From assembly GCA_947034885.2 (NCBI GenBank), contig OX344750.2, forward strand, positions 17,168,053-17,232,052: DNA of 64,000 nucleotides, in the 5' to 3' direction. Shown piece by piece: positions 1-64,000 of this stretch. Position 1 is the first letter of the stretch; the number at the start of each line of letters is the position of its first letter. This DNA is from Thuidium tamariscinum (lineage: Eukaryota > Streptophyta > Bryopsida > Hypnales > Thuidiaceae). The notes under the pieces were generated by a model. That model did not search any database. It was given only the letters and a program-made list of their open reading frames with translations, and was not told the DNA's origin. Both the position numbers and the translations under genes were made by a program.

Positions 1-735
1 CTTGGGTTTGTATAATCTTTTGCCACGATAAATCCCACACTTTATCAGGAACCCTTCTAAAAATGCATCGCTATTACTACATGCTTTGTCATCAATGTCA
101 TCACGAGAGCTGTTGGGTATGTTATGAACTTGCAGCGAATCACCTCCTCTAAGCAGTGCCGAAATTCCATTGTACTCAACCAAAGCCATCTTAATACTCA
201 CGTCGATGCAATCAGTGGCTTCGATATCGACGAGTCCTATTGTCCCTAAGAAATTGACGCGATAAATCTCCTCCCCAGTTGCCAAGCTTGTGTGCATAGA
301 ATGAATAGTTGCTAGAAAGTATTCAACATGCGCCCATTTCTTGGGCACACCAATAAGTTTTTCTGCTGGAATAAATACCTCCCACGGGAACTCACCAGAG
401 GGATACAAGTCTCTATGGTTTGCAATCTTTGTCTTTTTGACCCAAGGGAACACCTCTTCTGACATGTCATTCCTTGTATCAACTGCGTCATTTGTTACTT
501 CTAAAGCATCAGCATTTGTACAACCCAAACCTCCTTTGTTAAAGTGGAGCGCTCTTTGGCACACTTGGTTTCGCAACAGAGGGGGTGTTCTCAATAAAAC
601 ATGTACGAGAGGATTAGTACACCCCTCCGGCATAGTAGGTGGTGTGCTTGGTGAAGAAATGTTGACAACGCTGGAGTTGCATCTTCTCCTGCATTTGTCT
701 CTTAGTTCCAACACCAGCTCTCCTTCCTTGACTGC
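1..735 (-). CDS. Unrecognised protein, internal or 3' exon, cut by the left window edge
   Basis: The minus strand is open for 245 codons from 735 to base 1 without a stop. It begins just after an in-frame TAG that also forms an acceptor-like AG at 736-737. The peptide looks like real protein, for example SGEFPWEVFIPAEKLIGVP and GEEIYRVNFLGTIGLVDIEA, with ordinary amino acid mix and no low complexity. I do not recognise the family. A second open stretch in minus-strand frame, 795-968 (ending near RARKRPCTSHC), lies just upstream and may be another exon, but it has a stop before any clean donor. The gene may therefore be intact but wrongly split here, or decayed. The plus-strand reading frame over 341-808 is a shadow of this one. 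Confidence 0.4.
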
Positions 736-1608
736 CTACATGTACACTAGGACCTTGTTTGGGCAGTCATTGGCTGGGCGGGACGTCGTTACCATCAACA
801 ATGACTAGTACAAGGCCTCTTCCTTGCCCTACCATCCGAGTCTGCCTTAGTTGCCCCTTCCGTTTCCTCAGCTGTAAGTGCTTCGGTGACCCATTTGGAA
901 TGCGGGGAATTGAAATTGCCCTCGCCTAGGATTGCTTGCCGATCTGGAGAGGTCGGAGCACTTTGGAATTACACCATTCTCCGCACTTTCCTCATCACGA
1001 CTGGCGATTTGGCGACAAGCTTCCCGACATTCCTTACCATCTTTGAAAACCCGAATGTTCAGCCAAAGCCTCTCTCTTACAATTTCCAAATATCTTCAGG
1101 AAATTGTTTTTGATTACACCAACCCAAAAACCCAACGACTATCGGTAGAATTTGTGTCTCCACTCTCTCAGCAGAGGATGGCGTGGGAGCTTCCAACTAC
1201 CTCTCTTTGCTATGAGCATTGTCAAATAATCTTCACTCATGCATCCCAAAATTTTAGCAATTGTCTACAAATTCTGACTTTGTGATCTTGCATATCCCTC
1301 AACTATACTTGCCTCAAAGGCCAAATGTGATGGAGGTATTGGCGGATCCACTAATTGCTCCATTGTTGCTACCGCCGCCCAACGCACCTCTTACAGCCCT
1401 CCAACGTGCGCTTCAACGTACTTGGAACAAAAAAAACAAAATGGAAATTTCACAACCACTCGCGCTACTCATTTCCTAAACCTTGCATGAGAGGGACATA
1501 CAATAATTTTGAGGATTTTACAAGAGAGTGGATGAAGGAATCCAAAACGAGAGTGAGGCGTCTGTTTTGAACTTGTGGCAGGAAGGAGGCCAGCTGAAGG
1601 TGACTCAC

Positions 1609-1770
1609 GCAGGACTAGAATCCCTATTTCCGGTTTGGCACGTGAAACCCTGTAGGGCCCCAACCTGCTGCGAATTGTGTCTAACTCGTTGCAAATCATA
1701 CCCAATCCATCCTCATATGTTGTGGCCTCCGGTCCCTCAAACCCAGCCAAGGACTCATAGTAGTTTATAG
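1609..1770 (-). CDS. Possible upstream exon of the unknown minus-strand gene
   Basis: Minus-strand reading from about 1770 gives SINYYESLAGFEGPEATTYEDG and onward to RAKPEIGILVL without a stop, and ends at a good GTGAGT donor (plus-strand 1603-1608). Composition is protein-like. It lies 5' of the exon-like pieces at 795-968 and 1-735 on the same strand, so it could belong to one gene. No start codon in frame is obvious and the product is not recognised. Confidence 0.25.
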
Positions 1771-1779
1771 ACTTGTGGC

Positions 1780-4700
1780 TTTCAAAATCTGTGTAGAATT
1801 AGCATTTAGTTTTTTTCAAGATCGAGTTATGCAATTGTATTCTCCTTGTGATTCACCTCCGTTTAGCAGTATACATTTTTGGAAAATGCAGTTTGGATTT
1901 TCCAATATAGAACCTGCAAATTTTCTATGAAGACACATTTTGTCCTCGCAATCAAGGGGTTAATCTCAAAACATATTAATTGATTATTAAATTCCCTCAA
2001 GATATAATTTGTGTAACTTACCCAACAATCTAGAAACATTACAATAATTTGTTTAAATTCTACTCAGTTATTGTGATGTATTCATAGAAATAGACTTTCA
2101 AGTTATTAGACTCAGACAATTAGCTAATCCTTTCAATCAGATCAATTCCATAAATACTTAGCTAAATTGACAAGCTCATGTGCAAGCTTTCAAACTTGAA
2201 GAAAAACGACACCAATTCCCAAGAAGAACTATCAACTTGTTCAAACTCTAATTTCTTAAACACCAACTAGCACATCCATACAAGCAATTGGTCTATAAAT
2301 TTTATCACAATCTGCACTACAGACAACTTCACTTGCAACAATTGTTCTAGTAAGAAGACTAGTGAATCCAAAGAGCACACAATTAGACAAATTTGCTCAA
2401 ATTTCTAACCATGTTAGGTTTCCAAACTTTAGAATTACATATAAATAGGGCCAATTGTTCAAATACAAAGAAATCTCGATTCAATAATACTCAATATTAG
2501 GTGTTGCCGCAAATTCATAGTACTTCCATATAAGAGACAATTTATTCCAAAAACATGCAAGTAACAAATTCCAATAAATGAAATCCTACACCAAACACAA
2601 ATATATCAGTGTTCATTACAAAAATTCAAACAATGGATAGACTAAACCACACTAAAAGACTCCCGAATAACTCTAAATCAAATTGATCAAATAGCCAATC
2701 TAATTACTAAAATATGGCAACACAATAATTTGTACAGATACATGAATTATGAAAAATATGTGTTATATTTGAAGAATACATTGGGGTCATTGCAAGAAAC
2801 ACCGGTCCTATTCTCCGTCACAATGGAAGTGACGTCATTCTTTTCTGCTATAACTTTTGAATCTACAGATCTAACAATATGAAATAATTATAGGACCTCT
2901 CTAACTTGATGGTTTTCACATCCGTTATTTTTCAGAAATTAAAAAAAATCATTTTATATTTAAAAATCATTTTTCTTAATTTGTCACAAACAAAGGTTTA
3001 GGGGTTTTTACTACGTTCGAAGTCCCCAAATTTAATGATCTAAAGCTGAAATTTTCATGGTGCATTTGCATAGTAGGAAAGCATATTCCTACCAAAGGGA
3101 ATCTAAAAATACATTATTTTATGTCCTCCACATGCATGCAAACAGCACTCCCATTGCATGCAATTTCTGAACATTGATGATGGTACTAAGATAATTTTTT
3201 TGGTAAAATCTCATCACCATCAACTCTACCCAAATGGCCAATTTTTAGATTTGAGAAAAATAACTTATCCTATTTTTTACAAATTAAAATCTAAATATGC
3301 CCATTTTCATGAGTTTTGGCACTTTTGTAATGCTCCTACTTAAAGAATTTTCCAAAGCTTTTCCTTCATAGGGAACCTTCTTCTTTATAGTATATGCATT
3401 TTGTATATTTTTCATGTTTTTTTAAAATTGTTTTTCTAATTAAATAGTACTCCCAAAAAAAAAAGCGTCCAAATCCAGAACGCTACAAAAACAGACGCCC
3501 TTTCTTGCAATGACCCATTGATACAACTAGCTGACAATTTGACATGTAAAGAAAATGGAGTGAGCAAGAGGAAGAGATGGAAAATTGCCAACCAATATCT
3601 ACAACTAAAAAAAGTGACCATTCGTTTGAAGACTTTTTATATCAATTTGTTACTATTCAAATCCTACAAAATATATCTTCTTAGATCTATTGTAACAATT
3701 AGCCCCTAATTCCTTCTTAGTGTAAAGATGGTTCAACAAATTGTTTCTATTTTCACTATTCAAGACAATGAGACAAAAATGAAAAATTTGAGTTGTTTAT
3801 TGGCAACCTAAGGTAAACCAATCCAAATCTGTTTGTAACCTAATTCCATCAATTAGCCTAGCTCAATTCTGTCACTCTAGTTTTGGCCCCATTTCCACTT
3901 AAAATCCCCCCCAATTCCCTTCATTCTATGACAAAATCAGAGATTTTATGACAAGTTGGGGTAATGTATTACTCTTTAAATAGAAAATATCTAGTTGATT
4001 AGGTGGTTATAGGATCGGTTTATGAGTTTTTTATGACCCTAGTTTAGAGGTGGTTTTGTAATTTAGAGTTGATTACTTCAAAAGTTTATAGAAATTAAAG
4101 TTTTGATTGGAAAATTATAATTCCTTTTGGGTTTGATTAATTTTGTGAAACATGCATACACTTCTAAAAAATATGTAAGGTAGGAGGCTCAAATTCTTAT
4201 AGGGCGTTAAAAATAAATAGGATTCAAAGGTACATTTTACTTTCTTCAATGAACCAAATCTACACATTTTAAGAGGTCGTCGATTCTGATGACCACAAAT
4301 GAATACTTTTTCTACTTCAAAAATTTGTAACTAAATCCACAAAGCTTCAAAAAATATGAAACAACTTGGATTAGATGCCTACCTTAATTGTTGAAGCAAT
4401 CTAATTTGCACGACGTTAAATCCTACCATAAAAGGTGGACCTAGCATGGTAAATTTTGGGATTCCTGGATAAAAGTGAAAAAAAAGCCCCCTATTTTGTG
4501 TTGTATTTAGTGTATGTTCAAGACCTCTTCATCCTAATTTGCAGTCTCTGATTGCAAATATGAATTCTGAATTTTGAAAAAAAAAGTTTGTAAAATTTTT
4601 TTTTTACAAAAAAATAAAAAATTCCTATGTTTCCCCCCGAGGTAAATCCACTGGTGGGCCCACCTTTGATGGTAGGATTTAACGTCCTGCTTAATCATTT

Positions 4701-5000
4701 CACTAAGGTAGAAGGCTCTTAAATGGAGCAAGTTCTAAAATGGTGCCCTATCTTAAATGTGCAATAGTTGTACATGTTGCTTTTTCATAGCCTTCAGCAG
4801 TGTACTCACAGTGTACATTGTAGCTAGGGCACCGTTTTACAGCCCTATGCCCTTTCAACTTCAGAATTTGATTACAAATTCAAAAAAGCTCAAACAAATA
4901 TGAAACAACTTGGGTTAGATGTCAATTCTACTTGTTTTTCAAGGAAAATTTACTGAGAAATATTTCTAGAGGTTTTACCTCCCTGAAATTCTGTTTCAGC
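1780..5000. other. AT-rich intergenic DNA
   Basis: No open frame here looks like protein and no RNA gene was recognised. Two tracts around 4411-4441 and 4659-4686 are inverted copies of one another (GACGTTAAATCCTACCAT core) and probably are the ends of a small transposon. The rest holds poly-A/T runs and degenerate sequence. Confidence 0.5.
4381..4711. mobile_element. Putative MITE with long inverted ends
   Basis: The left side reads TACCTTA, then about 30 bases later GACGTTAAATCCTACCAT and AAAGGTGG. The right side is the reverse complement, CCACCTTT, ATGGTAGGATTTAACGTC and TAAGGTA. Only about 220 bases lie between the inner arms and there is no coding capacity. Exact ends and target duplication are not clear. 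Confidence 0.4.
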
Positions 5001-5039
5001 CCTTAGATGGTCCATTACAGGACCTCTTACCTTATTCAG

Positions 5040-7803
5040 TGTACAGTTGTGGTTTTACTTTACCGCTGTTTTGACTTTCTCCAACGAGGAAAACTCTCTT
5101 CTAGAGACACCGAGGACATTGTCTCCAAGAGAAAAATTCCAGATCCAATGCCGGCTCTCATCGTCTCTCCACCCTCGCCTTCAGTCCTCCGATCCTTCCT
5201 TCCTTCCTCTGTTTTCCTCCAATTTTTCATTGAGCAACGCATCGCATCACATCGCACTCTCTCATTACAGGTTTCTTGCATTGTGATCTACTTCCATCTT
5301 GTTTACTTGCAGAATTCGCTTCGCAGGGTCTGTCGCATCCATCGCATCGATCAGCCCTTTCTTTCAATTTCTTTGACTGGACGGGACCCATTTGATTTCT
5401 TGTGGAGTTCGCAAATTCCACAGGGTGCAGATTTCAAGAGATTTGTGATGCTAGGTCCGTGTAGTAGTGCTGCGGTCTCCACTCTGTTTTGCGCAATATT
5501 TGTTGCAATTTTTAGGTCATGGCCTCGTTTGCTTTGAGATGAATATTTCGACCTTTCAATTTACGATCTTGTGTTTTGAAGGGCGTGGGGTTTTCTCGAT
5601 CCGCATCCTTTTTATTCTGCATCGTGTCAGCTGATTTGGTAGAATCTGGAGCTGGAATCTCATGTCGGTTTGGAGCTGTATTCTCATGAACAATAGTTTG
5701 GGGTTGTAAAGGTAGTCAGTATTGTTTCATATTCGGAATTAGCTTGCAGTTCTTTGAGATTAGGTTTGAGGTTCTGTGTACTGTAGCTTGCTTTTGTGAA
5801 GTTAGGTAGTATTATTTCCGTCTAATCAGACTTAGATTTTAGGTGTGTTTAATTAGATTATAGTTGTCTGGAAGTAGTTTAGAAATACTAAGGTTAGAGA
5901 AATTTGTTTTGATAGGTTCTAAAACATTAAGTTGGAAGGACGATAAGAATTGCTTGCATGATGACTTGCTACATGTCAGATTAGCGTGTTAACTAGCTTA
6001 ATGACTCCCAAAGACAGTCTCTCAAAGACACCGGTGGGCTCATTTCTGAATAGTGTTATGAAAATTTGTATTTGGATCATGACAATCATGAATTGTTGGT
6101 ATTTCTCTGAACTTGTTTTCAGTGATTCAGACAAACTTGATTTAACTCGAGCTATAAAAATGTAGCCTGGTTTTGGATGTCAAGTGTGTTGAAGCGATGC
6201 TATTCCTTTTACTTTCTGCTCTAATAGATTTTGCATACTTCAAAAATTGCAGTTTCGACTTCTGCTTCAAGGAGGCTTGAGCTATTTGGTGGAGGCTTGG
6301 ACTATTTGGAGAAGCACTTGAAGGGTCTACATTTCACACGGATGGTCCAAGCGCTGAGCTTTTAGTATAAGGTAAGAGAGGCAAACCTTCGTCCACATAT
6401 TTTTAGTGGATTCTGTATTGTTATCTGGTTCTGTGGACAATTGTTGTAGTACACCCCTACCTTTTTAATGTCACCCAAAATGCATGTGATTATATGGAGT
6501 TTCTGACAAATAATTGTGTTGTATGTCAAAGTGACATAATAAATGTCATTGGGATCATAGGAGTCTGGAAGGTGGTCTAGAATCCTTTTCATACTTATCG
6601 AACTCCTTATTGTTTGTATGTATCTTTCTTGTGACTTAACGGAGAGACACAAAGTAAGTTTGGTCTGGGCACATGTGTTTCTAAACTTTGGTGAGTATGT
6701 GATATTACAGAGAAGTGAAATCAAAGAAGTCTTTGTGTACTTCTAAGACTATTTTTCTATGATTTGAGGTTCGAGAGTTTATTTTATTTCTTCAGATTAC
6801 TATAATTTATATCTCCATAATATCTCTAGTTGATCGCTTCAATATACACATAATGCCTAGTTTGCGGGTTGAAGGCAACGGTATCATTTCTCTCATTGGC
6901 TAATTAAAAGCGGATTATTATCCATAACCCCTTCCTGATTTGAAGTCTTTAATCAACCATAAGTTCAGAAGTAGTCATTCTTGATCAATTCGATTTTCTT
7001 TATTCCAATAAGTCCAATAATGCTTTCAGCCTCTCAGCTCTTTTTAGCGATTTTCAGTCCATAGTGGCTGTAGCTGATTACTGTACCTGCTTCTAAAGAG
7101 TAGCTCCAATCGTCATATTCAAGAATACGGCAGAATTTCATGAGATTGATGCTCTGAATATAACCTCAGATCTCTACCAGTTTTATTTTGTTAGAGCTCT
7201 ATGCAGTTGACTGCCATTATCATAACATTCTTGAACAAGGCATCTTCATCTTTCTGTAGGAATCTTTATTGCCCATAAGTAAACTTTACTGTACTCATAA
7301 AGGTGCCTTCGTGGCTCCGATGAGTTCTTCAATATTCTCTCCCAGTGATTTGATTCTTCCATCATTTTCTCCATTGTTCTCTCCATCCTAGAAGTAGGTC
7401 GTTGGACAGAGTAGCTCTTTGTAAGTCTACACTTGATTTCTTCCTCCAAAAGGATTTTCTTCATATTTTCTTAGTATGATAAAACATGATTCTTTAATGA
7501 ACACAACCATTCTGGTTTCATGCTTTGGCTCCTATGAGTTCTATCGGTCCTTCCACTATCTTCTCCATCTTTGCACTAGCCCTACTTAAGCCTCTACATT
7601 ATTTCTTTCACCAAATGGATAGTCTTTCAATTGGTTCAAGGATGTTATGATCAAAACTTGCTATATCTTCAAATTTTTATTACCATTCCAGTTTCATGCT
7701 TTTTCATAGATGTCATGACCCAAACTTGCTACATTATGCAATACGACCTTTCCTGTTTCATGCTTTTGCACAGAGAACTAATGCTGTATGTCTATTTCCC
7801 CAG
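5040..7803 (+). promoter_or_regulatory. Promoter, leader exons and leader introns of the IQ-BAG/PEF gene
   Basis: A CT-rich tract around 5150-5290 looks like a plant promoter or 5' leader. A likely non-coding exon lies at 6253-6371, with acceptor TTGCAG before it and a strong GTAAGA donor after it. The next exon begins at 7804 after TTTCCCCAG and carries the start codon 33 bases later. The frame open from 5007 to 5537 has no family resemblance and a skewed composition, so it is read as leader. The leader model is inference; a cDNA would settle it. Confidence 0.4.
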
Positions 7804-7836
7804 ATTAAAAAGGATTTCCGCTGTGGTGGACCTGCA

Positions 7837-10763
7837 ATGAAGTACAGACGGTCCAAGCCGCATGCAGCAGCCACAGCGATCCAAGCGGCGTATCGAGGCC
7901 ACCTGGTGCGTAAGACACAACCTCTGAAGCTTCTGCGAATCATCCGAAGCGTGCGAACGGAGCTTCAGAGGCTGGAGCACCAACTCGCAGCCGACCCCCG
8001 TTTGTTCGAGACTCTGCGGAGGGATCCCACGGAGAGGCTGAAATGGAGCGAGGGAGGGATGGCGCTCTTACTGCAGCTCGACTCCATGCAGGCAACTTTC
8101 ATTTGTTTGTTTGTTTGTTCTTTTTCTTCGTTCTTCACTGGGGTGTTTCTGAGAATTTGTTGGAGGCTACCAATTTGGGCGGATTTTGTTATTTTGGTCG
8201 CTGCCATATGGCGATTTTACGAGTTTGTCTAAGAATTTAGAAGAATATCATCACTAACTGCAAAAATCATTTGATAATAAGTAACTGCATGTAAAAGCTT
8301 TTGGAAATACCACGGTAATGCACTCATTTTGTTGCCTAAAAGCTTTGAGATTTTACAAATGTTTCTATTCTATAATTACTTATTGACGAACAAGGGTCTC
8401 TGAATGCAGGGAGTGCACCCGGTTGTGCGAGTGCAGCGGAAGAGCCTGACCAAGGACGTGATTCTGTACCAAGAGTATATCGATTCTGCAGGGAAAGGAG
8501 CACATTTGCCTTATGTTCCACCTCCAGGGCAGGGCGTGCCTCAAGTACCTCCACCCAATGTAATGTATAACCAACAAGGAGGGTATTCAACAAGTTACAG
8601 TTCTTATGGAGCAACGCAGCAGGCTGGTAACCCTCAGGCTCATGTTCCCAATGTTCCAACAGGTCCAGGTCGCGGTGAGCGGCCTGCCAGTCAATTTTCT
8701 GTTCCCCCAGAGAAGACTTATTATCCTCCAGCTCAAGGTGTGGCTTGTGAATCCTTAAACTTTCATGTTTTGGCTGCTGGGAACACTGTCACTCCTGTGG
8801 CTTGGCTTGTTTTCTCTTGAACAGGCCCTTCTCTCTTGTTACTAAGTTCATAATGTTTTTCGGGGGAAGGAGTTTTGACCTCTGTAAGGTTTCAATATTT
8901 ATTCTCGGTGTATCAGGTTGTAGCGTTGTAACCTAGGTCGAATAGGGTTGCACACAGTTTTTTTTTTTCATTTTTGGAGAATAGCCACAGTGGCGACATA
9001 AAATGTTATAGGGATGCTCCAAATTGCAACATTCATCCGTTTTTTGGATGTATAGTATGGTTTTCATCCCAAATTAGGCGAATGCATCTAATATTTTTCT
9101 TTATTTCAAAGTTGTCTGGCGATTTCATCCAAGTTTTCTGGCATTTTTTTGGGTGTTTTTTAGCCAGATTTATTTTATTTTATTGCACACTGGCACCAAA
9201 AAGACAAAAAAAAGCCCTGGTTGCAAATTTAATGGGTTTGAGGTTCGCATATCAGCATGTTTCATATTTTCATAATATTTTTCGTAATTGCTCATACATG
9301 CTTTTTTTTGTGGATCAGGCAACCCTCGGTATGAATATGATTCACGTTTTCCTCCAGGCACAGAGCCTGATGTAATAGACCTCTTCAGGAAAGCAGATGT
9401 GGATGGAAATGGAGCCATTGATACCATGGAGTTGCAAAGAATTCTATCACTCAAGTTCTTCAATTTTAGTCGGAGAACTGTGCGCTTGATGCTCCACCTT
9501 TTTGCCGACAATACCACTGTTAGTTCCAGGTAACCGGACTTCCGAGCTCTTGCCTCCAAGCCGTTCCCTTACCCATCAAATCTATATTAGTGTGTCTGAT
9601 TTTCACTATATGAACTAAGAAGTGCTCTTGATAACTTAAAGTCATGTGATTTATGTTGCAGATTCAATATGATCCCAACAGCTTGGTTGATACCAATCTG
9701 ACCCTTCCTCCCTCATCCATCAGATCAATTTCAATGTGACTGGTTTGCACTGGAAAGCGCTTCTAAAAACCTGAAAGTCATGTGATGTTTGTGTTGGAAA
9801 TTTGATATAATCTGACATCTTGAGTGATGTCAATCTGAATCCTCCCCCACCCTACCCATCCGCTCGATATCAATCTGCCAGGTTTAACTACATCAAAAAT
9901 CATGTGATTTTTGTTTTGGAGATTGGGATTGAAAGTCATGTGATGTCGGGTTGGAGATTAGTCTGGTACTTTTTTACTAAATGGAAAATCATTTGATATT
10001 AGTGTTGCAAGTTGGGATTCAAAGTCATGTCATATTTGGTTATTAGATTTGTCTCTCATGTTTAGACATCATGGAAAGTTTTGTGATGTTCGTGTTGTAG
10101 ATTGGGACTCAAAAGTCATGTGTTTTGGGTTGCAAATTGTGACTATAAGATATATGATGTCATGTGATGTTTGGGTTGCAAATTGTGACTAAAAGTTATA
10201 TGATGTCATGTGATGTTTGAAGTTGCAAATTATGACTAAAAGTTACATGATGTGTGGCAGATTTGGATTGTTGTAGATTGGCACTAAAAGTCGTGTGTGT
10301 GATGTGGTGTATCTATTCAAAATTAGGATCTTTATATTCTAATTTGGGACTAAAAGCAATGTGATGTTTGTGTTGTGATGATTGGGACTGACAATCACAC
10401 GATGTGTGTTGCAGATTGGGACCCGGTGCATTTGTGAGGCTATGGAGGGAACTAAAGAAATGGCAACGGATATTCAAAAGCTTTGACACCAATGGCAATG
10501 GGACCATTGACTTACCGGAGTTAAGGGAAGCCATGTTGAGCCTAGGAATCGGAGTGACGCCCCAAGTGTTGCAACTTCTCATGTGTAACTATGATCGAAC
10601 AGGTCAGAACTCCAGCATCGCGTTTGGTGACTTCATTGAGTGCGGATTGATTGTGAAAGGCTTGACAGAGAAGTTCATCTCTCATGATCCCCAGTACACC
10701 GGAGCTGCGAAAATTGATTACCAGACTTTTATGATGATGGTCTTGCCCTTCATTGTTGCTTAG
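7837..10763 (+). CDS. IQ-BAG / penta-EF-hand fusion protein (4 coding exons)
   Basis: Coding exons 7837-8091, 8410-8737, 9319-9529 and 10415-10763 join in phase to 380 residues. Residues 14-26 form an IQ motif (AIQAAYRGHLVRK). Residues about 30-113 match plant BAG domains (RRDPTERLKWSEG, LLLQLDSMQ then GVHPVV), the Hsp70-cochaperone fold of the BAG5/6/7 group. A linker of about 80 residues rich in Pro, Tyr, Gln and Gly follows. From residue 195 the protein matches plant penta-EF-hand proteins (CML49/50 type, ALG-2/peflin family): loop 1 at 221-232 (DVDGNGAIDTME), loop at 289-300 (DTNGNGTIDLPE), then FIECGLIVKGLTEKF and the C-terminal LPFIVA. Both loops keep the Ca2+ ligands. Exon 2 holds BAG residues and the PEF linker in one frame, so fusion is not a gene-prediction artefact. 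Start ATG 7837 follows the acceptor at 7803. Exon 1 ends at a GC donor. Likely a calcium- and calmodulin-responsive cochaperone; that role is inference. Confidence 0.85.
8955..9219 (+). mobile_element. hAT-type MITE, copy 1 (in intron 2 of the BAG/PEF gene)
   Basis: 265 bp, from CAGTTTTTTTT to AAAAAAAAGCCCTG. Flanks are GTTGCACA (8947-8954) and GTTGCAAA (9220-9227), an 8-bp target duplication with one mismatch. It is about 80-90% similar to the copy at 62142-62406. CAG/CTG ends and 8-bp duplications are typical of hAT elements; no transposase is present. Confidence 0.8.
9600..10414 (+). repeat. Degenerate tandem repeats filling intron 3, each with a copy of the splice acceptor
   Basis: Units of roughly 36 bases resemble GATTGGGACTAAAAGTCATG followed by TGATGTTTGTGTTGCA, repeated some 15-20 times with drift. 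The true acceptor, TGTGTTGCAG before ATTGGGACCC (exon start 10415), is the last unit of the array, so the repeats look like copies of the intron/exon boundary. Confidence 0.7.
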
Positions 10764-11044
10764 TGCAACTCCTGTCGACATATATTGCATTCGACACTAG
10801 TGTAACATGGGTCCCTTAGAACATTGTTGATTCACCCTAAGATTATAGGCTCAGAAGCGAAGAATCATCTTTACTGTGAGTCAAGACAAGAAAATGTGTT
10901 CACCTCGTCCTTTTGAAGTCACATTCTTCCTAGATATCTCTTTCTTGGTGTCCCTATTACAGCTGTGTCTTGTAAGTTGAGAGTACTTAGGATGAAAAAC
11001 AAGAAATTTCAAACCTATGTCAAAGGCTCGTATCCGTCTTCAAT

Positions 11045-11392
11045 TCAATTTAAGGGCTCAGGAGGGTACCCAATTGGACTGACCGACTCACGGCTGAGTG
11101 CATATGGGCGATCGGGACTCGTTTCCCGACGGACCGGCATGGTGCGCAGAATCGAAGGAATGCGCTCAACAGGTTCGATTTCATTCAGCTCCTGGAGCGT
11201 GGCTTCGCGCTCCTCCTGCGTCACTGGAACACTGAACCTCCGGGATTGCCCCCCTGTTCTCTCCCCTTTCTCAATCGGGGCCTTGCCGGGAGTCAAGTCC
11301 GGCTGCGGCTGCTGCAGCTTCGTCTCGCTCCTCGTCCTGGTGCTGGAGCTTTCGCTGCCTTCGGGGGGCTTGAACTTGGCCTTGTCCGCCAT
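11045..11392 (-). CDS. Small hypothetical protein, 115 residues
   Basis: An uninterrupted minus-strand frame starts with GCCATGGCGGAC, a good plant start context, and encodes a hydrophilic protein: MADKAKFKPPEG at the N-terminus, a Ser/Thr/Arg-rich stretch, then TQEEREATLQELNEIEPVERIP and a C-terminus with SPIGYPPEP. There is no signal peptide or membrane segment, and no recognised domain. GC content and codon use are clearly higher than in the surrounding intergenic DNA, which supports a real gene. It sits about 280 bases past the stop of the BAG/PEF gene in the converging direction. Function unknown. Confidence 0.55.
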   Translation of the reverse strand: MADKAKFKPPEGSESSSTRTRSETKLQQPQPDLTPGKAPIEKGERTGGQSRRFSVPVTQEEREATLQELNEIEPVERIPSILRTMPVRRETSPDRPYALSRESVSPIGYPPEPLN

Positions 11393-11418
11393 GGGTGGAG
11401 GGAGAAAGAGAATTGAGG

Positions 11419-11860
11419 GTGTGAAGTACTACTACACTTGCGCAATCACCTGTTAATACTCGCAAGCTCCCCTCCAATCAGCACACAAATGTACGTATCA
11501 AACCTCCCCAGGCATGCATCAAACCCTAAATTCAAGATTTTAATGAATGGCAAAATTCTTGCAAAATGGAATGGCGATAGAGCGTTTCAAAGATTGATTG
11601 ATGTTTCAGAATTTTGACCACCATTTTGAAACACTCGAGAGTGGAGTGTGAAGTACTACTTCCTCACAATCACCTGGCAGTCGGGCAAGATCCGTCTCTG
11701 ATCAGCAAACAGTTCCTTCCCGTGGACCAAACCCTAAAGTCAGTCAAGAGTTTCGTGAATGACAGATTCTTGAAAATGGACCGGCGATAAGGTAGTCTGG
11801 TCAAGAATGTTGGGGTGTTGCAGAAACTGACTACTACTATTTTGAAAAACCCGAGATGCA
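11419..11860. repeat. Diverged tandem duplication upstream of the small minus-strand gene
   Basis: Two direct copies of about 220 bp, 11419-11637 and 11645-11860, share ordered blocks: GTGTGAAGTACTACT, CAATCACCTG, AAACCCTAAA, a TTCTTG.AAAATGGA.. block, GGCGATA and ATTTTGAAA. They lie where the promoter and 5' leader of the gene at 11045-11392 should be. The plus-strand segment 11900-12340 that follows has short open frames only. Confidence 0.6.
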
Positions 11861-11899
11861 TTTCAAAACTCAAGCTACCTGCAGTGCACGTAGAGGTTA

Positions 11900-13530
11900 A
11901 CTTCGCACATTTACCCTGCTCTGCTCTGCGCGGCCACGCCTTTCATTTGATGGTCTTCTTCTTGTCTCTCTTCTATTGAACCGAAAAGTAGATCCGCAGT
12001 GAAGGTTTAGGGTTTCGCGAATGAGCGCTCGATTGCAGCAAATCTCCTTTGCATATGTGGTTTCAATTACCAGCAGCGCCTACCTTAATTCTATCTTTGT
12101 CGAGGAAATTCTATGCTCAGATCCAAAATTTAATATTCAGAAATTTTTCATACAACAGAACTCAAAGAACGACAGAAAGGTAACCGTCATGATTTTAACC
12201 AACTGGAAGCGCCTCAAGAGATGTCTCATAATGAATCCCGAAATCTCGTACAAAAACCCCTGATCTCACAAACCCTAACCCTAATCTGCTACTGTACAGA
12301 GGGGTACAGTTCATTTACGAATTTTCGCATTCCCAGTGACAGAAGTTCCACAGCTGCCAACCTTGGCAGCCTCCCAAGGGCTGAATTTTTCTTTTTTACC
12401 ATGAATTTTTTTTGCAAGATCATCATTATGTTAATAACATATGTGCCAAATTTCATGACCAAAAGATTTTTAAGAAAAAAGATATTCAGAATTTACCAAC
12501 ATGTATAGTTGTGAGAAAAATTTCACTACACCTATAAATTTCAAAATCTACCAACATATGTAGTTGTGGGGACAATTTCACTATTGCCAACTTTGCCACC
12601 CTCTAAAGGCTTGAAATTTTTTTTTGTTGCCATGAAATTTATATTGGCCGGGAGTGCTGAAAGCAAGACTGACATAAAAAGAACTCATCCACTACAGTAT
12701 GTGTTGGAACTGACCACTGGGTAAGGTAAGGTACATAACTACACCCAGTTCACCACACCAAACGAAGTAAGTTACAATCAATAGCAAATGATCAAGTTGC
12801 AAAAGTTGCAGTGTCGAATTCTCCATCACATTATAAAATAACCCACCTATGTGATTACACTGCATCGCCACCAAGACTGGAGTTCTATGAGTACACCTTC
12901 GCCTGTCAGCAAGCTACACAGGAAACCCTGGTTGCCACTATAAATAAGACCGAAGCAACATAGACTTGAACAATGTTTATGAACACTTGACCATCAATCT
13001 TCAAAGTGTTCCTGTTGCTAACTTGCTAACAGACCCCCCTACTCAAATGGATCATGGAAAGTCTCACTCATCTATTCATGATAATGCTCCCGCAAAGAAT
13101 CTTCCAAAGTGAATGAAAAATGACTTACTTTTTTTTGGTCGAAAACCTCCTGAAGCAATCCAGCAAGTTCCCCACCAAATGTGGATCTGACCATCGAATC
13201 AATCCGCGTCAATTGGCGGCCCTACATGACCACCAAATTGCTCTAAATCTGACCACCACCACAGCAGCGTTCGCTCTGTCCGTAGCAGTTCTCAAAGTCA
13301 GCTCCCTTAAAAGAAATAAGTCCAACGCTTATGGACGTGAAGTATATCTTGAAGCTCGTTCAACTGTTGAGCTCTGAGTCCCAATCAGACTCCTCCTCAA
13401 CGACTGTACTGTAGATTTAAGTGGAGTAACCCCGACTGGATAATCTACGACAAGGAACCCCGTAAAACAGACGAATGGGGCAATCAATCAAAAAAGGAGA
13501 CTGAGATATTGGAGTACGGGTCACTATGTA
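11900..13530. other. Intergenic DNA and probable SUV3 3' flank
   Basis: No convincing gene. Blocks around 12340-12420 and 12577-12650 are related (CCAACCTTGGCAGCCTCC and CCAACTTTGCCACCCTCT, each followed by GAA, poly-T and a CCATGAA motif), and a block near 12490-12531 recurs at 12547-12590, so the stretch contains a diverged local duplication. The part next to 13535 is likely the SUV3 3' untranslated region. Confidence 0.4.
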
Positions 13531-13534
13531 ACCG

Positions 13535-16500
13535 TCAGCAAACAGCAGGGATGCTTTTAGGTTGTCTCTCCTTTATAGGAACTTCAGGGTATGAAGGTCT
13601 GACTAGTCTGGGTCTCAGGCCAGGCTTCGCCGCTACAACCCTACCACCAAATTTCTTGGGACCCGGTTTCCTCCCTCGGCCATGCCACCGACCAGCAGAC
13701 TGCACAAGGGATTGACCTAACAGCGCAGCGATATGAGTTGCCATCTCTGCGGCCCTTTCTTTCTGCACGAAAAGCTCCTCGGGGAAGTGCTGACTTAACC
13801 ACAAGTACATGGATAGCACCTGTCAAGATTTCCAACTTCGATGCGTTACTACTTTGACGAACAAAAATGCAAGAGTAACGACGGAAATTCCTAAAACTAT
13901 AAGTAGAAGAAATCCACGGAGATTGTGGCCATACTATTTAGCTTGCTTGTAGTCTAGATCAGTGCTGAAAAAAACTTACTGCATGCGGTTGCCCTAATAA
14001 TCCTGTCAACCACATTACATAAAAGTATATGCAAAAAAAACAGAATCAATGAGATTGAAATATATACCTGATGTCGAGTTTCCAGGTCCATAAGCTCAAA
14101 CTCATCGCGGGCAGAATTGAGTGGTGCCCCCATTTGCACGACTACAGGAATCTTCTGACTGAACGCCAAGGCATAGCGGTAAAGCGCACCCAATGACTGT
14201 GGATCCCGGACGTTTACAGGGGTAAAGCAGAAGTTGAATCGATCTTCTAATGACAGACCTTTCACCTTGTCAAGAACGCTTGCTACCCTCTGCAATTCAT
14301 GAGAAAGCGAAGGTAAAATTCGTAGTTCAAAACCCAGATGGTATTCCGTACAAGCGGACACCTTAGAGATATCCTAGAAGGGTCACATTCCTAAACTCGA
14401 AAGGCAAAAGATGAATATTGCATGAGGTACTTCGAGAAACAATCTAAAGCAGGACCAAACCAAGGAAAACAATTGCATTGAATGTACAACGCAAAAAAAA
14501 CGCGTTGGAGGGAACTGAGCAAGAGATAAGAATTCCACGAAATCAACCTAATAAAAATGTGGACAAAAAAAGTTAATTCCTCACTTGGACCTTTCCCATA
14601 GGGTCATTTCCCCACCAAATTTAAACATATTTAGAAAACTGAGAAAAAGGAAAAATGTCTTTTGCTAGTTTTAAAATTTGAGGTGCAGACAATTGCCCTA
14701 CCATCCTTTTAGCACCAACCAAGCACAATTCCCAAGGAATATGCCATGCTCATCAACATCCAGCAACATTGTTTTGACTCTACACCACTCTTTATCTAGT
14801 GCTCTTTAGAACCTGAAAGTGACTCAAATCAAGCAAACATCTTGAAGATCAAGATAAGATTAGTTCCAAGTTGGTGGTAGATTGGTGGATTTAGAATAAC
14901 TTCTAGAACCTTCTAACTATGATTTTAATTTATTACTTCTAAAGTTCTTCACTATTTGTTTGACAGGCCTCAAAACTCAATACCTTTGTCTCAATTTCAT
15001 AGCTTTCAGAACATATGTAGTTAGTTGTAAAATTGGTGACGAATTGATTATCTGGGGAAGTGTCTCACTGAGAAATGGACTCTTCTGTTCCCGACTCTAA
15101 GCAGAGTACTCCAACATACATTCAAAACATGTGAAGTTTGGAATAAAGTGGTTATGCACCATGTTCTCCATGTGAAGTACTGTCAGCAACCCAATGGCAC
15201 GTTTTTCTCTCGATAATAAAGCAAAATTTGTATAGAAATCCATTCTTACTTTCAAATTATCGTAGCGGCAGAGGAAGTATGCACCGTCCAACCGACATGT
15301 CTCTGCAAACCTGTACGACGAAAGGCGTATTAATAAGAATACTACCAAAGTCACCATCAATGTAACATAACTGCTTCATTGTATTTATCCTTGAGCCATA
15401 AAATGGAGCGGTAGAAGTAGTTGAGTTTTTACTCTTCTGAACAAACTCTATAATTGCAAAATCTCCAAAATTCATTTACATACATCAATATTTAATCTTG
15501 CCACAATAAAAGAGTCATTCATACCTCTCCAGCAAGTGAGCAAATGACGTCTCTGGCAGTTGACTAGCAAAAAGCTCCACCTACGCACAAAAAAGAAAAA
15601 GATTTCAACAATCACGAATTACGAGGCTATTGGAACTAGAAAGAAAGTGCAACCTCTAAACATATCTATGAGTTGAACGATAGATTCAAGGCGTAAAGAA
15701 TTAGAATAAAATGAACAGCTAAATAGTTTCGCCTTCATGTTATTAACCGGAGATGATGCAACCACTCTTATAGCATAACACGAAAGGAGAGGAGGCATCA
15801 AAATGCTTGAAGTTACTCGTCATGGAACTGGAAACCAGCATCCACATGTATTCAAGTGCACTGATTTTTCCTATTAGAACGTGTTACCAAAGGAACGAAT
15901 AGCGATACAGCTAGCGAGCAGGATGTCTACTCACCTGTTCATATACTGGGAACAGACCTGCTGCAGTGGCAGGCTCAAAGTCTTGCTGCAATGACTGCTC
16001 CAGATAAGCTATGTCCTGAGAGTAGAAGGCAGTAGTAACACCATCTGGAAATATACTCCCCCGACGTCCTGCCCTCCCTGCAATCTGCTTCACCTGAGGG
16101 GCTGGAATAGGTCTCTTTGCATCGCCATCAAATTTGTCAAGAGAATAGAACACAACCCGTCGAATATTGAGATTCAGACCCATTCCAACAGCATCACTTG
16201 CAACCAAGACATCATATCCGCTATTTGGGTCATTGAACAACTTTGCTTGCTGAGTTCTTGTCTCAGGTGGAAGGGCTCCGTATACAACACAGCACTTGTG
16301 ATTTGTTGCTAATTCCACTTCGCGCTGTTGTTGACATAAAATCACAAATAGAGAGAACATTATCACTGTACGGCACTACTTAAAACAACAGGAATCGAGA
16401 GACCACAGGCGAAAGAATGGCCCCAAACAAGGCAAACTATGCTCGACTCAGAGCTTCTTGACTACGTACCATCGTTGCAAATAACAATTATCATGTTATG

Positions 16501-19500
16501 ATCACTACAGATAAATTTCGGCAAACGAATGGACACTGAAATAGGGAGAATATACTATTGCTTAAAACCTACTGAAAAGATGCACATCAAACAAACACAT
16601 GCACGCCTTAACCCTGAAGCGCGCCGAAGTCCATATTCTGGACGATGAACAGAGGGCTTCAAGGCCCTATTTCATCCAATTAACCTCTCATTTGTCAAAT
16701 GTAATACTTGAATCTAGAAAAGACAATCTTCTTTAATGATCAAATTCATTAAATTCTGGAAAATGATATATCTGTACAAAGCTATCAGCGAAAATGTGCA
16801 AAAATTCAAAAAAGGATTGAGACGCTTAAGGGTTAATAAGTTTTAAAAGTACAAACCTTAACATCGAAGATATCCTTCCTGGAGAATGCAACTATGCAGT
16901 CTCCGCCTTCAACATTCGAAAAGTCTCCATTGAGTGATTTCTGCAATCAACATGAACCATCATAACTGCATTAGAAGATCGTGGACTGCGCGACCAAGAT
17001 GATACTGCAAAATTATGCAAAAGGCAACTAGAAAAGTGACATCAAACAACTACACTCATGATCCAGCTACTGACAAAGAGAGGAAATTATTTACACCCTT
17101 CAACAAAACTGCAAGAGCTACAATTAAGCTAAGTGACGCAAAAGGGATCTTACTTGATCCAGTCTCAGAGGCTTAAATCGCTCATACTCATTTTCAATTA
17201 AATCGTCTCCAGTTGCAGCGCATAAACTCCGTAACAACGGAACTGCACTTGGGTCCCCACAGACATGAATTTCATCCGCTTGCAATCCTAAAAATGCTCG
17301 TGTCCAAGCCCAACCTCTGTACTCGTCACTCATCATCTGGCCCATCAAGTAGTGGAGTCAATGACCAGCTTGTACTTAGCCACGTACGGTGGTGCAACTT
17401 CAGATACTGAGCAAAATTCTTCCTTACAAATTAATAAAGTATAACCAACACCGAGGAATTACAGTATTTTCATTACCTGGACTTCGTCGATGACAGCAAC
17501 CTCCCATTGCTTGCTCAAGTACGCCATCTCCACAGTGCATGCTAAGTGGTTGGCAAATGGCAAATCCTTTTTCTCTTGCCCAGTATGCAAATTGCAGTAG
17601 ATGCCATCAGCATTCACCTTATCGAATACCTGTAAAAACTTATGAATGTTTATGAACTACTTCATCGTCCTCCCCAAACAGAAGTCTGACTGACTTAAAA
17701 TTTGACTTCTCAGTAAATAAATAAAATTGTTGCCTCTTGATAGTGTACTGAGATGGCTAACCTCCATGGCAAGGAGTCGCAGAGGACTGCAGTAAATTCC
17801 ATTGGACGCCTCCATGAACCGCTTGAGAGCCATATATGTCTTTCCACTGTTAGTAGGACCTTGGTGGTAAACAACCTTCCGCTTCATCGCCCGGGCAAAA
17901 GGGTACCTGCAACCCCGTCCTCTTATTCATCAAGAACCAGAATGCCCATCCTCTTATTCTTCAAAAACCATAATGCCTTGATCACGACTTAAACCCTACG
18001 AGGAACGGCACAACCAAAAACGACATTGTAGACCAGCGCATGTCGTACCAAGCATCCGGCTTGGTGAGGTCAGCGGTACTAACAAGCTCCCGATACCGAT
18101 TGATTTCAGCAGAAAATTCCGCATTGCAAAACTCTGCGAAGATCGGAAACAGAAATTTGAGAGCAGAGTTGGAAGGACCCATTTGTATTAGCAATCCTCT
18201 TAACTCCGGCGTTGCCCTGCTTTGAAAAAACTTGCGAAAACGTGAAACTGCTGTTGGAAAAAACTTCGAGTTTATGTATAAGGCCAGCGCTTGATCCGAC
18301 ACCCACCTGCTTTCAGCCATAAAACTAACATAAGAGACCAATAATGCTGAAAGAACTGGTTGGCAAACCCCAACCATTGGATTCAAGCTTTCAACAAGCA
18401 TTTCGCCTCAACCCCGGGAAAACCTAGAGCCACACGAAATTCCCATTCCTGGTACAAAAACAATACCTCCCTGACCAATTACGTGAATTATTCAACAGTG
18501 GGAATTTTAATTTACACAAATGCTGTAAGCGACTCTTTTCCACTCAATTGTTCTATTTAAAGCCGGATAGGGACTGACGAACTAACCCTGATTCAGCGAA
18601 TCGGTGAAAAATCCAGCTGAGTCGGGCTTTCTCTGTGCTGGTGTAAGTCCCCGGTTTAGCATGATGCAACTGGTGGAATACCTTTTCGGGATCACTATAC
18701 TGCGCAGGGACCACAACCTTTGCCCCTCTTTCGTGGCCCTTCTCGTCCTCGTCGAGCTTCACGATTGTAATTCGCTGCTTTGACGTAAGATCTAGCTTCG
18801 GGAACTTCGGCGCTGTGCGTGGTGGCGATTCCTTCAAAACCTTCACCTCCTCTCTCACTCCCTGTGACTCACCGTCTTCCACCAATGAAGACAAAATTGC
18901 ATTGGAGCTTTCGCCAATAGCCTCCAAATCCAAATTATCAGTCACACTATCAGCCGATTCGCTAATCTCTTCATCACTAACTAATTGCCCGCGTACTTCA
19001 ACACATGGAGTCCCTACACATACAGAATCGTCAACACTTGACACGACCGAGTCCACACCCGCCACTGCCTCCACCCTAGACTCAGACCTCTTCTTCCTCG
19101 TCAATTTCAGTTTTACGGGCACTGATCCTGCCGTGGATTCATTCGCAGCAATCTCATCCTCCAACTTCTTCATCGACGCTCTCGGTTTCCTCCGAACCTT
19201 CGCTTTCTCAATTCCATTCTCTACTTTCCTAGGCCTTCCCACTCTTTTCACCTTCAATACCGACTCCTCCACAATGTTGTCCACGACATTCTCCTCCACT
19301 GTAGTTTTCACACTAAGCCTTCGCCTCAACCCTAAATCCCAAAACCTCGAAATCCTGTCGAATCCCTCAAACTCTCTCACAAGAGTACTATGACCTCGCC
19401 TCGCTACTTCATCGGGCAGAGTAGCACTCCAACCATGAGCGAGAACAGAAGCGTTACTATGGTTTAGAAATTGAGGCAATTTTCGAGAATCCCTGCGCGC

Positions 19501-19536
19501 AATCGCACGCAGCAGCACCGCCAGCGCCCTGGTCAT
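13535..19536 (-). CDS. SUV3: SUV3-type ATP-dependent RNA helicase, mitochondrial (11 exons)
   Basis: Exons in order of translation: 18587-19536, 18049-18306, 17762-17906, 17477-17629, 17154-17336, 16857-16940, 15935-16324, 15525-15580, 15250-15310, 14068-14289, 13535-13819. All junctions keep phase and give 928 residues. SUV3 unwinds RNA and, with a 3'-5' exoribonuclease, drives mitochondrial RNA decay. Visible motifs: Walker A GPTNSGKT (419-426), DEVQ Walker B form (499-502), [34 protein letters not shown] (671-680), and the SUV3 C-terminal blocks [11 protein letters not shown] and [12 protein letters not shown]. The Arg-rich, acid-poor N-terminus fits a mitochondrial presequence. The N-terminal region of about 310 residues, rich in Lys/Arg/Ser/Glu with VGRPRK, is longer than in most relatives. 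Start ATG 19536 is the first in frame. Confidence 0.95.
16612..16832. mobile_element. TTAA-flanked MITE E1 (SUV3 intron)
   Basis: 221 bp between TTAA at 16608-16611 and TTAA at 16833-16836. It begins CCCTGAAGCG and ends CGCTTAAGGG. Internal sequence matches E2 at 35183-35410 along its length. No coding capacity. Confidence 0.75.
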
Positions 19537-19856
19537 GGCTGCAAACGTTTAAGGACTTTCCTTAATCGTCCGGACGGAAATCAACGCAAAATCGCCATAG
19601 CTGTGGGAAATGGTAAACCCAGCATCCACGACACAAAATTAGGGTTTAAGCATAACGAGTCTGAAATCGGAGCTGGCGATAGTTCAGAGAATCCGAAGAC
19701 GAGGCGTGCGAGACAGAGAAATTAGGGTTCCTGAAAACCGAAGTCTCCCTAATTGCACATTAGTAAGATTAAAATTGTAACCTTCCTTGTATTTGCACTA
19801 TTAAATCCTCTAACATCACATTACATCAAAAGAGGTTGTCATATGAATGGAATTAA

Positions 19857-20497
19857 CCCCTAAATGCCCAAGGCACCAAAATCTTTTGTTTGCAAAACTT
19901 TGAAGTTAAATAAAACCTAACCAACTTGCTATTTTGAGTAGTTTATACTTTTGGAAAGTTTTTAGAAGTCTAGTTTCAATGTCAAAAATCGATCAAGAAA
20001 ATGAATGATAGTGATTTTTCTACTCAAGATTTTGTGCATGGGTACCCATTGCAATCTTGACATTCTGTAGTGTTACTCTTGAAAATGAGCCTCAAATACA
20101 CTAGATCTTGGAGAAAAAAATCACATTTAAAATTCATATACACAAATTGTAAAGTAGATTTTGAAAAGCCATAAATTGATTGGAGTTATGAATGTTAGGC
20201 CCTTTGACCTAATATTTTTTTGGTCACCAACTTTTCAAATTTGACTTGTGAAAAGAGGATAGAAACATTTCACATCACTTTTGTAGTTTTAATGCCTTCA
20301 TGGTCAAACATTATAATCTTTCACTCTATAAGTGGTATTGTTGTGTTTTCTTTTCCTAAATGATTTCAAATATGCCTAGTTTGGATTTGTACGGTTACAA
20401 TTCAAAAAAAATCGATACAACTTATCAAAATATTGGCATTTTGTTCACTTTAGAGAAAATTCCAAGAAGCTCAAAAGAAGCCTCAGGCATTTAAGGA
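19857..20497. mobile_element. TTAA-flanked MITE E3
   Basis: 641 bp between TTAA 19853-19856 and TTAA 20498-20501. Left end CCCCTAAATGCCCAAGGC; right end GCCTCAGGCATTTAAGGA, an imperfect inverted repeat. It is homologous along its length to E5 at 54710-55334, which lies in the opposite orientation, and to the truncated E4 at 35479. Confidence 0.75.
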
Positions 20498-20504
20498 TTA
20501 AGTA

Positions 20505-22030
20505 TCACAAGAGTTGAAGGTTAACATTAATTTAGGAAGAGAAAATTTAGATGTAAGAATTTTACATTCTCTTTTATGATGTAATGTATTTATATCATTT
20601 AGTATTTCTACTACCACAATTCATTTAAGAACATAAAAATTTAATCAAACCTTCTTTACTAGGAAAAGTTTATAACATCATTTGAATCCTAGAAACTAAC
20701 TCTTGAATTCAATGTTCTTTGCACTTGTATTATTGCTTTGTTTCTTATTACAAGAGGTTGCAAAACAAGTGGAATTGTGTTAATGGAAAAAAAGTCATTC
20801 AAATATAAAGGTGTAAAATAGTCAAAATTGAACTAATTGTACTCTACATAATATTCAAAAAAAAATTCTACATCATTTTTTGAAGTTCATTAGTTGATGT
20901 AATCAATATAGTTTTATCAACATCCTTCACTTTATTTATAACTTGAACCTTCATAATGAAATACATCAATTTCAACATCATAGAGAACAAGATATTGTCC
21001 TTGTCCATCATTCAATCAAAATACAATTCTCTAATTATTCCAAGTTTTATAATAAAGTTGATTTTTTCCACCAATTTTACTAATGTCACAAGGACATTAG
21101 TAATCCTTGAAGGACGAACCTTGGTGAACGTGAAATCATATATTTTGATACTGTGGCAATCACATGTTCAAAGATATCTAAAAGACAATGCTCATTGCCA
21201 AACAAAGTACTATAAAAGATCTCCCATTTCCACACAAAATTCTAAAGATGAATAGTTGCTCTTTCATCCCACAATGAAAGATTCTTAATCATCCATTGGA
21301 CATTTGACATTCACATCACCGTTTGAGGATTAAAAGAATACCAATATGCAATTTCAATGTATTTCAAAAGGTTCATTTACCCACAATGTTGAGGGATGTT
21401 TTTGGATTACCACCACAAAAACATAAACATGCAAGAAATTAAGAGAAGTTCAATAACATCCCCAAAGATAAGAAAACACCCCTCCAAAAACAAAAATGAG
21501 AAGTTTAACATATTTGCCATTCTATCAGAAAAAGAAACTGTGAAAAGAAATTGTGAATCTAATAACAGCAGACCATCATCTGCACCACTTTGTGCCGCTA
21601 CTGGAACTAATGAACATTCTTGCTACATTTTATTGAACCTTTCATATGGTACAGAAAACTGTGTTGAATGAATGGTACTGCAGAAGAATAAGAGAACCAC
21701 CTTCCTTCAGGGGCAGCAGTATGCTGGCAATTTGATGCCGTGAGGTGACTACCGCACTACACACCTTTACATGATCATAGCATGCAGCGGAGAACTGAGA
21801 ATCCCTCAAAATCTTTTTGATTTTACGTGCGGAATTCTAGGGTCACAGGATGAGGAACTAGTTTTGCACCATTTTTCAATTTTCAATGGGCAGCACTAAA
21901 AACTGGAAAGGTCATCAAAACTACGTGAGAAGTACAGTAAAAGGTACAATTCTACTAATTACGAGCTGATAAACAAATACTACGTCTATTTCATTTCGTT
22001 TTTCTAACTGAAGGGGGTCCCGGATCTACA
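20505..22030. other. AT-rich intergenic DNA and 3' flank of the carrier gene
   Basis: No convincing gene or recognised repeat. The stretch has short open frames of Asn/Lys/Ile-rich composition that reflect AT content. The last few hundred bases before 22034 are likely the 3' untranslated region of the carrier. Confidence 0.4.
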
Positions 22031-22033
22031 GTC

Positions 22034-23713
22034 TCAAATTGCGTAATCTTTTTTCAAGTACCTGCGCTCATAAAGACCCGTCACCTGATCAGCAACCGCC
22101 CACATGATAGCTTGGCCTGGAGGTATACGCATTAGGCGAGGTAGCAAACCTTTCCACAATGCCAGCAACCCCTCTTCAGAGTAAATGCGAGTGAGCGCAT
22201 GTGCCAATCCTCTGTATTTCACTTCCCCTCCCGCACTCCTAGTTTGTGCCATGAGACGAGTTTTGATAACATCAAACGGACCTGTTGCCACTGGTCCTGC
22301 AAAACCTGCAATAAAACCCGACACCATTGACTGCCATGGGAGGAGAGTGGCGCCGTCCCCCTCGAATTTCTTCCACAAGAGCTGATCAACGCCATTTTTC
22401 ACTGTAAACATAACAGACTGGTTGGTTCCATTCCGTAGGACGGTAGGAGCAACACCTGCCCACAGTCCTCTCAATCCCTCCTCACGCACGATTGTGGTGG
22501 CACAATGCACCGGTCCCTTGTACTTCAGCAGCTCTCGCCCCAGTCCTCGCTGCTGTTGTAGCCGAATTTTCACCACCTGTCGAAGAAAAGCCATTTATCA
22601 AACACTAACTTTCCAATTCAACGATCCAAATATTACGGAAGTAGATGCATCAACATATGGACGGACGGCGCTAAAACGTCAGTCAACAAATCGACCGATG
22701 AAGAACATGACCTAAGAACGAAATGTGATCGAGACAGACATCTTTGATAGTCATCACCGAAGATGTGTCTGAGTTCGAAGCAGAAGTGCGCGAAGCAAAA
22801 AGCAAAAGCAAGACTTATCATACTGGGCAAAATGCAATTCAGATTTACACCAAGCCTTTGTCTCCGTATTCTTTGCAACAAAAAAATCTTCAGCACAACT
22901 TTATACGCATTCTCGAACCACAGGGGTCCGTTATAAATACTCACAGACAATGCCATGTGCTTCCTGGTATAAAGAACTCAAAACACGCCCGATAAATCTA
23001 CAAACATCGTCCGTTATGACAGCCTACTTCGCGAAAAATATCGCAACTCTTACGTGTCCGAATTCTGACTAGCAACCAGCAGTTGAACTGCTTAATTGGC
23101 ACAAACGAGAAGCTACATGGAAAAGAAGGAGAAGGCCAGAACACAAACCACACGACTACAAATTCATCACAAAAAAATCAATAGAAAATAAAAAAGATCA
23201 AGAAATCATGAAAATTCGTCACAAGAAAAAATCAACTAAACCCTAAACCTCTGCAAGACCTAAAAACAGAGCCTCAGCCGATCCCACACCCAAAAAAAAC
23301 CCACAATTCACCTCAAACGGCGTGACAATCACAACAGCTTCCAAAACTCCAGCGCCAAAACCCGCGGCCACCCTCCCTCCCGGACTGAGCTTCCCCGTCT
23401 CCTTATCCGCCAACGCACGTTGAAAGAGCGCATTGGAGCCCATGCGCAAGGTGTACTTCAACGTCAAATGCGTGGCGAACGGCGTCAAGCCCTTCCAGAG
23501 CGCGCGCACGCCCTCGCGCTCCACGATGGAGATCCCGCAGTGCCAGATGCCGCGGTACTCCTTGCGCGGGTCCAGCTGCAGGCGCGTCTTGATCACGTCG
23601 ATGGGTTGCAGGCAGCAAGCCTCCACCAGCCCTCCCAGGGAGCCGGATATAGCCTTGAAGTAAGGAGGAATGGCGACGGCATTGTCGTTGGTGTCTCGCC
23701 TTCTCTCGGTCAT
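22034..23713 (-). CDS. SFC1: Mitochondrial succinate/fumarate carrier (2 exons)
   Basis: Exons 23312-23713 and 22034-22576 join in phase 0 to 314 residues, the normal length for the mitochondrial carrier family. Three signature repeats are present: PIDVIK (37-42), PFEVVK (132-137) and PFDVIK (234-239), each at the end of an odd-numbered transmembrane helix. The sequence follows plant mSFC1 closely: AISGSLGGLVEACCLQPIDV, ALWKGLTPFATHLTLKYTLR, VLRNGTNQSVMFT and LLPRLMRIPPGQAIMWAVAD. The family exchanges cytosolic succinate for mitochondrial fumarate across the inner membrane, linking glyoxylate-cycle carbon to the TCA cycle. The single intron splits GAG/GTG inside the second signature. The start ATG at 23713 has a CT/GA-rich leader upstream. 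Confidence 0.95.
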
Positions 23714-24069
23714 TGGCAGCTCCTACTAACTTACTTCGGCTTCGGCTTCTTTCTCCCTCGCCTCTCGGTCGAATTCGATGGAATTCAGACGAGTGGGGAG
23801 GGGCAGAGAAAACCTAGGAGGGGAGCGGGAGCTGGAATTGGGGTGGCGTTGCTGCATTGGCAATGTTGGTTGGGGACGCGAGGTGGGCGCAACATCGGAA
23901 GGCGGATAGGTACGAAGAGAGAGTGACGAGAGAGACGGCGCCGGGACTGACTGGTGGCGGTCACCGGTCGGCCGCACGACAGCCGGCGGAACTTTTTTGG
24001 AATCGGAGAGGTACTGTGGCAGATGTTCGATGAAGGGAAATACCAGAAACGTAACTTAATTGGGCAATG

Positions 24070-25680
24070 CACAAATTAGGAGATCTCAACATAACAAACA
24101 AAATAAACAATCTATCTTAAAAATGTGGATGGTTTCTCCTACTAATGAGGGCTCCTGGAAAATGATATGCCCTGAAAATGAACAAGGCATTTCACTCAAG
24201 TGTTGGTTTATATTGTTGAAAAAACAATCATGACCCACTATTTATCAAAATCTAATAGGGCATGTCACTGTAGAATGTCAATCTAAAATTGTCCTCTTGC
24301 TCGAAAGCATCTGCCCATCCTCCTATTGACTTGCTCTTGACTTGAGTAAAGTGGTAGGCTGTTTTGAATTGTGTTGTGCTACTACTCTCTACTTAAGTTT
24401 CTTGTTTTGACCACTGCTCCAACTAACTTTGGTTGAATGAAAAGAAGAAAGAGCCATAAGCAAGTAAAGGCCACAATGTGTTAGCTATGAATAGGCCTTC
24501 AGTAATAGCAACTAACTAGTTCAAGCCATATTTTCAATTCTTTTGCCACCTTGCATTCTTAAAATTTGTTGCCTTACTTTATTGATTTCACATCACCATT
24601 TTACAATAGCACTTTTTGTGCATACTCCCATGTGACAAACTATATTGGGAATGAAGTCCTTGCGTACCATGGAGATGCTCTTAGGGACCTTCAATAATAA
24701 TATATATTAGAGAATTGTTAATTGACCTTGTATGATGAATGCTAGTAATATATTACAGTAGATTACAAAGATCATTTTCAACTCAAAAATTGAAAAAGAA
24801 TTAGGAGATCATTTTGAGATAGACAAAGTACATAATCTATATATTTATAGATATAAATGGCCTCTTTATTTTAAATCATAAATTACATTAAAGTAAGCAT
24901 ATCTACTTTTTTTTACCTTTTTCTATAATTGTGTTTCCTATCTATACACCTATCCAACATTTTGGCTCACAAATTTAAGAGAAATGTAGATGTGGTCCAA
25001 TCATATTGGGAAAGGGACAATAATGGATATCGAAATGTTGGAAAATCAAAAATGTAATTTTTAGGCTCCACTCCGACGGACAAGAGGAATTCACTCCTTC
25101 ATCCTTGAACCAAAGATAAATGTAAAAAATTGACCCTTACCTTGTGCTTGATTAATGTTATATTTCTTCTCTGGACATAAGGTAGGTACACCCAAAAGCG
25201 CCCTGTTCCTAAAAGCGCCATCTACAGTGTACATACATTTCCAAAATCAGTCATGTTCACAGACTGTAGATGGCGCTTTCAGAAACAGACTTTGACTATT
25301 AATAACTTTTGCATACGGTATCCAAATCCTACGTTCTTTGGTGCGTTGGAACATGCTTTCACTTGCCAACAAGACTACATAAAAATTTGAACTAATTAAT
25401 AGCAGGAACTAGGCTCAGTATGAATAAGTGGCTTTTTTGGGTGTATCTAACTTACCTTATTCGGAGCATGTGATTCCAAAAATGAATTCATAATTTCCAA
25501 ATTTTACTCAAGGTGGCAAATCAAAAGTTCCACTGTTTTCCCCCGGGGTAAACCGCGGGGAATGAGCCAGATTAACCCTGGTAACTTAGCAAAAGCCCCT
25601 GTCTCGCACCTTTGGTTCCCCCCGCCGGGCTCCCAAAGGAAGTTGCTCCTGCTTAGGGGTTATTCCAGCTGCAGCAAACG
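24070..25680. other. Intergenic DNA between the divergent carrier and GCP6 genes
   Basis: The two genes are transcribed away from one another from this 2-kb region. It is AT-rich with no coding signal and contains one inverted-repeat transposon (25178-25459). The last 100 bases before 25711 become GC-richer and are probably the GCP6 leader. Confidence 0.5.
25178..25459. mobile_element. Inverted-repeat element, family X copy 1 (empty TTAA site)
   Basis: 282 bp with ends TAAGGTAGGTACACCCAAAA and, inverted, TTTTGGGTGTATC then TTACCTTA. An internal pair of inverted copies of GCGCCATCTACAGT is also present. It is homologous, in the opposite orientation, to 48287-49117. At 25299-25302 it has an intact single TTAA where the other copy carries a 551-bp insertion. 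Confidence 0.75.
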
Positions 25681-25710
25681 TTGTCGTTGTTTCTCCATGA
25701 CTCGTTAGCC

Positions 25711-28700
25711 ATGGAGGTCGACTCCGAGTGCCGCAACTACAGGTTGCGCCTCGGCCTCCCTGAGCTCTCCCAGCCCTTCTTCGGCTCATGGCTCTCTCCC
25801 GATTCTACATCTCCTCCTTCCTCCTTCTTTTTTGACTCTTTCCCCCCTTCCCAGTCCCCTTCCCCTCCCCCCTCTCCCCCGCCCCCGCCCTCGCCCCTGC
25901 CTCTGCATTCCAGTTCCAATGGATCGCATGTGTCTTTCACAACGGAGTCGCTACCTCTTCGGTGCGTTTTTCTCATTTCTAGCGTTTTTTCTAATTTTCC
26001 TATTAGTGAATAGTCGTGTGTGTGAACTGTGAGACGTTTTTTGATAAGTCACCCGATCGTGTGTTTTCGTTGCTTTTCATGTAAATTCAGGGCGACATTG
26101 TCGATTAGCTTCTTTCTAGTTTGAGTTGTATGAGCTTGGTTGCTCATATCTACGGGCTTTGTTATTTTTTTTGGTTTTTATTTTAATCGCGGTTGTTGTG
26201 TAGAATTCAAGAGGAAGATAGAATTCATATTCCCGACGATTTTCAGAATAATGAAGGGGAAGGTCAGAAACTTGAATGCCAGAGTAAAATTGAGCCTTCG
26301 ATTCTCTGGCTGGACGCTGGGAGATTTAATGGAGGCCAGTCAAGCCAGCAGGACTGGGAAGTTACTCACTTGCGAGAGGAAATGCTCAGAGCAAGGTCAG
26401 CTGCTGCAATTTCTGGAAAAATTGAATCGGGTTCTAAGACAAGAGATCTCGTTCCGAAGTATTCTGATGCCGAGAAAGGCGAGTCGAGAGCCTCGCATTT
26501 CATCTTCGACTCAATTCAGGTCTGTACGGGTCTAGATGTTGGAGCAATTTCCTACTACACACTGCATAGTCCTTTGTGTTCGCGAATACTGGAGCCTATC
26601 TGTATTTCGTGTAAGCTCCATATCATCCTTGTTCTATTTAGTCATAGAACCTGACTGGGAAGGTTCTGCGCAAGTATTCAATGAGAGCTCATTTCAGAGA
26701 AGTTCGAAGATGATTGTGCCGTGCTTTGGTCTCAACACCGTCTGCAACGTCGGTGGTTTGATGTACAGGTCGTCTCACTGTACTTCGTGATTGCAACCTG
26801 GAATTCTGTTGAGCACGGTATGCTGTACCGTGATGCACTCTGACAAGTAGAAGGACATCCTTCAATCCTTTTCAGATTATGTTCGCGACTGCCTCTCCAA
26901 TTGGCATCTATTTCAACCTTGTGCTCTTTGCAGGAGTCAGACTTGGTGAGAGCTGCTCTTCGGGCTTTACAAGGGGTTCCTACCGCAGTTAGCTGGCTCG
27001 AGCAACTAGCTGCCAAATTTTCCTCGAAAGCGGCAGATAGAAGCTCGGAGAACTTCACTACACTTTGGACGCGGTCATCTAGCTCATGTTCACTTAGTAA
27101 AGTTCTTACAGAATTTGCTAAGGCTGGACGTGTTGCTTGCCAGCTTGATTATTTCACCAGTTTTTTTCTGAATCAGCTGACTCATTCACATGTGTGAGTT
27201 GCTTTGATTGATGACTCCTTAGTCCTCATTTAGCTTCCTTCCTGGGCTCTTTTGTTGAATATTGTATTCGTCATCAGTGGTTCGTTTGCTGTTTCATCAG
27301 GTCAGTATGCTCTTTGTTGTTTCCACCTTGCGTCATGTATGTATGGTCTCGGATACTTACGATTCTATTGTGCTTACGCTTTCTTTGCTTCTTTTACGAC
27401 ACAGGGTTGGGACAAATGGAGCAGAGAAGTCACGTGTTGGGGACTCCGGTAGAAAGAAACGGAAGCGTCAAAATTTCATAACTGAGGGGAACAGTGAGCA
27501 TCGTTCAGACTCTCCGTCAGAGATATGGGAGGATTTAGGAGGACCAAATATTTCACCTCACTGTCATACCAATCAAGCTTTTGCGGTAGCTGTGAAGACT
27601 TTTATGCAAGGCAATTTAGCGTCTCTTGACAAGATAAGATCATCTGTCGATCATCGGCGACAGGTTGCATTGGGTGGAAGGAGTGTACCGCTGTCAGAGG
27701 TTGTGAACGGAGAAGCAGGCCTTGTCTTCGGTTTCGGCTGCGGTGATGTTACTCTTTTGGAACTTTTCCTTCACTCACATAAGCAACGGGAGCAACTACA
27801 GGTAAGTTTTTTAACTCCTCTCTGCCTTCATATTTTCACTCTTACTATTTTATCGAGTGCACCTTTAATGGAGTGATACTTTGAGATTTTTTTCCATCCT
27901 TTCCTTTTAGCATTTTATTTTCCAACTATTAACTGTATATCTTCTACGTTTCAGGTTCTTGCGGCATTGTGCATGATTAATGAGGGAGATTCTTCGGTTA
28001 GGTTATCCGGGAATGATTCGGTAGATAGTACAGGAATTAGGATGTTGGCCGAAGATGTTAATACAAAGAGCTCTCCGTTTGATATGGACACCCATTTGTT
28101 TAGTGCCTCGAGAAATGCTTTCAACGAATTTCCTCGTGGAGCAGATTTACTGAGTTACCTTTTTGCCAAGCTTTCGGTGAGTCCCATGCTTGAACATTTA
28201 TTCTAGAGCTATGTGGCATGATCAAGTCAAAACCATTTTCTTAGTAGTATTTGTTAAGTATACTTGAAGACGTATCTTGTCTTGACGTAATAAATGTGGT
28301 ATTTTTTCTGGGAGCTCTTTACCAGGTTGCAGATACACTCCATCTTGAGCTTATTCGTTTTCTGTTCGAGCGAGCATGCCAGCCTTATATGGTATTTATC
28401 CGTTCCTGGCTGTACCTTGCTACTGTACAAGATCCATTTGGTGAATTTTTTGTGAAGGCAGTGCCTTCAGCAGACTTAAAGAAGCGTCCTGGAAAGATAC
28501 GTGAACAAGATGCCCTATTATCATACCAGGTTAGACTCCATGATTTCCATCTATCTTATAATTTTTTTTGCATGTCTTTAGTTGACTCATTATTAATTTC
28601 GAAATTTTGATGTTACATATGAATTTGATCTTCATTACTTTTATTGCACCTCGAAAATCATTCAAGGTCATAGTAATCAAACTTGAGATGTAAAGCTGGC

Positions 28701-31700
28701 TCTTGAGGTTCACAAAATCTAAATGCAGAGAATGGTATTTCTTTTACTTTTGGTCTACTGCAGATTCCTAAAGGGGTCATCGTACCATGTTTTTTGGAAG
28801 AGGTTTGCACGCCGTTGCTTCGTGCGGGACAACAACTTCAAGTTTTATCCAAGCTCCTGGATACTCCGTCTGTTTCAAAGTTTGTCGACTCCCCTTTCAA
28901 ATCATCGGGAAGCTTTGAAGATACTCAATTATCTTCCTTACATTGCTCAGAGATTCTCATCACCAAGAGTACTCTTGATGGTCAGGTCCTTGTTTCCAGC
29001 AGAAAGGACACACAAGGTGATGAGCAACAGTTCAAGAGGTCTAGTCAGATTTTCAAAGTTTTTCAAGATGCTTCACTTGCTGGACTGTCCAATTCACCTC
29101 CGGTCCAGGGATCGGAAGTTACGAGAAGTGCTGTGAGTACTAACTTTCCTGTGACATATTTTGGATATAAATTTTTATTCCATTTAAGATTACGGATGAT
29201 GTGCATGAGGTATTCCTTAGTTAACCTGTTGAATTTTGGCATCGTTATTAGCTTGATGACCCTGCCTAGATAGTCAAGCACAGTGGTAAGTCGAGACTAG
29301 TTACAATTGAGTAACTCATCGAACACTTGACTGGAATTGAAGTTGCTGTTGCTGTACCTGAATCAATATTTATCAAGAAAAGTAACACTCCATCTTTTTC
29401 AAATTCTCTGGTTCAGATATCATCAAATGGATTTTGGCTTAGCGGTGTGGAGGATAGGTCTGGAAAGAAAACCTGGACTACGACGGAAATTCGAGAAGCC
29501 AATGCCAAGTCCTACCAAGAGACCATGTAAACTGCCCCGAGCTATAAACTAATTGATTGTTTGATTTGATGTTAGGGGTGCTAAACCCAGGCATGGTTTT
29601 ATCCTCTATCGTCTATTTCTGGAGTCTCATTCTTTGAACCGGCTAGAATATTTCCATTTTACCACACATTTTCTCACAATTTTATGCAAGCATCCTTATC
29701 TTTAACTGCTTCTTGACGTGTGTAATTTGCTGTCGTTTCTCAGGGCACGGGCTGCTCTGCTGAGGGCAGAAGGTGTAGATGACATTTCAATCTCTTCTCC
29801 AACAGGAGAAAACAGCTCTGAGTCCTTTCTGCAGTCATGTACATTATTGGAAGATAAAAGCAAGGAGCTTCACGCCGCCCAGTGCTTGAAGTCGAGGTTA
29901 CTGAATCAAGTTGATCTCCTCAATTCTGAGTCTGATACGTCGTTCATCTCCGATTTTCAAAGAGGCACAAGTTGGCCTGTCCTGGGCCTTCCCAAGAACC
30001 CTTTTCTTTCGTCGAGGGATGAAGGAGACCAGTCCTTTAGTTACACGTACACTGTATTTCCTGAGAACAATGGCTGTTGGGATGTGAATATACACTGGAA
30101 TGATGCTCACTCTGTCACTGGTACCAGAGTTCAGTCCGTGACGGTAGAAGAAAACTGGCCTACATCAGAACCGAGATTTCTGGCGGACGAACAGGAAGTT
30201 GACGGTTGCCATTGGTTGAAGAATTTGGAAGATTATATGGGGAAGCAACTGACATCGGGGTTAGATGAACAAATTTTAGAGGGAGATTATGCAAGTTTCA
30301 ATTATCAATTTGAGAAAGACGACGATTGCCGGAGTGCTTACAGCCTTGGTTTTCAGCCATGGGATTGCAGCATGCGTTTGCAGAAACCTCCTGCGCTGCA
30401 ACGAAATGAAGGGAGGCGTCTGCAAGTAAACTCTTGTCAGTCATGATGAATCCCTTTGCATTCAAGTTTTTCTATGAAATTTAGTATATACATGTTAGTG
30501 ATCCCTACTTGTGACCTTGCCGCAGATGATTAGAGTTATGATTTCTACGCTAGCTAATGGCATGCATATGGAGAATCTGTTGACATCCTTTACTTTATCC
30601 TGGTGCAGTGCAAGTCGTAAATTCCCTTTACTGACCATCGAAATTGTTGAATTTGAATTGAGGAAGATCTATCGAAAGTAAGCGAATGAAATCTTTGTAA
30701 TTAGTGTCTAATTGTTTGTTATCAGCCTTTGTTTTAGAAGTACATCAATATGGGCACTAAGAGCTGTTGAGTATGTACTTTCTATCCCATTTTTGTGAGC
30801 AGTCCCTTACAACTTCTTGTTTATTCCAGATTGGGAGTTTGCAGATAGTTCTATTATGGATACATTTGAGAAGAAGTACTTGGATGATAATTTTTTGCTC
30901 CGAAAGAAAGAGACGGGTGAGGATTCAACGTTTTCACTTTTAAATTCCGGTGTGGATGATGACGACGTAGAGCACAAGCATCTTTCTGGAACTGATTATG
31001 TGGAGGTTGAAGATGAGAAGAGCCCAATCCCGCATGAAGTGGATGCTAGGGATTCTGTTCTTTTATCAGGCACTGAGCATCCAGGCCTCAATGAAATGGA
31101 TCAATCGACTGAGAAGAGTCCATGTAAAGGTAGGAAGATCATTTCAGGTGCCTGTTATGTCGGAACTGGTGCTAGATGGGAGACGCACCTTCATTCTGAA
31201 TATCACCAAATTGCGGATGTGGAATGTGTTCGACCTATTCCTTCATTTGAAGACGATGAAGAAGATGAGGAAGAGATTCCTCTGTCTGTTGCAGTCAAGC
31301 AGTGGATAGACGAGGAAATTTTGTACCAGTATCCTCACCAAAATAAGTTCTGTCATCAATTTTATTCTGCATTTCATTTCACCTATCTTAATTTGTCCCT
31401 GTAATTCCATTTCCATTGTATTAGTATGCCATTGATCATCCACGTTGTCTGCTGAAACACCTGTTTGGAGATTTAACCAGCTTTTAGATATAAACGTACC
31501 AGTATGTTAACAATACGGCTACTCCAGGAGAGACTACATCTTCAAGACCATTTCGCAGCTCTTCGACGCTATTATTTCATGGAGAGAGGCGACTGGGCCG
31601 AGTATTTCTTAAACGCACTTTGTAAATATGTGAGTTTAGTTAGTCTCTTAAACTAATCTCTGCTGTAGAAGTTCAGGACCATTTCCAAGTTTTAGTTTAT

Positions 31701-34700
31701 TGCGTAGCATGCATTATCGTTCCTTGCTGTGATATTTTCCGTGTCATGATTTATTTCAATGATGAGTATGATACATGGAGAACAAGTGAGGTCTTTGTCA
31801 CTTCTTTTTTATGATTTCTCTCAGTAGTTTTTGAATAGTCCACTTTATTCATTCACGTTCTGTGATGAATTTTTGTATTTTTTTTACTTGTCGGGTGTGT
31901 CTTGAATCCGCAATTCTCTTTCTTTGTCCGGAACTGTCGTAGACCTATACAGGTTAACGAATGCTTGCTCTTTAATTTATGTTATCTAGATCCAATTGTA
32001 CTTGTTGTATATTGACTAAGAGCTAAGATATTTGTCAAGTTTGAGCAACTGAAAATGAATAATATTTCCAAATGATTTTGGTTCTGTTCCTAGACTGAAG
32101 AGCGTGACCAACATCTTTTCTTTTGAGTTGTGTTCCTATATTATCCATGAGGTTTCAAATAGGGATGAAGTTGAGGAAACCATGTGATGTATGCAGGAAT
32201 GGAATCGCTTAGGTGGTGAACCGCAATTACTGGAGGTTCAAAGTATGTTGGGAACTGCGTTACAGAATTCATCTTGTGAAGGAGACGAGTTTGCAGATAG
32301 GCTCTATGTAGTCCAGAGTGGATACGATGGCTATCATTCTGGCTTGGACAATCCCTTATTAGCGTTTTCTAATCATCAGCATTCTCTTGGCACATTTGTG
32401 GATTGTACTAGTAAGTCATGGTCCTGCATTTTTCTTAATTTATGATTGTTTTCTTTTGACTTCTTGAGGACACTACAGTTTTTTTCTTTTTGTGGATGTA
32501 GAAGGAACAGACGATTGGCTCCGTATACTGATGACATTTCTTTACAGAGCTCGAGGCATTTGACTTCATTAAAGTGGGGTACAAGGTGGAGTGGCCTTTG
32601 TGTCTAATAATCACAACGAGTGCTATCAGTCGGTACAGTTCAATCTTCACATTCCTGTTGCGCTTGAAGCTTACAATCAGTGCTTTAGCTGACGTCTGGC
32701 GAAGCCTTCAGGTGACATGCTTCTAGCGTTTGAGCAACTTGTCTGAATTTCTGATCACACCGACGCATTCAGCATTCGATTCAATATCTTGTTCTATTTC
32801 CTTATTCCAGTATTGAGAACCAATTTCTTAATTTTCCCTTAGATAGTTAAGTGATCTGACTGGCATTTTTTGAATACATGGTGTAACGTTAAATTTTTCG
32901 GTTCTAATATACAAGTAAATATATTGCAAGAGAGTGGTAATTAGCTAAATTGGATTGGGTAAAAGGGTCTAAGTTCACTCGCAAGTCTAATCAACTAAGG
33001 CGACCTGTGTTCTCTGCAGGTCATGGGTTACTCTTTGAACAAGGGCAGACGGTCTCCAGACTATCAAGAACAAAATAGAAAGTTTCGAACTCTTCAACAT
33101 TTTAGGTGATTTCCATTTTTTCCCGTACATATCTTTTGTTATATTCGCCAAAGAAATTGTCTGTATGATAGAGTTCCTTTTGTTCTTTTCCAGATTGTTC
33201 TTTTTTGTTGCGTATTGAGCTTTTCTCTTTAATTTCCTAGACATGAATGTTGGCACTTATTGGAGATGTGTGCACGAGACTATTGTGTAAACAGATGAGT
33301 TTTCTGTTGTAATTCTGAGGTATCGATGTTCAATCATAATATTAGTGCGTCCAGCTCTGATATGCTTTTGTTCTAGATTCTGAAGCCTCATCTTGGGTGA
33401 TTGCAATCAGAAGAACGCTTTTGTTGTTGCAAATTTAATCATATTGCGTCTCTTTGACAGGCAACAGATAGGACATGTCGTGACCACTCTTCAACGTTAC
33501 ACCGAGTCCCAAATCCTTCATGCTGTTTGGAGCAAATTCCACTTCTCCGTTGACATGGAGGTAGTTTCTGTCCCCTATATTCGTAGTCAGAGTAGAGTTA
33601 TTTTCTCTGGCTTCTTTCGTCTCATTTCTTTCTCGGAAGTCCTCTTCATAAGGAATCCACTTTTACTGAATATGGTAGTTCCTTTCGATACATTTGAATC
33701 ACTCTTCGAAATGATTTAAAATTTGTTTCTTTGGGTTTCTCAGGTTAATGATATTCAGGACTTGGAAAAGGTGCACTCAGTTTATTTGGATGATGCGTAT
33801 CATCAGTAAGTTTTCTCTGACGATGCCTATTCTAACTAATGTACCAAGTATTTATGCTCTATAACAGTGCCCCTGATAAGCACAACTAAGGGCGACTTTA
33901 TATTTGGGTGCAGTCCTAATTCCAAGTTGACCCATATGACCCATATTGGCCAACTCAAACCGGGCTTAAGTAGAAAACTAGGGTCAAGGATACATGGCCA
34001 CCCAATTTTTAGAATTTGGGCCAATTTTTTTGGCCCCAAATCACTGCCACGTAAGCAACTATGTGATATAAAAGAAAACTGGGCGGGATTTCATTAAAAA
34101 AAAAACTGGGTTTGATTGATGGTTCAATTGGGTCAACATCTATACCGGGCCAGCAAATATATTAATATTAAGTGGCCCTAAGAGTAGATCTCTAAGCACG
34201 AATTATTGTTCCTATCATTGGATTGATCAAATTTTGATTAATTCTTGTTAGCAATTGCAAGGGGATTTCAATGCCCCAATGTAAGCCGTACTTGGATATT
34301 GTACCCAAACACTCAAAAGCATCAAAGTTTTATTCGTGGATGGTCTACAATCAACTTGAGTTCTGGTGTAGATTCTCAAAATCAATTGGGCCAGCATAGA
34401 ATGGAAGCTGCTGGAATGGAATAAATTCTCTCATCTAAATGTTGTAAGTTTTTTTGGATCAGTTGCTTTTTATCAAAAGACATGGAGGACGCAAAGAATT
34501 GCATCGATATTATCATGCAATGTACTTTGGATTTTCGCAATACTTTACTGGCAGCCAACCTTGAACGAAGTAGAGACTTTGTACCAGTTGACGATGAAGT
34601 ATTTCACAAGGTATGTTCGTTTGTGTACTACGCTGACTAACTTTTGCCAACTATCTTTGGGGGGAATTTGACACGGCCTTTGATGTCTTTCTGTTTTAGG

Positions 34701-34909
34701 TTAGTGCACTCCTCTTACAAGTTGAATGGGTTTTATTTCCACAGGTGTTGGAAGTGAAGTCTGTATTTGAAGTGCATTTACAAAAAATGTATTCTTTTCA
34801 TCAAAGGCCGGAGCCTCAGTACAGTGTATTATTGTCGGATTTTTGGATGTGTCTTAATTACAATGGCTGTCTGAAACCGTTGCAGCAGTTTTCTAGAAAG
34901 GAAAAGTGA
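25711..34909 (+). CDS. GCP6: Gamma-tubulin complex component 6 (19 exons)
   Basis: Exons: 25711-25961, 26204-26519, 26700-26768, 26934-27193, 27405-27801, 27955-28176, 28326-28529, 28764-29132, 29417-29526, 29744-30435, 30830-31346, 31503-31629, 32197-32410, 32548-32711, 33020-33105, 33461-33560, 33744-33805, 34463-34610, 34745-34909; 1490 residues. GCP6 belongs to the gamma-tubulin ring complex that nucleates microtubules. The N-terminal grip half is seen in ESDLVRAALRALQG and LIRFLFERACQPYMVFIRSW; a long acidic, Ser-rich insert follows, as in GCP6; the C-terminal half has LHLQDHFAALRRYYFMERGD, NSSCEGDEFADRL, FDFIKVGYKVEWPL and DIIMQCTLDFRN. The order and wording follow plant GCP6. Exon 3 is read in the frame KFEDDCAVLWSQHRLQRRWF, which fits better than the longer open frame there. 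Donors of exons 10 and 11 (30435, 31346) are the least certain; 31328 is an alternative for exon 11. A Pro/Ser-rich run follows the N-terminus. Confidence 0.9.
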
Positions 34910-35182
34910 AATGGGATTTTTACATTTGGAGTGCATTATATTGAAATCACCTCCCAAGTTATCAAATACTATCCGTGGTTTCATTCTGTCTTCTGAGGCG
35001 AATATTTCCTTTCGAAACTTTTATTGCAGTCCCAGTTTCTCATTGTATTTTCTAGAACTCTACAAATCTGTAGATGCAATTGAAATGCTATCGATGTTTT
35101 TCTTCTGTAATATAATCTGAGTCTATTTTGTAATCTCATTAAAATTTGTATTTGCACTTCATTGGAAGTGTTTTGGCATTAA

Positions 35183-35410
35183 CCTTGAAGTGCTCTGACA
35201 TCCATCCATATTTTAGATGATGGAGGGCTTCAAGGCATTCAGTTGTTTAGTCCAATGAAGTACTCATTCATCCAATGTAATACTTGAGTTTAGAAAAGAT
35301 AACCTTCCTCAATGACCAAATTGGCATTGAATTCTAGAAAATGATAATTTTGTTCAAAGCTATAATATAAAAATATACAAAAATTCAAAAAAGGAGTGAG
35401 GTGTTCAGGT
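35183..35410. mobile_element. TTAA-flanked MITE E2
   Basis: 228 bp between TTAA 35179-35182 and TTAA 35411-35414. Shared blocks with E1 (16612-16832) include GAGGGCTTCAAGGC, AATGTAATACTTGA and CAAAAATTCAAAAAAGGA, in the same order. Confidence 0.7.
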
Positions 35411-35478
35411 TTAACTACTATAGCTTTCAAGAGTCCTTATTTTAACTTGCCAAATCATGCTTTGCATGTAGATCTTAA

Positions 35479-36100
35479 CCCCTAAATGTCCAAAGTATAA
35501 AAATTTGGCATTTGCAAATCTTTTAAGTTAAATAAAATCTAAACAAGTTTACGATTTTAATAGTTTATTATATTTTTGGAAACTTCTTATTGAAGTCTAG
35601 CTTAAGCATCAAAAAACTAATCTTGAAAATGATTGATTATGATTTTTCTATTCAAGATTTTGTGCAAGGGTGTCCATTAGAGTCTTTACTTTTGATAGTA
35701 TTGAGGACTCTTGGAAATGAGCTTTAAATTTTCTAAAGCTTGGAGGAAAAAACACATTAGAAATTCATTTAAAAAAGTTGGAGTAGATTTTGGAAAGCCA
35801 TAAATTGATTGAAGCTATGCATGTTAGGCCCTTAAACTTCATTTTTTTTGGTGACCAAATTTTTGGATTTGACATGTAAAAAAAAGATTGAAAGACTTCA
35901 AGTCACTTTTTTTGTTTCAACACCTTCATGATCAAGCATTATAATCTTTCAATTTGTAAATAATGTTGTTGTGTTTTCTTTTCTTAAGTGATCTCTAATA
36001 AATCTAGTTTGAATTTCTTTGGTTGAATTTCAAAAAGAATTGATAAAGCTTACCAAAATATTGATTTTTTTGTTCTATTTTTTCAATTTCACAATTTCAC
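35479..36100. mobile_element. TTAA MITE E4, right end lost
   Basis: Begins after TTAA 35475-35478 with CCCCTAAATGTCCAAAG and follows E3 and E5 for some 600 bases (GTTAAATAAAATCTAAACAAG, GATTTTTCTATTCAAG, GCCCTTAAACTTC). No matching right terminus was found, so it is degenerate or truncated; the end given is approximate. Confidence 0.55.
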
Positions 36101-36524
36101 ACTCAAAAGAGGTTGCTAGACATGTAGAAAATAATTGGAATTCTTGAGTGACACCAAAGTTGTACAAACATGCTATTTAAATTAGTGTCAATTAAAATAT
36201 TATTATATTGATCTAATTTTCATTTTTTTTGGGAACCATAATTATGCACTTTTTTAGGTGCCATGAAGCTTAATGGAAAAATTTATTTAGTTGAAAGACC
36301 ATACATATGAAAATAAATCATGTATAGTCTTTTTGTAGGGCCACAAAAATAATAGAGAGTACAAGGAGGATGGTGAATCACTTAAATGTTTTGAAAAAAA
36401 AGAAAGGAACTCTATATTGTTAAAACCACAAAATTAAAATTGTTGTATTCCAAAAGATCATTTTCTAAGGATCAATTTCTAGGCTATTCAAGTACATGAT
36501 GATAATGATGTACCTATTAATATA

Positions 36525-36562
36525 GTTTAGGGTTTTAGGGTTTAGGATTTAGGATTTAGGGT
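36525..36562 (+). repeat. Interstitial telomere-like TTTAGGG repeats
   Basis: About five units of TTTAGGG with variants TTTTAGGG and TTTAGGA. This is the Arabidopsis-type telomere unit found in most plants. The tract is too short and degenerate to be a chromosome end. Confidence 0.7.
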
Positions 36563-37062
36563 CTCAAGTATATGATCATGATTAGATGATGTACCTATAA
36601 CTATAGTTGTATTGCAAATTTGGCTCCTTGCTTGTTGAAATGGATCTCTATACAATTCATTTTCTAGTCTTGACGATTAAAGTATTACCCATAGGCACTT
36701 TACAAGAGAAAATGAGTCTACTTTGTATCTAATCTACTACACTTCTATGGTACGTTATCAATTCAGACTATTGTTGTCTAAATATCAAGAAGAAGAGTAA
36801 GGTACATAGATCTTAATTGCAATTCAACAAAAAGTAGTTAGAATTTGGTTGAAGGAAAGATAAGAGTGGCAACCCATTTCTAATCAAGTAAGCAATTGAG
36901 CATACTTGAAGTATACATATGATAAAATAAAAAAATCTTCATATACAGAAATAGATTTGAAAAAGATTTCATATTTTTTCAAAATTTTACTTCCCAAAAC
37001 AAAATTACCATGAATTTTTTAGGTGAAGATTTTGTTCATTCTATAATAGTCATATATACATA

Positions 37063-37373
37063 AGAGGATTTTTCAGGGCTTCAGGAGACCGTTTTAGCCC
37101 TGTTCCCCTGTCTGCGAACGCGTCAGATAAAAAAATAAAAAAATAATAATAATAATAATAATAAAATAATTTTTTTATATTAAAATATTATTAAAATAAT
37201 TTAAAAATAATAATAAAATAATTTTTTTTCAAAAAATAATATTAAAATATTAATTAAGTATGATTATCTGATGTGGCAACCTCTTGGCCACATCTGATCG
37301 CCTCAGTGGCAGCGTTCAGAGAGTTCCCATGGCCTGATAACTCACAGTCTTCCAGAGTAGCTAAAAATCCTCT
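37063..37373 (-). mobile_element. TA-flanked MITE, copy 1
   Basis: Ends AGAGGATTTTT and AAAAATCCTCT, each flanked by TA (37061-37062, 37374-37375). The reverse complement matches 49983-50217: GTGAGTT, a GGGAACTCT block, GATC then TGACATGG or AGATGTGGCC, and CAGATAAT followed by AT-rich DNA. The centre is an AAT-rich run. No coding capacity; TA duplication suggests Tc1/mariner-like mobilisation. Confidence 0.6.
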
Positions 37374-40199
37374 TATGGGTCATTCTATTTCCAACTACTG
37401 GCTAGTTGTATATCAAGAGTGCTTCAAAATTATAATAGGAATATTATAGTACCAATCAATAATGTTCACTCATTGTCATATGCCACCTTACTAAGTTGAA
37501 GTATTTTTTCCGATTATAATGCTTAAGAATTGATAAAAAATAAACCACCACCCCTACCAAAATGGGGGTTGATCAAGAATGGGTTGCCTCTTTTATGTGT
37601 TTTTTAGCAATCAAGGAACAAGGTGGACTGAAATGGAATATCAAAATGAAATGAAGAGATAATTTTTTCTAAATCTAATCTTATCAAAGTACCAATAAGT
37701 AACAATAGGGTCACATATGAAAGATAAATCTAATACAAATTCAATACTCTAACTATCTATGTGGCAACAAATTGCCTATATGGCAATGGACTCTTCAAAG
37801 AAGTTTGGGTTGTCTCACAAATGCTCATGGAGGAATAGGATTTATTATTAGAGGTTAAGATGAATGTTGTCTTATAATTGTGAGGGTCTATTTTAAGTGA
37901 CAATAATAATAATTTATTGATGAAGTTAGACCTACATCTCTACTCCAACCAAATGCTAATCACATTGTATAGTGTAAAATGTGAATGTAGTTGTAGATAG
38001 GATTTGAAAACTAGGATCTAAAGACCATATTCAATGCTGAAGTAGCATGTGACCAATGGATGTAAACATTAAGGTAACATGAGCAGTTATTTATTTTTAA
38101 GAACCTCAATTTCTAGAAATAAATACATTCAAGAGTGCACAATTCAAGCTAGATTCAAAAGATATGGGAGAATACGGTGGTGTATCCTCATTTGATATGC
38201 ATTTATATTCTAATTTATAGATAAGGATATATGAATATTTGTATCTCTCTATATATAAATATGAATATATAAATATAAAAGTTTAAGGGAGAATTTAGGA
38301 GGGGGATAGGGCTTTGAACTTGAGGATTGAGTGGGAGCCATTTTTTAGTGCATTGGTCTCACCATCATTTATGACTACTTAGATTTTGCATATTCAAACT
38401 AAAATTCAAACTAAAATGAACAATTTTGACTATAATTTGTAAAAAATATCCTATTATGATGTTAGCACTAGAAGTCAAAGCCAATGCAATTGGTTTGAGT
38501 TTTTTTTGGAGTTTATATAAATATACTACAAGTTTTTAAAATTGATGTTATAGAATCACCTATTATTGACACTAGACTACCTTTAAATCAAACATCCTTA
38601 AAGTAAAACATGTTTCAATTGTCATTGGTTGCTTCAAATGACTCTTCAGCTTCCATCGGATCCTTTCAAAAATATATGTTGAATTTGAGAAAACACCTTG
38701 TCATATTCAAATCAATGGAGAGTTTTTTTGGGTCAATAAGTGGTTGTAAGGACTTATGTTTTAGCTTGTAGCAAATAGGAGGTGTTGCTAAAAGGATGAC
38801 AATACCTACTTGTTTCACTTTTGTAGTTTCAATTGGTGTTTTTTGGTGGTTCTACTTATTTGTTGAAAATAGCCAAATAGGTAGTTTCTACTTGGTTATT
38901 ATTATCAATTTATTTACATTGGAAATCAATGAAATAAATTCCTACCATATTTTCAAAAGAAAATAAAGAAAATTGAAATAAATAAATTATGCTTGGCAAC
39001 TAATTTAAGTCCTATCAAACAAGTTTGGCCATAGATGTAATTTATCTATTGAAATTAGATGACTCTTTATTTTTCTATTGTCTATCTAATATTTAAAGCT
39101 TAGGTGCTTCATTAGTGTTTACTTTCAAAACAATATGAGACTTAATATAGGATTCATTTTAAATGTTAGGTATAATCATTTAAAAAGTATTCAAATTATT
39201 ATAGAATCACTTTTTTGAAGTAGATTGTATTGAAATTAATATGTAGTTTATAGTATTGATTTAAAGTACATGACTTATAAATGTACAAGAGGAATAGTCT
39301 AAGAAATAAAGGAAAAATTTGCATGAGGAACTTCTACTTTCAATTTGCAAATAGACAAATCTATGAAGAAAGTCTCATTTTAGGTTATTATGTACCTATT
39401 TGTTTGTTCCAACACAAATCTAAGGTGGGAAATTTTAGAAGATGTGTCTATAAATTAAACTTAATTTATACAATACAATTTATAGGATTTTTACTTTTTA
39501 CATTTTTTGGTCCTATTATACATATACAATCTATTTGTATAAATTATTTTATATATCACATCTGTATATGCACATTTGTATAGGTTGTGTTCAATAGTAC
39601 TTAATATGATATTAGACTATGGTGAAATTTAACAACCTTGGAGCAAACATTTTCAAGTCTTTGATTAAATTTGAAACCTTAATTTTTCAAATTTGTAAAT
39701 TCTATACTTTTGTCTTTGAGTGAATTACCTTCAAATGCAAATTAAGCTTTGATCTTGGTGTATATGTGAAACTCTTTATGTACAAAATTTTGTAGAAACT
39801 CATATGGAGAATAGGAGTTTTTGTGAGAATAGAGATGACCATGATTTTTGAGGAAGGCTCACTACATGCTTGTGAAATAATTCAATTAATTAAAATATTT
39901 TTTTCTAAAGAATAAAGATTTCTATACAAATATCCAAAATCCAACTCAATCTAAATCATTTCCAAGGAATTCAATAATCATTTTATATGGTACTTTAATT
40001 TATGGTATCAAGGTTTAGTCTTCGAGAAGAGATTTTAGAAAAGTTGGTTTCAAAGAAATTATGGTGAATTGGGAACCAACAATATGAAACTCTAATTTGA
40101 CATAAGACTAAAGGTACAAAATATGCAATGAATGACTTTTTGCTTCTAGAAAAAACAAAGAATGCATCCATCGGAAAAAAAGTGAATTGTATTTGAATG

Positions 40200-41290
40200 A
40201 ATACCTACTTCCGAGATGACATCTTTTTAGGGTCTTTAGTAGACTCCGTTTGGTGTGAAATCTTGTTCTTTCAAAATGAAAGATTTTGTGCATCGATCGT
40301 AGGCTCAATTGGGCAACAAGTCTTTTCTATTTAGGGTTAAAGCTTTTTGGACTTTGTAGACTCCACCGCTCGATAGGGCTTGTTTCTAAGGATTACAACT
40401 TTCTTGCTTTGTGGACTCCGCCACTCGATAGGGCTTATTTCTAAGGGTTATTGCTTTCTTGCTTTGTGGACTCCGCCGCTTGATAGGGCTTGTTTCTAAG
40501 GGTTACAGCTCTCTTGCTTTGCGGACTCCGCCACTCGATAGGGCTTATTTCTAAGGGTTATTGCTTTCTTGCTTTCTTGCTTTGCGGACTCCGCCGCTTG
40601 ATAGGGCTTGTTTCTAAGGGTTACAACTTTCTTGCTTTGTAGACTCCACCGCTCGATAGGGCTTGTTTCTAAGGTTTTAGCTTTCTTACTTTGCGGACTC
40701 CATCGCTTGATAGGGCTTGTTTCTTAGAGTTACAACTTTCTTGCTTTGTGGACTATGTTGCTTGATAGGACTTGTTTCTAAAGGTTATAGCTTTCTTGCT
40801 TTGCGGACTTCACTACTCGATAGGGCTTGTTTCTAAGGGTTACAACTTTCTTGCTTTGTAGACTCCACCGCTCGATAGGGCTTGTTTCTAAGGTTTAGCT
40901 TTCTTACTTTGTGGACTCCATCGCTTGATAGGGCTTGTTTCTTAGAGTTACAACTTTCTTGCTTTGCGGACTCCGTTGCTTGATAGGGCTTGTTTCTAAG
41001 GGTTATAGCTTTCTTGCTTTGCAGACTTCACTGCTCGATAGGGCTTGTTTCTAAGGGTTACAACTTTCTTGCTTTGTAGACTCCACCGCTCGATAGGGCT
41101 TGTTTCTAAGGCTTTAGCTTTCTTACTTTGTGGACTCCATCGCTTGATAGGGCTTGTTTTTAGAGTTACAACTTTCTTGCTTTGTGGACTCTACCAAGCC
41201 ATAAGTCTTGTCATTTTAGGATTGAAGTATTTGTGCGTTGTGCGCTCCAGTGGGCTATAGATCTTGTTCTATTTTCGAGTTAAAGCTTCC
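40200..41290 (+). repeat. 55-bp minisatellite with a four-unit higher-order repeat
   Basis: About 16 units start with GACTCC at 40359, 40414, 40469, 40524, 40587, 40642, 40696, 40751, 40806, 40861, 40914, 40969, 41024, 41079, 41133 and 41186, so the period is 53-55 bases (one unit is 63 by an 8-base slip). Each reads roughly GACTCCACCGCTCGATAGGG, CTTGTTTCTAAGGGTTACA, ACTTTCTTGCTTTGTG. From 40642 the unit variants recur in blocks of four (40642, 40861, 41079). Older diverged units flank it on both sides. Confidence 0.9.
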
Positions 41291-41299
41291 TATCTTTGC

Positions 41300-43660
41300 A
41301 TGCTATGTTAACATTGTCACCAATTGTGTTGGTTAAATTGCTTGAAAAGAATTTTGGATCAAGATCTAGTTGTTTATAAAGGGTCTATTGAATAGGTGCA
41401 AGGTTCGAAGAGTTAAGCTTAGTGCACTTTTGCATCTTCAACAAATGGTTGATGTTTCATATATTAGAACGTTTAAGTGCCACTGTCCCTTGACATTCCA
41501 TTGTATTCCAAGATGTGTTGGAGGACGGTCCTTCATTGATCCCATCTGTTTTGAGATAAGGTAAGAACCACTTTTTGTGTCATAATTTAAAAGCTATACT
41601 TTTTTTACACCATTAAGTAGTACATGGCACAAAATTAATAGGGACTCTAAATGTAAACTCAAGGAATTCTTACATTTAGGATCTACTTGTTTAGTTTAAG
41701 GTCTATTGAAAGTTTATATATTGTATAATAAACTATTCTATTACAAGCCAAATGGAAGTAAGCCCATTTTAGGCAAAATTGTAATGGTCGTGAATATTCA
41801 AGTTCTAAAATGTACACCACTGTTATAATTTTGCCCACAATAGGCTTGCTCCCATTTGGCCCATAATGAGATAGTTTACCATAGTTGATGTGTTGAAAGA
41901 GTTCAGCTTGGTGCACTTTTGCTACTTCAACTAATGTTCAATGTTTCTTGAATGTATTGCAATGTTTGAATGCCAGTGCCAGTGCCTACTTTAGGAATCT
42001 TAGAACAAAGAATCCAGTTGTACATGAGCATTGACATAACAAGTATGTGTTGTGTTTTTATAGAATGTAAAAGCAAATGTTTTTGGAGGCTTGTGTGTCA
42101 CTTTGCTATTTGTATAGGTGTATCACTTGATTTCTTGATTCATAAACCTAGTCTAGTTGTTTGGAAAATTAAGTAGAAACCTTCAATCTTCATATATAGT
42201 TTTAAGTTTTTGGATTAGATGATTTTTGTCAATGAATTGGAGCTCTTTTAATCCTCGTATGCCCAAAGCATATTTACCAAAATCCAAACCCTTTTAACTC
42301 ATTTCAATCAAATTATCATTCAATATGAGATCCACAAAATATAACCGTACCATTTGGTAGTACACACGTGGTTGGAATTTTGTATGAAAGGACAAACGAT
42401 TTGACCGTACTATTGAAAAGGTTTTAATATTCAAATAGGGCAATCTTTCAATGTGAAGAGGTTAGATTTGGGGCATTTGGGCACTCAAGGGTTAGCTTGG
42501 CTAGTACATCCATGTATCTATGAATTCCATGTGAAAACACTTTACATGAATAAAATGTATGTTTAGTTTGCATGCTAATGTGTGAGGTTTGGTAGAATGA
42601 TCTTGGTCAAAGTTGTATATGGTTGCCTTTATGTTGTTGAGATTGAAATTTTGGTTTTGACAGGATGGATTCAAGAGCTTGCTGCATCTTGACTTTAATT
42701 AATGAAGACATGTATGGCGTGGTGCTCACTAGACTTGCACGCAAACAATTGCTAAATTTGTACAGGTATTTTGATTGAAAATCCTCACATTCTTGATGTG
42801 TTATTATTAGTATGCATTCAAATCCCAATCATCAATTGTTGTTTCATATAATCAAAAGTGGAAATGAACATGGACCATAGTTAGGTTGCAAAACAGAGTT
42901 TGTATTTAAGTTCTCACTTGATGGTGAACTTTGTTAAAATGACAACATCCTTGTAGAATGGCCTAAGATTCTATTAACTTGGCACTAAATATGTCAAAAA
43001 TGACTCAACATTTCACTAATATAACACAAAATGTGGTAAAAATGGCCCAAAAAACACTGCCATTGTAATGAAATTCGCCATCTTTTTAGCTTAGAGATAG
43101 AATGGTTTATTTTCTAGTCAATCTAAGAGGTTTCAATATAAGAGATCATATAAGATGTTGAAGAAGATTTTTTTAAAAACGCAACGTTTGCATAAATTGT
43201 TTGAAATCTCTCTCCAACTTGAACAATAGGAAATTCTAACTTAAGACTAATTAGTATGTAAATGCTCTCAACCTCTCACTCAACAGTTGACCATAGGGTA
43301 ATTATTTTGTTAGTCTATTTTTTAACAGATATTCATTGTGGAATCTTCAAAGAAGATTTTGTAACGTGGAAAGAAGAATGAATGCTATAAATGAATTGAT
43401 GGGAGATTTAGAAGGAATTTCTTTAATTTATCTTGATTTTTGAAATTTTGATATTATTCATTTGGTGAGGCTGGAGCAATTCAGTGTAAAGTTCCTTTTT
43501 CTTCATGTGTGTTACTTCAAATCTTAGACTTATTGTTGGGCTATGATATTAAAACTGCAAATGAGCATGAATCCTAGTAAGGCTGCAAAAGAGAGTTTGA
43601 GAAAGTGTTGCATTGGCTTTAGGGTTTAAAAAAGCATCCAGAGGCCATAGTCATAACAAT
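41300..43660. other. Gene-free AT-rich DNA
   Basis: Short open frames only, none protein-like. Two inverted segments around 41755-41790 and 41820-41870 (AAATGGAAGTAAGCCCATTTTAGGC and its complement-like counterpart) suggest another eroded foldback element. It includes E6 at 42252-42491. Confidence 0.4.
42252..42491. mobile_element. TTAA-flanked MITE E6 (eroded)
   Basis: 240 bp from TTAA 42248-42251 to TTAG 42492-42495. Left end TCCTCGTATGCCCAAAGC; the right end inverted is CCCTTGAGTGCCCAAATGCC. The right TTAA has changed by one base. Confidence 0.5.
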
Positions 43661-43667
43661 GTGAACC

Positions 43668-44074
43668 CATTAAAGAAAATATGGACTCTGTGGAGGGCCA
43701 CCAGACTTTGACAAGCCAGTCTATTACTGCATCTCTATTGCACCTCTACTGAGCTATAGAAAGGACGAAATTGTTGACAGAGATGCCTTTCAGCTTGTGT
43801 GAATATCTTAAGCATCTCTTCTTTTTTAATTCTAGATCTGTCAGGGAGTCAGAGATGACAGATGACAGGTTCCCTCTTTCATAGTCTACTTAGAAGCTGG
43901 AAGCTGCAACTTGAATTTTTTTTGCATTTCCTTTACGATTAAATGCTCAGACAACAACAAAACCGACACAAACATCAATAGGGAAGAAAATTGTCAAAGT
44001 GAAAATAAGTGTTTTCGATGGGTCTCTCCGGCACCTCTTAGCGGCCCTCCGCAGAGTCCATATTTTCTCTAATG
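43668..44074. mobile_element. Non-autonomous element with 32-bp inverted ends
   Basis: The end at 43668-43699 (CATTAAAGAAAATATGGACT and on to GGAGGGCC) is repeated inverted at 44043-44074 with two mismatches. About 340 bases lie between, without coding capacity. Length of the ends would fit a Mutator-type or foldback element; a target duplication was not found. Confidence 0.55.
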
Positions 44075-44233
44075 CACTTCAAGGCTTATGAGGCCCCAAT
44101 TTTCAACTGCAGGTATGTCTACAATCATCACGCGCAACTCTGGTTGAGTGAGAGTGCTGATCGAAGTTCATGCAAGCAATGAATTCTGTAGTGCAAGCCC
44201 AAAACAAGAGTTCATTCTGTTGTTGATGGACTT

Positions 44234-45035
44234 TTGGATGCAGAGTTAAGTTCCAACCAGGCTCTCATCCCCAATCTCATTCACAATGGTAAGGAGCTTC
44301 TGAGGGAACATTGGAGGAGTGCCCTCATATGCAACACCCACCTTTCGAAAAGTCTCCAGTTGCAGACGCCTCATGAGACCAGTCGAACATCAGCAGCAAC
44401 TAGATCACATCCTTCTACAAACGGTGCAAGGTAATGTCCCAATGGAGGTATCGCATTGATTGAAGATTTAGTGAAGTAGAAGAAACTTCAATTTACTTTC
44501 CAGTCCTCCAAATTAAACCTCAAAGCAGAAAACGATGGAGACAACTGGTGCATGTACTTCACAAGTCGGTGTGAGTGGTAAGCTTTGATCTACAACATGA
44601 ATGCCAACAAATTCAGAACTCTCTTGCATGCAAAAGAGTTCTGAATTGGTTGGCATTCATGTTGTAGATCAAAGCTTACCAGGCAAGCTAGTGCTTGCAG
44701 TGGCTTGCTAAGTGTAGGCACTGTTTGTCTCGGTCGTTTTTTTATTTCTAGGTTTAGTATGGAGAGTTGGAAAGGAAATGAAGTCTTTCATGCTACATTG
44801 AAGCTTCTTCAATGCGTTGCTTGCATTTGGACAGTACCTTGTACTGTTTGTAGAACAATATGATGGAGTTGCTGCTGATATTCTAACGGCCTCATCACGC
44901 ATTTGCAACTGGAGATGTTTCGGAAGGAAGGTGTTGAACATGAGGAGCAACCGCCGGTGTTCCTTCAGAAGCCCCTTGCCATTGTGAGGCAACAACGTCC
45001 GAGAAGCACGAGACGTGTCCAGTACCAACAAATTT
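44234..45035. repeat. Large inverted duplication with a near-perfect hairpin core
   Basis: The left arm (about 44234-44622) and right arm (about 44635-45035) are inverted copies of one another, about 70% identical over 390 bases. Both arms can be read as related peptides: HNGKELLREHWRSALICNTH on the plus strand and HNGKGLLKEHRRLLLMFNTF on the minus strand, both followed by ISAAT/TSAAT and STN. The inner 46 bases of each arm are identical but for one base. Transcription through it would give a long hairpin. Confidence 0.85.
44577..44680 (+). ncRNA. Candidate hairpin RNA or MIRNA-like foldback
   Basis: Arms 44577-44622 and 44635-44680 pair over 46 bases with one mismatch (A opposite the position of C near the loop side), closing on a 12-base loop, CTTGCATGCAAA. 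The 5' arm begins GGTAAGCTTTGATCTACAAC. Such length and precision fits a Dicer substrate. Expression is not shown by the sequence, so the RNA call is inference. Confidence 0.4.
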
Positions 45036-45079
45036 CTGTGATTTCATTTTAACAGCTATCCTCAAAATTCATCCTATAG

Positions 45080-47640
45080 ATGACGTCCAATAATCCACCC
45101 AGTAAACCCATCACAGTAATCTTCAATCAGAAAGACTGCTGCCAAGAGATAGATAGATACATAACAAAGCATATCACTAATATAAGAACGCACATATTTG
45201 ATTTCGCCATCTTTAACAATGAAGATCACTTTGCTTTCAGTTGCGATGGCGACGACGCGAAACTCCAGATTTTAAAGGCACCAGGACCTGCATAAGATGA
45301 TCTAGTAAGACAATCCTTAGATCGGAATCGTGAGAGTAGTAGAAGAGGGTTGTCATTTAACGCAGAAGAGAATGATGTTCAAGCAGATTGGAATCTAAGT
45401 AATAGAGAAGATATCATTGCTCCCCGAACTTACACAAATTGATTTCAATTTACGTGGTGAGGGCAGTGCATAAAGAATCTTGGTTGTTTCCTCCGCCAGT
45501 TCAATCAACAACTATAATCCATACAATATCAACGATGATTTAGCAGGAACTTTTCGGCATTACCGCAGAATTTATAGACAAAGTCTAAACTGAACTGATG
45601 CAAGCAGGGCCCGAGGCAAATAGGTAAAACAAAAGGGGTCCAATTTTTTTGGTGAATCCGTGTTCCAACAGTGAAGTGTAGCACTAGATTCAGTGTTGCA
45701 CAACAATACAATCTCGTTTTCGTCTTTCAAAATGCTAACAATGCCAATACTCCCGGAAGAGGTCGCCTCTGATGATGGAAGCCCACCAGAGGAGGAGGAG
45801 GAGGAGGAGGAGGGCGATCGCAGCGGCTTTTGTTGGGACCATGGCGTATTCAGGTTTGATAGCTCCAAAAATTATGTGTGTTTTGGATTACCCAACAAAC
45901 AGAATTGGTAAAGAGTCACTTCAGGAAGAGAGCAGCTGATTTAAATGGTTTGGATTTGCGTGAAAGAATACTGTTGCTACTGTTACTGTTCCGTTCTTGT
46001 TTGTTCCGAGGGTTGTGCTCGTATGTTTGCTCATGTTACAAGAACTTTGAAATGAATGATCTAATGGAAGTACTTGAACTTCTGCTTCAGGTCTCAAACT
46101 TCGTATGAAACGAAAGTCAAGGGCATACCAAGAATCAAGGGTTATTTCAAAACGGCCTGCTGTGTGGTACCAATGATGATGGAGAGTTTTTGCTGTATGC
46201 GGTGCCACTTTCCAAAGATTGCACCCCTGTTTGGGAAGAACTTGAAAATGTTCATAAACCCTAAAACCCTAAACCTAAAACCCTAAATCCTAATCCTAAA
46301 ACTCGGCAATCAAGTCTAGATAGAATTCATGTCATGTTGATGCTCCTGAATGGCGTGGGAGCTCCAATGGAATTTCTTAAATTTTGTTTATAGTTTGATA
46401 CTGAGTATAAACTGGAATCTGGCTGTATGGCAGGAAAGATCATCTCCTTGTATATGGATGAGAAGCATAAGTTGATAGTTTTGGGCCACGACTCGAGGCT
46501 CAATTATTCTATTCCCTTTACGAACTTTGCCATTTTCTAAGAATTTGCCCGAACGGCCCCCGAGCCCACATGGTTTTCTCCCTGTTGACGAGTCGTCGCT
46601 TGTCGATATTCTATTAGTTGATAGAGAGGAATTCGAGGAATTGGAGCAGAAGAATGCAGAGGTGCTATACACATTTGACTTTGAAGGTGATGTGGGGTTG
46701 AGAATTTCACGTGTGAGAAATCTGTTTAGTCTGCATTCATATCTTGCTGTAACGTCTTTATTCAAATAGAAATGATGCCTTCAGGTTGGTTTATTGGATG
46801 AGCTTCATATATTTCCTCATTCTCTAAGTGGTGCGTTTTCTCATGAATTGATCTACCTTCAGGAATTTAAGAAGAGAATGCGAATGGAACACAACGAGAT
46901 GCTGTAGAGAGCTAATGAAGGAGCAAGTCAGATTGGTTGATTGAAATTAATGCGTGAATCGGAGAAACTCCACGCGCAGAAGATGAACGAGTCCGATCTC
47001 CGACTTCGCCTTCTTGATCCAAGCGTCTTTTGATGCCAGATTGCGAAAAGGAAGTTTCCATTCAAAAGGCTACTTGAGAGCCAGGAAGGTCAGTTCACGA
47101 TGTTTAATTTCCTTCTTAAACTATGTTGAATCTCCTGATTTGATTCGTGCGAGGGACTTTCTACACACATACTTGGTCTGTTTTGTTGAACATTTGTGGC
47201 AGATAATCAAAGAGGCCAACAAGGCACACGCCCTCAGGTCAAAACTGTAGAAGGAAATGAAGAGGGCGAAGGGAATCAATCATGGACGACAGGCAGAAAC
47301 TAAGCGTACGATCTGCATATTCAGAAATGGCGAAAGCAATTGGAAGGTGCAGAAGCCGAAGCAGAAGCAAACAGGAGAGTTGCAAATGTGGATTGAAGCA
47401 AAGTGCTCTATGTTGAATCCAAAGTTTAAAGCAAGCGCGCATTCAATTTGGGCTTTGCAATTTGGGCTTTCAGAAATCCTTGTGTGTCCAATTTCTAACA
47501 TTCTCTATTCCTGGATGCTTGATGCCACCAGAGGAATCTGGACATGGAATTGATGATTAGCGATGAAGAAGTGGAGCAAGCGTTAAGAAGATATTCCAGG
47601 GATCTTGCAGACCAGCGACATTGAGTGGAGGGTGTTTTTG
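45080..47640 (+). pseudogene. Decayed gene-like sequence, beta-propeller then coiled-coil character
   Basis: Several plus-strand pieces read like protein but are broken by stops and frame changes: FNNEDHFAFSCDGDDAKLQ (about 45200-45290), NGLLCGTNDDGEFLLYAVPL (46150-46215), FDTEYKLESGCMAGKIISLY (46395-46455) with VLGHDSRLNYSIPF, EEFEELEQKNAEVLYTFDFE (46627-46690), RESEKLHAQKMNESDLRLRL (46950-47010) and KEANKAHALRSKL (47209-47250). The first pieces suggest a WD-type propeller and the later ones a charged coiled coil. A ciliary WD/coiled-coil protein is one idea, with weak support. A minus-strand frame at 45572-45868 (NEIVLLCNTESSATLHCWNT) also looks protein-like. A GAG run lies at 45790-45812. 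It could be a pseudogene or a many-exon gene I failed to join. Confidence 0.35.
46256..46300 (-). repeat. Interstitial telomere-like CCCTAAA repeats
   Basis: Six or so degenerate units: AAACCCTAAAACCCTAAACC followed by further CCCTAAA and CCTAAT variants. Inside the decayed gene region. Confidence 0.6.
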
Positions 47641-48286
47641 CAAATACAGTGAAACACCCAAAACCGTCAGTTTAAGCAATTCAGCATAGTTGGAGATTTT
47701 TATTAAAAAAAATAACATTTATAAAGTACTAAGTGAGTGAAAATCATGAATATTCAAAAAAAAAATTAAATTTTTCAGATGCAATATGTAATTTCTATAA
47801 ATTTTCAAAGTGTTGGCTCCCTAGACCACTAGAACCGTCCTATAGGTGTACTTAGTGAATTGAACTCTGCTAAAATGAGCTGTCAGTGCATGAAAATGAA
47901 TACTTATGGGCAAATGTGGTGATACTCAAGGGTTCAAGAATGGGTACAGGGACGGACATGGGTGTTTCTACCTTATATCCTACAAGAAAACATATTATCC
48001 AGAAGTCTTAAGTACTAATAGATTGGTTTACTATTGCCAAAGCTGAATACGATGATAAACTCTATGACAACGTCCTTCTAGTAATATGCCTACTCCTGGC
48101 TTGATCACAATTTTCACAAACGAAGTCAATAAGATACCATTAGAACATTTAAAATTTCTAAAGATATGTTCCCACTTGGTGTGAGGGGTAATGTTTGCAA
48201 TGAGAACTTGGTTCAAAAGTAGGTCTAAATTCATTTCTATGACCCTCAATAACAACACTCTCTAACAACAAGTGGAAACATATCTT

Positions 48287-49117
48287 TAAGGTGCGTACAC
48301 CTAAATGCACTACTTTTGGGTATTGTGCCTAGTAACTATTACTAGTCTGATCGAATTTTTATATAGTCTTCTTGGCAAGTGAAAGCTTGTTCCAATGCAC
48401 CCAAAAATGTAGCATTTGGATATAGGATGCAAAAGTTGTTAACCCTTTAGGGCCTAAGGAGCCCCAAGCAACCTCTTGAATTCTTCTAGAATCAAATTTT
48501 CATATTAAAATTTTATAATTTAATTTAAATTATTATTTTTCTACAAATAAGAATTCATATCTTCTTTCTAATGTGATTTTTAATTTATTTTTGGAAAAAA
48601 AATGAAACTTATATGATTTTTTAAAGTTCATGCCTTTGAAAAATCATAGTAATTACAAAAAAGCTCAATTTCCCATGAAATTTTTATTGAAAATAGAATT
48701 CATTATATTGAACACTATGCTAAAGTTGGCATGCTTTCTTTAGTTATATACAAATAAATTCAATAGAGAAACATGTTCCACAGTGCATTTTGAAACTCTA
48801 AAAATCCCAACTTCAAATTGCAATAGACAAATCATCATTGCTCCAAATTTGATGGCCAGTGGCTCATTGGAAGTGGAATACCCGTGCCCTCACATCTTAT
48901 TCATACCCCAAGAGGAACTAAGGCCAAGAGAGTGTTCCAATTCCCAAAATTCAATTTAAAAGAACCAAAATTGGCATGCTAGGCCCTAAAGGGTTAAGGT
49001 TCAAAGTCTGTTTCTAAAAGCGCTCCAGCCAAATAGGTACATAATGGAATTCAGAAATGTACAGCAACTATAGATGGCGCTTTTAGGTGAGGTGCAATTT
49101 TGGGTGTACCCACCTTA
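48287..49117. mobile_element. Inverted-repeat element, family X copy 2, carrying a nested insertion
   Basis: Outer ends TAAGGTGCGTACACC and, inverted, GGGTGTACCCACCTTA. Matches the reverse complement of 25178-25459 on both sides of the nested element (for example TATATAGTCTTCTTGGCAAG and CAAAGTCTGTTTCTAAAAGC). Without the 551-bp insert and one TTAA it is 276 bp, close to copy 1 at 282 bp. Confidence 0.75.
48443..48993. mobile_element. TTAA-flanked MITE E7, nested in family X copy 2
   Basis: 551 bp between TTAA 48439-48442 and TTAA 48994-48997. Perfect terminal inverted repeats CCCTTTAGGGCCTA and TAGGCCCTAAAGGG. The homologous copy at 25178-25459 has a single TTAA at this spot, so the duplication is directly visible. 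AT-rich interior, no transposase. Confidence 0.9.
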
Positions 49118-49343
49118 TATTAAGCAATCTCCATTCACTGCTCCATACGGAGAGAGCAATGCCCAAAGAAGAGGGCATTTTGGGAAAAAAAAAGCCTGAT
49201 GAGGAAGGTGGAGGACTTTTTTTTTCCCAAAATGCATGATGAAAGTCATGAATGAAGAATCTGTGATCCATGATTATGGATGAAAAACGCCCAATTGTAG
49301 ATTTTAGCCTGATTGCACCAAATAACTTGCCCTAAGTATGAAC

Positions 49344-49597
49344 CAGGGCTATCAGTTTTTTGGCTTTTTGGTGCCAAATTGCACCTGAAAAAATAATCTG
49401 GCTAAAAAATGCCAAAAGACTTGAATGAAATGGCCAAAAAACTTTGAAATTTAAAAAAATATTAGATGAAATATCCTAATTGTGGATGAAAACCATACTA
49501 TACATTCAATAAGTGGATGAATGTTGCAATTTGGAATACCTCTATAACATTTTATATTGCCACTATGGCACTTAAAAATGAAAAAAAAGAAGCCTTG
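49344..49597 (-). mobile_element. hAT-type MITE, copy 2
   Basis: 254 bp with CAGGGC at one end and GCCTTG at the other, flanked by a perfect 8-bp duplication GTATGAAC (49336-49343 and 49598-49605). Reverse orientation relative to the copy at 8955. Shared blocks: GGATGAAAACCATACTATAC, GGATGAATGTTGCAATTTGG. Confidence 0.85.
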
Positions 49598-49982
49598 GTA
49601 TGAACATGAGACTTGTTGGCAATGGTTTATTATATTTGGTATTGATTGGGAATAAGACATTGATAATTGAAGCAAATGAGGTAGTTTGCTCCAAAAGCGC
49701 CTATGTTCAAAATGTAACACCTATTTAGGAAGAAGTGACATGTTGTTTGAAATATGTTTTATTGTCAATGATGAATTAGGTAGGCTTAATTAAATGGTCG
49801 CTTTACAAGCATACTACCTTAGTGATAAGTATTGACAAGAACTAGGTGCGCACAAGAGGCATACTTCTGGAAACAAATGTGAGGAATGAAGCCTTGCTTG
49901 GGCATCTGAGAGACAAAGAAACTTTCAACCAAATCAACAATTAGAAAATTGATAAAGTAACCTAAACTTGATATTAGCATTA

Positions 49983-50217
49983 GATGTTTTTTCTGCTAGT
50001 CACAAGATTGTGAGTTCCCAATTGTGGGAACGCTGGGGAACTCTGCCATGTCTGCGATCTGACATGGCCGAGAGACTACCACGTCAGATAATAATAATAA
50101 AATAATTAAAAAATTGATTTTTTTTTAAATTAATTTTTTTTTAATTATTTTTTATTCTGACTGTTCCCAACATTGGGAACGGGCCTGAAATAGTCTCCTG
50201 ATCTCTGAAAAAACATC
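49983..50217 (+). mobile_element. TA-flanked MITE, copy 2
   Basis: 235 bp, ends GATGTTTTTTC and GAAAAAACATC with TA on both sides (49981-49982, 50218-50219). Internal blocks GATTGTGAGTTCC, TCTGACATGGCCGAGAGACT and CACGTCAGATAATAATAATA match the other two copies. Confidence 0.7.
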
Positions 50218-50520
50218 TAATGGATTTGTTTGTGGCTCATGTTTGTGGCTCATACTAGGGCCAATCGAGACCCAAATTATGGTTAAGAGGCCATGGGAGG
50301 TTTTTAATTAAAAATCAAAATCTAACAAGATCTCAATCATTAGATTGTCATGGATTTGGACTTTGTGCTTGGCCATGGGAGGATTCACACTATGACCATC
50401 CCAATCAAGAGGCCATCAAAGTTCATTGCCAAAGGTTTGGACTTTGGGCTTTGGCCTTTACAAGGCTTCATACTATGGCTAACTAAAGGCTTGAAATCCT
50501 ATTTTTTTATTGCGTATTAA

Positions 50521-51481
50521 CCCCTCACCGCCCAAGGTCCAACCATGCTTAAAAACTGCCTGCCTTTGCAAGTCTGAAAATTCAAAATTAGAGTAAAGTA
50601 TGAAGATCTCAACCGTACAATCTTGTAGTGTGCATCTTTTAGATGGTGTGGAACAAATTTTGGGTCATTTGACCGTATAGATTGAAAGATTATAATGTTT
50701 TAGTGTTCAAAAAAGGTGCTGAAATTTTCTTAAAAACACATTTGGAGGTGAAATTGGATTTCTAAACCAACTCCAATGAAAAAACATTAAACTACAAAGT
50801 GATTCAAAACCATAATATAAACACTTCGGTGGAAAAAAAATTCAGAAAAATCACTCATTTCATTTGAAAAATGGATTTGAAATGTCAAAAACCAGTGAAA
50901 AAAGATGAAAAAATCACAACTGTGGCTGAAGCTCCTTCTACCAAAATGCTTCTTAGTCACTCAAAACGTCTTAGATGGATCTGAAATTTTAGCCACACAA
51001 AATAGATTAGTAAGTGAAACTTTTCCAACAAATATTATTGAAAAGCAATCATGTATGAAGAAGTTACGAGCCGCCAAAGTTGACTGAAATGCAAAAATGT
51101 CTAGATTTTGAACTTCGAATTGCTCCGAAACATTCAAAACAACTTGGATTGGCATGAAAATTTTAGCACAATAACTAGACCTTGAGAGGAACAAAACACA
51201 ACAAATTTTATCAAAAGAAAAGATTTTATGAAAAAGATACAATCCCCCAAAGTTGCAGCCGTCACAATGCAGTGTGCTGCATCTAAATGAACCTGTGAAC
51301 TTTGAATGGCTCTCAAAGACTCAATATGTCTTTTATTGATTTGAAATTTCTTCCATAAGAATTAGATTAAAATGCGCAACTTTTCCAACAAGTTTCAATG
51401 AATTTGGACATTGGATGCAAAAGTTACAGCACTTTGAGTCTGACTGCATGGACACTTTTGGTCCTCTTGGGCGGTGAGGGG
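50521..51481. mobile_element. TTAA-flanked element E8
   Basis: 961 bp between TTAA 50517-50520 and TTAA 51482-51485, with a perfect 16-bp terminal inverted repeat CCCCTCACCGCCCAAG. The interior contains several related blocks (ATTTTAGCC/ATTTTAGCAC, AACTTTTCCAACAA, GCCGCCAAAGTTG/CCCCCAAAGTTG), so it is internally repetitive. No transposase frame. Confidence 0.85.
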
Positions 51482-51489
51482 TTAATAGT

Positions 51490-52340
51490 CCATTTCTTTG
51501 CACTCTCAACAAAGTTTGGTCATTCATTTTCCTAGCCTCTCAAATTGTATGGCTATAGTGTGAAGTTGCCCTAACAATATATGAAGTATTTTTTACATGA
51601 AGTCTTTGTTTACCATTCACATATATTTTTAGGTGTTGATATTTATTCTTCTAATGGACAACCATCCACTATATATATAATGAAGGTTTTGAAAATTTTA
51701 TTTCATTCAATTAATATACATTGAAGAAACTTCAATGAAAATTATAAAATGTATCAATGGACAAAAGAAATACTCTATATGAAACAATGATATATATATA
51801 TATATATATATATAGGTGGGAAGTAACCACAAAGTTGAACAAGCTCTCAATTTAAAACAATCTTCAAAAGAGGATTCAAATTGTAACTTTCTCAATCCTT
51901 CAAAACAAACTTATATATAGAGAGAGAATTAACCAACCTTTCAAAAACAAAATCCAAAACTTTGCATGATAGAATTATGCTATAGTTGCATTAGAAGAAT
52001 ATAAATTTTTAGCTACTAAAAATTTAAAGGAAGGGTCATAAAAAAAACAAAAGAAGCAAGTTTGTAATTACTAAATGAATATTTTTATATTGGACTCCAA
52101 CTTTTTGGTTGCATTAAAATTGAAAATGTTAAAATAAAGCTACTTCTATAATATAGAAAGAGTTACTAGGGATGGAGATCCAAAATGCGTATAAGCTTGA
52201 TATATGTGGCAAGCCCTCCAATTCCTATATCACACTTTTTGATATGAAGTTTGTCAATGACAATGTATTCTGGGATGAGTAAGCCTTCAATTGCCCTCTA
52301 ATGTCCTAAAGATCTTCTATTTTGATCCTAGAAGAACAAT
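51490..52340. other. Gene-free AT-rich DNA
   Basis: A TA dinucleotide run lies at about 51789-51814. No coding signal. Short duplicated motifs only. Confidence 0.5.
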
Positions 52341-52344
52341 GAGG

Positions 52345-52633
52345 CAAGGGATTTTTTTTGGCTTTTGAGTACCAAATTGCACCAAAAAAGAATAATTTAG
52401 CTAGAAAATGGCAAATAATTGTGAAATTATTTGCCAAAAAACTCTAAATTTTAAAAAAAAATCTTGGATGAAATGGGAAAATTGTAGATGAATACAAATT
52501 CATAGACATGTGATATGTACTAATGTGATATTTTCTATTCAATATATAGATGAATGCTAGAATTTGCAGCACTACTATAATATTTTGTATTGCTACTTAG
52601 GCACTTTATTAAAAATGAAAAAAAAATGACATG
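52345..52633 (-). mobile_element. hAT-type MITE, copy 3
   Basis: 289 bp from CAAGGG to GACATG, flanked by a perfect 8-bp duplication CAATGAGG (52337-52344 and 52634-52641). Reverse orientation. It carries an extra internal stretch around 52495-52540 relative to the other copies. Confidence 0.8.
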
Positions 52634-53306
52634 CAATGAGGACCAAAAAGGTTCAACCAAAGATTTCACTCATTAACTATCAGTCAAATAAACTAAAAAT
52701 GCACCTATTGGGCCAATAATCGGAGTAAATATTTTGGTTACTACTTTGGTCATGGGGTCACGTTCTTCTGGGATAACGAACAGAAAACATCACGTCATCC
52801 CAGTCTTCATCCACCGGAAGAAACTTTTAATCGAAACAGGATTGGTACAATGCATCAGGTGAGTTGCCGAGCGACCAATTCTCGCAGACTTCCTCGATGA
52901 GCACCCGAAACGTGCTTGAATTCTCGCATTCGAGGCCATTTTCCTAAGCAATTTCACGTCCTCACGCATCGCTTGGAAAAATCACGCTCAGAGAGGCCTT
53001 GTTGAGTTTCTGCCATGGCGCAACAGACTCATTTGCTTCTGGTTAGGGTTTGGTCGAGCGAATTCGGAGAAACGTGAAAGACAGGGTGCAGAAAGCTCCT
53101 TGGATCACGTTCACGCTATCCCCGCATTCATTTTTGAACTCCGGAGTTGAGAAGAGGTTTCCATGAGGTTTAGAGTGAGGTTTTGATTCATTGATTTCAT
53201 GGTGTTTGCTTCTTGGAAGAAGATTTTGACGACGAGGGAAAAAGAGACTGAGTGTGAAGTGGTGAGAAATTGTCAAGTCATGCGAGCTTGTGAATTTTAG
53301 CTAGCT

Positions 53307-56300
53307 ATGGCGACTACAACCTCGAGCGCTCTGTTCTTGCACTGTCAGGTGTCGCAATCCGCTCTCGGTTCGGGTGTTAATTTATCACGGAGCCGAAATC
53401 CAGGAGTCAAATTTAGTCAGAAGGCCAAGAGCTATGCGTTAGGTGTTCAGTGTTTCCAAGGGCAACCGCGAGCGCCGGTAGCGTACTCGAACAGTGATGA
53501 CTTGTGCACCGTTCGACCGGTTTCTGATTTGAATGTGGCGGAGACGATTGTGCCCAAGCCTTTGGAGCTTCCGACGTCGGCATTGGCAATTGCGGATGTA
53601 ATTGGTACGGAGTTTACTGCTGTGAAAAAATCGGAGGACTTGAAGAAGTCGTGTACGACGGCCAGTGCGGAGTTTTTTGCACTCTGCACTGAGCAGCTTG
53701 GACTTTGCCAGGAAATTGTCGGCCCTTCTGCTCGGTTTACGGTACATTGCCGCACTCCTTTTATCGCTATTTTCGTCTACATCGGAGTGACTCAGGTGTT
53801 AGCCCACGGTGATTATCGTTGATTTTGTGTAGAATATTGACCTTATTTCTTATAATTCAGTGCAAGCTCACGTGCAGATAGTGGAAGGCTGTAAGTAGAG
53901 GAGCGCTTTGAAAGTTTCAAGTTGACCGCTCAGTCAATGTGCGGTACCTTAGGCTTACATGGTTTCCGTCTCTCCATCAAATTTGTTGACATTTGTCCAG
54001 CTGTCAGGATGAGTTTTGCGTGTGCATCTTAGTATGTAACTGTATTTTGGACATGATGTGGAGTGATTGCTGCTTTGCACTTAAAGAAGAATCGTCTGGC
54101 GGAGGCCTTCATGCATGCGACATATTACCTGACCGTCCAATTGCAGGTTTACATTAGGCCAGCCGAAAGTTACAGCACAGGGCAGCTGGAGTTTCAGTGT
54201 ATGGCAGTGTATCCAAGTCAGCAAGAGGAGCTGCTGGTGCTTAAGCAATCCGATACTCTTGTCCCCGTCGATCTGGATGAAGCAGAACTCATAAAACAAG
54301 AGGTCTGTCAAGTTCTATAAGCTTAACGCTCTGCTGACGGAGTACAAACTCGTAGTGGTTGAAATTATTTTTATAGTGTTGAGGAGAGTGTCTGCTGAAA
54401 CTCCACGTGCTTGCAAGGATAACAACTTGACTATCGTCGTCTGTGAATTTACGTAGGTTGTGGAGGTGGCGAGTGGCTCGGTAATCATACTTCCTATGGT
54501 GAAAGAAATGTTTTTGATAGGATTCATAGTGGTGGAAGGTGTTAGTATTGGCTCGAAGGCTGCAAAATTGAGACCTGTTAAACCTGTATGGCCACCGAAG
54601 AAAGGGACGCGGACGCCAGTTGCCATCATTCCTTTAAGCAAACAGCAGTTGACTGAGCTTCCGAAAATTGCACGTACCTTGGCTCTTGCATGTGTTGTGG
54701 ACCAGGTAACCCCTAAATGCCCAAGGCCTTTTCTAAGCTTGTAGGAATTTGCTCTATATTGAACAAAAAGTCCACATTTTGATAAGCTTTATCAAATTTT
54801 TTTTGAAATGTAACCATACAAATTCAAACTAGACTTAGGAAAAGAAAACATTAAAATATCACTTATGGATTGAAAGATTATAATGTTTGATCATGAGGCT
54901 GTTTAAGTTGCAGAAGTGACTTGAAGGCTTTCAATCCTCTTTTTCACATGTCAAATCTAAAATTGTGGTTGCCAAAAAAATATGAGGTTAAAGGGCCTAA
55001 CATGCATAATTCCAATCAATTTATGGCTTCTCAAAATCAACTCCACAATTTTTTAAATACATTTTGAATGTTTTTTTTTCTCCAAGATCTAGTGTGCTCA
55101 TTTCCAAGAGCCCTCAACACTATGGAAAGTCAAGATTGCAATAGACACCCTTGCACAAAATCTTGAGTAGAAAAATCATAATCAATCACTTTCAAGATTG
55201 GGTTTTGGATGCTTAAATTAGACTTTGAAAAGAAGTTTAAAAATATAAACTACTAAAAATAGCAACTTGGTTAGGTTTTATTTAACTTCAAGTTTTTTCA
55301 AACACCAGATTTTGGTGCCTTGGGCATTTAGGGGTTAAACCTCCACCTAGTAACTTGCTGCCGTCGTTGACCACGCACGCAGAATAATCTGGTACTATTT
55401 CCTTTATACGAAACATGTGTAACCAAAGTCACGCTGAATTGTGAAAAAAAAAAAAAAAGCGATGTCTCGACGGACGTAGGTGTTTGACGCCGTGCCAGTT
55501 TTAAGTCCCTGGATAACGCGTCTGTGAACTCAGAAATATATTAGAGTAAATTTTGGAGGCGGAAGATCTCTGAGAAGACTTATTAAATTGCTGTTTATCT
55601 ACTAACATCTTCTGACATGTGTATTTGGCAGCGAGCACTTCTTTTACAGAAGTCGAATTTGCAAAAAACCGATCAAATTGATGGTCTTTTAGAGCAGGTA
55701 CAACAACATAATCCCTTCCAATTCTATTGATGCATCAATAATTTCGGGTGAATTTTTAATTGGTTTCTCTTGTGATTTTTACCTGTGTTGCTGTTAGACA
55801 CTTTGCTGTTCTTATCCTTAGCTCAATCGTGTTTGATTGAATTGTGTATTTGTGTGTAAAGGCTCGAGGACCCTTGCAAGCAATTAGAACATTAAGCCAA
55901 CTTATGCTTCCTCAGCTAAAAAGAGGCGAGGTAAAAGCTACCTCTATACTCAAAACGTGCACGTTGATTTTTTCTCACCCTCGTAATAGTTTCATTATTC
56001 TCATATCCCACCTGTCCTAGTATGCCAACGATTCTCCTCAAGCTCCTACTTACTGTTAAGTTGGATAATTGCAGATTTCTCGCGACTTCATTGAAAATAT
56101 ATTGGTACAAGGTACCCGCATGAAAGACGTTCTACAGCAACTTCAAAACGTGACTCAAGTAAATACGTATCCTTTCAAACATAATTTTAAGAAGGCTTCA
56201 GTGGGAGAGTCTCTTTTTTTAGTGCTTCTTGTTGAAGTTCTTGTGTAAACTTGAAGTCACTGTGCAAGCTTTTTGGTCAACGCTGAGCTCGTATTTTAAT

Positions 56301-57515
56301 TGGTCGGGACGTTACAAATTTCGGTGGAACATTTTTCGGGCAGTTGCTGACTTCCTTCTTTATCTGTGTGCAGACTGGCCCTAACATCATACAGTCCTCT
56401 CAAGATTGGGATGAAGGAAATCCAGAAGAATTACCAGAGCCAAATTTGGCCACTGAAAGCAGGCGTTTGAGTGACCGTGGGGAGAATAATGGCTCTATTA
56501 GAAGACAAGGATCGCTGCCAGCTGCTCAGTCAGAGGGTCGAGACAGTGAAGCCCCAATGCCTCCGTTGACACTGGCTCCTGTACCCGAGTATGATATGAC
56601 GAGGTAAGCGTCAGCGATTCATCGTGGGTTGCAAGTTTCCGCTGGATTGTTATGTTTTCGTACTTTTCATTTGTTATAGCTGTCAATTCAATTTTAAATG
56701 AAAGTGCAGAAAACTGGTTGAGCTGAGATGCTCTTATGTAATTTCTACGTTCTATCATTTGGTTGGTCTTTGAAATTCTTTTTGATTGTAGACCATGTGA
56801 TGTAGCTAAGGTACTGAAACAGCTTGGACAAGCTGCGAATGGCCTAGCAAACCAAAGGGGACAAAATCTACAGATCACATCATGTTCTCCCCTACATGCA
56901 GCCGTAGACTCTGCCGGTCTTCATCGAGTTTGCAGCCACCTTCTTGAGATCGCTCTGCAGCATACACCCAAGGGAGGAATTGTAAGGGCGAACGCAATGA
57001 GGGCACCTGGAGGTGGTGTTCTTATAATTTTTGAGGACAGTGGACCAAATACTACGGTAAGCTTGAAAAATAATCAGTAACAAGAAACCTATCTGGTCAT
57101 CTGGTTTTGGACGAATATTTACCATTTACGAATGCTGCAGATAGTGGGTGTCTGTCACCTCATTGTGTGCATTATTGATAAGCTTCAAACCTCATGATTG
57201 TAACTTTTTGAGACATAAATGTGAATTGACTCGGCAGTCACATATTGCTCTTGAAGCTTTTCTGTTTGCCAGGCGTTTTTAACGAGGCTTTGTTTTCTGC
57301 ATACCCAGGACGTTGATTCTGTTCCTTCATGGAGGGGCACAGATCTTGAAGAGGCGCTTTTAGGAGAAGGTGTCCAGTTTGTTCAAGATATTGTAGAGCA
57401 ACAACTGGGGGGTGTTATTCGTATGCTCTCTCGTGTACAGAATGGTCGAGCTGATGGTGGTGGCACTTACATTGAAATTTGGCTTCCTGCTGTTCCCAAA
57501 GTCGAAGACTTCTGA
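53307..57515 (+). CDS. CSK: Chloroplast sensor kinase (9 exons)
   Basis: Exons 53307-53741, 54147-54302, 54457-54705, 55632-55697, 55862-55930, 56075-56158, 56374-56603, 56792-57056, 57309-57515; 586 residues, close to plant CSK length. CSK is a plastid stromal protein related to cyanobacterial histidine kinase Hik2 and couples photosystem redox state to chloroplast transcription. The Ser/Thr-rich N-terminus fits a transit peptide. The middle (about 125-280) corresponds to the GAF sensor, with FFALCTEQLGLCQEIVGPSA and VYIRPAESY. The dimerisation box reads LLEQARGPLQAIRTLSQLM, with Glu301 at the place of the phosphorylated His, as in land-plant CSK. Then ISRDFIENILVQGTRMKDVL, PMPPLTLAPVPEYDMTRPCD and the ATP-binding region with APGGGVLIIFEDSGP and GGGTYIEIWLPA. 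Start ATG 53307 is the first in frame after stops. Intron 3 contains a transposon. Confidence 0.95.
54710..55334 (-). mobile_element. TTAA-type MITE E5 at the 5' splice site of CSK intron 3
   Basis: Left end CCCCTAAATGCCCAAGGC directly follows GTAA (54706-54709), which is the intron donor; the right end GCCTTGGGCATTTAGGGG precedes TTAA (55335-55338). An 18-bp perfect inverted repeat. About 625 bp, homologous to E3 in reverse orientation. The left TTAA has become GTAA or lost a T, and now serves as the splice donor. Confidence 0.85.
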
Positions 57516-58470
57516 GTTTTAGGGTTAGTGGAGATTAAGTTTGTGCCGACCAGAATGAGCCATGGTAAATTATTTGTAGATTTTCTCAAGTTAACACTTG
57601 CTACCTATGTCCATGTGGCGCTGTTAGTAGAAATTTCCTCAACAGACACTTTCTTTTCGATGGTCTCATTATTTACGATGTTTCGATGGCCAACGTTGCT
57701 CGTGTGTAGATTTTCTGAAGAGTCGCAGTCTGGTTTTCGAAAGAGTTGGTCTTTGAAGGGAAAGAATGATCGCAATCCTCTTTGGTAAAATTAGCTTCAA
57801 ATTTAGATTCCTTGATTTTCAACTGATCAACAGGACCATTTTCTGCTGGTTCAGGCCTTGTCCCACGAAGCCTTGCGTTGAACTCAGAGTTCAACACGAT
57901 ATACCACTCGTTTGATTATTCTGTACTAACAACATTCTCTTGAAATGCAATTATTGTCTTTGCCAGAGCAATTGTGTTTCTGAAATTTTCAAGCACTCTA
58001 AGCTGAATGGGATTCCAGCTTGTTTGACGAAGACCTAACTTAAGTTACACAGTGGCAGATTGGCACTCAAGGTACAGTACATGAGTTGCACGCGCAAGCC
58101 TCTATATTTGTACTATAGCATTGTTTATTTACTTGTTTATTTACTATTGTTACCGTTCGTGTCATTCCTGATTCCTTATTAGTCCTGACTTACGCGTGAA
58201 GATTTGAATGTATTTGTTTAACGGGGGTGGGGGGTGGATTAAGATAATATAGATTGATATTTGATAATAGATGAACACAGTAACTGTGCAATTGCCAGCA
58301 ATGAGATGTTACCTTCAAATGACTCGAAAATCTGAGATGATTGTAAGAAATGATTGACATTCAAGTACTGGACCAGGGTATCAAAAGAGAGTGATAACAG
58401 AGATCTCTACCTAAAACCAATTTCTATGTTATGCTGACTAAGGTAGAGGTATCAAGTTATAACATATACC
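57516..58470 (+). other. CSK 3' flank
   Basis: Contains the probable 3' untranslated region of CSK. Short open frames over 57528-57900 are not protein-like. A G-run (58222-58235) and simple sequence follow. No other gene seen. Confidence 0.4.
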
Positions 58471-58474
58471 TTAA

Positions 58475-58695
58475 CCCTTAAATGACACGGAGGCCATTTT
58501 TTGGTCGATGAACAAGAGAGAATCATTTTGTGTAGGATAGAAATGCAATTATACATCCCTAGAATTAGGGGTGGAAAGGGAAGATCTTCTACAGTGCTTT
58601 GACTTTCAACAATTGCTTTTGGATTTTTTTGAACCAATAATTCCGATGCTATCAAAATTCATGATTTCCATGACCACCAACTTGTTGTTTAGGGG
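58475..58695. mobile_element. TTAA-flanked MITE E9
   Basis: 221 bp between TTAA 58471-58474 and TTAA 58696-58699, ends CCCTTAAATGACA and TTGTTTAGGGG. The left part resembles E1 (GGCCATTTTTTGGTCGATGA against GTCCATATTCTGGACGATGA), so it is a distant member of that family. Confidence 0.7.
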
Positions 58696-59883
58696 TTAAG
58701 CATTTTAGCATGTAAGGTGTGGGAAAATTCCCTATGGAATTTAGCTCAAAGTGTGCAAGCGGATGGAGGAGGAACAATGCCAAAAATAAAGAATTTTTTT
58801 CCTCAAAAATGAATGTTTTATTTTACATAAATGTAGATTTTTCATTAGGACCCATTTTAGTTTTATAGACTTGCCTATTATGGTTAGCTTTGGCACTTCT
58901 CCTTGAGCAAGAAAAGAAGAGATGATTGGATGAGAGGGTACAAACAAAAAATCTTTTTTTGAAAATTGTACATCTAAGTGTTGTCTACAAAAAGTCAACC
59001 TATGAAGCTATGAAAGGAAGGTTGTCCAAAATAGGTACTTCTACCTCAAATGTAACCAATTTCTATGTCATCTCAATGTGAATATAAAGGCTAGAGTACA
59101 TTGATATGGCAATCAAGATTTTGAAAATTAAGTCTAAAAATTTATAAAAACTTGATTTGATACCCTTATAGTTGTTGATAATACAACTTTGTTTTCAATA
59201 AGATCAAGGCACCAATAACCAACCATGCCTAGTAATCCACTTATAGGATGTCCTATTTCTAGCCTTAGGATAGAAATGAACTTTGAATTTTTTTTATTTT
59301 GGTCTTTTGTCTTTTTTAACGTTGGAATTGATAAAGTTATGACACATGTTTGAGGAGGAAAGTAGAAAAGTACTTCTAGTCTCATCTATAGATTGTAATG
59401 GATGCAATGCACATTTCTACTCCCAAAATTCATAGTCATTTCAATTTTGAGAAAAAAAAATTTGAAATTTTTTCTATCTCCATACATCCTCATGGGGAAA
59501 ATTCCACTAACTCTTATTCTTCACCATCTGCTCTAAAATTGATTAAATGATCAATTACTAGTGCCTCAACCTTACATACATTGTCCCTAAAGACCTTCTT
59601 ATAAAGATTGTCAAAGTTTGTAATATTGTCAAATTTAGTTAATTTTCAAGTAGAGGCAATTAGAGGATTGCCATAAATTGATTCCTTTGATTTTTTTACT
59701 TGGCAAAATGTTGAAATTTCTAATTTTCCATACATGATAAAATTTGTAAATTCTATATTCATATTTGCAATCAATGGCCATGATAGAGCTAAGAATGTTA
59801 ACTAAGGTAAATTAATTGAGCATAAAATAGGGGGCTTTTTTTTCTTACTTATACCTCTAGAATAACTTGGAGTGGTTGCATTA

Positions 59884-60198
59884 GATGTTTTTAAAGCATT
59901 TAGAAGATTGTGAGTTCTGCTACTATGTAGGCAATCTGACATAATTGAGAGATTACCATGTTGGATAATATAAATTAAATGTTTTTTAAAATTAATTGTT
60001 GATTGCTTTAAATTTTATTTTTTGAATTATTTTTAAAAAAAAAAATCAATTTTCACTTTTTATATACTTTCTAAATTTTTTGAAAAAAAAACAATTTCAA
60101 TTTAAAAAAAGTTCAAACCAATTATTGTTGGTTCATTGCACAAGGAACAATTTTGGGGAACAACCCTGAAACAATCTCTTGAGGGGTTGAAAAACATC
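59884..60198 (+). mobile_element. TA-flanked MITE, copy 3
   Basis: 315 bp, ends GATGTTTTT and AAAAACATC with TA on both sides. Shared blocks with 49983-50217: GATTGTGAGTTC, CAATCTGACAT, GAGAGATTACCATG. The AT-rich centre is expanded. Confidence 0.65.
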
Positions 60199-60449
60199 TA
60201 GTGAATGAAAGGGTTGATTCACCTTCTCCAATTAGAAAATCTTTTAGTTCATTTGATGAAGTTTTTGGAGTTGCCCTCATAATTTGTCTTTTTTTTTAAA
60301 AGGGTTGGATTTTCTTTGAAGGCGTTGGTTGCATCTTCTCCCTGTTAAAATCTCCTAGTTGATATCTTCTTGCATAAATTTATCATTGGCAACTTTCCTC
60401 CAACTTCAATATTGCAAAAGCTAAAATCCTCTTTTATAATAGACAGGAG

Positions 60450-60725
60450 CAACCCTTTTTTTTTTACTTTTTGAGAAAGTGCTAAGATGGCAATCACTTC
60501 AAATTTGGTGAAGCATTGTATTTTTACATTCATCCATCTTTTGGACTTAAAAACACTTTTACGTCATATTCATACACTTTTTCATCCAAATTTGACAACT
60601 TCATCCATATTTTAAAGAGAATTAGAAAATTTCTGGCAAAAAAAGATTTTTTTTATCTAGCAAAAAAAAGACATTTATTTTGAAATAGTGCAATCTGGCC
60701 ATAAGGTGCTGGAAAAAGAAGGCTA
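60450..60725 (+). mobile_element. hAT-type MITE, copy 4 (diverged)
   Basis: Flanked by GACAGGAG (60442-60449) and GATAGGAG (60726-60733), 7 of 8 matching. Keeps the poly-T start, ACATTCATCCAT, GGAC and the poly-A region near GTGCAATCTGGCC. The right terminus is eroded. Confidence 0.5.
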
Positions 60726-62141
60726 GATAGGAGTCACTAGACTTAAAATCTGCTAAGGTGATATATTGGTAATCATCTATTTGAATCTAGGACTATCATT
60801 ATCAATCATTCTTATAACTTGCATGGATTTTGCAAAAGCCAATGGCTAAGCAATTATGTTGTTCACAAGTAGTTGCAATAGTAGCTTGGAGGTATTAATG
60901 GCAATGGTAGTCAAATCGCATTGGAACTAACCTTGTATTTTCAATGAACATTGTGCAAATAATGAAACAATCAATTAAATGATCATTTTGAAACAAGTAT
61001 TGTAATGAATTCTTACAAGTTGGAGAACAAATAAACTCTCTAATAGAAACTTTAATGATTGCTTAAGCTATAATTTATCTCTAAAAATTTGAGTAACAAA
61101 TTGCATTCCAAAGATTTAAATACCTTCTTTTGAAATTGTTTTAAATTAGCTTTAGCTAGAAATTGATTGTGAAATCATATCTTAAATAAATTGAAAAATG
61201 CACATAAAATAAATTTCTAGGACCATTATTAGAATAGTTTTAGATTCAAAATTTGAAAATTTCTAATTATAAACTCAAAGTGTCAAAAATATTGTATGAA
61301 ATTATTTTATATTTTGATTATTTAAAAAGATAATTTTGAAACAAATCAACTTTTCATCTTCTTGTCTATAATTATTGACCAAAGGTTGGTTAGTGTAGTA
61401 ACATTAGTTTATCTTTTGAACTATTTTCTAAGCTTTGGATTGTAAACAACATTTTGCTTGATCATTATCAATATAATGATTTGCAATGTCGTTGAATTTG
61501 GTTAATCCATCTATTCCACCAATTTTTTTATGCTAATAGTTGAGACTTCACAAGTTATCTCTTTCAATCTAATGTCAATTGTATCAATGCTTTTGGACAC
61601 TATTGTAGTAGAATTTCAAATGTTGGTGTCTTTCTCGTTGTACTTTCAATTAGGTTTAAATTCCTCTTGATGAGTCAATTTATCCATTGATAAAACAAAT
61701 CTTTTACTTTAAATGGAAGTGAAAAGAATCAAGTTTAAGATCTTAGAAAGAGGAAGAAAAGTAAACTTTTTTTTTCAAAGTTTGCCATCCTTTCTATTTT
61801 GCAACTAGTGTTGGATCTTCTTTTCTTGCAACTAGTGATGTCATTGAGACTATTGAAGCAAGTGATTGGAAAAAAATTCCAAGACTTTGCTCATGTAAAT
61901 TTTACCTATAAAAAATAAAGTAAAATTAAAAAAACACTTTGCAAGTAGAACCTAGCCTCAAATATAGGGCAATTTCCATCAATGAGGGTTTGTAGAAGAA
62001 ATGGTCTGATAAGAAGAGTGGAGCTTGACAAGGAGGGCCATTTTTCCCCATTACAAATCCTCATGAGAAAGAAATTGCCTAATATAAACCACTAAGAAGA
62101 AATGTAAAAAGGAATGACAATTGATCAGCTATTACACTAAT

Positions 62142-62406
62142 CAGAGGTTTTTTTTCATTTTTGGAGAATAGCCAGAGTGGCGACATAAAATGTTGTAGGG
62201 ATGCTCCAAATTGCAACATTCATCCATTTCTTGGATGTATAGTATGATTTTCATCCAAAATTAGGTGAATTCATCTATTAATTTTTTTAATTTCAAAGTT
62301 GTCTAGCAATTTCATCCAAATTTTCCAGCAGTTTTTTGAAGTGTTTTTTAGCCAAATTATTTTTTCTGGTGCAAACTGGCACCAAAAAGCCCAAAAAAAA
62401 GCCCTG
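62142..62406 (+). mobile_element. hAT-type MITE, copy 5
   Basis: 265 bp from CAGAGGTTTTTTTTC to AAAAAAAAGCCCTG, flanked by ACACTAAT (62134-62141) and ATACTAAT (62407-62414). Closest relative of the copy in the BAG/PEF intron; same length. Confidence 0.85.
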
Positions 62407-62607
62407 ATACTAATCATCTAATCATCCATTAGATTAAATGAAAACCATGTGATCCTTGGTTACTTCGATTTCCCTTTACACTAGGGAATTACTGTAAATA
62501 CTCCAAGATAATGAATGATGCATTTCTTGGTGGTCGTTTATGTTAGTAAGAATGACTAGTTGAATGAAGCCCTCCTTCATCCCCTCCTTCATGCACTCTA
62601 TGGCTTT

Positions 62608-62861
62608 GTATTGCTTTTTTTTATGAAGTGCAAAAGTGACAATGTAAATGTTCCAAATTTCAACATTCATCCACATATTGGACAGAAAATATCACATTAG
62701 TACATTTCACAGGTCCATAATTTTGTTTTCATCTACAATTTGATGATTTCATCTAAACTTTTTTTCTTAATTCAAAGTTTTCTGGAAACAATTTATTGCC
62801 ATTTTAAAGCCAAATTAATTTTTTTTCCTGGTGCAATCTGGAAGCCAAAAAATAAAGCCTG
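62608..62861 (+). mobile_element. hAT-type MITE, copy 6 (diverged)
   Basis: Poly-T start, GACAATGTAAATGTTCCAAA, CAACATTCATCCACATATTG, and an end near AAAATAAAGCCTG, all in family order. No clear target duplication; ends approximate. Confidence 0.55.
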
Positions 62862-62870
62862 AATTGCACT

Positions 62871-62921
62871 CCGTCGTCCTTCGTCGTCCTTCGTCGTCCT
62901 CCGTCGTCCTCCGTCGCTAGC
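62871..62921 (+). repeat. 10-bp tandem repeat upstream of the kinesin gene
   Basis: Five units of CGTCGTCCTY (TCCGTCGTCCTTCGTCGTCC and on) mark the switch from AT-rich repeat DNA to the GC-rich kinesin promoter or leader. Confidence 0.7.
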
Positions 62922-62924
62922 TCT

Positions 62925-63634
62925 CGTGCTCTGTTCTTCGTGCCCACCCAAGTGCGGGCTGCCCGACCCGCTCAGGGTGTTTTTCAAACAGGGTGACCCG
63001 TACACGGAGGCGCCAAGAGTTCCGTTCCGTTCCTGTCAGAGCCATGGACGGAAATTCGAATTCCTCCGGCCCCATTTTGGAGCTGGAGCCAACGGTAACT
63101 GGGAAGACATTTGCCGCTGCGGATTCATTGATCTGGTCCTGTGCCGTCTGCATTTCCTGAACGACTTGCAGCTCCCTCAGCCTCTCGTTGAGGCTTTGCT
63201 GCTTCCGTATTCATCTTCTTCTTCTCCTTCTTCATTACTTTGGAGGCGATTAGCGATTGCGGGAGCAAATGGGATTCGTATGTCGAGTAGTTGAATTTTT
63301 TCCTTCTGTTGGACATTTTGGTTCCGGAGTTGCGGTAGCGAATTCAGTCTGTGATGGTAGTCAAGGAAGAGAAGCAGCGTAGGCGCAGGACGGACACCGA
63401 CTGTGGCACTGATCTCTCCGTGTTGTAGTTTTCTGGCCATTCAGCATTGGAACCTGGTTTGGTGCTGCCCCTCGAGGATCCTTCGGAAATCAGTGTTGGT
63501 GAAGCGAAGAGTTCCGTTCCCGTTTCTTGATTGTTCAAGAATCTTCCGATGCCACGTAGGACAAAGTGTTTAGGATTCGAACGTTCGGATACGGAGTTGG
63601 ACGGCTTGAGCAGGGTGTAAATTAGGGGAGGCCT
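62925..63634 (+). promoter_or_regulatory. Kinesin promoter and 5' leader with an upstream ORF
   Basis: GC-rich compared with flanks. An upstream frame opens with ATG at 63044 (MDGNSNSSGPILELEPTVTG) and stops after 38 codons. It cannot be spliced in frame to the kinesin exon in any way I could find, so it is read as leader sequence or a separate short exon. Confidence 0.35.
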
Positions 63635-63814
63635 ATGGGGGTGGAGAATCGAGGGGGCCCGGAAGGGCCGACCCTTGCAGAAGAGGGCATTGCGGTGACA
63701 GAGAAAGAATTGACGCAGGCTGTTCAAGTGGCTTTGAACATCAGACCCCTGATTGCGTTGGAGCGTGCCCAGGGCTGTAAAGATTGTATTTCAGTTGTGG
63801 CCGGTGAACCGCAG
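63635..63814 (+). CDS. Kinesin-4 (FRA1/KIF4 type), first coding exon, truncated by the window
   Basis: 60 residues: a short acidic N-terminus, then VQVALNIRPLIALERAQGCK and ISVVAGEPQ, the first beta strand of a kinesin motor domain in the form typical of plant kinesin-4 (FRA1), where the matching text is VKVAVNIRPL and GC.ECVSV. Kinesin-4 proteins are plus-end motors; FRA1 acts in cell-wall deposition and cortical microtubule transport. The exon ends in phase 0 at CAG before GTGACC. The next conserved block (FTFDHVYG and the ATP-binding loop) is not in the remaining 186 bases, which are intron. Start ATG 63635 is the first in frame. Confidence 0.8.
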
Positions 63815-64000
63815 GTGACCTTCATTCTTTGTTGAGAATCCTGTTCACCTCGTTTTGGTTTCTTTCATTGTGAAACTGAAGCTTTCTTGCCTTCAGCTCT
63901 TGACCAGATCATCGTGCAATGTGCTTGTGGAATTTGTTGCTGATCATCTTGCACACGATCATGTGAATGACTCAAAGAAAGATAATAGTTACATTTGTCT

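Follow-up and report, generated by a model that had tools for sequence, protein, structure and literature searches.

A gene on the forward strand of the window, the 64,000 nt stretch of Thuidium tamariscinum contig OX344750.2 analysed here, appears to encode a 380-residue protein in which an IQ-BAG module and an ALG-2-like penta-EF-hand (PEF) domain are joined by a linker rich in Pro, Tyr and Gln. We give this best explanation, a nuclear moss gene with a mechanism that we infer, a probability of about two in three. Both domains are predicted to lie in one spliced frame with the seam within exon 2, and the exon structure argues for a single transcript. The domain families were already known, and what appears to be new is their combination. 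The fusion and the identities of its domains had been proposed in an earlier sequence-only reading, and are supported here by Pfam, PDB sequence searches, comparison within the genome and the key residues.

Structure of the gene

The four exons (Table 1) splice to a single frame of 380 codons and a stop, with agreeing exon phases, which confirmed the coordinates, frame and phases of the sequence-only reading. Introns 2 and 3 are GT-AG, but the donor of intron 1 is CAG/GCAACT (slash at the splice point), with GC instead of GT. Four other IQ-BAG genes in the genome (L025-L028) lack this intron at the matching place, and a search for it elsewhere in the genome gave two short partial matches and no more. 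Intron 1 is bordered by a 7-base direct repeat, ATGCAGG (8086-8092 and 8404-8410), approximately four of whose seven bases are accounted for by the splice consensus. Given this flanking repeat and the lack of an intron in L025-L028, intron 1 was possibly gained.

Table 1. Predicted features of the IQ-BAG-PEF gene and its neighbours (positions in the window; aa, residues of the predicted protein)
Feature	Positions	Strand	Description
Exon 1	7837-8091	+	Start Met, IQ motif, most of BAG; aa 1-85 (85 aa)
IQ calmodulin-binding motif	7861-7914	+	aa 9-26, Pfam IQ
BAG domain, first part	7951-8091	+	aa 39-85, Pfam BAG
Intron 1	8092-8409	+	318 bp, GC-AG
Exon 2	8410-8737	+	BAG end and Pro/Tyr/Gln linker
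Exon 2, BAG part	8410-8490	+	aa 86-112; R95/K96 at 8437-8442
Exon 2, Pro/Tyr/Gln-rich linker	8491-8737	+	aa 113-194; terminates in ...YYPPAQ
Intron 2	8738-9318	+	Contains dispersed repeat at ~8958-9223
Exon 3	9319-9529	+	Linker end, FPPGTEP, EF1, EF2 start
EF1 Ca2+ loop DVDGNGAIDTME	9396-9431	+	aa 221-232, canonical
Intron 3	9530-10414	+	Degenerate repeats with acceptor-like copies
Exon 4	10415-10763	+	Remaining EF2, EF3-EF5, stop
EF3 Ca2+ loop DTNGNGTIDLPE	10485-10520	+	aa 289-300, canonical
Helicase C-terminal exon	15914-16375	-	SUV3-like by eye; neighbouring gene
Mitochondrial carrier pieces	22037-23722	-	Neighbouring gene
Histidine-kinase ATPase match	56742-57077	+	Neighbouring gene; match below its cut-off

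The dispersed repeat in intron 2 (~265 bp) has at least 39 other copies with 88-92% identity, with 40 of the 1440 first-look candidates scored. The stretch from 9916 to 10423, which spans part of intron 3 and the first bases of exon 4, contains 10 near copies of TTGCAGATTGGGACT, the exon 4 acceptor sequence, and the real acceptor is the last of these; the whole window holds 15 such copies versus 2.5 expected. Since the reading frame of exon 3 has no Met upstream of EF1, the PEF part must be preceded by another exon, for which exon 2 has the right phase.

Domains of the predicted protein

Profile searches of the 380-residue protein detected IQ (PF00612) at residues 9-26 (22.7 bits, cut-off 20.3) and BAG (PF02179) at residues 39-112 (28.4 bits, cut-off 23.4), the latter within the interval 30-113 where the sequence-only reading required it. 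EF-hand_6 scored 53.9 (cut-off 25), and EF-hand_1, EF-hand_5 and EF-hand_7 were likewise above their cut-offs, with EF-hand_8 and AIF-1 below theirs; the best EF-hand stretches were two, at 214-236 and 281-309. No ubiquitin-like domain was found in this protein by Pfam. In PDB sequence searches, the C-terminal part matched mu-like calpain (E 7.6e-21) and ALG-2 (1.1e-20, residues 212-376), followed by sorcin and grancalcin, and residues 212-376 align end to end as five successive EF-hands with both ALG-2 and four PEF proteins of the same genome. When scored against the canonical EF-hand loop pattern, EF1 and EF3 fit and EF2, EF4 and EF5 do not; ALG-2 and all four plain PEFs of the genome show the same two fitting hands. 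The proposal of a full PEF domain with intact Ca2+ loops was therefore right about the domain, but only two of the five loops are canonical.

The residues I15, Q16 and R20 are invariant in all five aligned IQ-BAG sequences of this genome, with a spacing equal to that of I57, Q58 and R62 in AtBAG5, and R95/K96 line up with the Arg-Lys pair of AtBAG1 in weak PDB alignments (E 0.17 for 4hwc). The IQ isoleucine and the basic pair are 80 residues apart in the fusion, and 74 in AtBAG5. Searched against the PDB, the BAG half by itself had one match, of the IQ type (E 0.06), and a profile of five IQ-BAGs had 14, in which the BAG regulator entries 4hwf (0.099), 4hwc (0.17) and 4hwi (0.47), which we take to be Arabidopsis entries, were not significant; the Arg-Lys pairs are in register in the profile alignments to 4hwf and 4hwc. 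There was no AtBAG5 chain among the matches listed for either search, so the residue match with AtBAG5 rests on the motif and the text of the published study. I15/Q16/R20 and R95/K96 are likely to be the counterparts of AtBAG5 I57/Q58/R62 and R131/R132, and binding of calmodulin, Hsp70 and Ca2+ is predicted from these and the other conserved residues.

The seam within exon 2

The start of exon 2 (GVHPVVRVQRKSL) aligns in one unbroken stretch with the four uninterrupted IQ-BAG genes, and its frame continues into the linker. The junction LDSMQ/GVHP between exons 1 and 2 is supported by the same genes, as L025 and L026 (LDSLQGVHPEVR) and L027 and L028 (LDAVQGAHADVR) cross this point without an intron. 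At the other end of the linker, all five PEF proteins in the genome, including the fusion, have YPP just upstream of the FPP at the start of the PEF domain, and in the fusion gene this motif pair is split by the exon 2/3 junction, with YPP towards the 3′ end of exon 2 and FPP encoded by exon 3. The BAG alignment, the YPP...FPP pair and the lack of a Met before EF1 together suggest that exon 2 combines a natural BAG end with a PEF start, and the frame, the IQ-BAG alignment and the YPP/FPP motifs bear out the proposal that this one exon encodes part of BAG helix 3 and a PEF-type linker.

Codon choice marks the BAG part alone as coding: synonymous codon choice was equally high in 0/2000 neutral draws for the BAG part, 403/2000 for the linker and 276/2000 for the PEF part, the last two not being significant. 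The open frame of the linker is not distinctive, with one reverse frame likewise open. GC3 drops within exon 2 at the BAG/linker seam (18/27 versus 24/82 codons, p 0.001), which is simply in keeping with a linker derived from a PEF, since linker GC3 is also lower than PEF-domain GC3 in 4/4 plain PEFs.

Related loci in the same genome

A search of the genome (363 Mb, 19 contigs) with the 380-residue protein gave 14 matches, consisting of the four exons of the gene itself, five PEF and five IQ-BAG matches. These represent four plain PEF loci (on C5, C4, C7 and C10, the last matched by two exons) and five IQ-BAG loci (on C6, C1 twice, C2 and C4). C4 is the only one of the four plain-PEF contigs that also has an IQ-BAG match, ~3.6 Mb apart. 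No match to the missing half was detected at any of the nine other loci within the 8.0-9.9 kb fetched for each, and a Pfam scan of eight of them showed one kind of domain each (the IQ motif of L025 scoring below cut-off, 17.3 versus 20.3); the ninth, L021, has a frame break inside BAG and was compared by tblastn only. The BAG half alone gave no additional locus in a genome search at E up to 1, and the PEF half alone gave 12 further weak matches (best 4.6e-4). In the genome searches with the whole protein and with each half, the fusion locus was thus the sole locus found with both parts, and the statement that IQ-BAG and PEF are normally separate holds for the nine other loci in this genome, which is the scope compared.

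A genome search with the PF02179 profile gave five matches and missed the fusion gene, presumably because intron 1 splits its BAG domain; the protein query recovered the gene. One of these five, C4:7139144, was not matched by the 380-residue query. Conserved blocks downstream of L027 and L028 were considered as further fused domains, and were rejected as exons because they lie in several frames with stops. The IQ-BAG copy L021 (C4:19250500-19260400), which is similar to L025, contains further stops besides its BAG frame break, and is probably a pseudogene. As observations on plastid sequences, contig C19 contains rbcL, followed by tRNA-Arg (CCG) and then accD (by eye), and a second rbcL copy with an internal stop is located on the 54-Mb contig C1 (38347545-38348475), where it is likely to represent plastid DNA inserted in the nucleus. 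The nuclear PsaL protein of this genome scored highest against PDB chain 8htu (392 bits), ahead of 7xqp (331) and 6l35 (321), both shorter chains, 9lut (313) and 7ksq (310), with all others at 292 or below; 8htu, 7xqp, 6l35 and 7ksq are photosystem I structures of Physcomitrium patens, in line with a moss genome.

Constraint and divergence

In comparisons with paralogues, pN was 0.32-0.34 versus a pS of 0.68-0.81 for the PEF half (4/4 PEF paralogues), and 0.28-0.34 versus 0.64-0.85 for the BAG half (4/5 IQ-BAG paralogues, leaving out L021). Both halves therefore appear to be under protein-level constraint, part of which may predate the fusion because paralogues were the sequences compared. Identity of the PEF half to each of the four plain PEFs is 48-51%, against 61-85% among those four, and the BAG half has its top identity (57%) to L025. 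In a PEF tree including ALG-2, the fusion half sits on a long branch and outside the group of four plain PEFs (support weak, 60), which may reflect either an old lineage or fast change. The unrooted BAG tree, which left out L021, places the fusion with the short pair L027/L028 (support 79). The branch lengths of the fusion are 0.59 for the PEF half and 0.62 for the BAG half.

Alternative explanations

Exon 2 might be shared by two overlapping units, giving BAG-only and PEF-only transcripts with the joined form rare or absent, an arrangement which we consider rather unlikely. The BAG-only transcript would end in intron 2, as the exon 2 frame remains open past its donor to a stop after 8817 and would add a short hydrophobic tail, and the PEF-only transcript would start inside intron 1 or exon 2, using the in-frame Met codon at 8404 or 8563; the four plain PEFs indeed have a Met immediately upstream of such a linker, and a GC donor, as in intron 1, could promote partial products. 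Exon 2 ends and exon 3 begins in matching phase, which argues against separate units, as does the exon 3 frame, without a Met before EF1. Intron 2 contains neither AATAAA nor AATGAA, but as the initial 337 bp of the 3′ flank lack both motifs too, this carries no weight for either view.

It is improbable that the gene is a chance chimera, dying or unexpressed, in which a duplicated BAG segment came to sit ahead of a PEF gene, giving a joined frame without function. Its single copy, the long branches of both halves, the GC donor and the repeats in introns 2 and 3 would suit such an origin, but all four exons have remained open despite pS values of 0.64-0.85, pN is well below pS in both halves, and the key residues are retained. 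We regard an assembly artefact, with two loci misjoined at the multicopy repeat in intron 2 (at least 39 copies elsewhere, from 40 of 1440 candidates scored), as highly improbable: the repeat measures only ~265 bp in an assembly whose contigs of up to 54 Mb suggest long reads, the exon with the BAG end already contains, ahead of the repeat, a PEF-type linker on the right strand and in the right phase, and no orphan half turned up in the genome when either half was used as a query.

Proposed function of the fusion protein

Our preferred reading, a single IQ-BAG-PEF protein, would extend what has been reported for AtBAG5, which in the available sections of that study binds apo-calmodulin through I57/Q58/R62, loses Hsc70 binding upon changes of R131/R132, and binds Ca2+-loaded calmodulin and Hsc70 with negative cooperativity (PMC4990970). 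The same sections state that the Arg-Lys pair of AtBAG1 binds Hsc70, and describe plant IQ-BAGs as hubs which link Ca2+ signals to Hsp70 via bound calmodulin (PMC4990970). The fusion protein is likely to be a calcium-tuned Hsp70 co-chaperone, by a mechanism that we infer as follows. At resting Ca2+, as in AtBAG5, the IQ helix would hold apo-calmodulin and the BAG bundle would grip the ATPase domain of Hsp70. Upon a rise in Ca2+, calmodulin would switch its binding and loosen the BAG-Hsp70 contact, as measured in AtBAG5, and EF1 and EF3 of the fused PEF domain would load Ca2+ and expose a target-binding face. The PEF domain would thereby provide a second, direct Ca2+ input as well as a docking or pairing surface. 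PEF proteins generally pair through EF5, and the fused domain may dimerise in this way, either with itself or with a plain PEF. As an outcome, the Hsp70 co-chaperone could be carried to Ca2+-marked membranes or partners, and Hsp70 released there. We tentatively suggest, as a possibility with about half the weight of the fusion itself, a co-chaperone class of the moss lineage in which a single chain senses Ca2+ both via IQ-bound calmodulin and via its own PEF domain, with Ca2+ loosening Hsp70 and relocating the protein.

If true, the fusion suggests by the domain-fusion argument that plain IQ-BAG and plain PEF proteins cooperate in other plants, a prediction which covers CML49/50 and BAG5-7. 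In moss, it would bear on the link between Ca2+ and protein repair under drought and heat.

Comparison with known systems

The fusion shares with plant PEFs, which we take to be the CML48/49/50 group and which were represented by the four PEFs of this genome, the Pro/Tyr/Gln linker, the FPP start, canonical EF1 and EF3 and the ECG..VKGLTEKF stretch; it differs from these plain PEFs in being preceded by an IQ-BAG module, and its intron is placed differently from that of the C10 PEF. The animal PEF protein ALG-2 (PDCD6) aligns with it over the whole domain (E 1.1e-20) and has the identical two canonical loops, but is only ~30% identical to the fusion PEF, and to our knowledge has no BAG domain. 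In the part of the literature that was covered, which did not extend to an existing preprint about BAG proteins of Physcomitrium patens, we found no open paper on a combination of BAG with EF-hands; the available text of a Musa BAG study describes EF-hand-like pockets in the KED motif, and no EF-hand domain in a BAG protein.

On the BAG side, AtBAG1-4 share the BAG domain and the Arg-Lys pair, but the available sections of two studies place a ubiquitin-like domain where the fusion has its IQ motif (PMC8198428, PMC4990970). There is also a likeness in layout to the IQ-BAGs (Arabidopsis BAG5, BAG6 and BAG7), in which, according to the sections available, the IQ motif adjoins a three-helix BAG domain and both the I/Q/R residues and the basic pair of helix 3 are present (PMC4990970). 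AtBAG5 is described there as having two modules, IQ and BAG (PMC4990970), whereas the moss protein would add a PEF domain to these and carries its IQ motif at the extreme N-terminus.
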